A stretch of DNA of 64,000 bases from Aspidiotus rigidus (lineage: Eukaryota > Arthropoda > Insecta > Hemiptera > Diaspididae). The DNA is taken from positions 16,337,001 to 16,401,000 of the forward strand of contig JAVHKY010000004.1 in the NCBI GenBank assembly GCA_035079385.1, in the 5' to 3' direction. The notes under the pieces were generated by a model. The model did no database searches, was not told the DNA's origin, and saw nothing but the letters and a program-made list of their open reading frames with translations. Made by a program: the position numbers and the translations under genes. This document shows positions 1 through 64,000 of the stretch, in pieces (the stretch's first letter is position 1; each line of letters opens with the position of its first letter).

Positions 1-2
1 CA

Positions 3-281
3 ATGTGGAATGTTTACGAACATGCAATGAAATCCATGCCGAAAACTAACAATAGCGTCGAGGGTTGGCATGTGTCCACCCCAAAATTTTTTAGGTTCCT
101 TGAAACCCTACATCGTGAGTAGAATCTCATTGAAGCGACTTCAGAACAGGTCATCGCGGGAAATGGAAATCCTCTTCCGAAAAAGAGGAAGTACCTGGAC
201 AGTGCTAAAAGACTGAAGGGTTTGGTCGCGCGTTATTTTGACATTACGGACGACGTTGATCCGCCAAGTTACAAAAAATGA
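3..281 (+). pseudogene. MULE-type transposase C-terminal fragment
   Basis: The third forward frame reads as the tail of a MULE-type transposase of the kind common in insects. It shows an aromatic WNVYEHAM start, then TNNSVEGWH, then a KFFRFLETLHRE stretch, and a basic KKRKY segment before the stop at 279-281. An in-frame TAG at 120-122 interrupts it directly after LHRE, so it is dead. The upstream catalytic DDE region lies outside the window. The TNNSVEGWH plus W/F-rich helix pattern is what points to MULE. The assignment rests on remembered family patterns, and other DDE families are not fully excluded. Confidence 0.6.
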
Positions 282-639
282 AGGTCATGTCTCTTATGAC
301 GCATTCTGATCGCCAATTGGACAGAACAAACACAATAAACAACCTCAAAGTTATGGTAATACGGGTGTTCTTATGCTGGTCTTTACGATGCGTTCGCTGC
401 GCACCACCGCAGCTGCCTTATCCGGATCGTTTGTGTCGCATGTGCAGCGACCTGTTCTCCATAATGACCCGAGTGCATTGATTTAGTTTCGTTTAACACT
501 GGTCTCGACCCTTGCGAGTACAGCTTCAGTGTTGGAAGAGTCACCTCCTCTTCTTGATAACAGCTTATTTGAAGTGCCACTAACACACGCACATCAGGCA
601 CAACTTGGAGCTAAATTGCCGTCGGAGTCTCTACTCCTT
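282..639. other. No recognisable feature
   Basis: This spacer lies between the MULE fragment and the R1-like fragment. Only short overlapping open frames are present, and none resembles a known domain. It may be 3' sequence of either flanking transposon. Confidence 0.4.
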
Positions 640-1720
640 TTGTCTTCATGCCCCTATGCTTGGTTTTCTTTCTCCAGAGTGTCGTCTGTATGGGGAGTTC
701 TTGGGCAGGCCATAGCGTGGCTTTGCATGTCCATCTTCTTCTTCATGACAGTAGCTGCAAATACAGACACTTCGTTCAATGCTTCTTCGAAACTTACCAC
801 GGTGGCTACAAGGCTACTCGGAGCAAGCGCTTCGCGGACCGCAATTCCTTGCATGGCATGCTCTGCTCACGCCTCGACGCCATACACTCAAATAAGATAC
901 ACTGTGATTCATCATCCCGCCCTTGATCGCAATACAAACAGGTTGGTTGCTCAACTTTTCTCAAATGAAGGTGCTTGTTGTAGCAGCCATGGCCACTTGA
1001 AACCTGCGTCAGGTCAAAGTTCAGCTGACCATGGTCTTGGTTCATCCACTCATCAAGGTCGCGTAGCAAGACACGGGTCGTCCATTTCCCTTGCTCACTC
1101 GGAGCAATCTCGCTTTCCATTTCTCAGGAGCGCCTGATCTTCAGATTGACCCATATAGTTTCTTGATTGACTGTTGCCCTCTTCATTGCTTTCCGTACCA
1201 CCGCACCACTCTCTCCTCAGCAAGAAGCTCGATGGTTGGTGAACGCTGGTTGGATCTTTCTCATCCCTTCCCTTCTGTACGCTATCATCATTAAGTCAGG
1301 CTGTACTGGGGCATAATATAGGAGGATCATGATTCTTCTTCTTGCTTCCCTCGGCTCTTCTAGGTTTGTCGAAAGACGGCTTCCTCCCGCTTTTTCTGCT
1401 GCTATCAGGAAATGGTGCCGGCTATACATCAGATCCTGCTGTACCAAGTTGAAGAGGCTAGCCGAGTCAGAAATATTTACTCGTCAGTTTTGCGCAGCCT
1501 CCAGCCTCGACATAAGAAATGCAGAAACGCGTTCAACACAATATTGGAAGCCTTTAAGGACGTAGAAGTACTTGCATACCCGCTTAGCAAGATCAACAGC
1601 TATCTTAGCAGTCGAGAAATCCAAACAGAGATGACTGCATGGTACAGTAAACCGCTTAGTTACGTGTGGGTTGCCGCAAGGGTCGGTATACTTAGGCAGC
1701 TCGCAGTGATTTTCATTATT
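640..1720 (-). pseudogene. R1-clade non-LTR retrotransposon fragment (RT C-terminal half)
   Basis: Read on the minus strand from about 1700 downward, the translation follows the C-terminal half of R1-type reverse transcriptases. A VDLA remnant of the FADDLA catalytic block is followed by ERVSAFL, where the family has a helix ending in VSAWL. Next come the RHHFLIAAEKA and PREARRRI blocks before LLYYAPV, and then a region ending in a QVSSGHG plus CxxC zinc-knuckle-like stretch (CLYCDQG to LFECMASRREQ). Stop codons and at least one frameshift break the frame, so it is non-functional. The adjacent long plus-strand open frames are antisense to this fragment and are not called. No poly(A) tail or target site duplication was identified. 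Confidence 0.65.
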
Positions 1721-2197
1721 AATCTGTTTTTCGGCCCACAAGCTTACGAGTTCGCGGCACGAATTCCGGTGTGCGTGTGTTCAAGTGTGTTGTGCAACAC
1801 AAGGTATGTCAAATCCGCACACATGTTAAGATTGACTTTAGTCCCTTTTCTTTTTTTATATATTTACCAGTCGTTCTTGATTACCCCAAATTTCGATGTG
1901 CGTAGGGTGGTCGCCTCTTTTGTTTCGCGGTCAACTGTGCGACGTTTAATCCTTACGCGTTATCACAGCGAGACTCCGCTATGGTTCGCCAGCCTACCCA
2001 CGCGCTGGCCGAATATTTTGAGTATAAATAAACAAGTTTTGTTTTCCTATTGTTGGAGGAGCGGAAACCAAACGGGCTCTGAGCTATACAGGCTTCATTG
2101 AAACCACCCGCCAATAGGCACTCTCACATTACCCTCGGAAGTGAGAATCCGAACGGCGATATGTTCTACGATTAGAGAGTGTAAAGGTTATCTGGTA
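1721..2197. other. Unassigned sequence between transposon fragments
   Basis: There is no convincing coding similarity on either strand. It contains T-rich tracts and may be the remote 5' part of the R1-like fragment or the outer flank of the Penelope cluster. Confidence 0.35.
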
Positions 2198-2493
2198 ATA
2201 GTATTGATACGATTTGTCAAGTTGTGACCAGATATACTGAGAGGAGGTATACTCGAAGGAGTACAACGAGGAGTAAATTTGCAAAGACCACAGAAATATT
2301 TAAAACACCGGAGCGCTTTCGGTTAAACAACCATTCTCAACGGAGACATGAAAGCAACTAAACCAACTACGGATGGAAACAAAAACATCCGAGGAAATCA
2401 GGACCAAGCCAGCAAGTCATCACGATGTGAATCACACTTATGAAACCCCTCATCAGGTATGTACCTGTTGAGCACCTTAACGTTGTCGCTATT
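2198..2493 (-). mobile_element. Penelope-like element copy A, 3' end (pLTR-like, hammerhead-like motif)
   Basis: This is the continuation of PLE copy A beyond the HINE that splits it. The minus-strand reading from 2493 downward resumes with a NSDNVKVLNRYIPDEG-like tail, which matches the tail of neighbouring copy B. The 2198-2360 part is a diverged direct repeat of 7676-7836. It contains a compact stem-loop at 2309-2343 in which a GGTT/AACC stem is followed by GAAAGCGC on the minus strand. This arrangement resembles the hammerhead-ribozyme pLTRs known in animal Penelope elements, but the CUGANGA core is degenerate. Confidence 0.6.
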
Positions 2494-2556
2494 AGCGGGG
2501 AACCCGCTATCCATTTTGTTAGGAGATTACATCCTCAGAAAACGTCCGCGTCCGCA

Positions 2557-2571
2557 GGTTAGGTTAGGTTA
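2557..2571 (+). repeat. Interstitial TTAGG telomere-type repeat
   Basis: Three consecutive GGTTA units, the common insect telomere motif, lie immediately inside the 5' part of the HINE. The same block is present at 12659-12673 in copy 2. Confidence 0.7.
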
Positions 2572-2574
2572 CGG

Positions 2575-2910
2575 GACTTAGAAGAATTTCGAGTCTTGAG
2601 CTATATATGATAGAAGGGGGTCTTAGAAGAATTTCAAGTCTTGAGATATATATGATAGGAGGGGGACTTGGAAGAACTTCAAGTCTCGAGCTATATATGA
2701 TAGGAGGGGGACTTGGAAGATTTAGAAGAATTTCGAGTCTCGAGCTATATATGGTAGGAGGAGGACTTAGAAGAATTTCGAGCCTCGAACTATATATGAT
2801 AGGAGGGGGACTTGGCAGAATTGTGACTTCCGAGCTATATATGATAGAAGGGGGACTTAGAAGAATTTCGACTCTCGAGCTATATATGATAGGAGGGAAT
2901 GTAGAATGAT
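2575..2910 (+). repeat. Minisatellite, about 45 bp unit
   Basis: About seven diverged units each contain a G-run, ACTTAGAAGAATTTCGAGTC, and then a TCGAGCTATATATGATAGGA block. The unit length is a multiple of three, so both strands stay open across the array and give a repetitive 15-residue pseudo-peptide. That is a by-product of the repeat and not a gene. Related GGGACTTGGAA-AATTT motifs recur at 12.7-13.2, 22.74, 23.2, 24.5 and 26.5-27.2 kb. Confidence 0.8.
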
Positions 2911-3022
2911 AATTTCGATTTGAATTATATGACAAGATTATCAACTCAGTTCCACACCACCTGAGAGGTCGAGTTAAGGAATTGCGGGTTCCCCGCTGCT
3001 ATTGCAACGTCTGCAATGACTT

Positions 3023-4111
3023 CTAATTTTTTAAATGAGGGATAACTTCAATGTGTTCTAAAGCGATACGTTTCCAATATGAGTTTTCTCTTTGGAGGAG
3101 GACCTCGGATCCCTCTTCTATACTACGGCCACTAACAATTAGATGGTCCGCAAACGTTGATTCACCTAAATTCTTCTTTTCCCACGCTTCTAATTCGTAG
3201 CTAACGGCCAGTCTCACCGATGTAAACTCCCGTACCATCATAACACTTTACCTTATGTAAACACCACTCCTCTCGACCAGTTGAGTAGGGTCTACCCAAT
3301 TGAGAAGAGAACTTCCCCAAAAATGGGAGCCTTATCCAACGCTTTCCAATTGCGAGGGAGGAAAGTGGTGGAATCAAGGCTTTCCAAGTAACTTTCCTTT
3401 GAACTATACGGTAGAAATCTAGGTTGATCTCATTCACCCTGCCCAAATGCTTTATAGTGAACAGCCCCTTATGGAAGGCGGACTGACCCAACGGAAAACT
3501 GGTCAACCGATGAATTAAGCTGTTAAAAACAGCGAATTTGTGGGCGACAGGGCAAAAAGATTTGCCGTGGACAGTAATATTGGTCGAAGTAGCTTTCCTG
3601 TAAATGGCGAATTCATGGACGACGTCTCTACCGGAGATCGTCAAGTCCGAGTAATTAATAGATGAACCGCGAACGTCGAAGGCAAATTTTATGGAAAGGT
3701 ATTGATTATTTAGATACTTTAGGAACTCCAAAAAGAGATCCCGGGACAACATATTGTCGACGTACCTGTGCCAATAAAATATATGACTCAAGAACACTTG
3801 GCCAGAGGAGAAGAGATCGAGCTCAAATTTAGACATTAAGACCTCCGAGATGAGGGAACCCAACTCGAAAAATTTTCCATTAAATTTACAAATGTTGGGA
3901 GACCAACAAATATTAAGCAAATTGAAAAATTCTGCCAATTCTTCGTGACAAATACTTGATTGAACTAAAAGGTCTCCCGTGTGTTGGATGGCAATTGCTT
4001 TAGGGTTATTGGGAAATAAGCCGACTACATCAAATGAACTAAGGGTCGAACTCGGTGGAAGAATGACGTCTTTAAACGAACCGATTCGTTCCTCTAAGTT
4101 ATGGCCTGACA
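3023..4111 (-). pseudogene. Penelope-like element copy A: RT and GIY-YIG remnant
   Basis: The minus-strand frame from about 4110 to 3201 carries a Penelope reverse transcriptase. It has motif A (SSFDVVGLF), the HRYVDN catalytic block at 3753-3764, and the thumb region (SFCPVAHKFAVFNSLIHRL). It then reaches a GVYIGETGR GIY-YIG start, which is frameshifted into the rest of the nuclease domain (LGESTFADHL...RENSYWKRIALEHIEVI) at 3023-3241. The second catalytic aspartate of YVDD is N here, and the RT is truncated at its 5' end, so the copy cannot be active. The HINE at 2494-3031 cuts its C-terminus. It lies directly downstream of copy B in the same orientation, as in the partial tandem arrays usual for PLEs. 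Confidence 0.8.
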
Positions 4112-5923
4112 TAATTAGAACGACAAATACTACAGAATGAGTAAATGAATGAAGAAAGGTGCAAAAGCCGCAGAAATGAAACAATACAAAGTAGCGCAAG
4201 CACTTTCGGCTAAGAAGCCATCAACGGGCGGAGGATAGAAAGCGACTGACAGAGAAACAGTCGACAACAGAAAACAACGGTGCGACTCCTCGCGATGTGA
4301 GTCATACTCATAAATTAGTTCAACCAATTCCTCGTCCGGAATATACCTGTTAGGTACGGTTACGTTATTATTGGCAATATCATTTATTGTTGATCCATTG
4401 TCCATAGTTATCGCTGTTCAGGTGGCGAATGATCTCGATATTTTCCAACGCCATTCGTTTGAAATACGATCTTTCTCCATGAAGGAGGGTCTCTGACCCC
4501 TTTCTGAAACTGTGGCCGCACGTGATTAAATGGTCCGCGAAGGCCGATTCTCCCAAGTTGCCCTTTTTCCAGGCTTTCAAGTGCTCAGCCACTCTTATTT
4601 GGAGCTGGCGACCTGTCTCACCTACGCAGATTCCGTCACAGTCGTTACATCTTATACTATAAAACCCCCTTCCTCTGTAATGGTGGTATAGGGTCCTTCA
4701 ATCTAACAAACATTCCTTTTAATGTACTGAGATTATAGAAAACCGGCCGGAAACCAAAAAGCCGAAGGACGCGACTCAAATCTGACGAAAACTTACCCAG
4801 GAAAGGGAGCTTAATCCAACGCTTTCTGCCTTCACGACACCCCTCTCGAGGGAGGGAGGTAGTAGAATCAAGGCATTGCCGCGTGATCTTCCTACGGACC
4901 ATCAAGTCAATGTACAAGTTGACCTCGTTTACCCGGGCCAAGTACTTTATAGTGCGCAGTTCTTTCTGGAAGGCTGCTTGACTCAAAGGGATGTTAGTAA
5001 GTCGATAAATGAAACTATTAAAAGCAGCTATTTTGTAGGCGACAGGGCAGAATGACGCGCCGTGGACAACAATATCGGTCGAAGCATCTTTTCTGTATAC
5101 TGTGAACTCATGGGCCCCATCTCTTTCGGAGATGGTAAGGTCCAAGAAGTTGATAGTAGAATTACCGACCTCCAAAGTACATTTTATGGAGGGGGAACTG
5201 AGCATTTCGATACTTAAGAAACTCACCAAGGAGTTTATGGGGTCCTGTCCACACACTCGTCATCCACATATCTGTGCCAATAGTGAACGTGATTTAAGAA
5301 TGACTGGCCCGAGGAGGAAAATAGGTCAAACTCAAATTTCGACATAAAGACCTCCGAAACAATGGAACCCAACGGGGATCCAACGGGAATGCCCACTTCC
5401 TCCGGGAATTCAAAATATTTATCATTAAATCTACAAAAATTAGGGGACCAGCAGACGTTGAGTAAATCGAAGAACTCCTGCAACTCTTCATGAGGAGTAT
5501 TAAATTTAACAAGAAGGTCGCCTAAATATTAGAAAGTGGCCGCTTTTGGGATGTTTGGAAACAGACCGACCACATCGAAGGAGCATAAAATAGTACCAGG
5601 AGGGAGTACTTCATCTTTGACTCTTTGAGCCTATTGGCCAAGGAGACTGAATTTTTGACGGAGTAAGGAGACTCGTATTCAATATGATATTTAAACCAAC
5701 GGTCCAGGTATTTGGCGAGCGAGTAAGCGGGAGAGGAGACGTAGGATACAACTGGCCGCATGGGAGTATTGGCCTTATGAACTTTAGGCAACCCGTACAA
5801 CAAAGGAGGTACTGGGTTAGGTTCGAGCAAACGTTTTTTCAGTGAGGGTTTTGTAATGATAACGGAACTTTTATTAATAGCATTCCGAAAGTCTTTGACA
5901 TAGTGAGGGAAATTGAAGAGGAG
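4112..5923 (-). pseudogene. Penelope-like element copy B: RT, GIY-YIG and 3' pLTR-like end
   Basis: Minus strand from 5923 to 4112. The RT fingers show LLYGLPKVHKANTPMRPVVS, followed by SSPAYSLAKYLDRW. The catalytic HRYVDD block is at 5259-5270 with both aspartates intact. The thumb region and a GIY-YIG domain follow (GICVGETGRQLQIRVAEHLK, then LGESAFADHLITCGHSF to about 4390). A non-coding tail with a hammerhead-like stem-loop lies at 4194-4228. Frameshifts, for example between the YVDD segment and the thumb near 5250, break the coding region. Positions 4112-4835 are repeated in inverted orientation at 5924-6613. The N-terminal third of the RT is missing. Confidence 0.82.
4194..4228 (-). ncRNA. 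Hammerhead-ribozyme-like motif in PLE copy B
   Basis: Read on the minus strand: a GTTGATG segment, a GCT-TCTT-AGC hairpin (stem II position), CGAAA, then a minimal GTGC-TT-GCGC hairpin (stem III position) followed by TAC at the expected cleavage site. The order and the very short stem III fit the minimal hammerheads reported in Penelope elements. The first core segment lacks the final A of CUGANGA and no stem I is evident, so this may be a decayed or altered ribozyme. Confidence 0.35.
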
Positions 5924-6613
5924 GTGAAGGCAGAAAGCGTTGGATTAAGCTCCCCTTCCTGGGTAAGTTTTCGTCAGATTTGAGTCGCGTCCTTCGGCCC
6001 TTTGGTTTACGGCCGGTTTTCTATAATCTCGATACATTAAAAGGAATGTTCGTTAGATTGAAGGACCCTATATCACCATTACCGAGGAGTGGGGTTTATA
6101 GTATAAGATGGAACGACTGTGACGGAATCTATGTACATAGGTGAGACCGGTCGCCAGCTCCAAATAAGAGTAGCTGAGCACTTGAAGGCCTGGAAAAAGG
6201 GCAACTTGGGAGAATCGGCCTTCGCGGACCATTTAATCACCTGCGGCCACAGTTTCAGAGAGGGGTCAGAGACCCTCCTCCGTGGAAAGAGATCGTATTT
6301 CAAACGAATAGCGTTGGAAAATATCGAGATCATTCGCCACCTGAACAACGATAACGTAACCGTACTTAACAGGTAGGGATTGGTTGAACTAATTTATGAG
6401 TATGACTCACATCGCGAGGAGTCGTTAGTTAAATCATGATCTCACCGTTGTTTTCTGTTGTCGACTGTTTCTCTGTCAGTCGCTTTCTATTCTCCGCCCG
6501 CTGATGGCTTCTTAGCTGAAAGTGTTTGCGCTACTTTGTATTGTTTCATTTCTGCGGCTTTTGCACCTTTCTTCATTCATTTACTCATTCTGTAGTATTT
6601 GTCGTTCTAATTA
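5924..6613 (+). pseudogene. Penelope-like element copy C, inverted 3' segment with GIY-YIG
   Basis: This is an inverted duplicate of the 3' part of copy B. It contains the end of the RT region, a GIY-YIG nuclease domain from about 6119 to 6376 (YIGETGRQLQIRVAEHLKAW, then SAFADHLITCGHSF and RIALENIEIIRHLN), and the 3' tail. A short insertion just before YIGETGR breaks the frame of the GIY motif. The hammerhead-like motif at 6499-6531 has a better core than copy B (CTGATGG, then a GCTTCTTAGC hairpin and TGAAAGTG). It joins copy B head to head at 5923/5924. Confidence 0.8.
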
Positions 6614-7836
6614 CATCTTTAAGCCTCGCAGCCAAGGACACCGAAATTTGGGTGACTCAAACTCTACTCTAGATTTGAACCAACGGTCCAATAGTTTCGC
6701 TAGGGGAGTACGTGGGAGAAGATACAAAGGAACCGACAGGACGCATCGGAGTATCTTTCTTATGGACCTTAGACAGCCCACACAGGAGGGGAAGCACAGG
6801 GTTAGATTTAAGAAACAACCTTTTCAGCGATTGGGTTTTAATGAGAAACTTGCAACTGTTAATCACACGTCGAACTTCCTTCACGCGTTTAGGGAAATTG
6901 AAACGGTCATTTTTCTTGGCACCACACTGGGTGAGAACGTCATAGACCTTAGAGACCATCACGACAATGGCATTTCCTTTGTCAGCCTTCGTCCTCTTTA
7001 TCCCTTTGATTACCTCAACAGCAACTTCGTTTAGGCGAAGGAAGGAGGTGAGTATTGAGGACAAGGGCGGTACAATTTTTCTGCGTACTAACCCCAAGTC
7101 CAATTTTTATGGCTAGGTCAGTAACCACATTAGCCAAAGTATCAGCATTATTGACAGGGGGTAACCCAAACTTTTAAACCTTTCTTCAAGAGGTTCAACT
7201 CATCGCTATTGAACTCAACCTGATTGCGATTTATAATACGCGGCTGGAACTTTTGGACAACACTGATGTCAGTTCTCACTTCCTGGACAGTGGAGGCATT
7301 CAAATTTTGAAGGGAAGAAATTTTCTTATTTTCTTACGTTTTAACTTAGCTTCAAAATTACTAGATCCAACTCACCCGGATGGAGTAAACTAGAAAGCCT
7401 AGAATGGACCAGCAAGTTCAATCTTGTAGTAACGTTCAACTTCCCGTGCCACCTCCGCAACTCAGCACGGATCCATTTTTCCGTCAGGAATTTCTCCAAG
7501 TTTTTGCGGTCGTAACATCGCAGTCGGAGAACAGTTGAAACTTAATAAACTCGGGTTTAAGATGTAATAATTGCAGATATTTGCGGAGAAACCAAATGTG
7601 AGTTGAAAACGACAACCGTTGGTTTCGAAACTTCACGAGCAGAAATCGTAAGTACGCTGCATCAGCGTCATTAATAGTACTGATACGAGTTGCCAAGTTA
7701 TGGCCAGATATACTGAAAGGAGGCATACTCGAAAGAGTACAACGAGAAGTAAATTCGCAAAGACCACAGGAATATTTAAAACATCGGAGCGCGTTTGGTT
7801 AAGCAACCATTTTCAACGGAGACATGAAAGCAGTGC
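6614..7836 (-). pseudogene. Penelope-like element copy D: 5' half (N-terminal region and RT fingers)
   Basis: The minus strand starts near 7726 with a Penelope-type N-terminal helical region (FLRKYLQLLHLKPEFIKF). A gap of broken frame follows. The RT N-terminal block at 7103-6669 shows TKADKGNAIVVM, which corresponds to the KADKGN motif of PLEs, and later LCGLSKVHKKDTPMRPVGS and FVSSPTYS. It is cut at 6614 by the inverted copy. The 7676-7836 end is a direct repeat of 2198-2360 and includes a decayed hammerhead-like stem-loop at 7785-7819. RT motifs A to E are absent here. Confidence 0.75.
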
Positions 7837-8640
7837 TTTTGCGTGCCAGGGGGGCACTGCAGCTTGGTGGTTGCCGAGTAGAAGAAGGGGTTCGTCGAGG
7901 AAATTCTTTCAACACTGAAGTTATACCTGAAAGGGTCGATTCCGGTGTTGGAGGAAACAAAATTAAATGCATACGCAACCCGCACCCACTCCTTCATGGA
8001 GGACGAGTGGCGTTGCATAGCGAATAATAGGTAGTTCTATTGTGCTCCCATTGCCAAATTCCTCTAAACATTTTTCCGTTTCTATACATTCACTGAATCT
8101 CTTTCCCTGTTTCTGAATTCAACCACCACGATCTCATATACCCATCTGCTGATAGAAGGGCAGAAGGCTGATAGCTCGTTAATTAAAAGAAAAAGGTTAC
8201 TGTTCTGCCTTTATGATCAACATGTAATCCGTCATCTCCGCAATCGCCATCATTCATTACAAAATCAAGGTATGAAATTCTAATCTGGACGAATTGAAAA
8301 GGTATCCAATTTCTTTACGAATTGAGACTCCTTCGGTCAGGCGTATAATTTAAGCATGAAAATTTGCGAGGAAAAAGTCTGGTCTTGTCGTGACGGGAAC
8401 GACGTGTGACACTGCTTTTTGGCTGTTTTGTCTCATACAGATGTTACTCTTTATATAAAGTTTTCAGTTCATACATCATTTCCTCATGCTAAACGCGTAT
8501 ACAGGAATTCGAACGTGCGCAATTTTTCAGCGAAAGATCGTTTAAGAAATTGCGAATGAAAAACAAAATATAGCTGAAAAACTTTTATCAATAGCATGCA
8601 CGTCGTGTTAACGACGAATTGATTCGTAAGTGAAAAACTA
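7837..8640. other. No recognisable gene
   Basis: AT-rich sequence between the Penelope cluster and the tolloid promoter region. Short opposite-strand open frames overlap each other and show no family features. Confidence 0.4.
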
Positions 8641-9186
8641 CTTTAAGGATTGTAAAATATCCTCATATCTCCAAGACACACGTGAGAGAAGTTTCTCACG
8701 TATCGTGAGCTCGCAATTCGGATCGGTTGTTTTTCACAAAATGCGATAGTGTTTACGCGATAAACAAACACGATTCGAAGAATGGGAGAAAGAAAGTACG
8801 TGTGCACACGAGCGATTCGACTAGGTAAGCGAAAAGGCTCGACGTGCACCGCGCGGTGTGCGCGACACGAACGCACATGTTGACGTTGTACACTTAGGTG
8901 GAACTGAGATAAACGCGCGAGCTTTGATTCGCTGCTCCTTTGAAGAGGGTTGACGAGCGTTTAGTCTTTAATATAACGTTTCTCGCGGCCAGTGAAGCAG
9001 TCAATTTTCTACTTCGAGTGCGTTCGAACTCGGAATCTCGTGTGCGTCCATTACGTGAAAGATTACGTGAAAATCATTCGTGCGGTCGAAACGGAATCTT
9101 GAAAGCTTATTCGCGCCAAAATTGTAACCCGATGGTGCATCCGCGCGATCGTTGATTCGTTTTCTTATTCTACACTCGTGCGAAAA
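8641..9186 (+). promoter_or_regulatory. Likely promoter and 5' UTR of tolloid
   Basis: This stretch is richer in CpG (for example the GCGCGGTGTGCGCGACACG region around 8850) than the flanking DNA. It ends directly at the tolloid start codon, and in-frame stops precede the ATG at 9187. No clear TATA box was found. The role is inferred from position and base composition only. Confidence 0.3.
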
Positions 9187-12100
9187 ATGGCGCGGAATCG
9201 GTGCTTTTACTCTTTATATTTAAATTTATCGCTAGTCGCGCTATCCTTGGGTTTTATTCGCTGCGAATATGACATCGTGTTGTTGAAAGATGAACAGGAA
9301 ATTCCGAAAACCTACAAGCAGAAGTACTCTATGACCGAACTACTGACCAGGACCTTCCCTCGTCGTATTTCTGATGACATTTATCTCGATCCGTGTAAAT
9401 CAGGTAGATCTACTTTAATTTAAATGATTCTATGTATATTATAATTAGGAACCTCAGGAAACTTTTCAAAAAATGCTATGGACTTCGGGATTTTGAATAC
9501 CATTATGAGCAAGATACCTGCAGTAGGGCTACCTATACGTTTATGAAAATGTGCTCTGGGAAAGTTAGAATGGTGAAAGCTTTCTGTAGGAAACTTTCTG
9601 TCAAACATGCATGAATGTTCAACTCTCGAGGTCGCGATTAGGTTTACCTTAAGTCTTAGAGCTTTCAACTTTCCCGATCGTAATACATGTGCACGCCCTC
9701 GACCAAAACCACCGATATTTCGCAGAATTGATAATCTGACAAACACTTTCATTTGTTGAAAGCAATTAGAATTGTGAGATAAGAACTTATATACCTAAGG
9801 CCCACTGTAACAATTGACTTTGATCTCTAATATTTTTTACCAAGAAGATTAGAAATAAGAATTCGGTTTTCTGCGATACCTACGCGTGAAAGCAGCAGGA
9901 AATCTACGATCCAGGAGCCATAGCCCAAAATTTCATCAATTCTCTCCATTTGGAGAGATTTAGGCTAACAAACTTTCTCAAATATCGCGGTGATATTACG
10001 ATCCAAAAGTATAAATCGATCAGACCTCAACATTTTCCTATTTCGATTTTTCAAGTATAATGATTGGTGTTGATATACTTCATGGCTTTAGGCTGCGTTG
10101 GACGGTTGATCATGTGTTCCGCGTAACGTTTCTTTCACGTTAAGCTTTCCCGTCCCGTTTTGACCTTGGGATTTATGAAGATCGCGACCTCCAATCTGTC
10201 GGACAAAGTTGAATTGACGTATATACAAATTGAAGATTAGGCAAACTGTACGAAGGGCGAACAGAGAAGAAACTAATATTCTGGATTGACTCGAATTCTG
10301 TATGAAGAAATATTTGAATACACTTTTTCTTTCTTTTTATTACTTTGGTGGTACTTATAGGTACATTTTCAGGAATGGTCCTGTTCTTTGTATTCTTTCA
10401 TTTTTCCAACTTTGCTGATAACAGACCGTCTGGGCATGGATGATAAAATTCTTTCATGTCTCTCCTTGAGCAAGGTCAAGGTCATATGGACGTGGACGTT
10501 TTTTAGAGAAATGTTCCCCCAGTGTTCTCCATCCCTACCTACACTTCCTACTTACTTAGGTTCCTTCCCAAAAATCTTTGTTACTTGAGTCGATGATTCT
10601 CTAGAAACCTATCCTTAATAAGTGAGGATAAGAGAAATGTGTAAATTGGTTGAAAAAATGCCCTCGACAATTTGAAATTTGGCGGAAGAATTGTCTCAAG
10701 GAACTGGTTTTTGATAGGTAGTTAAATTATTATGATCATTATTTTGTGTCACTTTGTTTCAATCCCCAGGCTCACTAATTCTCACTATTTTCATTCTGTT
10801 TTTCTTAATTTAAGGCTAATCATTTACTGTGAGTAGGATAGAATATGACTAGAAGAAATTAATCTTAGCTAAAACCTGATACATATTTGTAATCTTCTAC
10901 ACATTTATTGCGGTAAACCTGTTCGCGAGTTGATGCTGTGCATTCATGCTCATACCTGTATCTTCTTATCTCCAACTCCCGGTATCGGTTTGAACGTCCT
11001 CTCTTCCTCTCGACTTAACAGTAATCTAGTCATGAGTACGTCATCAGAGGGTTGTTGAAAGTTTTGGCTTGAAAATTAATGGATAAGAGCTTGATTTTTC
11101 TTCGGACTCGATAATTTATGATATAGTTTGTGTTCAATTTGAGAGGAGAAATTTGTTTTTCCCATTCGAAATTAGCAACATAGAAAAGGGGTATTTTTGA
11201 AACGTGTGACTCATGAAAGTTGACTCATTCTAAAACCCGACAGTCATTCAAAAACCAATACACTAGTTTGTCTAACTTTTGCACTTCCTTTGTAATTTCT
11301 TTGTTTCAATAGAAAGACAATTTTATTCGTGCAAGAAATCAGTACTACTTATTCAATGAAATACGGTATTAGCCACACATGAATTTATTTATTAACGCGC
11401 GACCGTTTCGACCACATTACGGTCATTATCAACGCGTTAATAAATAAATTTATGAAGCCGTGTTTCGTCGTCTCTTTGTTTGATTCTGGACACGTTGGAG
11501 ATAAACCCAGAGCACATGGAGAAAGTATCAAAAATTCGTCTCTCTAGGGATCGAACTTTGATTCGAGCGAATAGTAATACGATTGACTTCAGCCTGTCGT
11601 GATTACGACGTGTCGTTATAATTAATGAGAAATTCTTTCATTATTCGAGATGCTCAAGGAAGATGATGAATAATACCCTAAAACTCGAACGATGACGACT
11701 GAATGAAATTACATGGGTAACATGTGTTCGAGAAATTCAGACGACGTCCTTAGCTTTTTTGATAAATTATTATCATTCCGCCTGCAACTTTCCTGTTGAT
11801 AGAGACACTCATCAAGTACATAAAAATACTCGTACTTGCTGAATACGGAAGGGAAAAATTATGTTCCGACGACAAATTCTATAAAACTTCATTCAACGCG
11901 TAGTCAACGCCACGCGTTACAAGCATTTTTTTCGCCCATAATTCTTTATACTGCCTTTAAAAAGTTGCGCCTATGATGACTATATTTGACATTTATTTGC
12001 TCGTCTTCTTTATACATACCGTGCAGTGGCAAAGAATATTATTTTTATAATGTATAACCTTATAACAAAGCTTAGTATAAAGTTGTTCTTCACTAGGAAT

Positions 12101-15100
12101 GATTGCCCTGCCACACAGCCTACGTAATCGATAGTAATAAAACACATTACCCTATAATGAGTATACATTGAGAGGCGAAGAGGAAAATTTGTCATTTTCG
12201 GAATTTGACATACCTATTAAGGAGTAATCGACAGCGATAGACCACGTAGTCACGTTCTAGACCGATTTTACACGTCTGGTGATGATGATTTTGAAATAGA
12301 TTCTAATGATACAATTTCGATGTATAGAAATTGGTTTCTCTGTAAGATGAAGCCTGAGAAAATTTCTCAGTCTTTTTGGTCTTCGTCTGTTCTTGAATTC
12401 TCTTAGGCATTATGGTTAACGCTCGGTTTGTTGTTACTCAAGCAAAACTTTCAAGTTTCTAAGTCATCACTTTGCACCAGTTCCCCTCCACGAAAGCTGG
12501 GTTCGTGGGAAGATACTTGAAATTGATTTAATCATGCTATGAGTTAAGAATTTTATTTTCACCCTCCCTCCATGAGAAGTTTTTTTTTTAGCGGGGAACC
12601 CGCTATCCACTTTGTTAGGAGATTACATCCTCAGAAAACGTCCGCGTCCGCGTCCGCAGGTTAGGTTAGGTTACGGGACTTGGAAGAATTTCGAGTCTCG
12701 AGCTATATATGATAGGAGGGGGACTTGTAAGAATTTCAAGTCTCGAGCTATATATGATAGGAGGGGGGGGGGACTTGGAAGAATTTTGACTTTCGAACTA
12801 CCGTCCGCCGTCCAACCAAAAACTTGGAAAAATTTTGAGACTCGAGCTATATATGATAGGAGGGGGACTTAGAAGAATTTCGAGTCTTGAGCTATATATG
12901 ATAGAAGGGGGTCTTAGAAGAATTTCAAGTCTTGAGATATATATGATAGGAGGGGGACTTGGAAGAACTTCAAGTCTCGAGCTATATATGATAGGAGGGG
13001 GACTTGGAAGATTTAGAAGAATTTCGAGTCTCGAGCTATATATGGTAGGAGGGGGACTTAGAAGAATTTCGAGCCTCGAACTATATATGATAGGAGGGGG
13101 ACTTGGAAGAATTGTGACTTCCGAGCTATATATTATAGAAGGGGGACTTAGAAGAATTTCGACTCTCGAGCTATTTATGATAAGAGGGAATGTAGAATGA
13201 TAATTTCGAATTGAATTATATGACAAGAATATCAACTCAGTTCCACACCACCTGAGAGGTCGAGTTAAGGAATTGCGGGTTCCCCGCTGCCATTGCAATG
13301 TCTGCAATGGCTTCTAATTTTTTTCAAAACGCGCCTTTACAAGCGACTGGTTAACTAACACTACCCCTGGGGCATATTATTACATGTAGTTGTTTCCCTC
13401 ACTGTTGCCACGTACTTAGGTTTGGTGATAGAGTCAATTAATGAGCAGAATCAGGACTAGATCTAATGTTCTCTATTCTCCCGAATTCGTCCAGTGTAAA
13501 GAAGAGCGTCTAGACTGTCGTAGTGTTGACATGCCACCTCTAATTCTAAAATTTGTGAGCCGTCGCCCTGGGCGCAAGACATCACGTACTTGCTCTTTAA
13601 TGACTTCGACCGATATTATAGGGACTTGCAATAATTTTGTTCTTGGAAATTGGTCATCGAAGAGGGTGAAGAAGCGGGATTGCGGTGCTAGGAGGTCCTT
13701 TCGCGAGATAAGTGATGCTTCATATACGAATGACTTCAATCTACATTTCCGGCCTCAAAGCAGAGACATCCTCTTAATTTAGTGTAATAACCTTGACCTA
13801 TTTTCGGAATTCGGAAAAATTTTGATGGTGGTACTCAATTTATGAATATTTTTAGGTACTTCCCTCCTTCCTCACTCCAGACTCTGCGTCCGATATGGCC
13901 GTTCGTTCTCATATTCTTGGACCCTGAAGGACCTTGACCTTCATTATGTACTTGAGAAAATTTCGACTTTGGGATTTAAGGCGCGTTCCGAGACCCTCAA
14001 CCAACATTGATGAATATCGCCCTATAAGTTTCAAAATTCTTTCAAGGGACCACAACCACAGTTCTCGTCACCCTGAGGAACGTTCGGATAACCATTGACC
14101 ATCGGGTGACGATCGGATGACGGTAACTTGGAAGACAGATTGGTAATAAGAATTTCATAAGGAGTCGCGATGGCCAGTTTTCAGATGCTATAACATACAA
14201 ATCGCACTCGAGATGTAAGAGAGGTCGGCTAGGTAGTCATCCTTCATTCACGACTTAACTTGATTTTGTAAATCACGAAAGTACCGAACAAATCATGCTC
14301 GGTGTCGTTGAGTAATTCGTAGGCCGTATCGTTTCTAGCCTCTATCCTGTTTGGCACTCTGCCTTTTGGCGAGCTATGAAGAAGAGAAATATGTGCGGTC
14401 CGTAGAAGGAATGTGGTGAGTAAAAGCGGGCTTACGGAGCTGAGCGTTACGGTGCTCATTAATACGGTCCCCAAGAGCACGACCGCGTTACAGTCGCCAC
14501 AACTAATCCTATGAAACCCTGTTCTTAGGGTCCTCGGGGTTAAAGAGATGATAAATGGAGTGGGGAACATAGAAGACAGTCCTGTAGCCATGATTCTAGA
14601 GCAACTTTTGAATTTTGTGTAAGGGCCAGAACCCGTCTTGTCCTATTTGTGAAGCAATGGCCTTTTTTTCTTCTGCGAACTAGTTTTTGAACATTAATTG
14701 TCGTTAGAAAACGCGATATGGGAAATAATTTCAATTACTTTTTTATAATAGCGAATGATCAAAGGGAGACTTTAGCTAGCCTGTGGGTCCTGGCCACATG
14801 AGCCGCGCTCCTATGAGAGGTATGGAGTAGCAAATCTCGGTGGATGGTTAATCCAGTACAGGCAGGCTTCCGAAAAATGTCGAAATCAAAAACTCAGGTG
14901 CTCGTGGAACTAAGGAGGATAACTTATTTCCGCAAAATGGCATCATCGGCTGACGTTTGGTGGTTTCGGATCGCGTTCCTATGGCGTAAGGAGGTGACAG
15001 TATACACGAAGTAAAATTTGAATGAGAGGTGAAAAGCACTATAGGTAATAATTCTTCCTGCAGAGAGCTTATATCAGACTGAAACGTCCCTCTCTTCCAT

Positions 15101-18100
15101 TTGAACTTGGCACATACCCACATACACAGCCCATTTAGATAATTTTTATTTTACAGCGAAGAAAATTGAGTCATGAAGGTTGTTGCTTTCCTGATCGTAG
15201 GAGCAAATTCTCAAGAAGCTCATTTTGTAAATATGATATTTGTTTTCCCTAATCTAATGGATTCAGGACAAGAAAGGTGGTTTCTTGAAACAAGAGGAGG
15301 GAAGTTATTGCTTAACTAGATAAAGAAGTAATTTATTTCAATTTCTTCCGACCATTTCATAGTGCGAAGCATCAACAGGTTTACCAAAATTTGTAGATAT
15401 AAAAAAAGAAGTTGAAGAAACTCTCCATCAGTGGAAATCGTATCTCAAACAAGCCAGATATGGTCTTGAGCTCGACTTTGACAGATTTTGGACCTGATTC
15501 GACATTGTTGTGGAGAGGAAAAAATGGAGGGAAAATGATCAGGGTTCACTCTCTTTCCTGATTTCATCACAGATCCAAGCCCTCTGAGAATCCCGAACGC
15601 GAAAGAGAAGGTACCTCTTTCACCCTCTCGTCAGCATCTGTTGGCGTCCGTTTCTATAGAGTTTGATAAGAAAATGGTAAAAGTCTTTGATTCAGCATAA
15701 CTTCCGTAACGTCTTGTGCTTTTAAACGTGCTAGGTATCAACTCTTATGAGCTTGTTCATGAGTTCACAAGGTTAATCTCTGAGCAACTTCTCATAATAG
15801 CCTATAATAATTGTTGATCTATTTATTCTCTTATTTTTCCAGTGGACTTTGTGGGTGACGTAGCGATACCAGCGGCCGAGTATGAAGCGGAAGTAGAGGC
15901 TGCGAGAGCTCGCGCGTCGAAAATGGAGTTAGAAATCGAACAATTCAAGAAGGAAATACACTACGAAGGATTGCAAATCGAAGCGGAAGGACTGAAAGGG
16001 ACCAAATTTGCTAAACAGGTATTAAGAATACCGGCAGATGATGGTGCCGAACGGACGAGTAAGAATGTTGACGGGAACTCAGCCAGTAAAGGAATTCGCA
16101 GAGAAAGGACAGAGAGCAGTGAAAAGCAGATTGGTGAGCCGATGGTTGTTGAGGGCGTCCCCGTGATTCACGAGCATACTTTCGACGAATATGGAAACTA
16201 TACGAATACTCAGGACGAACTCGATATTCCTCAAACTGATGTCACGATGAAGGTTGGTCGAAAATTCAGGCTGGGAAGTGAAAATACCAGTGAGAATCTT
16301 TCAAAAAGTAAGTTCATCTTCCAAGTAAGAATCTTGATTTGCGTCGTTTAAAAATGTGCTGTAAATAATTTCTCGAGTGCGATATTTGTTCTTTTAACCT
16401 CTCGTCTGATGTTTTTCTGAGATGAAGAAATGCAACGCGTCATTGATTATGAACGGAATCTAACGTGAAGCAATAAATTCTTTGAACGACTGTCTTGTAC
16501 GTAGAAGCATCTAGAATTATTTTACGTATTTGTGGTGTTGACTTGAGATAAGAAAAAGGGAACCTTGTGGTCAACGAGGTTCGATAAAATATGATAAAGC
16601 ACCTACCGATCACGTATTCTCGGAATAACTGTCAGTAAACACGTGCATATTATTACAAAGTTGCTCTCAACTTTATAACTTGGTGCAAAGTTTTCAGACA
16701 ATTAATGTTTTATGAATGTGAGGACAATTTACCAGCAGTAGCGACGGACCCCTTTCCAACGGTTACATGCAGACTCATTGAAAAATTGTCTTTCTCGCAC
16801 CTCAGAACCTTTCATCTTGAGATTCACAAATATATTCGAAATATTCACTAAACCTCCAAATATTATCTTGATCTCGATTTCTTGCAGATAAAAAACAAGT
16901 AAGCGGGTCGTTGATGATGATAACGGAGGAATTGGTGGTGGAAGAGTCTGAAAAAGAGATAAAGAATCGCGAGAAACGCGCCGCAACCGCTCGTAAAGAG
17001 CGAATTTGGGACTACGGTGTCATTCCTTACGAAATCGACGCTCATTTTGGAGGTGTTCATAAAGCTTTATTTAAACAGGCTATGCGACATTGGGAAAATT
17101 TTACCTGCATCAAATTCGTGGAGAGAAATCCAGCCGACCATCCTAATTACATAGTCTTTACCGAGCGTCCGTGCGGGTGAGTTTGGTATAGTGAAAACTT
17201 TTATCTCTTTTGACTGAAAAAGAGCTTGAGGTATGAAAAAAGGTGAGAATCTCACAGGATTTTTGATCTTTATCAATCTCTTTTCTTTGAGTAGGTAGCA
17301 AACTAAGGGGAAAAATTTACGTTATAGATTCGAATTTTTTCCTTAACAGCGCTGCACGACGATTTTCTTCACCTCTTTCGACCTTTGACATACAAAAAAA
17401 AAAAAACAATTGGCACCTGAGTGACGCGAATAGTTCGTTTATTTTTTCGACGCTCTCTAAGAAGAAATTCATCATGTTAACAACCTGAATTAAAATTCTC
17501 GTCAGACGTATCTGTCGACCATCATCTGCATGTGTGTGCGTAGTTAGTTTCAGAAATAACGATAACGTTCACATGTTCGCATGCGTTCAAGTGGAACTGA
17601 AAAAAATTCCTGATAAATATAAATCCCGTATCGAAGGCAAAATTTATGCATGTTACTGTCTAATTAATGTTCTAATAGAAGAGTCATAGGCGCCACGGTG
17701 CCAGGGGTCAATGTAGAGCAGTGCAATTCGATGGGAAGTTGAATTTATAGATTTGATTCCGGAACTTATTGACGTTCATTCATTGACTCTGTGAAACGAC
17801 AAATAAAAACAAATACCCTTCACGAAGAAAGGAAAAATGAAAACGTAATGAATATTTTTAAGTATAATATTATTGAATAATGTCCAGCCGTAACTTCGTC
17901 TTATCTGTATAAGAATTCAAGAAAAAAAAAACTATAATGATAGATAGACTTTGGATTGTTTACGATTTATTAATAGCGTGTTGTTGTTCGTCTTCTTATT
18001 TTCATGTCCCGCGATCAGCTGTTGCTCATTCGTTGGAAAACGAGGTAATGGAGCGCAGGCCATATCAATTGGTAAGAGTTGCGATAAATTCGGTATAGTC

Positions 18101-21100
18101 GTGCACGAATTGGGACACGTTATTGGATTTTGGCACGAGCATACCAGGCCGGATCGAGACAATCACGTGCAAATCGTCAGAGATCATATCATGAATGGTG
18201 AGCATGGCCCAGGACTCATTCTAGGAAAATTCTTTACTGGACGAAATCATAACCCTTTTTGCATTAAAACGCTAGTTGGAGGATCAAACCATCATCGTGG
18301 GGGTTATGATTTAAGAATAACAGTTGGTTAGGTGGAAGTGGGTAATTCTCGTGTGACCAATTCTTAATCGGGTAAGGATGACTTCATCTCGTCTCGATTT
18401 CCTATAAGAGGATGACCAGGGGGAGGGGAAGTTTATTACGGAGTTGATTTTTCCAGAGTGAGTTCTATGATTGTGTAATAAGACTACGGTAGTGGTTTTT
18501 GTAGAAAGAAGCGGGAGATTTGTCGGTTATATTTTCTTAAGAGAAGTAGAATGTTTTGCGACTTGGTCGAGAGTGCAAGGGCGGAGTTCGATGTGCCCAG
18601 GAATCCATAGGAACGTGTCCAGAATGAGTAATGTGAGGAGTGGGTTGAAGTTATCAGAGAAGGAGTGAAGAGAGGAAAATGAGTCGGAGGAGAGAAGGTA
18701 TATCCCTTGAGGGGAAGTTGAGAAAGGTGGGAAAGGCAGGCATGTATGGCCATGAGTTCAGTTGTAAATATGGAGGCCATGGTACGGATGCGATGAGAAA
18801 TTATTTGTCCGTCGATGGAGTATGTGTTATGTATTGGGGTGGCGTAGTCCAATATTGAGAAGTTTTCTGTTGCAGCCTTTTGAGGGGTGAGAAATGAATT
18901 TATTGAGAGCACCTGTGCATTTCGCTTTGACGATTCTATAATGTAAGGGGCCCAAGTAAGCTTTTGATCGAAATGTAATCCGAGGAGTTTTCCGTAATTT
19001 CGAGATGGAATTGTAAAATTAGTGGTTGGATAGCAGATGTAGGATTTATTTTTTTAAAAATGATAGAATAGGTTTTAGAGGGAGAAATTCTGAAGCGGTT
19101 TTTAAATATCAGTGCAATAATTGAATTGAAGGCTTCTTGAAGGAGTCTGTGGGCTCTTAGGGGATTAGGGGAACAAACAGAGATATTGTAGTCATCGGCG
19201 AAAAATGGTTGAGAGAGAGGGGGGATGGACGTGCTTTGTAATATCGTTGACAGCAATTAAGGAAGGTGAAAAGCTGAAAATTTCCCCTCAGGGACTCCGT
19301 TTTCGACAGGAAGGGGCGAGAAGGTTGTGTTTTGAATTCTGACCATAAGGGTTCTATTGTGGAGAAAAGTTTTGAGAATTTTTTGGAGGTGGCCTCCGAG
19401 ACCAAACTCGTGTAATTTGGTAGAGATAAGATGTCGTTAGACCCTGGGAAAGCTTCCTGAAGATCAAAGAAGATGGAATATAGGCTGGATTTGTTAAGGA
19501 TTTTGAGATTGAAGATCGATAAGTGGCTGTAAAGTGCTGCGTCCTTTTCTACAACCATATTGGAAGGAGTTGATGTGGGTTGAATAGAATTTCGATAGCA
19601 GTGTTGAAACCGAGTAACTTAACGGTAGATACCGTAGTTGATAGGATTAACCCTTCCCAGATGAGGTATTTCGATTCTAGGTTCTGTTATCGAATTGAAT
19701 CCAAAACGACTCATCATTTTGGTCAGAAATAAACTCTAAATTGACTTGTTTCGCCTCACACGAGCTTTACCTCATTTTTGACTGTAAATCGGCAAAATCA
19801 GCCAAAGGGAATGAGGAGGGTTCCCTTTTAGGCCACAAGTTACCCTTTTTGCGTTGTTGTATTTATCAGAAAATAAAATAACCGACCCGATTCAAGGTCC
19901 ATCTAATCGCGTGTCTTTATCTCACATAAAAAGGAGAGAAACAAATGAGAAGGGGATGCTGAAGTCGAAGGAAGTTTGGAAGAATTTCAACCCACGACAA
20001 TCAAAGTTTCTGAGCCCCGATTGAGTGAAGTTCGATTTTCTGGGAATTTTAGTAAATGAAGGTTAAAAAGACACGTGTTTGATTCAAATTACCCGGAAAT
20101 CCATTCGTCTAAACGGTGCATCTAATTTTTTAAAATGAAATTTTTACAAAATCTTATTCAAATATACGTTCAGGAGTTTGGCTACGTGACGAAGGAGTTC
20201 TTTTTCTAAAGCGCCTCTTACTTATTTTCACTTCAAGGTTCTTAAATACAAAATCCTATTCTATCGCGACGTATTTTGGGATGTTAAAATACGTATTTTA
20301 CGAGAATTTCTGCGATATTTCTAAAAAATATTACCATACCTGCACACGAACTAAAGTATATTTGGCAGCGAGTATAAAATTCTGAGCGAACAATATGGTT
20401 TCATTGTAATATATAGCCAGCCTATTAACAACAGGGTGCAGAAGGAGAAGATTCGGCGGGGAAAATTGATTATTCATCCGGTACTTCATCTCAGGTGGTA
20501 AAAGCGGGTGCGGAGGCACTCGTGCACCCATAAAGCGTCGATTTATTGTTAGATAATAATTAAAAGCCAACAGGGTTTCATTCCGTATTTACTTTGCGTA
20601 TACGTGCTCGTACATTATTGCCATTATACGTCACCAAATCTAGGGCATATTAGCCCAGGTATTCGTGGTAGATTGCGTGGCGATTTTTGCGTAATAGTCG
20701 GGCGAAGCTGCCTCCTGTATAAACTGAAACCCATCCCTAATCTACGCATCCAATAATTGCGTATTTTGTTACAGGCCAAGAATACAATTTTAATAAATTG
20801 AGCGAAGATGAAGTGAATTCTCTTGGACTTCCGTACGACTACGACTCCATCATGCATTACTCGCGTAATACATTCTCCAAGGTAAGTTCGAAAGGAACAG
20901 AAAAAAGTCTTTTGTTCGTCCCTTTTCGCAACGAAATAGCCTAAAAATACAGATTCTTCCGCTTTCTTCGTCTTTTTTTTCCTAAATTAGAGAGTCGATT
21001 TTCATCAGATAGATTAGGACTTTCCAGCCCCCATGCATGTGCGGTACAAAATTGAGTACAATGGGCGAACGCTCGGAAATATGTTGATTGTTTAGCCGCT

Positions 21101-24100
21101 CTCTTCATTTACTTGTATAGCGCAAGTTGTGGAGAGGTTCCCTCTAATGGCGAATGCATTCCACTCGACGACGAAGGATATCATTCCGGTTCAACGATCT
21201 CAAAATGCCTCTATATAATATGAAAGGGTAGAATGTGTACTCGTAGCCTATTAGCAACAAAGGAATTGGTAGGATGAATTCGAGTAGGAGAGCTTTCATA
21301 TTGAATCTTACTGTTTTTTTTTTTTTTTTTCGTCTTCATTCGTACGTAATCGATCTGTAATTATATCGAAAAAAATGTTCAAAAATGTCGAATATGTTAC
21401 TATTTTTTGAATTATGGTACTTCTCGTAAGCTCGTTAAAGGAGGAAGCGAATGTGTCATTAATGGGAAAAATAAATCCCTCAATTAGCTTATAGAGCACG
21501 CACTCTAATCGCATCATTCTATATATGTACAGGGGACCTTCCTCGACACGATCCACCCGATAGAAAACGATCGCAATTTAAAGAGAAGACCGGAAATCGG
21601 ACAACGCTTGAGACTCAGCGAAGGTGATATCGCCCAAACGAAACTATTGTACAAATGTCCAAGTAAGTTTTCTCTGCCAATTTGCTAATTCGTTAAAAAA
21701 AAAATTTGTAGTATAGGTCAGGTAAATTCAAAATATTGACGGAAGACAATTTTGCTTTAATAAGCAAATTAGTGGATGCTCGTCAATTTCGAAGATAGAA
21801 ATTTTGTACCCAGATTCGAGATGTAAACATCGAGTATAGTCTTTAGTTGTGGGTCTAAGGCAGTACTTTGAATGGAAAAGTTGATTCGTCTGAAAAAATA
21901 TGTATTTGAAAAATTTCGTAAAGGCAAAATATGAACATAAAATTGTGGAAATTTATTTCTTCGATTTTTCGAACATGAAACTTGAATACGCAGTCTATTG
22001 ATGTTACCCTCGAGCACAATGGGAGCAAAGAAGAAGAGTTCCCTCTCTCAGTCTTCGTTTCAAGATCATTGGAAAAATTCATTCTTTTCAAAAAGAAAGA
22101 GGGAGAAAAAAAAGTTTTCTTGACACCTCTGGAGACAAGACTAAGGACGAAAACCGAAACAAAGTCCAGTATGAGAAACGATACGTGTAGTTTTGGGTCC
22201 AAAAATAGGTCTGAAAAGAATCGAGCACCTTTATCTCGGGATATTCTTAATCCTTATTTTTGCCATGGGCCTACCTCTGAACCGTTGACAATATGCGACA
22301 AAAATTATCATAGAATGGTAGGTAAACTTTTTTCTCCTCACTTTTTTTTCATGGCCTTTAAACCACACTTGGGGTTATGACTCGAAATGGATAGATGGGA
22401 ACAATATGGATAAATATGATTAAGACGGTGCTATATAAATTGGTGGCTCGGAGGTAGTTTAGATTGAGAGGGCATTCGTGCTGCAGGGAGAAACACGATG
22501 GTGAAGCTGAAAGTGTTTGAGAGCTGGGTAGTGTTGACCGGATAGATCGTCAGCATTCCCGTATAGGGTTGGAGGATAAAGAGAGACATAAACAAACTCA
22601 TAGCCCACCTGGTGAGCTGTTCGAAGTTGCCTTCATTAACCTTGTTAATCGAGGCAAACAGGGAAAGTTATTTGGGAGGAGTATTACCTCTTGTTAAATT
22701 TTTGTAACGAAGAGTGAACTTTGTTCCTATTATATATAGCTCGGAGGTCGAAATTTTTCCAAGTCCCTCTCTTACCATATATCGAGTGGACCAGTGGGAG
22801 TTTACACTAAATTTGTTCCAGTGTAAAAACGCGATATGTTAGATGTATTCTTCATCTCTACAAAATTTGTGTCTCAATTTTATCATCAATTTGTATCCCT
22901 ACTCGACTTTTACGACTTTTTTGAGCCGTGTTATGAACCAATATGTACCAAAAACTGAACAATTTACCAAGATTTCTGAAATAAGAAAACAAAAATTCCA
23001 CCACTTTCAAGCTTCATAGGGTTATTCAGGTATTTTTTCGGACCCAGCGTTAAATTTCACTCTCAAATCAAGTAAAGTAAGGAAGTTCGAACGATTCTCA
23101 ATCCTTCATAATTTAAACAAATCGGTGAATTTTTGCCATATTTTGGTCCATACTCAAAAAAGTAAAAAATATGGTAGGCGCGCAAATTGAAGATAAAATT
23201 GAGATAGAAATTTTTCCAAGTTCTCCTCCCATCATACACAGGTCGGTGGTCCAAATTTTTCCTAAGCCCACGTTTTGCCGGACCGCGACCGGCACCTGTC
23301 AATTTTCTTCAAATCACCCCCCCAATAAAACGAAGGTGAGGGAGTAGTAATAGGATTTGAGATCATAAGAAATGGAGGTATCAAGAAACAAAAATAAACG
23401 AAAATAAATTTCGATTTCTATATTTACAAACCGCAGAAATTATACAATTGCGCGAGCACTTTCGACACCAGGTCATTTACGAGCGGTATAAAACACGAGT
23501 TTTATACCGCTCGTGAATGACCTGGTATCAAAAGCACTCGCGCCATTGTACAATTTATGCGGTTTGTAAATATAAAAATATGAAATTCGAAATTTATTTT
23601 CGTTTATTATTGTAAAGCCGTATTCGCTCTATGGAGGTATCAGTTATAGAAGACGAACGCAGTGATTGTTTCGCGGCAAGGTCCAAGGACAACGTGCACC
23701 GGTTCGATCCATAGAAAAGAGGTGGAGGATGATGAGTGTATAGGAATAAGAATTCGTTGAATGAGAAGATTGTTAGAATGCGGATCTATGGGATAACAAG
23801 TGAGGATAAGAAAAAATCAGATGCGAGGTGGAGATAAACAAATGAGGGAGGAAAAATTTAGCGGTGAATATAAGAGCAGATTTTTTCATCCGGAAATATG
23901 AGATCTTACTCTTAATGCGAAGACTGCACATCCTGGTCTGGGTCGCGACTTCGATACATCTGTGTAGCACAGCAGGTAGGATGATTTCGTTGGTGTGTTC
24001 TTTGTATAGTTATAGAATTAGTTGTAAGATTGATATGGATGTCAGGGATAGGGATTGACTACGGAGGAGTGGATAAAAAAATAGGAAGTTGAGGTCCAAG

Positions 24101-27100
24101 TACGAGATGAGTAGCTAAATGGGATTGAACCGATAGAAGGGATAAATTACGAGGGTTGAGAACATTTTAAACGATGATCTTGTCTGTAGATTTCAAAATT
24201 GAAGTCCCGTAGAGTCATTGTATGTTGTTTGAAAGTCGAAATTTTCTCAATGCAGAAAAAATATCCTGTGTCCGCCATGGCAACCTAACCTAATTTGCTA
24301 GGAAGAAAAACCTAATCTAATCATAGGAAAGGGACTTCAAACTATAAAGGGAGTTGACATTTTTTAACAGGGAAATGTCTGGTGTCCACCAGGACCAACC
24401 CCAACTTGACCTAACTACAGGAGGGGGACTTGAAAATAAGTTTCCAAGTCCTGTTTTGAGCTTTACAGGGGTGCTGGACGACTATCAAACTACATAATAT
24501 ATGTGGTTGGAACTTGGAAAAATTGACAATAGGCCAGTTTTTGCTGAACGGCCCACGGCAAATTTTTCAAAATAACCCCCAAAGAACAGGTTTCCTGTTA
24601 GAATTTACCTCTAGAGGTAATTTCGATTTGTTCTGAAGTGGTGCGACACAGTTTAATAGAATTAGAGACACAAAAAAACAAAAATACGAAAGTCGAAAAA
24701 TTACGCTTGAATGAGGAGTACAGCCATTTAAGTCAGGGTTTATCCGCTGTGATTTTCGAACCAAAAGTGGTCCAAATTCATGGTCCATCAAATCGAAGTG
24801 TTTTTTTTTCTTACCTACAAACCCTACACAAAAATCTCTTTTCTTCACATATGCATCGAGAAAAGTTTGAACAGTTCTCTACTCTAGTAAAATTGTTGAC
24901 GTTTTGTAGAATGTGGCAGGACTTACCAAGAGCCATCTGCCAATTTTTCAAATTATTTACTTAATGTAAACGGAACTGTACGTTGCGAGTGGCGTATCAC
25001 GGCCACACACGGCGAACGCATTGTGTTGAACATTACTGATTTGGACATGTTTAAAACCGAACAATGTAGCACAGACTATTTGGAAGTCAGAGATGGATAC
25101 TGGCATAAATCTAAACTCATAGGTACCAGATATTTTTTTGGAGGAATCTCATTTTCTGAAACATGCTCCTTTTTAACTCACACTTTGAATTTCAGGAAGA
25201 TACTGCGGAAACGGACGGTTAGAGGAGCTCATTGTGACGGGGAGCAGTCGAATGCTCCTAACTCAGGTCATGTCTGAGAAAGGCACTCAGACGCTTCGAG
25301 GTTTTTCCGCTCATTATGAAAGTAAGTACTGACGAAAATTGAGATGTTTATGTGGTACAAGTTTTTGTTTGGATTTAAGATTACCAATATTTTATCTTGA
25401 AGCGGTCTGCGGTGGAGATGTATTCATCAATGACGAGAATGGGCATTTGGAGTCACCGAATTATCCAGAAGATTACCAACCGAACAAAGATTGTGTGTGG
25501 AGAATTATTGTACCCGAGAATTACCAAGTTGCTTTGAAATTTCAGTCGTTTGAGGTTAGTTTTTATATCTAGAGTAGGGTCGATTAGGTCAACTCAGGGT
25601 CAGATTGTAAAGACGGTACAGGTCATGTACGCTTTTATGTGTGCTGTAAAAGGTATGCTGTGAATCCTTTTACCATCTTGTTAAGAATCAAATTTGATGA
25701 GGTTAATCTCAGGAGGGTACCCATGGAAATATTTTACTTCCCTGATATCGTCAACATCACTTTATTCATTTAGAAAGATGAAAGAAGGGAGATACTTGCA
25801 TTCGCATTTTACATTTAAATTTTTCCGCTGGTTTCAAAAGATGAAAAGAAAAAAAGTTTCTGGATGGTTTGTGAAGAGCAAAAGAAGAGGGATTCGTGAG
25901 GAAAGAGAATCAGTCAAGTAGGAAGAATAAACAAATACAAGAAAAGACGTTACAATTAGAACTCACTACGGAAGAGGCGGTGGCTTATCCGTGGGATAGC
26001 AAGTGTAGATGAATTTCGTCTTTCTTCCTCTTTCGACATCATAAATTTGTAATTAGTAAATTTTACGGTAAAATGTTGAGGAAAGAGGGTACATACGTTC
26101 TCTCTTTTTCAAATCCAGGCTATGCCATTGTGGCTTACAGATTCAAAATTTCACCCTTGTCTGAGTTCTTTTCGAAATCACCAAGTCAATGACTTTTCTT
26201 ATTTTTGTCTTAGCGAAATCTTTTTGTAAAATGGATAAACGTGTAGTAGATCAATCCTTTCGAATGGAAAATGAAACAAAACTTACAGGCTCTTGCTCAA
26301 AACCCGGATTCATGGTTTAGGGTTGAAGATTCTAAGTTTATGTAGATTATAGGGTATAATTTTTGATGTCTGTAATGATTGAAGACTTTGAAAGAGCAAA
26401 TCTGTAGAAATGTTAAAGGTATATGTAGGAAATTTGAAGTAAATAGAGATTACAAATTTTCTTAAGTTCTGTAGAGCGGTAAAACGGCCAAAGAGGAGCC
26501 AGGAATTTTTCCAAGTCCCATAGAAGGCTACAAAACAGCCAACATTTTTTCCAAGTCCCAGAGTTACGTGCCCCTCAGCGATATAGAGAAACAAGTAATT
26601 TTTCCAACTCCCATAGAAGACGATATAGACGATATAGGGGAGCCAGGATTTTTTTTAAGTGCCATACACGGCTATAGAGGATTTTTCCAAGTGCCAGGGT
26701 TGCGTATTCGCGAAAATTTTTCCAAGTCCCATAGAAGACTATACAGAAGCCGCGAAAATTTTTCGAAGTCGCATAGAAGAAAAAGAAATTTTTCCAAGTA
26801 GCTATACTAGCCAATAAAGGGGTATAGAAGAGCCCGGAATTCTGTAAGTCCCTATACTAGCCCATAGAATGTCACGAATTTTCCCAAGTCCCACACCCCA
26901 CAGCGTTATGCCCCCAGCGTTATGCGTACGCGGACAGAATTCCTCTGAGGGCCCCCAGTAAGTAAACGGATGGCGGGTCTCCCGTTTCCAAGTTCCACAG
27001 ATGACTATACAGGACCCGCGAAAATTTTTCAAAGTCGCATAGAAGAGCTCTAAGTTTTCCTATAAGTCACTATACTAGCCAATAGAGGGGTATAGAAGAG

Positions 27101-30100
27101 CCCGGAATTCTGTAAGTCCCTATACTAGCCCATATAGAAGGTCACGAATTTTTCCAAGTCCCAGCGTTACGCCCCACAACGTTATGCGTACGCGGAAAGA
27201 ATTCCTCTGAGGGTCCCCAGTAACTAAACGGATGGTGGGTCTCCCGCCAAAAACGAGGGCTCAATAATATCTTTGAGCTGTCTCGTCAAGAAAGCATCCT
27301 GTGTTTACCTCGTGTATAAATGATGAATTTTGTTGTATTTTTTAAAGATGGAAAACCATGATAATTGCGCCTATGATCATGTAATCATACGCGATGGACA
27401 TTCTGCGGATAGTCCTTTGATTGGAATTTACTGCGGTTATAAATTGCCTCCAGACATTCATTCAACTGGCAGCACCTTGTTGATGAGATTCGTATCGGAC
27501 GGCACGGTTCAAAAAGCTGGCTTCACCGCTGTCTTTATGAAAGGTAATTTGCTAATGAATTTATAGGAAACCAGAGGACGAAATTTGAAGCGAACCTATT
27601 CAACTTACTGGACATTGCGATTACCAAGCAAATTAAAAGCTTTTTCAAACTAGCCCGAAATATAAGGGTGAAACAGGTACCTCGTAACTTTCATAACGAG
27701 TAAAAATTAAAAGCAAATGTTCTGTCGAACCGCAATAAGGGTGAGGGTTGGATGAACGCAATTTAATGGTGGCAAAAGAATACCTTGTTTGGTGAACGAG
27801 GTAGGAGTTGAGGTCGAGCAAGATGAAGACGATTGGTGATACATTAAGAATAAGCTAAGACAATGAAAGTCATCAATAGACGACCCTGCTTGATTCTGCG
27901 CTTCAAGCATGTACAGCGATCTGACAGCGATCAGTATTCAGGTTAGATCGTTAACAGTGTTGCCATAAGTTCTCTTTCTCATGAGGGAAGAGAAGACAGT
28001 CATAATATTTGAAAATGGGAAAGAGATAAGGATTAATGATTGTATTCTGATTCGCGAAATACAGAGCGGTTGCGCTGCAGGTGGTAGTTTACAGAAATTG
28101 GACGAGAGGGTGGTCGCGTATTTTTGATGTGCTCATAAAATCAGCTCTATCTCTTTTAATATGAATTTCTATTAAAAAGTATAGAGAACAAAAGTTGTAG
28201 CTGTCGAAATCTTCTTTCCAACGAACTCAGTTTTGAATCTTTTGCAAAACTTTTTCATCACCCACACCTTCTTGTCTCAATCCACCAATGAGAGAGCCCG
28301 CCACCTCGATATATTTTGCGAATGATATTGACATAATAATTATATTATAACATCATAATATGCGAACTAACCCCTTCATAGTGCTTCTGAAAAATATTAT
28401 ACGCATTTCACGTACGCTAAATGATTTACTGAAATCCAATAATAATGAAATATTTTCTTTGTGAAGGCGGTCAAATTAAAAACAATTGATGAAGGACGTC
28501 TGTCAGTTGTCAGTACTTCATTAACCAAGAAGACTTTTAGTATATAATTAGAGGATACATACAGTCAAGAATTAGGTAACCTAAAATTTATTTATGTCTC
28601 ACCGCTTTCTTAATATTGCTACTGCAAGAAGTATACAAGGTAACCCACCCAATAACTGCCACATTCAGTATTGTAAATATTGACTATTTGCACAAGGATG
28701 TCTCGTTAGGAGCGCCAGTGTTTGCACCTTTTCAGCCTTTTTTGTTCACTAAAAATTCAAAATATGTAATATGAAAATTTATTTTCAGTTATTTTGATTT
28801 ATAATTCTGTAATTAGTAGAAACCTAGCTTTTATGGCTATCGCTTTTTTGCCCAACTTTTCAATTTTTCCACGCGATGCACTACAGCCTACTCTACAGGG
28901 CTTTTACAAGCGTCGAAGAGGAATCAGGAAAAAAGGTTGATGTGACATATGATTTTCATCGAGTCAGATACCTTTTTTCCGGTTATATCTTAGTTTGCAG
29001 GGTGGACCAAGTTTTGCGTGAGAAAGAATGACAGACAGATGAATGCTCGCGGGAATGAGAGAACATCATGCATTGTCCTGCAAACCGATAAGAATTGTAA
29101 AAGTCCTATACAAGGCCGGGATGTGAAGAATTACAACAGCGCGCAGTGGATTCTTATCAGTGACGTTTCGGGGCAGTTCATGTTCAAGGTGGAACTGGTG
29201 TACGTGAATTGGGATGTTAACCCAAGTTGCGTAAGTTGGTAGCCGTGCTCGAACGTGTGGGGGATAATTTTAACGTACCATACTTCATGATGGGGAATTT
29301 GCAATTTTCAAATACGATTTAAATTATTACAATTCGTAATATCAAAAAATTATATCCTATAAATCGTTTAAACACTTCAAGAGAATCGATAACTGAAAGA
29401 AGTAATTCTAATAGTGAGGTATTGAGCTATCTACGACTTATTAAAAATCTCGTTTCTTATGGCCAAATACATTGAACGTAAAATCGTCACCCAGAAATTC
29501 AAGCGAGTGCGGCGAGAGAGGAAGGCGATTCTAGCGCTACCAAACATAGGTTAACATCCCAATTGTAACACACTCTGTACCCTCTCTGATTTGTTATTTT
29601 CAAATAACTCCCCTTGTTACAAGAGGGGGCGCAAATCATTCATTTTCGAATCGAATCATGATTTAAAATCCTTTTTTGATGATTCGTGATTCGTATTCAA
29701 ATCATTTTGAAAACTGGAAAATGATTTATGACTTGTGATTCGAATCAATTCCTGATCAGTCGAATAATTTTCGAATATTTTTCGAATCTTTCGCGAATCA
29801 AACAGAACCCCGCCGTTCAAAATAGAATGAATGTATCTGCATATTTACGCCTAAAATTGCAAATAAATTTTTCAACGTGATTTGAAAGAGATTCGATTCA
29901 AATCCTTTTCGAATCAAAAAATCGTTTGAAATGATTTGATATGGATTTGAATCGAATCTTTTTCGAATCACAGATCATTGTCTCCAGGTGATTCGGATTT
30001 GATTCGAAATTGATTCAATTCATTTTCATGGTGATTGATTTAGAATCATTTACTTCTGAACGATTTATGATTCGTCATTCGAATCTTTAGTTTAAGAAAA

Positions 30101-33100
30101 GCGACTGATTCGTGATTCGAATCACTTTTTGATGATTCGCGCCCACTTGTCTTGTACTGCACCAATTTCACTAAATCAGAATAAGGCATAAAAAGTAGAA
30201 AATCATTTGATCTTCTCAATTATTATATTCTCTTCATTTTTTCCGAAAACACTGTTTTATTTGCGTACAAATTTTTTTCGTTTTTTCCCATAAGTGTCCA
30301 TGTAAATCTGTACCCCCTGATTTTGAAATGCAACGTTGTGACATCGCCACCTTCTGGCCTTGTGTCGATGCTGCACCCACTATCTAACCTTATAAACCTG
30401 TAATGAGTATTCAGCCTGTACCAAGAAAGTTAAATTGGCTGTAGACACTCGTTAGAACTCTTCATGGATTAGTAAAATATTGAATTTTCTGTCTGAAATT
30501 AGTTTTGAAATTTTAAGACAAAATTTTGTAGCCAGTGGTCATCAAAAGGATACATTAAAACCTGCAGTACCTATTATAGAAAGGAAGTTCGTTGATATAA
30601 TTTATGATGACTTAAGAACCCTTTAGACCCTCATAGCTACCTTGGCGGTGTATCAAGAGCTTTCAAATGTGTAAGATATCTTAAGTACCACCTTTTTATT
30701 CAGACATTAGGATAAAACGGTGACTAGGGGAAAACTGCCGGCCAGAGCTAGTCTTGCTTCTTAAAAAGTCTCTTATGACTCGCATAAGTAGTTTTATAGG
30801 TATTCAAATTTATCCCTTAATTACCAGAGAAACAATAATATGTGCTTGCGTATCAACAATCAATAATAATGATTGTAGGTCCTTTAGACTTTTTTTGGAT
30901 TATTTCCCCTCCTGAAATGATCGTCTTAATCCGCGCCTGAGAGAACTCTCTATCTGTAATTTAGAGCATTATAGGTGCAAAACTTCAGCATCTTGATGAA
31001 AAATGGGCAACAATTTTAAAATAATATCGAATACGTTTTCTAATAAGAAAACAATTAAGAAAGTTTGCCTATAGAATTTTGAAAAGACTATATTTCGTTA
31101 TAAATACCAAATTTTTCTAAAACGTTCCAATTGAAACAAAAATCATATATTAACCAATCGCAAATAAGCATGAAGATGGAGGCCATTCTTGGGTAGGTTA
31201 CCTTATTAGTTTAGAATTAGTAATTCTCTCCCGATTTTTTTTTTTTTTTTTTTTCTTATTTTTTGGAGAGAAATCTTGAACTCAAGGTTCTTGGGCCAGA
31301 AATATGTGGAGCAAGGACTGTAAGTTCTCATTCGCATTTATATGACAATGCCATATCCTATTTTTCAGTAATTTTATGGTCATTTCCTTCGTTTACGATG
31401 AACTGGTTTTACCTGCGATTCGGATTCTTCAACGCGACTGTCAACTTTTATAGTTTAGTTATACGCGGGGACTAAGTCCTGTTCGTTTAGAATTTTAGTT
31501 ACCTAACTTACAAAATAACTCTTTGTTTTATTAAATATTACTTTGTAAGGATCTTCAAGAAATACCTACTTCTGATTAGGGTCTCTTTACGCGGTTAATT
31601 CGCTCAAAAACGTATTTCATTTAGAATAAAAGTAGATCTAGAATGCACTTATTTTATTTTTATTTCGAACCATGGAAAGGTGACCCCTTCAACGTTATAA
31701 GATTTATTGTTGAGTTATGAATTTGGTTTGAATAGAATGTAACAGGCTTTACCTGAAAGTTCTTCTTAAGACACTAGGTATGTACTAGCATCCCCACTTT
31801 TTTCTCTATCAGTATTATTGGTACCCAGCTCTTTTGACCAACATGGTGTACCTACGCAATAGCTCGACGACTCCATTATTATTCGAACGGTAAATTTGTA
31901 AAAGATTATTCACTCCTGAAGTTCACTCAATGTACGACTGAGCTATATCTTCAGCTCTGGTCTCTTCAAGCAGTTTTATTTCCATCCAACATGTGTTGTA
32001 CAACACGAAAAGAGAGACTAAAATATTGACGACCATCAACTGCTATCTAAAACAGTCGAAGGACGTGAAGTTTTCACATTCAGATACCACTTGCCGACGT
32101 TTCGGTAGCCACAATCAAAATAAATTTTTATGTATCCTTGGCTGAATTCTACATCTTTCAAAATATCTTGATTGTTGACCTATCCGCTGGATAGTTGTCT
32201 GAAAAAAATAAAGAAGTTTTATCAGGACGATACTGATGAAGACCTGCTAAACGAAACAGATAGTCCGAGTGCCATTTTCCTATTTTTGCTTGATCTTACG
32301 CACTGCATTGCACTTTGTTGGAGTTTGCCAGCTCTAGGTGAAAAAAGTTTAATGTGAGTGCCCCCCCGCCTGTTTTCGATAGGAAATTATGATTGCGCCC
32401 GAGTTTTCTGAAATCAACCGAAAATATACTTCGAAGGTCACAATCTGAAACTCACCCATTGCTCCAAAGAGCTGAAACAATTGGCCAAGTATTGCTTCCC
32501 ACACTTTTACTTCATATCTTTCTAACTACCAAAATAAATTATTAATTTTCTGAGATCTCTCGAAATTTTCTGATTTTTTGTTATTTTTCTGCGGCTATTC
32601 ATTTATTTTGGTTATTTTTATTGCGAATAGACCTCGGGTAATGGAGTAATGGGGAAGATAATGAGATAAATTTCACAAAATCGCTCCGTCTATGTATTTG
32701 TGGTAGTACCGGTCTTAGTTCGAATGGAATTTTTTAAATAGAATTTCGTTCGAGTGTTAAATTACGTTATTTGAAGTTATACCCTAAAATTTGGTATTTC
32801 TCCAAAAACAGAGTCACGCAAAATTTTGTAAAAATCGGGATTGTGACTCAAAAAATTGCCTTGCTACCCTTTTTCGGCTTGTCCGTCGTTGACGGTTTTA
32901 AAAAATCGGCCAAGTTCCCTCCACGATTGCCATATTTTCTATCTCAGAAAAATTCACTTGCAATACTCGCTCAAATCTCAAATGAAAATAGATTGATGAA
33001 TAACTTCAAAATACTTGAGATGACTTTTTACCGCCAAATGTATCACAACTGGTTCAAAAGACTGTCTGCCCGATGAAAGATGTTGAATACTTAGGCTAGG

Positions 33101-36100
33101 TGTCCCCTCTTCCGTTTTCGAATCGCGAGTAAACAGATTGAGTGGCACTTGGACTACTTCCGCTGATCGCAAGAAGAGAAGTATACACGCTATAGATACA
33201 TAACTTGGGTCTGTATACAGCTACTTACGCTTTCGTCCTACGGCACTATAATCTACATGGCTGACTTTACGCGCTCAAGAGCACCTCTCGTGCATATGAA
33301 GTGCTACACGACACGGATTCACACACCGTGAGGATCTCCCAACGCCAGATTTCACGGAAAACGTGACAACCGTGACACGGTTTATACCAAGATTGAATCA
33401 GTAAGCGTCTGAGCACAGTTCAAGTCACGATCTTAGCTAAAAATAAGACTCATCGAGTTGGTAAAACTGGTCCTCAGTAATGGACCGGAGCAAAAGTTAC
33501 CAGAGTTGTCATCGGCTGTAGCTCGGTCCATCACGTGATGAAGCGGAAGTATTCACCCGGGCACAATGACATCACGTGACAAGTTGTGACCTCGACACTT
33601 AGTCACGTCATTTTCATTGGCTGTAGCATGGTCGGTCACGTGATGAAATCAAAGTATTTACCCAGTCACATTGTCGGCACGTCACAATTTGTGACCTCGA
33701 CAGTTAGTCACGTCTTAGTCATCGTTACGTGCCTAGGTCAGTACCTACGTTGTTACAACGTCTATGGCAGCTACCCTCAGGTCGTCCTTCAGAACTCAGA
33801 ATGGCATCAGTGTGATCCTATTATGGCGATTATTTGTTGAATGCGGTTTCATCGGTTGTCAGCAAATAAAAATCGTGTCAAATTGTTAAATATTTATGAG
33901 ATGGAATTCCGTTTCTGGTATTTTGGTATTGCAGTGAGTCATTCTGCTTTTGCCTACGCAGCTTCTTGATGAGGCCTGAAACCATATCCTCTCGTGAGCA
34001 CAAAGCACGATAGGCAAGATTCTTCAAACGAATTATTCTTGCATTGGGAAAAATTTGAAATCTTATTGTCGAAGTAGGTGTGAAATTCGTGGAAGTGTAC
34101 AAATTGCAGACTTCGGGGGGAAAAAATTCAAATTTGCTCTGAAATTGAGATTTTCCAATCCACCACCAGTGCATATTTATAAACTACGTAAAAACCTTTG
34201 ATAAGAAGTCGCAGAGCGAGTAAGTTGAAAAATCTTGATGAAACCCCTTCCTTTGAAAAAACTTGCGCGAACCATACTTGTAATCATTGTCAGAGAAATT
34301 CAATAATATATCCCTAGTTTGTTATACGTAATTTTAATTTTGCGAATAGATACTAGCCTAATTTGTGTTTATCTGGCAACGGACGATCGGAAACCATTCG
34401 TAATTTACCAAGATACAATTTTCTAAGCCCATGGACACATATAAAGGAAGAAAGACAGACGGACTGACAGAGAATACTAGGGACACCGAATAAGGCAGAC
34501 ATAACAGATACAGACAGAATAAGAGTGATACAGTGAAATAGCGAGAGGGCTTGTAGGAGAGGCTTTTCGAAAGAGTCATCTAGAGTAAATAATTAGTGAA
34601 TTGAGCGAATAAATTTGTATGTTGGTTGAGTTTTTCAATGTAATCCCTAAAATTGCGGTTGGACTTGGAAACATTTTTGAGTAATTATTCAGAAAATAAT
34701 TTCGATACATTCGGATTAATTTTGTAATCCTTAATTTCCCCTACAACTTTTTTTGATCACAGAATTCGACGAATGCGCATTGACAGACCACGGATGCGAA
34801 CAAACTTGTATCAACACCCTAGGTGGTTATGATTGCGCTTGCAAGATCGGCTACCAGCTACATTCGGATGGCAAGCATTGCGAAGGTATGTTTCTTTTAC
34901 TTCTCGTATTTCATTAGGTAACCTAAATTGGTTAAAATTATCTGTCTATAACCTTTTCCTCCTCAGAAGCCTACAAAACTATTCTCGTACGTTTCATATT
35001 TTCGTCACTCTTTTTTCTTCACGAGAAGAACGGGTGCAAAATTACTTCTTTCTTTTTTTAATTACACGACCTGCGACTTATTCTTAATTATTTGGATGAC
35101 AGACACATGCGGTGGGCGGATCGATGCGCCAAACGGCACCCTGACAAGTCCCTCGTTTCCTGAATTGTACCCGGGTAATAAGAGTTGTACGTGGGAGATC
35201 ACTGCGCCACCCCAATATAAGATCACGTTGAATTTCACTCATTTCGATTTGGAAGGAAATAATGTAAGTATTAGCGTTCCATCACAGCGTGTTAATTAAA
35301 CTCGTTACCAAGTTGCTTGTTTTCTCTAGAGATTTAACGAATATGTGTGTATATCTTTTCAACGTTTCAGTTTCATCAGGTGAGGGCGTCCTTTAACCTT
35401 TTCGCACGAATCGTTATTCGAGTGTATAAACGTGCGTACTAACGTATCACTGTAGCGCGGAAATTGTGGTGGGCAATTTCCAAAATGTGCTGCACAAGCT
35501 AAAAATATTGTATTTCTGTGACATTTTTGACAGGCCGGATGCGAATACGATCGCGTTGAAATATATAGCAAGTCTGGTCAAGATAGCGTTCGTAAACATG
35601 GAGTTTATTGCGGTAGTCGACTACCTCCGGCCATCACGTCGGAGACTAACATCTTGAGAATCGAATTTAAATCTGATAACAGCATTCACAAATCTGGGTT
35701 CGCGAGTATCTTTTCTGCTGGTTAGTTTCTTCTGCGCGAGGTCGTTCCCAGGATAAAGAAGGAGACGCTGATTGTACGTGCTATCACATAATCTTTCAGA
35801 TATGGACGAGTGTGCCGTCAATAATGGAGGTTGTCAGCATGAATGTCATAACACGGTGGGATCATACGAATGCTCCTGTCATAATGGTTTCGCGCTGCAC
35901 GACAATAAACACGATTGCAAAGAGGGTGGATGTAAGCACGAAATTTCAAAACCAAGAGGCAACATAACCAGCCCGAACTATCCGGACTTTTATCCCAGTA
36001 AAAAAGACTGTGTTTGGCATTTCATCACCACTCCCGGACATCGAATTAAACTCGTGCGTATAAAACAAGTTTAGATACTAGCTGTGGCGGATGTAGAGGG

Positions 36101-38320
36101 AAATTTTTTCGGGAGGATTTCTTCCTTTTTACCGACTTGATTTTCTACTGCGGTTTCAGCTTCTAGAAAAAAGACCTATTTCGGATTTAGGAATATCTCC
36201 GAGCCTCGAGAACTAGAACTCTCAAATATTATACCGATTGAAATTTTTTCAATTTTCCATGAGGAATGTGGCGGGAGAGAGACGAGGGGCGTAGTTGAAA
36301 GAATTTCGAGGCGACTCAAAGTTCGAATCTGAGGGACAATTCACCGAAAATAGATAAGTCACTGTTCGTGCTCATTTTAATGATTACATTTTCGCTCTCT
36401 CTTTTCAGTCCTTTGAAACTTTTGAATTGGAGGCTCATCAGGATTGCTCTTATGACCACGTTGTCTTGTACGACGGTGATACTACCGATTCGTACATGAT
36501 TGGGCGATACTGCGGATCTAAACCTCCCCATCCCGTTATATCGTCGACGAATCAGCTTTATATGGGTTTCAAATCAGATACTTCAGTTCAGCGAAAAGGA
36601 TTTCTGGCATCTCACAACACAGGTAATTATTTGATGGTGGAAAAAAACTTTCAATAACTATGAAATCTTGTTGAAGAAAATCACGATTGATTCATGTGTC
36701 ACTTTAAAGGAGATATGATTCGTCTTTTGAAAAAAGATAGGCGAACTTTTCACGGAGGAATAATAAAACGTTTATCTCAATATCTTAAAACTTCCCTCTT
36801 CATAATATATGTTAGATTTTGATGATCTTTTACCATATAAAGCATTGATTCAAAAATCAAGGAATCCAGCGACGACCGTGCGTTGTGGGTTCGCCCTGTA
36901 TGGATCCCTCGTTACACAGATCATCTGCGAGTAGCGGAGAGGTATCTTGCGTCTTACATCTCCCTCTCTTAGAAGGGTCCACCACCAGAGAAGAGTAATA
37001 GTGTATTCGTGTACCAGTTTTATGTATTATTAGTGCATCCGCGTCCGACTTTTGTGACGTCATCATCTTGGGAGACTTCCGAGCTTGAAGACTTCTTAAA
37101 CAAAAGTCAGGTCAACTTGCATAGAAGGGAGAGGAGGGGGGGAGATCTCAAAAAACCTCCGTGTTCGACTTCAATAAAATCATCAACTTGAGTTAGGCTA
37201 AACTGTTGGACTGCATAGAAAAATTTGTCTAGGCTAAATTAAATTCAGCGAAAAAAATATTAACTGTTCGTCGAACAACATGACTTACCCTTACATGGCT
37301 AAAGCCTCTCTTGCAGGAAGTTCGCTTTCTTTAAGCCTCACATTTTCCTTCTACAAGACCTTACGAAACAATTTTGATTGGTTTTTTACTTTTAAGCGCA
37401 AGGTGTAGACTTGATACGTCTTCTCATCCGAACTTGAAGGAAACAAAAATTAGACTAGCTGTTTCCCACGGGGGCGTGGAGCTTGCTGGTTTCCTGTTGT
37501 CATCGCAAAGTTTGCTATGGTTTCTGATTTTTTTTCTGTGAATTCCTTGTATTCGAGTCTAAAATTATCGAAATAATTCTTAAGTAATTGTGGTTACTTT
37601 ATTAAATGAATTCTAATGAATCTTGTGTTCAGTTTGTGGTGGCAGATTGCAAGCAACCGCCAAAGTGAAGCATTTGTACTCCCACGCTAGGTATGGAGAC
37701 CTTAGCTATGAGAACGATCTAATCTGCGAATGGACAATTGAAGCCGAATATGGCTTCAGCGTGCAATTAACATTTTTAACTTTTGAAATAGAAGATGATC
37801 GCGAATGTAGTTATGATTTTGTGGACGTCTTCGGAGGAATAGATGACAGCGGGATGCCGTATGGAAAATTTTGCGGAAATCAGGTATGTAAAAGATAATT
37901 ATTTTCCGTTCGTAGTCGTATTACTGAGTAACAAAATAATACACAAGTGAACTTTTTTCTATTTCGATTGAAATAGCAATTTTACATTATTTAATTGTGG
38001 TCACAGACCCGAATTGTTTCTTGATTTTCTCCAGTATAGCTAGAATAAGAAGAATGGGTGGGACGCTACCAAAAACTAGCACTTTATCACAATTTACGAC
38101 TTGAAAAATAGTTGTTGATCCTACATAAAAACGAGATAAATTTATTTTTAATACAATCATTATTAAAGGCTGTATAATTTTTCAGATACCATCGGATATC
38201 ATTTCGTCGACTGAATATTTACTAATTCGTTTCAAGACTGATAATACCATGACGAGCAAAGGTTTCTCCGCCTCATATGTGGCAGTAGAGACGCCGAACT
38301 CAGAAATACCTACAGAATAA
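9187..38320 (+). CDS. tld: Tolloid/BMP1-type procollagen C-proteinase (astacin-CUB-EGF metalloprotease)
   Basis: Exons: 9187-9403, 15843-16307, 16888-17176, 18019-18197, 20775-20881, 21533-21662, 24910-25122, 25196-25321, 25403-25554, 27348-27543, 34763-34885, 35103-35263, 35534-35720, 35800-36053, 36409-36622, 37633-37883, 38186-38320. Phases agree throughout and give 1132 aa. A hydrophobic signal peptide is followed by a prodomain with the family DPCKS...FVGDVAI motif and a furin site NREKR (residues 254-258). The astacin domain has the zinc motif [11 protein letters not shown] (353-363), the PCGCCSFVG cysteine-rich loop and the SIMHY Met-turn (408-412). CUB1 (about 464), CUB2, EGF1 (about 692), CUB3, EGF2 (about 849), CUB4 and CUB5 follow: the canonical full-length order. 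By family, the secreted enzyme cleaves Chordin/Sog and procollagens, releasing BMP signals. The start is the first ATG before the signal peptide. The exon 9 acceptor (TTGAAG) is weak, and intron 1 is 6.4 kb. Confidence 0.93.
11382..11450. repeat. Hairpin with hammerhead-like core
   Basis: Perfect 18 bp inverted arms (AATTTATTTATTAACGCG at 11382-11399 and its complement at 11433-11450) enclose 33 bases. On the minus strand this core reads TTGATAATGACC, a short loop, then GGTCGAAACG. That is the order of the hammerhead core (CUGAUGA, stem II, GAAA) typical of Penelope-type ribozymes, with a T for the first C. The inverted similarity continues imperfectly outward. It is probably a PLE end or a small non-autonomous relative. 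Confidence 0.45.
12590..13320 (+). mobile_element. HINE/DINE-1-like element, copy 2
   Basis: Same structure as copy 1: 14 bp 5' motif AGCGGGGAACCCGC (12590-12603), a TTAGG block (12659-12673), an expanded minisatellite, the complementary motif at 13275-13288, and a perfect 9 bp-stem hairpin GCCATTGCA/TGCAATGGC (13289-13311). It ends in TTCTAA and Ts. It is inserted after a run of Ts in tolloid intron 1. About 190 bp of additional repeat units distinguish it from copy 1. Otherwise the two are nearly identical, implying recent mobility. Confidence 0.65.
12672..13198 (+). repeat. Minisatellite inside HINE copy 2
   Basis: About eleven diverged units of about 45 bp (GGGGGACTTGGAAGAATTT, then a CGAGTCTCGAGCTATATATG block). 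A local interruption at about 12790-12830 contains CCGTCCGCCGTCC. Both strands are open because the unit is 15 codons long. Not coding. Confidence 0.8.
18484..19558 (-). pseudogene. Decayed Jockey/I-type non-LTR retrotransposon in tolloid intron 4
   Basis: The minus strand reads from about 19558 downward. A palm-domain stretch ([10 protein letters not shown], standing where DLxxAFD is expected) comes first. [15 protein letters not shown] carries the FADD catalytic box near 19200, then [12 protein letters not shown] and [10 protein letters not shown], which match the post-catalytic helix and the KT block. Downstream at 18.9-18.5 kb, [17 protein letters not shown] corresponds to the start of an RNase H domain of I/Loa-type elements. 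Frame changes occur between the three blocks, so it is a dead copy antisense to the host gene. Confidence 0.7.
22735..22800 (-). repeat. Single degenerate unit of the GGGACTTGGAAAAATTT family
   Basis: A TATATATAGCTCGGAGGTCG block followed by AAATTTTTCCAAGTCCCTC is the reverse complement of the HINE minisatellite unit. A related unit lies at about 23210-23270. Both are in tolloid intron 6. Confidence 0.5.
23391..23608. repeat. Long near-perfect palindrome (about 104 and 110 bp arms)
   Basis: Left arm 23391-23494 and right arm 23499-23608 are reverse complements with a 4 bp centre and few mismatches. Each arm contains the Penelope-end motif: ACCGCAGAAAT, then GCGCGAGCACTTTCGACACC. The structure is therefore two PLE ends head to head. 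It lies in tolloid intron 6, about 1.3 kb upstream of the CUB1 exon, and could form a cruciform or a long RNA hairpin. Confidence 0.75.
26460..27250. repeat. Complex tandem repeat array in tolloid intron 9
   Basis: Short units (AATTTTTCCAAGTCCCATAG, then an ACTATA-type spacer) recur at least ten times. Superimposed is a larger duplication: the segment starting CTATACTAGCCAATA at 26802 and ending near GGGTCTCCCG is repeated 268 bp later (27070 onward). The AATTTTTCCAAGTCCC core is the reverse complement of the HINE minisatellite core. Confidence 0.75.
29001..31475 (+). CDS. Candidate nested CUB-domain gene or alternative exons inside tolloid intron 10
   Basis: Two exon-like blocks together read as one divergent CUB domain. 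29001-29230 has an acceptor TTTGCAG and a donor GTAAGT, phase 1 to 0. It shows [20 protein letters not shown] and VNWDVNPSC, corresponding to the first CUB half. 31269-31475 follows a long T tract and reads [14 protein letters not shown], then [20 protein letters not shown], and stops. The phases equal those of tolloid half-CUB exons, but the stop means it is not a normal tolloid domain. A possible first exon (ATG at 28594, donor after 28639, matching phase) has no signal peptide. It could be a nested gene, an alternative C-terminus for tolloid, or a decayed duplicate. Confidence 0.4.
29640..30140. repeat. Degenerate GATTCGAATC-rich repeat cluster
   Basis: About 500 bp of tolloid intron 10 is dominated by GATTCGAATC, TGATTCG and GAATCATTTT permutations spaced at about 20-30 bp. 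Most are self-complementary. Not coding. Confidence 0.65.
33510..33719. repeat. Two 105 bp direct repeats with CACGTG/CACGTC motifs
   Basis: Unit 1 (33510-33614) and unit 2 (33615-33719) both run from CATYGGCTGTAG through GTGACCTCGACA to TAGTCACGTC. Each has an E-box TCACGTGATG, and unit 1 has a further ATCACGTGAC. They lie in intron 10 of tolloid. Confidence 0.7.
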
Positions 38321-40750
38321 GATGCTTTTGAAGCGACCGTTTGTAGTTTTTCAATCTTCAACAAACTTCGAAGCTGCTTCAAAATATTTTCGGAAGAGAA
38401 GATCTTAACGCTTTTTGTTATTTTACTATAATACTGCCCGAGTATAAACTTTTATTTGTTTGATTAATGAAACAATAACCAAAGAAAAGTTTAATAGTTT
38501 TTTTTCGTGATTGAATTTTATTGAACCAGAGGACGTTGTTTGTCTGAAATCTCAGTATACGTAAGCATGATTACAAAGTAAAATAGAATCAAAAATTGAA
38601 AATGTACCGGTACTGATATAATTATTCTGGTAATTTTCAGAAAAACGTCCCATTTATGTCACCCTCATGTTACCGTGGTGAATAAAAAGTATTTTTATAT
38701 TAGATGAGAATTCAAATTAATAATTGTGGGACTGTACGGTAAATTACATGTGAGAATCTTTATGATTAGGTATGTTTGAAGAGAATAAAATTGTTGCAAA
38801 AAATATTGTACCCTTCTCCGCGCAGACAGTAAGTATATTTCACTGATATTCCCTGATGTCGTCGTAAATGTTATTACTCAGACAGCCGGCCATTCTCTTT
38901 CCTCCTAATTTTCAATAATAAGGGTTGAAATTAATCATCAGCGCGAAGAGAAATTTTTGGAATCTTGAGAATGTAAAAGGTATGAGTTTTATTTTTTAAT
39001 CTCATTTCTTTCTTCTTATATCATTAGCTTATCATTTTTTTTTTTTTGACAAACACCAGCACATCTGCGTTATGAAAATAAAATATCGCAACTGACTGTA
39101 TACCGGCCGCTAATCAATATCCTGAAATTTAATTCGTTATTATTGTCGGAAGAGATTTCGAAAAATTCTAAAAATTGTTATTTCTGTTGATAGTACGAAT
39201 CGATCGATATTGTATCAAAATGTTCAGCAAATTTTCACTTCAATTCCCTGTAGGCCTACCTATAATAATAATTTAATTTTTTTAGGTAGGTATACCTTTA
39301 AAAAAAAAAGTTTTGTAATACTGGTACATAAAGGAAATGTAACAAACGGTGGAAAAAAAGAGAGCAAAACAGCGAAGAAAAGTGAAGATAGTGGACAAAA
39401 TAAAATACCCGTTATCGTGAATAAGAACACTTTCTTCACCCAAGGGCCAAGGCAAATTGGTAGACAAGAGCGCACTTTAATCCAGAAAACAAAACTAATA
39501 ATTTGACAACTAAATTAAACAACCATATCAAATCATGGCTGTGAAATGGCCGTGATCAAATCATCAAATACAGGTTTATTATGCGATCGATGTCCAAGCG
39601 GATTTGAAACAATCTAAAGAAATGATTTTTGATCCGACTGTCTAAAGTCTAAAATCCAGATTGTTCGATCTGCGCAATTTGATCTCTAGCGTTCCTAACG
39701 TATTCTTTACAAACTAAAATGACGTCTGGTTGGCAATATCGAAGAGCCGTATCGATTCAGTACGTGGCCGACATGTATGAGTGTGGCATATACTTGTGTG
39801 TTCGACGGAATGTAATTGTGTTGATTGTTGAGTGTGTGCATGTGTAATTACACTGTGAACTGTGTATGTAATAAAGCTTACCTTGATACTTTCATGCTTG
39901 GTTTTTTTTCACACATTCCAGTTTACACTTACTTCCATCTCCACTCTCCAGCTCTGAATTCCAGGCCTTCCTTCATCTCTTCCGTATTCTTTCTGATCTC
40001 CGAAGATCATACACATCTTTTGACATCTCAGATCTCAGTTAGCTTCATGTTACATGTTAGCTCCTTCTCATTTCGCATTCGCTGATGTGATACCTATGTG
40101 TTTCTTCACGCTATCGTATCTCCGATTTTAATGATTCTTTTATGTCGTGTATGGAATATTTTTGATGACACTATGGTACAAACATCAACATCGTTTGACT
40201 TGCAGCATCTCGAGTCAACTATGAATCTTCCGAGTTAATTTATCGCGTTGACTGGAGTTTTATACTCGTCGCCTACGTAATTTTCGTAAGAAAAAACTCA
40301 TTAGATGAACGTACTAAAATCTAGTGAATATTTATTTTAATTTAGTTAATAGTCGTTCCTTCATTACCGTTGAGTTTTATTTTGAAATATGGATTCGGTC
40401 TCGCTCAATCTCCGTCTTGGTACCTATCGTTGCGATACTAATTTGTTGCAAGGTAATAATTTTTGTTTGTTTTGTCGATCATAAAACTATGTGCAAACAT
40501 GAATTATAATAGAGCGAATCTTATCTACTATCAACGAGGTCGTATAACATTCACATTGAAGTATTTTTAGTTATGAAGAGATTTTCTGGGTCGTTCTAAG
40601 TGAAGAACCTGAATTTGATGGTTATTATATTCGCTGAATTTCAGTTATATAACGTATGTGGGTATCATAGAAGCGAGTGAAAATGGAAAATTCGATTTGT
40701 ATTGGGTGTTGTTGAGCTTTTCATACTTACTATCTATTCTTCCTCTGTGC
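38321..40750. other. Tolloid 3' UTR and tolloid-Shank spacer
   Basis: AATAAA signals at 38681-38686 and 38784-38789 probably end the tolloid transcript. The rest is AT-rich, with a small imperfect inverted repeat (CCTACCTATAATAATAATTT / AGGTAGGTATAC) at about 39254-39295. Open frames around 39.2-39.5 kb overlap on both strands and look random. A 5' UTR exon of Shank may lie here but could not be located. Confidence 0.5.
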
Positions 40751-40765
40751 AGGTTGAAATAATCG

Positions 40766-43700
40766 ATGGATTCGAATACCAATGAGAAGAAATCATCGCC
40801 GAGTGCCGATAATTTGAATCGTAGATCGCTTCCTCCTACTCTAGGAGATGATTATTTATTCTTACGTATTTGCGTGCCAGACTTAAATATCCAAAAGTGC
40901 TTCCAGTTTCGTAAGAATCACAAAATATCCGATATTAAGGAGCAATGCATCACTTCGTTACCTGTGGTATGTTTTTGATCGAGTGTAAAATCTGCTTCAT
41001 ATTAGTCAAATTTTCAATCTGTCAATTGGTGTTTTTATAGGAACTGAAGCAGAGTTTCAATTATGGTCTGTTTTGCCCGCCAACTGGTACGAAATGCGGG
41101 AAATTTTTCGACGAAGAAAAATTACTAAACGAGTATCCGTTCGCCGACTACGTCGGATATCTAGAAGTAGGTTAATTTAACGTGATGTCCTTATAACAAA
41201 ATTATCTCATTTTTAAACAACGTTTTGGTTTTTAGCTGCGATTCAAACAACGAATATATAGATCGTCCAAAATCGATGAAAAGCAATTCAAAGCAATCAA
41301 TACGAGAACCAATCTACGAAGGTTACTCGAATACGTTCACAATGGACAAGTTGATAAAGTTACAAAATTATGTTCCAAGGGATTAGATCCCAATTTTCAT
41401 TGCGTCGAGACTGGAGGTAGCTATTCTTTTTCGTAAACGTAAGTCTCGGAAAGAACCTCGTCTTATCTGATTTGTTGTGTTTCAGAAACACCGCTCACGC
41501 TTGCCAGCTCCTTGCCGAAGTCAGGGAAGTTATTGATGGCGCTGGTAAACGGGGGTGCGTTCTTAGATTTCCGTAATCTAGTCGGATCGGCGCCGTTACA
41601 TCGGGCTGTTGAAAGCAATAATTTAGAAGCGTTAATTACCTTACTCGAACTGGGATCGTCTCCGAATTATAAAGATTCGCGAGGATTTACTGCGCTGTAC
41701 CTGTCAATCACCCGAAAAACGGATGTGCTCATTTGCGAAAGACTGTTACGCGATAAAGCCACAATCGGTGCTCAAGATATACAAGGATGGCAAGAAATTC
41801 ATCAAGTGCGTCACTTTCTTCGATCGAATTCTACCTCGAGTGTCTTGCCGTTTACTTAGTGGTTGTATTTTTCAACAGGCTTGTAGATACGGTTTAGTAC
41901 AACATTTGGAACATCTATTATTTTACGGTGCCGACGTGAATGCGAAGAACGCATCGGGCAATACGCCATTACACGTGTGCGCTGTGAATGGACAAGAAGC
42001 GTGTGCTAGAGTGCTACTTCAAAAAGGCGTCCAGACGGACGCGTTAAATTTTGCTAATCAAACTCCGTATCAGGTGGCCGTAATCGCGGGGAATTTGGAT
42101 CTAGCTGGTATCATTCAGAGTTATAAAGCTGCTGATTTCGGTGAGTTTTTTTCAATCTTCAACAAGGCAATTTGTGAAGAGTTTAATGATTATCAAGGTT
42201 TTTTTGTGCAATATTTGTTACGTAATCTGTGAAGAAAGAAGATTATTTTACATTTTTGTATCAGTATTCGTGAGAGTTCATATCCGCAATCGTATTTGAC
42301 CCGTGTAGTTAGTTTATGTATGACAAAAGAAGAAGAAATAAGTACTTTGTCTCAAAGACTTAGATATCTTTTCATACTGTCTTTAAAGAGGGTTTTGTAA
42401 TATTTTTTGTTTAGTGGAAAAAACTGTGAATGATTGTTGCGACGTCATCAGTAATAACAGTTCCGGTATTGGAACTGCCAACAGCAGCGATTTTACCGAG
42501 GCTAGCTTCCCTATAAAAAGTAACAACAACAGTTCTAATTCGTCCAATTCAGGTGTGTATATATAATATTTCATTCGTGAAAGTTAGGGTGTTAAATCTG
42601 TTATCAGACTTGGAGCGTCGTTGTTAGCAGGGTAGAAAATATCAGTATCTTACAAACTTTTCTGTGTCTATGACATGTCCGCTTCAAAAATTTTTAACAG
42701 AATGTGCTTCTCAGTCTTGAATTTAAAATCTTTACATCAATCGTTTGAATTTAGACTAATATATCCGGGTATGAACTAGACTTCGATGATAAACTTGGAG
42801 GCTTGTCACCGCGGAGTGACCACGTTTTATCAAAAATATTCTCTTTCTGAGTAGTTCTATTGGTCATGACTCATGAATTTATTTCTATCCTCTCATGACT
42901 CATTTTATGAAATGGAAGTAACATTTAGGAGTCAATTGGCCATTGACGGACAATAATTTGATTTTATTCCGCCGTTTATGCTTTAAATTCAGTTTGAGAG
43001 AGTTGGAAAGACAAGAGTATGTCGATCGCATTACGATGTATTTAAAATTCACATATCCCAAATTATGTTGCACGAAAAAATCTAATTTTAATTATAAAAT
43101 TGAATGACGAATTAGTACCACGTTGAATGTTCCCATGACTTCGTGTGGATTATATCATCATTATCTTATCATCCCGTAATCAATGTTGGTAATCATATAT
43201 CCGTAGGAACAACATTGGAAGAGAACTTTAGTCCGCTAATGTGTAAGTCGTCGAGAGCGTCGATCGCGTGCTTCGAGAATGGTGCTAACGAATCGCTCCT
43301 TCTACCTGTTTATCGGCCGTCGAAAAATTTAAAAGACAGAACTATGAATACGAACAAGTATTATGCGACAGCGCCACGCCAAAAACATCAGTGAGTATTT
43401 GATTTGAGAAAACTAGCGACGTAATATTGAAAATTTTAAAATTATCAATAATCGTGTCTCGTAGGTTACCTGCCGAACCTAGAACAGTGGTGCTGCATAA
43501 AAGTAAACGTGGATTCGGATTTGTATTGCGTGGTGCAAAAGCTACGGCTTCCCTCGTTGAATTGAAGACCTCCGGTATGTGCCCCGCTTTGCAATACCTG
43601 GATGACGTCGACAAAGGGAGTGTTGCCGATCTAGCCGGCCTACAAAAAGGAGATTACTTGTTAGCCGTAAGTTCCTTCATTTTACTTTCGAGGGAACCTT

Positions 43701-45674
43701 TCTTTATCGATTTCTTACCGTTAAAATTCACTCGTAGATCAATGGTGAAGACGTTTCGATGGCGTCACATGGAGAAGTCGTCGATCTGATTCGTAATTCG
43801 GGAAAATTAGTTACTATGACTGTTGTTTCTCGACCCGCTGTGCCATCTTCGTCACTGTCGTACTCCAAGTACAATGAATGGCAAACTACAGCTGCTCCTG
43901 TTGGGTACGCCACTCTGCCTAATAAATTTAGAAAAAATAGAAGTTCGTCGACCGGTAAGTGACCATTTGTCTCCAACAAGTGTCTTGTCCAACAACCCAT
44001 TTTGAATACCTTTCTCGAATATTCCAGGACAAGTTGCTCCTTTACCACCGAGGAGAGACCCGAAAACGACGTTGAGTATCGGCGAATCTAAGGCGAAGCA
44101 TTTTCATACGAAATTAAGTATGTTTGTTTTCTCATAAATAGAGTGCACTCTCATAATCGATTAAATCTAAATTCTATTTCCCGTTTTAGAATCATGGGAA
44201 AATGATAGTCGACAGAATGGCGATAACAATCAACCAAAGACTGCATCTATTCGATCCAGACCGATTTCTAGTCGTATAACCACCGCTGAATTGGAGGAAT
44301 TGTTTCAAAGACAAGCCGAATTATCTCCGGTGTATCAGGATAAGGTAAATATTATGTAAAATAATGCTTTGTTTGAAATTGCGAGTTTTTTTAATTCCCT
44401 GATCTCGTTATTACAGGCGGATAAGGGCTTAAAGTGCAAAAAGTTTAAATTACCAGAAAAATCTGAACTGCGACGTAATTTCTACAGCGTCCCGGATTTA
44501 GTTCAGATAACGATTAACAGTAGAGCCGATGATACGGCTTCACTTCGCAATCATAAAAGTCAAGATAATATAAACGGTCCTGATAACTCGCTGGGCGACG
44601 AGTCGTCCTCGACGTCGTCGCAAATGAGTAACACGTCCAACGTCAAAGTGAAGAATAAAACCAATGTCTACGGGAATTGTGTGAACGGCGTTACCAAAAC
44701 AGGTACCTACAATTGTTGATTCTTCTCAGTCGAAAATTGCATACTCTTTTGTACAAATGGTGAACTTCCTAATTTCAGTTGTTGGAATCAATTCAAGTTT
44801 CAATCCAAACAATCAGGCCATCATTTATGCCGCGCCATCTGATATGAATCATCAATTCAATACCTTACAACCGCGTCAAGTAAGTGGAGGATATGCTTCA
44901 GCATTAAACAAAGAGCCGAAGTGCGCAGATTTTCCAAATTGTTTGTGCAAACTCTGCTTACAGATTAGAAAATCTGCCAGCATACATTCGCATAGTTCTT
45001 TGAACCGCGTCACTCGTATACCGCTCACTAATCAGTCCGCCGGACAATGTCAGACGGTACGTTATCGTTCGACATCAGCCAGGAATTCTTATGCGGCCGC
45101 GTTGTGCGTGTCACCTCCGCCAATACCCGATCCAGATTATAGCCAGAGCGACGAGGACAACAGCGAGCAAGCGAAGAAAGCGTTCAAGATGTCCACGTTA
45201 CCATTACCAGGTACGCGTAAGTGCAGTGCGACGAAGATCTCGTTAAGAGGTGGCGATTTGGGCGCAAAACATTTCAATGTGGATGAGATACGTAAGGCGC
45301 GTCAGCAATTGCGGAATTCAGCGACGTTCCCTGTCAATTACACGGTCATTACGAACACGGGGAACGAAGACGGCGATAATTCGTCGAGCGGAGTGAGTTC
45401 GGATCAGGAAATACCGCAGCCGCAGTCATCTGCGAACGATATCGTCAACGTCGTTGAAAATGGCGCACCCGCGTCGATGACCGGTGGTTTGCCGAAGAAA
45501 AATTCCATGTCGTTTGCTTCCGTCCAGTTACCCGCCTTGAAATCCGATTCTGAATCCAAAGAAGGAAATTTAGTTGTTCTACCTCCTCCAGATTTTGTGG
45601 CTAATATATCGCCCGCTGCCATTGAGGTACTCGAACCTCCACCCCAGTTTTCGGATAACGGAAACTTTAATTAA
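40766..45674 (+). CDS. Shank: Shank/ProSAP postsynaptic scaffold protein (no SH3 or SAM in this model)
   Basis: Exons: 40766-40966, 41041-41166, 41236-41416, 41486-41805, 41879-42140, 42415-42552, 43207-43390, 43465-43666, 43738-43954, 44028-44117, 44190-44344, 44417-44702, 44779-45674; consistent phases, 1085 aa. The N-terminal SPN domain has NYGLFCPPTGTKCGKFFDEE and LDPNFH. Ankyrin repeats span about 150-365 (HLEHLLFYGADVNAKNASGN, AVIAGNLDLAGII). The PDZ domain at about 471-570 has the GFGFVLRGAK ligand loop (GFGF at 487-490) and ALQYLDDVDKGSVADLAGL. A Ser/Asn/Pro-rich tail ends with two PPxxF Homer-binding motifs (PPPDF 1056-1060, PPPQF 1074-1078). By family, it organises glutamatergic postsynaptic densities through GKAP, Homer and actin. 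No SH3 is seen between ankyrin and PDZ, and the usual C-terminal SAM is missing. An acceptor at 40751 suggests a separate 5' UTR exon. Confidence 0.92.
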
Positions 45675-46552
45675 TGTTATGTAGTCAAGCGTCAGATTTT
45701 TTTTTAATTAGTTTAAAAAGTAACTTGTGTCATTCCTTTTCCCTTTTTCTTCTTACTCTTTCCTTAATGTAGTTTTATGTTTGTGAAAATCGATTCCGTC
45801 GATTTTTAACTGTCAATTTAGGGAATTGAAGAAACAGATCCCAGTAATAATTTAGCAGAATAGTTGACATCTCCATTTGAGAGAAGCGACTGTGAAATTC
45901 TGGGGAATCGAATTATGTTTTGAGTAGAAAATTTCATCTAGTGGTTTACATTTTCATCGTCTTATCTCCAGTACAAATGACTACATTAGTTTTTACTTCC
46001 TCTGAGATACATACACTTTGCGTTGCTAGGTAATCAGTTTCAGTCGTTTTTGTTCTGGACTTTTTCTTCGTATTCTCTTATAATCTTTTCCTCTTTAATA
46101 CTTCAGGTAGTGTTATAATGTAATGTTAAAGAAGGAAAAAGAGATAGTGTTTCTTAGACTCATAGAAGTTGTTTCTGGAACAGACTATTTCTCCTTCACG
46201 GATTAATTTTATATTCCGTGAAATTTGATTATTTAAAAATAATAACGAGAAATATTAGTGTAGTACCTAATTCTTTAATTTAGGTGTTACAGTTTTATTT
46301 ATAACTTTTTAGTGCATTATTTTATTCAATTTTGATAATTTATTATGGAATCCGTTTGATTCGCGCGTTCTATTCAGATTACTTCAACGAATGTATTTAC
46401 AACGAATTTTTGCATTTTTATTATTTTCATGTTTCCTATAATGTAAGATTGACAAAGAACAATTATTTGGAAAAATCGTGCTCATTATTTGATACGTACG
46501 CATTTGGGGCGTAGAATTTATTTTTAATATTATTACGAACAATTCCGTCTTC

Positions 46553-46583
<31 letters not shown>

Positions 46584-47580
46584 GTTTTCATTATTATAGT
46601 TTATTATGTGATTTTTTATTTCTCGTAAAATTTTTCCAGTTTATCGACTTGGGAAAAAAATTCAGTATTAGAAGATCGGATCATTATCCCTCCTCGTCAT
46701 TTCATATGATTTCGATTTACCTTTCATTTTTATTTTTAATTTTGTTATTTTCCTATGAATTTCATTTATTAACCTTTTCACCATTTTACTGTATTTTTCA
46801 TTTCATGTTTTTATTTATTATTTTCATCATTTTTTCTTACAGAAAATTGTAACGTATTTTTATTACTCTCCTTCTTCTTCCTCTCCCTTAGATTGATATC
46901 TCGACTAAATAAATTAATTCTTATCAGTCAAGGATGTTGACTTCTTTGAGATTACTGCAGAGTATGTACTTTACCTTCGTGTAAAAGTTGAGTTGACGAA
47001 AATAGAAAAAACGATTCTATCCGATGGAGGCGCTAAGAATTACACAAGAACAATCATATAGCTACGTTCAATTATTTTATCCGATATCATCATTCACTAA
47101 ACACGTTCTTCTTTAGATTGCTAATGAGAAAGTTTTAATGGTTTGAATTTGAACGAGGTTTGAGGAAACATAGGTTCAAGAAGAGGGGTCTTTTCAGAGG
47201 TACAGAAGAAATTCTCCCCTGCTGATTCATGTTGAAGTATCTTGAACTATAAAATTGACTAAGCCTGTGAACTCAAACTGATTTTGTATGGCAGTATAGA
47301 GTAAGGAGCTAAGACAGGCATGCATAAGTGCTAAGAAAGCGCCACGTTGGCGAAGTCAGAGGAGGAGCAGTTTCTGCCGTAAGAAGAATTTAAATGTCAA
47401 ACATGGAATTCTGGTTGATTAAAAAGATTATATTGATAAAAATAGAAAAATACGTGTGTTCTCCTTTATTTTGTTGTTGAAATTCTCGTATTAATATTGA
47501 TGTTTGATATTTAAAGTTCTCTCGGGATACTACTCAGATTGCTCCTCATTCGACGGTATCAAGTTCATATAACCAGCTAA
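45675..47580 (+). other. Shank 3' UTR and spacer
   Basis: Very AT-rich, without coding similarity. An AATAAA at 46908-46913 is a candidate poly(A) signal for Shank. No SAM-domain coding sequence was found here on the plus strand. Confidence 0.5.
46554..46583 (+). repeat. (TTA)n microsatellite
   Basis: About ten perfect TTA units, probably in the Shank 3' UTR. Confidence 0.95.
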
Positions 47581-47585
47581 GCCTT

Positions 47586-47592
47586 TATAAAA
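47586..47592 (+). promoter_or_regulatory. TATA-box-like element
   Basis: TATAAAA stands 37 bases before a GC-rich segment that contains a well-placed ATG. It might be the core promoter of the small frame at 47629, or of an upstream exon of the serpin. Confidence 0.3.
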
Positions 47593-47628
47593 GCGCGACA
47601 TCGACAACCTTCGGGCCGCTACTCAGCC

Positions 47629-47724
47629 ATGGCAGCCAAAAGCCTGGAATCGAGTACGCGTAACAAGCCGCTAGACTTCACGCTAGAGGGTGTGCAGCGT
47701 GGTGCAGCGCAGCATGATGAGTAA
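47629..47724 (+). CDS. Small 31-codon open frame downstream of a TATA box
   Basis: The ATG lies in a favourable context (CAGCCATGG). The 31-residue product is MAAKSLESSTRNKPLDFTLE plus eleven more residues, ending in TAA. The segment is GC-richer than its surroundings. No family is recognised. It could be a small peptide gene, a 5' exon whose splice site was missed, or chance. Confidence 0.15.
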   Translation: MAAKSLESSTRNKPLDFTLEGVQRGAAQHDE

Positions 47725-48012
47725 TCAAAAGAATCATGATAACTCAGACCAACTTAAACATGCTCAAACTTAAACCCTCATCATATTCATACATCATTCA
47801 TTCCTGGTTTTGTTCACACGTGAAATGTCGTATGATCTTCCAGAGGTCCAGAAGATCTTTCTTTCATCATTGTTACTTTGTCACTCTCTGTCTTAGTTTC
47901 TACGCCTTTAATGACGTGATGATATCTGAAAATTGATGGATATTCCTGACTGAATCGTGTCGGATGAATACCTTCTCCGTTTTAATTTAGTTGCCTTTGT
48001 CTCCAATTTATA

Positions 48013-51000
48013 ATGTTGCCAGAAACTCTGAACACGGATGATGATCCTTCAAGAGATATTGCTATTTCAATTCAGAAGTTCTCGTCGAGCTTGTATCCGG
48101 TAAATTTATAAAAATCTGCTCCATTTAGTTGCATAGCCTCATAGTACTGATGCAAGTTTTTTCAGGTCATGGCGAAAGAAAAAAAACTTCTATTTTCGCC
48201 ATTCAGTATCTACTTTCAATTAATTTTGCTCTACCTCGGTGCCGTAGACGATACCGCTGTAGAAATGAGAGGATATCTCCATCTTCCCTTTTGCAGAGAA
48301 CGTTTATTGATGGGGATGCGAAAGGTTCTGCGTAAACTCAAAGTGAGTTGCTACTTTACAATCTACTGTAGCGCATCTTCTTAGTTCGTGAGGATCACTG
48401 GTGAAATGGTCTTAATTTCTAGCAATCATCGATCAAGATTATGATGGAGATGTTCGTCCATCATACGTACAAAATAAGAGCCAAATTTCGCGGTGATGCT
48501 ATGAAATTTTTGTTTTGCAATGTACGATATCTCGACTTCGCGGCTCCCCAAGAAACCACAAGACTCATTAATTCTTGGGCTGCTTCGAATAGCAATCAGA
48601 AGATAAGCAATCTTATTCCCCCTGGTAAGTAATATTTCAGTCAATATTTTTCATTCGCTTAAGATTTTGATGTTCAAATCCTTTGTTGTTTTGTAGGCGT
48701 GATCGATGAGTTCTTGGAATTCGTTGTTTTGGGCGCATTTTGTCTCGAAAGGAATTGGTTGAATGAATTCGAGGTGGAACGTACGTCTAAAGACGTATTT
48801 CTTGTAGATGAAGACGATCCCGCGGAAGTAGAGATGATGCATATCAGTGGGCAGTTTTATTATTTGCGAAAAGCGACATTCAAAGCATTGGTATTGCCCT
48901 GCAAGGTAATGATAGTCGATCATTCACATTATTCATAGAATTGTTTTTTTCAACTTGGGCTATGATAAATTTCAAGCAGCATAATATTTTGAATGACCTG
49001 ATCCTTGTTGAAAATCATGAATTTTTTCGACGGAAAATCGTGTCTTGGGTATCCTAAAATATTCGTGATAAGTTTTCATCTTCTTTAAATAACATCTTGA
49101 AGTACCATATTCTTTTCTTTTTTTTTTTTTTCAGGATGAAAAGTTGAAGCTAGTAATCGTCTTACCGCAACAAATCGAGCATTTGACCTATCTAGAAGAG
49201 AAAATATCGGAACTAGACGTAATGAGAATTCTTCAAGACGCAAAAATGAAGGAGATTGATGTGACTTTACCGAAATTTAGAAGGGAGAGGTTGAATCACA
49301 AAATTCATATGCAGCTCCGAAAGGTGAGTATTCTCGTAAATATCGATCTGTCGCAATTTGGTGGTGTCGTTCATATTCTTATTCGTTTTTAATTTTAGGC
49401 GGGACTGAAGATTATTTTTGATCCGAAGAAAGCCAATTTCACCGAAATTCACAAACTTGGACAAGAACTTGTGTGCGTGGATTATATTAAGCAGAAAGTC
49501 ATGATTGAAATCAATGAAAGAGGAATCGAAATCATCGTTCAGCTCGATGGAATAGAAGATAAGCCTCCCAGTCCTGCGAGAAGACGAGTATCAGATTCCG
49601 AACTCATACGCGAAGTTACAGAAAAAGTTGCTAAAATTAGCGAAGATAGTGTGATATCAAGAGAGCAACCAAAAAAGCAAGAAAAAGCAACATCTGAAGA
49701 AGCTATGGTATCAGAATTAGTGGCGATTTCTAGTTCTAGTTTTGATGAAACAAAAAATTACTCGGAAGATGATCAAGAAGAAGATAAATTTTCTGGAGGA
49801 ATAGAGAATATTTCGGAAGAATTACAGCCATCAGCTGAATCCTGTCACAAAGAAATAGCTAGTAAAGTTGAAATTGGAACAATTCCTAAAAATAATACAG
49901 AAGCAATTGTTCCGGTGGAAAATGAAGAAGTGTTCAGAAACGTGGGTGCTACGCCTGAAGTTAATTGTTCTGAAACGGAAACTGAAACTCACGTTCGAGA
50001 GAGTAGTTTAAAGTTAAGTGATAGACATCTAGAAGATGGTGAAGAAAGAATTTCAACGACCGAACTAATGGAAGTTGATTTCGAGAAAACAGAAAGTGTC
50101 CTACAGTCAATGGTTAAGCAGAAACTCATGATTGAAGTCAGTGAAAAAGAAAATGGAGTTATCGTTCAGCTCGAAGGATTAGAAAAAAAAACTACCAGTT
50201 CTGCGAGAAAACGGGGTGCGGATTCAAAACCCATCCTCAAAAAGACAGAAAAAGTTGCTAAAATTAGTAAAGATGGTGTGATACCATGTCCGCAACCAGA
50301 TGAGGAAGAAGTAACAACATCTGAAGAAGCCACGGTATCAGAATTAGTGGCGAAAGAATCAGAAAAGTCCACTGTAACAGTTCCTAATTTTAGATTCAAT
50401 GAAGCAAAAAATTACTCAGAAAATGATCAAGAAGAAATGAAAGATTATTCAAGCGTAATGCTCAAACAGAGTATTCCTGAAAGAAGAGACAATTTTAGAG
50501 AAATAGAGAATAATTCAAAAAAATCACAACCGTCAGCTGAATATTATCGCAGAAAAACAGCTAATCAGGTTGAAATTGAAACAATTCCTGAAAATAATAC
50601 AGAAGCAATTGCTCGGGTAGGGAATGGAGAAGTGTTCAAAAACGTAAGAGCTTTGCCTGAAGTTAATTGTTCTGAAACAGAAACTGAAACTCACGTTGGG
50701 GACAGAAGTTCAAAGTCAAGTGATAGACGACTAGAAAATGGTGAAGAGAGAATTTTAACGATCGAGCAGATGGAAATCGAAGTCGTTGATTCAGTAATTG
50801 TAGAAGAGACTGGAATTGTTAAGAGTGCTATACCTACAGTTTCTGAGTGTAATGTTCAAGAGCCAAACTATGTGAAGTCTCATATTCACCAAATGGAAAT
50901 CATCGAACAGAAATTTGAAGATACTCCTGCAATTCTTGAATCTCACTATGAAGAAACCAAAGGAGCTCTATCAGTAGTAATTGACAATAGTGAACTAGTT

Positions 51001-51521
51001 CCTGAATTGGTCGAAAGAATGGACGAAGTAGAAATTGAAGACTGCAGGGCTGAAACCGAGACCATTTATGGTCCAAGTGAGTAGCACTCACTTATAATGT
51101 CAGAATATTGATCATGCGTTCCTGTGATGCATGTGTTATCATTTCTAAACTTTTAGGTACCTCCAAAGTTTTTAAATCGCACGATGAAGAAATAGAAGTT
51201 TTACAGCATGTTGTCGAGAAAGTTTCTGAAGGAAGAAAAAGTGAGGCTGAAATAACGACTGAAGACACGGGTGATCAAAACGAGTCAAATTCTTCCGGTG
51301 AAACATCTTATACTTTCATAATTTCAGTACTTATAATGAACATGTTCTTGTAATACATTTTTTTTTTCTCTTTCTTAGAAGAGGCCGACGTGCTGTGGCA
51401 AGATTTTACCGGAACATCGGGTGAGCCTGATTCACATTTCACAGCAAACCATCCATTCATTTACTACGTTCTTCATGATTGCTCAATATTGGTGATCGGC
51501 AAATACCTTGACCTTGAATGA
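48013..51521 (+). CDS. Serpin-fold protein with giant reactive-loop insertion
   Basis: Exons: 48013-48099, 48166-48342, 48423-48624, 48697-48905, 49135-49323, 49399-51076, 51157-51297, 51379-51521; 941 aa. Serpin landmarks occur in order: LLFSPFSIYFQLILLYLGAV, INSWAASNSNQKISNLIPPG, VEMMHISGQF, VTLPKFRRE, GLKIIFDPKKANF, then IKQKVMIEINERG at the proximal hinge (about 318-330). The distal strands FTANHPFIYYVLHDCSILVI end the protein (from residue 915). Canonical serpins need about 45 residues between hinge and HPF; here there are about 590. The insert is acidic and Ser/Thr/Glu-rich, with a 209-residue tandem repeat. The hinge lacks the small-residue run (ERGIEII in place of EEGTEAAA), so protease inhibition is unlikely. 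No signal peptide is encoded, which suggests a cytosolic protein or a missed upstream exon. Confidence 0.85.
49486..50780 (+). repeat. Tandem 627 bp coding duplication within the serpin loop exon
   Basis: Unit 1 (49486-50112) and unit 2 (from 50113) align in frame over about 209 codons. Shared anchors are KQKxMIE at the hinge, VIVQLEG/IIVQLDG, TEKVAKIS, TSEEA-VSELVA, KNYSE-DQEE, QPSAE, NNTEAI and PEVNCSETETETHV. Each unit starts with serpin strand 5A/hinge sequence and continues with the acidic linker. Small indels keep the frame, so the duplication is under protein-level constraint or is young. Confidence 0.85.
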
Positions 51522-54500
51522 ATAACTCCGGTTGCGATGACTAAAATTGTTTTAATAATGGTGACTTGGTAAGAAATTGATAGTCATATGAGTCTGAATA
51601 TTTTATGTTGACTGTATATTTTGTATCAACCTAATTTGTGATCTCATTGGTTCCTGAACCTTGTTAGAATTTTATACTAGTTTCATTTTGGGTGAGAAAG
51701 AAAAATAGAATTGCAGCCAACCTTATGCAAAATTTCCGCATTGCCATAAAGCTTACAATTTGAAAATGAGTGTAATTTTTCTCTTCAGTTCACCTTGGTG
51801 ACCTGAGTTCAGTGTTTTTAACTAAGACGTGAATAATAATTATTAAATTTTTTTTCATATAATATTGATAAGTTTCTTATTTGTTGGAATAGTTCAATCG
51901 TCTTTGAAAGTTTTTTTGTAGCACGAGGATAGTTTTCTTATTGTTCTATCATTGGTCCTCGGAGATTTTTTTTGTCAACTTACATACTATTGGTTCAATT
52001 TTCTGAATACCTCCATAGTTTGCGCTTTTTGTTAGAAAACTTTTATTCTGTGTCAAATCTGTCATCTTTTGTCTGAAGCATTCCTATATTTTCTTGTTAC
52101 AAAAGCGTGATAGGTATTGAATTGATATTTTTTTTATCTCACTATCAAACTTTCTTCATTATTACTCTTTGTTGGTTAACAAACAAGAGACTTTTGTTTG
52201 AGCTGTAATTGAAAACATAGCTCAGCTCATTGCTGAAAATTAATACAATATTTTCCTGATTTCCAATCTGAAGTCTTCCCACATTTTGTATACTATCCAA
52301 CCAAAGTATCTCTCACCCCTAGCACCTAATATTCTCTCTTTGAGAATAACAACAAAATTGGTAAAAATTATTCTAGTTGTTCATTGTTGAGAAGAATAAA
52401 TTTTTTCTGCTAAATACTTTGAATTATATTTTGCAACTTGCTGTAATGAAGTTACCTCTAGCCCAATTGTGTTCCTACAATTTTTTGTTTAACCAAAGTA
52501 CAAAAATGGTGCCTCAGTTCTACTTGTTGTTTTTTAAAATGTTACTGTGAGTCACATTTTTTCCTTTTTTTTTTTCAATTTTGTACTTACCTATTTATGT
52601 GTTTCAATATTTGTATTTATTAACCATTGTGTCATCTCCTATCATTTTTTATTGTTTTTGATGTAAGACTAGTATAACATTACAAGTGATTCAATTTCAA
52701 AATGATATTTTTTTTTCTTCAAACTGATGTTCTATTACATTAGATGTGTTGTGGAAAGATATAGAAAAGAAAATTATAGGAAGAAAAAAAAAACAAATTA
52801 TTTAGCTTTTTATTGCCTACGTTGATACCTATTCCCATCATTTTAAATCAATGTCTTCTCATAGAAATATTCATATAGTAAATGAATAAGAAACTTAAAC
52901 CTTGATTTTTATCTAGACGAAGTAAAACGCTTCTTTTCCTTATTCATTGTTGAGCTTGAGTCTAGGGTAGTTGCTAAAATAATTTGTAAAGTCAGTAGCA
53001 TTTCTGTCAAATTTGTGAATTTGAAATTTGATTTTTCGTGTGGTTTTAAAAGAATTTTGATCATTAGGAAGTCCTTGCGAAAATACCTAACAATCAAATT
53101 GCATGTAAGATAGTTTATTGCGAGAGTTTTTGCAACTGCATGATTCTTTCTTGAGATAGCCTACATAAATGCAGTGTAGAACGCTCTTACAAAGGTTTTG
53201 CAGAGATATTTAAGACCCTCGAAGATAAAAGATAAATTAGCACAATGGTTTTGCCCAATACTTCAATACAATTTTCACTTCTACACGAATTCGGCAATAA
53301 TGTCTTCACACTGATATCACGAATTTTGCAGAAGATCTATGGATTTCACGGACTCAACATTAAGCAGTACCCAAATTGGGCCGTATAAGGTCGGATGTTG
53401 AGAAAAGTCACTGGCCCCGGGGCTTTTCAATCAAACATTACTATGTAATTCTTATCAATTCTAGTCGGAGTAAATTTGAAGATCTCCACCCTCTGTATTC
53501 ACTCTTGAAATTAAAAGCAGTAACTTAAATCTGGAGCCTATTTAGCCAAACCCAACCAAGCGACATGATAACAATCTAGAGAAATGTTCCTATATTATAA
53601 GCGGAGATTCTCCTTTTCGCCAGATTGTTATCATGTCGCTTGATTGGGTTTGGCTAGAAAGGGTCCATCTGACTCTGTGTTCGTCCAAAGGTCTGGAATT
53701 TCACATCCATTTCACTGTAGTAATTGAAATGACTTGGAACGTTATGGAAATCTCTATTAAAAATAATATTGATTTGAAATTCAAACTGTTTTGGTTAGGT
53801 ATACTTGAACAGCCCATCACCAGTACTCATATTCTCGCTTTACTTACAATCTAAAGTTAATCAAGAATTTTAACGGTTGCTATCATGAAGTGTTTTAAAT
53901 TCTGAAGTACGTTTGTAAGGCTAAATTTTTTGAGGTTTTCATTTGCAGTCTCATTTTGGCGTTTTATTATTTTGAAATTAAGCTATCCGTAAGGTCGATG
54001 CAAAATTTTGCTCAGGAATTACCTTTATTATGACTAATTGACTTCTAAAAGCTCCATTCTAAATGATAGGATTTTCTGGACCGATACAAGAGATATACTT
54101 TTTACCGACGTTTACCAGCGTAAGCTAAAATAGATCTTCTTGTTCTTCTTATCATTGCTTTGATACGTCTATTCAAATTTTTGGAATTAAGTAACGAATG
54201 AAGATGAATAAGATGGTGACTTGATGATGATGCTGCTAATAATGCCAGACTGAAATAGTATTTATAGAAATCATTCTGTTAAGCTGTTTTCTCTTTCTGT
54301 CGTCTACCGTGCTGCAAGAGTGCAAGATGATGATACGAATCTAGAGAAATAGAGCTTTCGTAAGATTCACAAAGGTGAATGGGTTCCGTAATGGGTAGGT
54401 ATTAATCGAAAGATACGTGTTTCGCCTGATCCTTGATTTGGATATAGGCCTACGTTATTTTCGTTTTTCTTCCGTCAGCAAATTGACGTAAACCCGCAGA

Positions 54501-56460
54501 GAAATAGTAGGTAGCTAATTTCTTTAAAAAGGACAAGGTTGGCAGAAATTTGAAACGAGCATTAGATATTCTATGATGAAGAGTGATAAGAATAATCTCA
54601 AATCGAAACGCGAACTATATCCGTTGAGATCTTTTCTAGAAAAAAGTCCACTCAGCAACTTCAGGCGATCCAGGAATTGTGTTTCAATATAGCCAAAGCA
54701 TAACGTTGTGGTTGTTTTGTATATAATTCCGAAATTTACCTATATCAGTTTTCCAGACCTGCAGACGATTTGTTTAAAGATAATTTCGTTCTATCTAATT
54801 CATAATAAGTACTCAAAACCAAATATGAAACCATTTTGTGGTTCTACTTACAAACAGCTGACTTCTACACCAACATCTAAAATCCCTGACCGTACACACT
54901 AATTTCTCTACACATTAATTTTTCCCAACCGTACTTATCTGCTTTCATTTATTTTCATACCATGTCATGCCGTCGAGCTAATGACCTTGCAGTTTTAAAC
55001 CAATTGTTAAATAATTAGAAATAAATAACTTTTAGGAAAAAAAAGAAAACTTTTTTTTAAATTGGATGTAAACTCAATGAGTCAATTATCTCATTTTGTA
55101 AGAAAGGTTTCGCAGTTGAATCACGTACCATATTGGTCTGAAATTTGGAGATGTCAACTGTCTTGGAGCTCTGAGAAATCAGAGTTCCACAACTACGGAA
55201 GATCCTTCAAGTTTTTGAGAATCCTCAGCTCTAGAAGTAGCTAGGCAAACTTCGGAGATGCTATTTTTTATGTAGACCAGAATTAGAAAACTTTTGAACT
55301 TATTAACAACCCAACTCTATACTTACAATCGAGAATATCGACCAATGAATAACTTATTTTGATATAAATTAGTATGACAATTCAGCGGAATGTATATAGG
55401 CTATCATTAATTGTGCGTTCAATTAGAATAAATAATTATTTTTCGTTGATTTGTTTTGATTTTCATACATTATATTATTAAAAATCGGACTGGAGAACCT
55501 CACGCAGGCCGGTAAACAAATCTTCAAACGATCGAGAAATATGATAAATACCTATAAGAAACTTACTTATATACTTATGTTCAATGAATTATAACGACCA
55601 ATATTACTATTTGCATCTCAGTCCAACGTAAATTTTTTAATATACGTAATTAGGTTCTCAAATAAATACCTAGCTACCTAAGTACCTACATCAAAAACTT
55701 CCTAGGTACACGCGCTCAAAAAATAACAACGAAGACAGAAACGATCATTGGAAAATAAGTTAGGTATCATTTGAGTGTCATAAAATAAACGGCACGGGCT
55801 CAAATAACGACGCCATGGATATTCTTCAATAAATAAGGATGAAGTCACGAGGTTTCGCTATGATTACTGCATCAATAAACCGCGGGCGTGAGTTTAATGC
55901 CGATGAATTTGTCAGAAAAATATTTTATTCCTACCAATATTTCATCATTTCCTTGGATTTTCCATCACCTCTATCGTACTGATGCGTTTGTTTTTGAAAC
56001 TCGAAGAAAATGACATGAGACAGTGACAACAAATGGTCAAACCTCTCTCCTCAAAGAAAGAAAAATAACTAGAAAACAATATTAACCAGTGAATCAATTA
56101 CATTCCCTTTAAAGCCGCAAAAGTGTCCTTCCACAATTTCTTCTCGTAGGTATTTCTGCTTCGTTCGATGAGCAATGCGAGAGAAATCGTGTTTTTGAAA
56201 TTGCTTGCATTTTAAAATCATGGGATATTATTTTTGGCGTCTGATTTTCAGAAAATTTAAATAAGACTGGCCATGACGAAGTAGAAATCACTCTTCGAAT
56301 ATTACCACGTTGAGATTTTCAACTTTCGATTTTTCGAAAATTTGTTCGACTTTCAGAAGTGCCGGTTGTTCGAAAGAAATGAACGTTGTTATACACTCTT
56401 TTGCAGATTAATTCTTCTGATCACCGAATACTCTCATCTTCTAAGACATCAGGAATGACG
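51522..56460. other. Serpin-Nipped-B convergent spacer
   Basis: About 5 kb of AT-rich DNA (3' UTR of the serpin at its left end) without recognisable genes. It contains a hairpin-forming inverted repeat at 53543-53656. Open frames of about 60-75 codons here look random. Confidence 0.5.
53543..53656. repeat. Inverted repeat, 35 bp arms, hairpin-forming
   Basis: 53543-53577 (TAGCCAAACCCAACCAAGCG, then ACATGATAACAATCT) is the reverse complement of 53622-53656 with one mismatch. The loop is 44 bp. It could be a small MITE or a structured RNA precursor. Confidence 0.7.
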
Positions 56461-57389
56461 AAAAATAATTATTAATTTGTAAAATATATTCCATATAAAC
56501 AAAATACATCTAGTATGTACATCATAGGAGTGAAGTGTTTACATGTACTAGAAAAACTTGAATAAATTATCTGTACAATACAAAAAAAAAGAAAAGAAAA
56601 AAAAAAGAAAGAAAGGAAAAAAATAAAAGAAAAACAACAATAACAATGAGTAGAAAAAAGGAAAAAAAAATTAAGTAACGACATTCACGCACATCTGAGT
56701 ATCAAAAAATTAATGATTTCCTATATCTACTCAATAACTCCACTTCGACGTTGGCAGATAAGATATTTTTCTTTCTGCTGCGAGTGAAAGGAGGAAAATA
56801 AAGACAAAGAAAAAAAAAAAAAAGAAAAAGGAAAACTCACTAAGAATACTTAACACGGACAGTAAAAAATTCTCGTCAAAGTAGGTGAAATACTCCTCTG
56901 TCGGGCGTTATAGCCAATCTTTAGAATTGGTTAATCGTTTCCAACGTCGCGTGTAAAATAAGACCGAAGTTTTCATTAAATTTGTGTTTAGCTAATGATT
57001 TTTTACATTAATCTTTTTGGAAATCATTCCTAACACACACTACACGTTAAATTATTAATACACCCTCGAACACGAAAAATACATGAAAGATAAATAGATG
57101 AGAAAACATTATATTCATACTAAAATTTTTCAATTACGTAGAAGTCAATTTTGTCCTAGTTATTGTAATCAGCACGTGTAATCACGTCGCAAGTACGAAA
57201 AAAATTTTCAAATTGTGAAATATTGCTTTTTCCGATACATCTTTAAAATTAGAATACAAACCTCCCCCCTCCCCTCTTTCCCGTACACTACAGGTAAAAC
57301 AAAAGGACACTTAATTACACTATTCGTACACTTTACATCATTTTCCTATGAGAGACAAAAGAAAGAAAAAAATAGAAATTAATAATACT
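56461..57389 (-). other. Nipped-B 3' UTR (with A/G low-complexity tracts)
   Basis: Non-coding sequence directly downstream of the Nipped-B stop on the minus strand. It holds two polypurine tracts on the plus strand (about 56580-56670 and 56805-56830), which become T/C-rich in the transcript. The exact poly(A) site was not identified. Confidence 0.45.
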
Positions 57390-60300
57390 TTAAACTGAGA
57401 AATCCGGATCGCTCGCAGCATCATCGGATTCATCCGATCTATACGACTTCTTTTTTCTTTTATGATGATGCTTCTTATGTCGATCTGACTTCTTACTCTT
57501 GTGCGACCGATGACCATGAGAGTGCGAATGACGAGACGATTCTGGGGGTTTAGGTGCGACAATGGTCAATTTAGGAATTCGTAAGGGTGTCACCTATGCG
57601 AGTAACAAAAGGTCCTTATTTTAGAATACACTCACCCTATTGAAAATACATAGATAGAAACCACCATACTAACCTGAGCATTATTTGGCGGATACGCATT
57701 GTTCCCCCCGGTACCAGGGATCATTCCTGGCTGGCCAGGCTGGGCGTTATTTGGCATTTGATTATCGGACGAGGAAGCTTTTATGTGGTACTCGCCGTCG
57801 ACCGGCGCGCTCGGACCCGAATGAACGTTATTCGCTCTCGTGGCAGGCAGTGATTTATTTTTACTATCGCCATCGTCATCATCGTCGTCTTCTCGATCTA
57901 ATGATATGATCAGCTGTTTGAACTGTGAAAAACGAGAGAGTAATATTTTTGAATTACAGCCTTGAAATATGCGAACAATTGATAGGGGATGAAAAAATAA
58001 TAAAGTACCTCAAGATATTCGGCGATAAGAGCCCGTTTTTCTGGCTCAGTTAATCGGGCGTCGTCACTAACGTTAGCTTTTGACTTCAGCTTCTGAAGCA
58101 CTGCTTTTGGATGGAATTTGGAATTATTCTTTCTATTCAACGACTTCTCGTATTGTTTAGCCGTTTCAGGCGAGTACAGAGCGATTTTGCTAAAAAATTA
58201 TCGTGAATTAATTCGGACATTTTTCAAGTTAATAACACAAGCTATCCACAGTCACTCAACAGGAATACTTACGAATCGGTGAATCCGTACAGAGTTTTTA
58301 AATGTTGCTTGAGCACCAACAACAAAAGACATCCCTGCGAAGCTGTGATACATTCTTGTAAAGCGGTCGCATCTTCCGGCACTCTGCTTAGCAGGGACTC
58401 TTCGTCCTCATCGTCGTCTTCGTCAACGTTAGCTGACGGATCTTGACCCGGTCTTGCATCCGGATTTGGTAGCAACGACTTTAAACAGAGTGAAAAGAAA
58501 AATACACATGAATACAAGCTTAGATTAGTCGTGTTCTGTGGCCCGAAATACTCACCTCTTTGAACGACTGCAACAAATTCGTGCCGTTAACTGAGATCAT
58601 AATATTGATTTGATGGATAATGAAAAGGGGCTCATCCAGCACTTGGTATGGAAAGTACGCTACGTTATCTGCTAGATACAGCATTTGAGCCAGACTCGTT
58701 TTCTGCAAAAAAGATGAACAAAATATTACATCACGAAAAATTGTTCCCGAAGGAAATTACGAACAAACACGTACGACTTGTTCTTCAAACTGTTTTAAAA
58801 TCGACATTAGTAAGGCCCGTCGTTGTTGTTTGCTGCGTAATATCGAATAAAGGAATCCGTTTAACGCAGATGGTAACTCTGCTTCTTTAACGCGAAATCC
58901 GCGGGCCATGTCGCCGCCCTGAATAATGCGCTGCAACTGATACGACAACTTGATACCGGTCTGAGCTTTCATGTGGATGAAACCCGGATACTTCTTCTCG
59001 ATCTCTTGCAGTTGTTTGTCCGCGCACGAACTAATACTACGATCTTCGTCGGTGCTCATACAAATCAAATACGGAACGATCTGTAACGATAAGGCGTTTG
59101 AGTGAGGAAACGAGATACATTCAAATTGTAATTGATGTAAAATTTTGCTGAGCACAGAAGTATCTTTTCGAGTGAATAAGCGTAAATTTGTGAACTTTGA
59201 TCCAATCACTAGCTCTTTCGTAGAAAGAAGTGAAGGGGTGTAACAATTAGAGAAAGGTCCTATAATGTAAAATAAAAATCGCATCCATGCAGTACACATA
59301 TTTAAAAGGGATTTTATGAAAGATAAGCTCAATTTTGGAATTTTTTCTCTCTACCCGCTATAGGAATGGGTTTCTTGATCATTCTTTGGATAAGATTCAT
59401 TTCTGGGCTTTTTCTTAGTTAGAATCTCCCAAATTTCGAAAATTAAGCGAGTTTTGTTGCATAAAAATGAAGGGAAAAGGCTTAGTAAATTTCTTTAAAT
59501 CAAACGCCAATTGCCACCAAGGATCTTTAATTCTCTTCAACTTTCAAGTTATAGCGAAACTGTTCATTTCCCACTTCTCATCTGTTTCAGCTGACGCCGA
59601 TTACGAAGACCATTTTCTGACTCCCGAACCCCATGCAGAAGCTCTCCCCTTTTCATTTCTATTTTGCCGACCCCACCTCTGCTCACAAACTCCTCATCTT
59701 CTTATCTGATCTCCTCTTCTGCCCCACACCTCTACGCTAAAAAACCTTCACATCAACACAATCCAATAAAGCGACTAAAAAACCATACAAGAATACTTTC
59801 TCACCTGTACAGGATGCACCAATCCTTGCGACAAGATCAACTGGATCACTCCGAGAGCCGCTTGTCGAACCGCGCTGCTTGCATGCAAGAATGACTCCAA
59901 AATATCTTTCAAGTACAGCTGTATTATCGTACTCGCCATACCAGAAGTAACATCACCCATTTCTTTCAAATTTTCTTTCTTACTCAGCGACGCCCCTGAA
60001 ATTTAAATAAATATTAGTATTGGAGCGATTAGGCGTGACATTAAAAAACCAAAAGCGATGAGAAAAAACAACTCACAATCTTCATCTTGTTTGATCATTC
60101 GTTTTTCTTCCTCTTGAAGATATACTTTGATATTATTAAGAACCTGAAACAGACAAATTGCGATTCATCAGCCGGAAAAAATTACAATTTTCATCGATTA
60201 AAAAAAAAAGTACGATGGACGAAAATAATACCTGTACTTTCATGGGAACAAGTGCGCTATCTCCACGCATGAGCATCTGATAATGCGCCATCAATTCTTG

Positions 60301-63300
60301 ACCCATCATATATTCGTAATGCCGGATACACATCGAACCTACTGATCTTAAGGCAAATAAACTAGATTCTCGATCTTGCAAATGCATAAAATATGTCAAC
60401 GTTTCGAACACTTCGTTACAGATATTATCCTGAAATTATCGACGAAAATTTTGAATTAACTTTTAAACAACAGGAAAAAAAAGAAGACACGCACTCGCAA
60501 TACTTACCGCTAACTTGTCTCCCCGAACTTCTTTATTGTTAAAATCAAAAAATCTGAGCATTAAACCAACGATATACATGGAACGACGAAAGTCAACTCG
60601 TACAGACTGATTATTCAGTATGTTAGGATTGCTGCCACTCTCTAGAATATCTCTTAGCTTTTGTAACGGTCCTACAAAGGAAACGCACGAACCATAACGT
60701 TACAAACATGCTATTGAATCATCCTTAGGTGCAACGAGTACTTACTGAAATATCTGAGGAAACAATCTCTTATTAGGGCGAAATTATGAGTTACATTGTT
60801 CACAACAGACCCCAAACACGATATGCAGCTTAAAATGACCGTTTGATCGTGTTGGAATATCAGCTTTACAGAATCTTCTTCCAGTTGTGATAAGAACATT
60901 TCGCTGGCATGTTCCAACATTGGCACAACAATTTCTAAGATTCTCGCCACACAGCTAATGATCTGATAGTCGCCTGGCGTCTGAAAAACAGAACGAGAGT
61001 GTGATCACGACGTCATCGTGAACAGGATCATTGATGCGAGCATTCAGAATAATATTTACCTGACATTTTAAGCTCAAGTACGGCTGCAAAGTGATCGCGT
61101 GTTCGACCAAGAGTTGCGGTCGAATTTTCGCGAATAAGAATAACGTGGTAACACAGGCGACCAATCGCTGCGGAGCATTTCCACCGCGACCGTCCAACGT
61201 TATGATGTTGTCGACAAGGCGATCGACTATTTGCTTACAGGCAGTCACCAAGACTTTCGGAGGCTCGGTTACCACCTTTGTCGAATCGTCTTTGTCTTCC
61301 TTTGGCTTGAAAAGACTGACTAGCAACTGTTCGAACCAGTCTAATCCCATTTCCTTGCATGCGGACACCACCTCCGTAATATGCATAACTTTTTGTTGCA
61401 GCGGCGAAGTGTCTCCTGGCTCTTTATCTCGCACCGGTGTGAACCACATGTTCTGAAAGACTTCCATGACTAATTTGCGAATACCGTCTTCGTCGTTCAC
61501 TCGTCGAATCATCTTCACGCAGATCTCCGGTATCTTCGGGTAGTCCGGGTATTCGATGCAAATATCTTTCAAAATTTTTATCACCCGTTTACGTACGCTC
61601 ACTCCCGTATCGAGAATACGTTCCGAAAGCATCTCGTAGTAGTTGTCGATTAACTTGGGTTGACTGAGGACGAATTTACCGACCAGATCGACGGCCGCTT
61701 CGCGGACAGACGTTGAATGGTCGAGAAAGGAATGGCAAACACCCATTTGCATTTCTTTCAGCGCGAGTACTTCGGGATCCGCTTCCACAATCATGGTTAG
61801 ACATTTCATCGCTTTTGTTCGAATATTGACTGAACTTTCCATGAGAACTTTGATAATCTGGAATGAAGAAAAGAAATGAATTAATCAAGCTAATTTCTCT
61901 AATTCCGATTAGAGATATAAGGTACACTTACGTGTTTCAGATAAGTTTCGAAGCTTTTTGAAAACGGCCTTTTCGACGCCAAATATCTGGATACAAGTTC
62001 TGCGCTCTCGTAATCGATATACGTGTGCATGATATCAGTTTGTAATTTATTCGCTACGTAGGAATCCTGACATTCGAACGGGTTCACTTTGCTTAGGTAG
62101 AACTGCTTCCGTGTTTCGAAATGAACGTCGACTTTTTCCTTAATTTCTTTTTTGGTCTCTTCATCTTCCTCCTCGGTGTCTTCTGATTCATCCGAGGAAT
62201 CTATAAGCACAACATTGGCCAATCCCAGATAACATAATTATTGAAAACTAAGTACCTAAATTGAATCTTTGAAAAAAAAGTACCAACCGTCTTTACGTTT
62301 GTACTTCTTTTTTATTTTATTCGTCTTGGTTGTTTTTGTAACGGATGCAGTAGCCTCGTTCAACGCGTCTTGGTACCATTGACAAATATAAAAATGACGC
62401 GCGAAAGACAAAGACTCATCATTGTGGCTTTTTACTGCCAGGTAATCGAGTAGCACTCGCTGCAAAAACTGCGTCCTTTCTTCGTCGTTTTCAATTTCTA
62501 GCTGATCGTACTGTGAACAAGAAAAAGAAGACAAATTTTAGACACTGTCATTCTTACGGATTATGCAATCCTCAAAACAAAGTCATTTTACACACCTTGG
62601 TAGGATCATCCTCGTCTTTCATCTCTTCGGCACGTATATCTCTGATAATTGAGTTGATAGTTGACAATTTCAAATGCGAAGTCACCGAGTCCTTCCTTAA
62701 ACGAGCGGCTATCACCCCGAGATAATCTAGCGACGCCACTCGAAGCAACATCTCACAGTTTTTGTTGACAAATTTCGTGACGAGTAATTTTCCCAAAACG
62801 CTCAACATTAATTCGGAGACCGGCCATTCCGGCTTATTCACCGTCGTTAACAGATCTTGAACGAAATTTTCAAACAACGGACGATAGTCAATTTCTTCGG
62901 ACTTACTGCTACATTTATTAAGGAACACCATTAGGAAGTGAGACGCGGTCGTCGAAGCTGCTTTGAATCGTCGCGATACTTCGCTGTCTGGGTCCCACTA
63001 AACGAAACAATTACGCGTTATTACATCTCTCCGAAGTTCACAATACCTCCAACTTTGACCTGCACTTACCGATGAACGTTTGGTGTTAGCATTTTTAGGT
63101 AATACAACCATACACTGAATTAGTTGCAGAACCAAGGCGGTTAAAATCTGAATATACTCCTGAGAACTAAGACGATAAGCCCGCAAACTTTGTTTCGAGC
63201 TCGGTAAACGAGCCATCGAAGCAAGAATATCGTCTAATAGAAGTTTCCGATGCTTCTCATATTTCATGAAGATCTGAAAACGCAATTTTTCTTTTATAAA

Positions 63301-64000
63301 ACTGTTACATGATAGAATATTATAATATTGCCGAAGTGATCGAACTTACGGAAGTGACGAGCTTGAGCGCGTTCAATTGCAATTCGTTGATACCTTCGAC
63401 GAAGAATGGCGCGACACCCATCGTCGACAGATGTAAAATCGAATTATCTGTCAGAGGTTGAATATTCAGGAGCTCGGATAACAGTGAGACAATCTCCACC
63501 AATTTTGTGTACAACGAAATCAAACTTTTATCCCGCACTTCTTTGTGACTCGTTTTCTTTTTACGGGCACCCGGTGGCTCTTTTTTCTGTTTGGTGCGGT
63601 ATACCGGATCGTAAACCGGATAGATAGTATTATGCAGTTGGAATTTAGCGAACATGATGATTCTGTCTATCACATCTTCCAAGTATACTTTTTTGTGCAT
63701 ATTAGGTGACGTAAGAATATACAACGCGACCAAGGAAGCGTCTACCGCTCTCGATATTCTTTCCATGGCAGTTTCCATCCACAATTTCCGCTCGTATTCG
63801 TCTTCGTTCTATATGGTAAATGAAAATGAAGGGAGAAAAAAACACGAAATGATAATGAATATTCATAGGCAGGTACTATTCTTAAAGCTGTGTATGAACT
63901 TACGTCGTCGGCGATAGGCGAAACTTTCATTCCGGATCGAATATTCTTCTCAAGAATGCCTAGAAGTCGAATAATACGATCCGACGGTATCGACTCCATG
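57390..64000 (-). CDS. Nipped-B: Nipped-B (NIPBL/Scc2 cohesin loader), C-terminal 18 exons, partial
   Basis: Minus-strand exons, 5' to 3': 64000(partial)-63904, 63808-63350, 63273-63070, 62997-62596, 62510-62288, 62200-61932, 61857-61060, 60980-60746, 60671-60508, 60429-60232, 60143-60077, 59995-59805, 59080-58775, 58702-58556, 58478-58273, 58189-58009, 57922-57674, 57593-57390. Phases agree and give about 1530 residues. HEAT-repeat blocks match NIPBL: LYILTSPNMHKKVYLEDVID, YRPLFENFVQDLLTTVNKPE, LRVASLDYLGVIAARLRKD, VSVRKRVIKILKDICIEYP, MIRRVNDEDGIRKLV, the Nipped-B C-terminal domain (LKEMGDVTSGMASTIIQLYL, KYPGFIHMKA), LADNVAYFPYQ and LLVLKQHLKTLYGFTDS. The protein ends in a His/Lys/Ser-rich tail (HKKHHHKRKKK). 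With MAU2, it loads cohesin onto chromatin and regulates enhancer-promoter contact. The N-terminal half lies beyond the right edge. Confidence 0.93.

Follow-up and report, generated by a model that had tools for sequence, protein, structure and literature searches.

The window analysed here, a 64,000-nucleotide stretch of the Aspidiotus rigidus genome, carries on its plus strand a serpin gene (48013–51521) in which 557 residues are inserted at the reactive-centre loop. With moderate confidence, we read its product as a non-inhibitory serpin scaffold bearing a disordered acidic loop, which would have arisen by the loss of a splice donor and a tandem duplication. The gene has eight exons, all with GT/AG borders, which join in one frame to encode 941 amino acids. 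We infer that all of these exons are carried by a single mRNA.

Exon 1 (48013–48099) contributes 29 codons (DIAISIQKFSSSLYP) that by position belong to helix A. Its start codon, the ATG at 48013, is uncertain, and a further exon could lie upstream. A counterpart of exon 1 was sought in the paralogs and not found; no convincing upstream exon carrying a secretion signal was detected within the window, nor were the first exons of the paralogs. The modelled N-terminus, with its uncertain start, does not resemble a signal peptide when judged by eye. A TATAAAA sequence at 47586–47592, about 0.4 kb 5' of the modelled start, is a possible promoter of an unmodelled 5' exon. Exon 2 (48166–48342), with the motif FSPFSIYF, has phase 0-0, identical in the five modelled paralogs. 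It is followed by exon 3 (48423–48624, phase 0-1; LDFAAP, INSW and LIPP), exon 4 (48697–48905, phase 1-0), whose 209 nt equal the length in the paralog models, and exon 5 (49135–49323, phase 0-0; VTLPKF). Exon 6 (49399–51076) corresponds up to position 49546 to the paralogs' entire 148-nt hinge exon and then continues into the loop, staying open for 1,530 nt more past the aligned hinge/loop junction. A stop-free frame by chance can be rejected, as an open run of 559 codons has a probability of about 3 × 10−20 at the local base composition. Exon 7 (51157–51297, 141 nt, phase 1-1) is one that the paralog models do without. Exon 8 (51379–51521) is a loop/C-terminal exon of ordinary size, with 47 residues ending in FTANHPFIYYVLHDCSILVIGKYLDLE and with the phase 1 of the paralog loop exons. 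The initial annotation had described the WQDFTGTS segment as separately spliced; instead, it and the distal strands are encoded by one exon, whose phase and size are those of a paralog loop exon. The P17 glutamate is residue 328 and the HPF motif occupies residues 919–921, 591 residues further on, so that the positions given earlier for hinge and HPF hold in the 941-residue join. If the insert is subtracted, 34 residues separate P17 from HPF, compared to 31 with the third loop exon of paralog L013 by our own count.

Serpin was the only Pfam family to match the 941-residue protein up to E 1. The match (PF00079; E = 9.1 × 10−63, 213 bits) consists of two stretches, the best of which places residues 20–333 on profile positions 3–324. 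Exon 8 together with the two preceding residues aligns with profile positions 336–369 (E = 0.0025), where its 17.5 bits by themselves lie below the family cut-off of 27 bits. The Pfam check thus bears out the earlier claim of serpin sequence on both flanks, with the distal match alone under the cut-off. In a sequence search against solved structures (PDB), 193 distinct sequences were matched, with a best E of 4.9 × 10−32; we take the best 60 of these 193 to be serpins from their names. Because of the Pfam and solved-structure matches, we regard the core as complete up to the hinge, and by sequence the product would be classed with the serpin superfamily and not with the inhibitory serpins. Ovalbumin, maspin and MENT, all of serpin fold, are among the PDB matches. 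Ovalbumin and maspin are non-inhibitory serpins, and the insert of MENT is located in a different loop; to our knowledge, none of the three has a giant insert in the reactive-centre loop.

A Pfam profile search of the same genome yielded at least 124 exon-level serpin matches, and 14 stretches (L009–L022) were taken for paralog reading. Among L001–L022, the loci nearest to the window protein by tblastn were L009–L012 on contig C81, L013 on C10 and L014 on C3; L002–L004 gave weak matches and the remaining 13 none at E 0.05. Gene models were made for five of the six nearest loci (L009 was left out). The window core is 33–37% identical to four aligned paralogs, and the phases of exons 2–6 and of the loop exon agree between the window gene and all five modelled paralogs. 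The hinge exon of the paralogs has phases 0-1 and is followed by a loop exon of phase 1; the seven intact paralog loop exons encode 44–46 residues each. A motif scan found three loop exons in L013, two in L010 and one in each of the other four paralog stretches, and a single HPF exon in the window between 47001 and 56000. One loop exon of L010, near 7825–7949 on the reverse complement, has an in-frame stop (FLIIF*NKTPLFVG) and may be a decayed loop exon. The conserved phases and the phase-1 loop exon would place the window gene with serpin-1-type genes, in which loop exons are spliced to the hinge.

A loop scan of 15 other serpin loci, which is no census of the full set of exon-level matches, found the hinge in frame with the C-terminal piece, at ordinary length, in L002, L005, L007 and L020. 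L015, L016 and L018 showed the C-terminal piece alone, or a hinge in a different frame within about 250 nt, and eight loci had no readable loop. In L021 (G000:C10:155000-162000; L021:3-2747 and 3912-4724), a Ser/Thr-rich open frame continues directly into a serpin N-terminus; it measures 914 residues inside the stretch and 1006 by the genome-wide Pfam search. The interval from hinge to RPF in this locus also appears longer than usual.

The window gene departs from its paralogs at the hinge. Positions P17–P8 (49516–49545) read E-R-G-I-E-I-I-V-Q-L, and the small-residue run is gone, as had been noted initially: the window has NERGIEIIVQL, whereas the paralog hinges are NEEGTEAAAAT or, in L012, NEEGTEASAAT in five loci and NEEGTEAAAVT in L009. 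Compared with the inhibitory consensus E-[EKR]-G-[TS]-x-(AGS)4, as given in PMC2770083 and PMC10671500, P17–P15 fit, while P14 and P12–P9 fail. A hinge of the form I-E-I-I-V-Q-L would probably not enter sheet A in the normal manner. The GT donor that directly follows the hinge in 6 of 6 paralog loci (ACAG/GT in five, ACAA/GT in L009) is replaced by AT in the window, where the corresponding place (49546–49552) reads TCG/ATGGAA and contains no GT. By this comparison, the window gene has lost the donor after the hinge.

With the hinge/loop junction of the paralogs as reference, the insert comprises residues 338–894 and sits exactly at that junction, at about P7. The earlier estimate of about 540 extra residues was right in recognising a large insert and needs correction in its size, to 557. 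The insert has a net charge of −58 and 35% charged residues, and its FoldIndex is −0.126 compared to +0.204 for the core. AlphaFold2 in single-sequence mode gave pLDDT values below 50 for exon-6 residues 94–558, a weak indication, as such runs are often poor. The insert is therefore predicted by FoldIndex to be probably disordered, which agrees with the initial annotation of a long acidic, probably disordered insert located precisely in the reactive-centre loop. The annotation was correct on acidity; its description of the insert as simply low-complexity fails, as two diverged tandem copies make up about three quarters of it.

In the 509 insert residues that were compared with Pfam, no family scored above its own cut-off; MCM6_C (E 0.015) and RYYR-CCHC (E 0.13) remained under their cut-offs and were taken as chance matches. 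The NCBIfam library, which covers prokaryotes, had no match in the insert or in exon 8. A repeated element was rejected as the source of the insert, as a search of the same 441-Mb genome at E ≤ 0.001 matched the exon-6 protein to itself alone. Comparison with the paralog introns gave nothing beyond matches of 14–19 nt (E 0.15). From its position, the insert probably derives from a former intron. Searches for a long-loop homologue of about 518–1647 amino acids at E ≤ 0.001, a weak kind of negative, returned none among 7996 candidates scored with the first query and none among 2948 candidates with residues 1–345 as the query.

Exon 6 contains a tandem duplication. Copy 1 (49486–50112; IKQKVMIEINERG) begins within the hinge strand, and copy 2 (50113–50829; VKQKLMIEVSEKENG...) follows it immediately, with an approximate end, as similarity is almost lost in the last 9 aligned codons. 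At the DNA level, the repeats are seen as matches of 79% over 240 nt (49487/50114) and 80% over 300 nt (49791/50493). Over 209 aligned codons, the copies share 76% of nucleotides and 57% of amino acids, with dS of 0.33, dN of 0.28 and dN/dS of 0.85 (bootstrap 0.58–1.26). The gaps in the DNA-level alignment are 27, 48 and 15 nt long, every one a multiple of three. Between the copies the reading frame has been kept, and residue conservation is much lower; the most conserved blocks of 25 codons, PEVNCSETETETHV included, reach 68–72% identity. The evidence for a third copy downstream is limited to weak self-matches (E 0.003–0.004 without composition correction). Because the unit begins in hinge-coding sequence, loop sequence adjoined the hinge before the duplication, and this start would be the strongest argument from sequence for exon 6 being a single exon. 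The possibility that the insert is a separate gene was rejected, as the duplicated unit includes hinge-coding sequence.

The same data bear on whether this is a decaying serpin gene, which would have lost inhibition first and would now tolerate a long loop that is so far uninterrupted. The loss of the inhibitory hinge, a dN/dS near 1 in the loop and the low identity to the four aligned paralogs all fit such decay. However, 8 of 8 exons are open with intact borders, the serpin match remains at 213 bits, and neutrality would be unlikely to leave two stop-free copies with every gap a multiple of three: when neutral change was simulated under our own rate assumptions, both copies stayed stop-free in 3 of 5000 runs. 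We consider decay unlikely.

The favoured history, with donor loss and duplication leading to a scaffold, would begin with a diverged member of a serpin family in which splicing joins the hinge exon to one or several distinct loop exons. Once the hinge exon had lost its 5' splice site, translation would have read on into what was probably an intron, and an open, acidic, probably disordered stretch would have been retained. The tandem duplication, starting within the hinge strand, would then roughly have doubled this stretch, with the small additional exon 7 now preceding the one loop exon found. The resulting product would still have serpin sequence running from helix A through to the distal strands, with the extra residues at about P7, and both ends of a long acidic chain would be anchored in the folded platform. 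As to what the predicted scaffold does, we can only guess at partner binding or a bulky, protease-accessible tether; the initial annotation had raised decoy and cargo display as possible roles. The low residue constraint in the insert argues against a precise binding function and for a bulk property such as length, charge, spacing or protease accessibility over a precise binding surface.

Splice-site strengths were scored with a donor matrix from a metazoan consensus and an acceptor matrix built from 25 paralog acceptors. The seven donors of the window gene score 5.9–12.1, with exon 7 the weakest (5.9) and the others at 7.3–12.1. The acceptor of exon 7 is also weak (3.9), and only that of exon 2 is lower (3.4). 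These two weak sites leave room for the long exon to serve mainly as an alternative C-terminus, with the mRNA ending in exon 6 or by way of exon 7 and the distal strands joined sometimes or never; read-through would meet stops at 51082–51084 after exon 6 (ending GPSE) and at 51351–51353 after exon 7. Such an arrangement is rather improbable, however, as exon 8 is open, with a strong acceptor (10.8), the family phase and a match to the serpin C-terminus, and as the exon 6 donor scores 8.9 and a direct join of exon 6 to exon 8 is also in phase. Moreover, the serpin fold is incomplete without the distal strands.

We give a similarly low probability to cryptic splicing within exon 6, by which shorter loops would be the rule and the giant loop a minor form. 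In-phase GT sites at 50038, 50215, 50275 and 50740 score 5.6–7.5, within the range of true donors, and could on these scores give shorter inserts; an out-of-phase GT at 50616 reaches 8.8. Against this, both tandem copies have stayed open, and none of the 20 best of the 108 GT sites in 49399–51379 (scores ≥ 2.6) falls between 49547 and 49913, so that these scores predict no cryptically spliced loop of normal length, though among the paralogs' 25 donors two themselves score just 2.6.

The bait mechanism of inhibitory serpins requires a short loop with small hinge residues, and it is this dependence that keeps reactive-centre loops short. Since the window protein has neither the short loop nor the small residues, it is predicted to be a non-inhibitory platform. 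That it is still an inhibitor, altered in reach alone and with its P1 either in exon 8 or somewhere along the long loop, is very improbable: exon 8 is indeed a loop exon of ordinary size, but P14 is I and P12–P9 are I-I-V-Q, off the consensus cited above from PMC2770083 and PMC10671500, and placing P1 in exon 8 would separate it from the hinge by more than 560 residues, a distance that we judge too great for known loop insertion. The duplication has also placed a second hinge-like strand, VKQKLMIEVSEKENGVIVQL, in the loop, 209 residues past the first; its block is 52% identical between the copies and shows no special residue constraint. We give little credence to the idea that this second copy inserts into sheet A as strand 4, which would produce a six-stranded, relaxed-like state without cleavage and leave about 190 disordered residues looped out between the copies. 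If the favoured reading of a non-inhibitory scaffold is true, the gene shows how far a serpin with a 557-residue loop insert can become a display scaffold once inhibition is abandoned, and it offers a concrete route, in which one donor is lost in a family that splices hinge to loop and a tandem duplication follows.

The insect serpin-1-type genes Pteromalus puparum PpSerpin-1 (PMC10513286) and Cydia pomonella CpSPN1 (PMC10671500), which have alternative loop exons, resemble the window gene in their serpin core and share with the window gene's paralogs separate loop exons spliced just past the hinge; among 192 genes with alternative splicing at the C-terminus, 161 are reported to splice one nucleotide past the hinge (PMC10513286). 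The window gene differs from both in that it has neither the hinge donor nor the inhibitory hinge, and in that one loop exon was found, with 557 residues in between. Annotated reactive-centre loops in UniProt span 20–28 residues in 78 serpins (PMC13215094), and the unusually long loop of Iripin-8 has 11 extra residues (PMC8431025). The loop of Cydia pomonella CpSPN26 is termed extremely long and the protein hence predicted to be non-inhibitory, as here, but its insert of nearly forty residues is more than ten times shorter than that of the window gene (PMC10671500). Drosophila Spn100A, like the window serpin, combines a large insert (294 aa) with doubtful inhibitory function; its insert, however, follows an N-terminal 44-residue block and is not in the reactive-centre loop, and some hinge residues are kept (PMC2770083). 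The window gene was rejected as an equivalent of Spn100A by the position of the insert, as its core is continuous over profile positions 3–324. A non-exhaustive literature search, which included parts of PMC13116602 and PMC10629668 with nothing relevant to the novelty of the loop insert, found no reactive-loop insert longer than that of CpSPN26 (PMC10671500), in keeping with the initial statement that no serpin with a comparable loop had been described.

Elsewhere in the window, upstream of the serpin, a plus-strand gene that may be Shank-like has ankyrin-repeat exons at 41443–42232 (Pfam Ank in 41443–41859). Exons on the minus strand at 58757–63808, with a Pfam Cohesin_HEAT match (E = 1 × 10−14) in 60955–61884, have the look of a cohesin loader, presumably of the Nipped-B type. 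Broken open frames on the minus strand at 3201–7106 resemble a reverse transcriptase with a GIY-YIG end, which we take to be probably a Penelope-like element. Two short-repeat open frames on the minus strand, at 2564–2998 and 12798–13313, share a near-identical translated unit about 10 kb apart.
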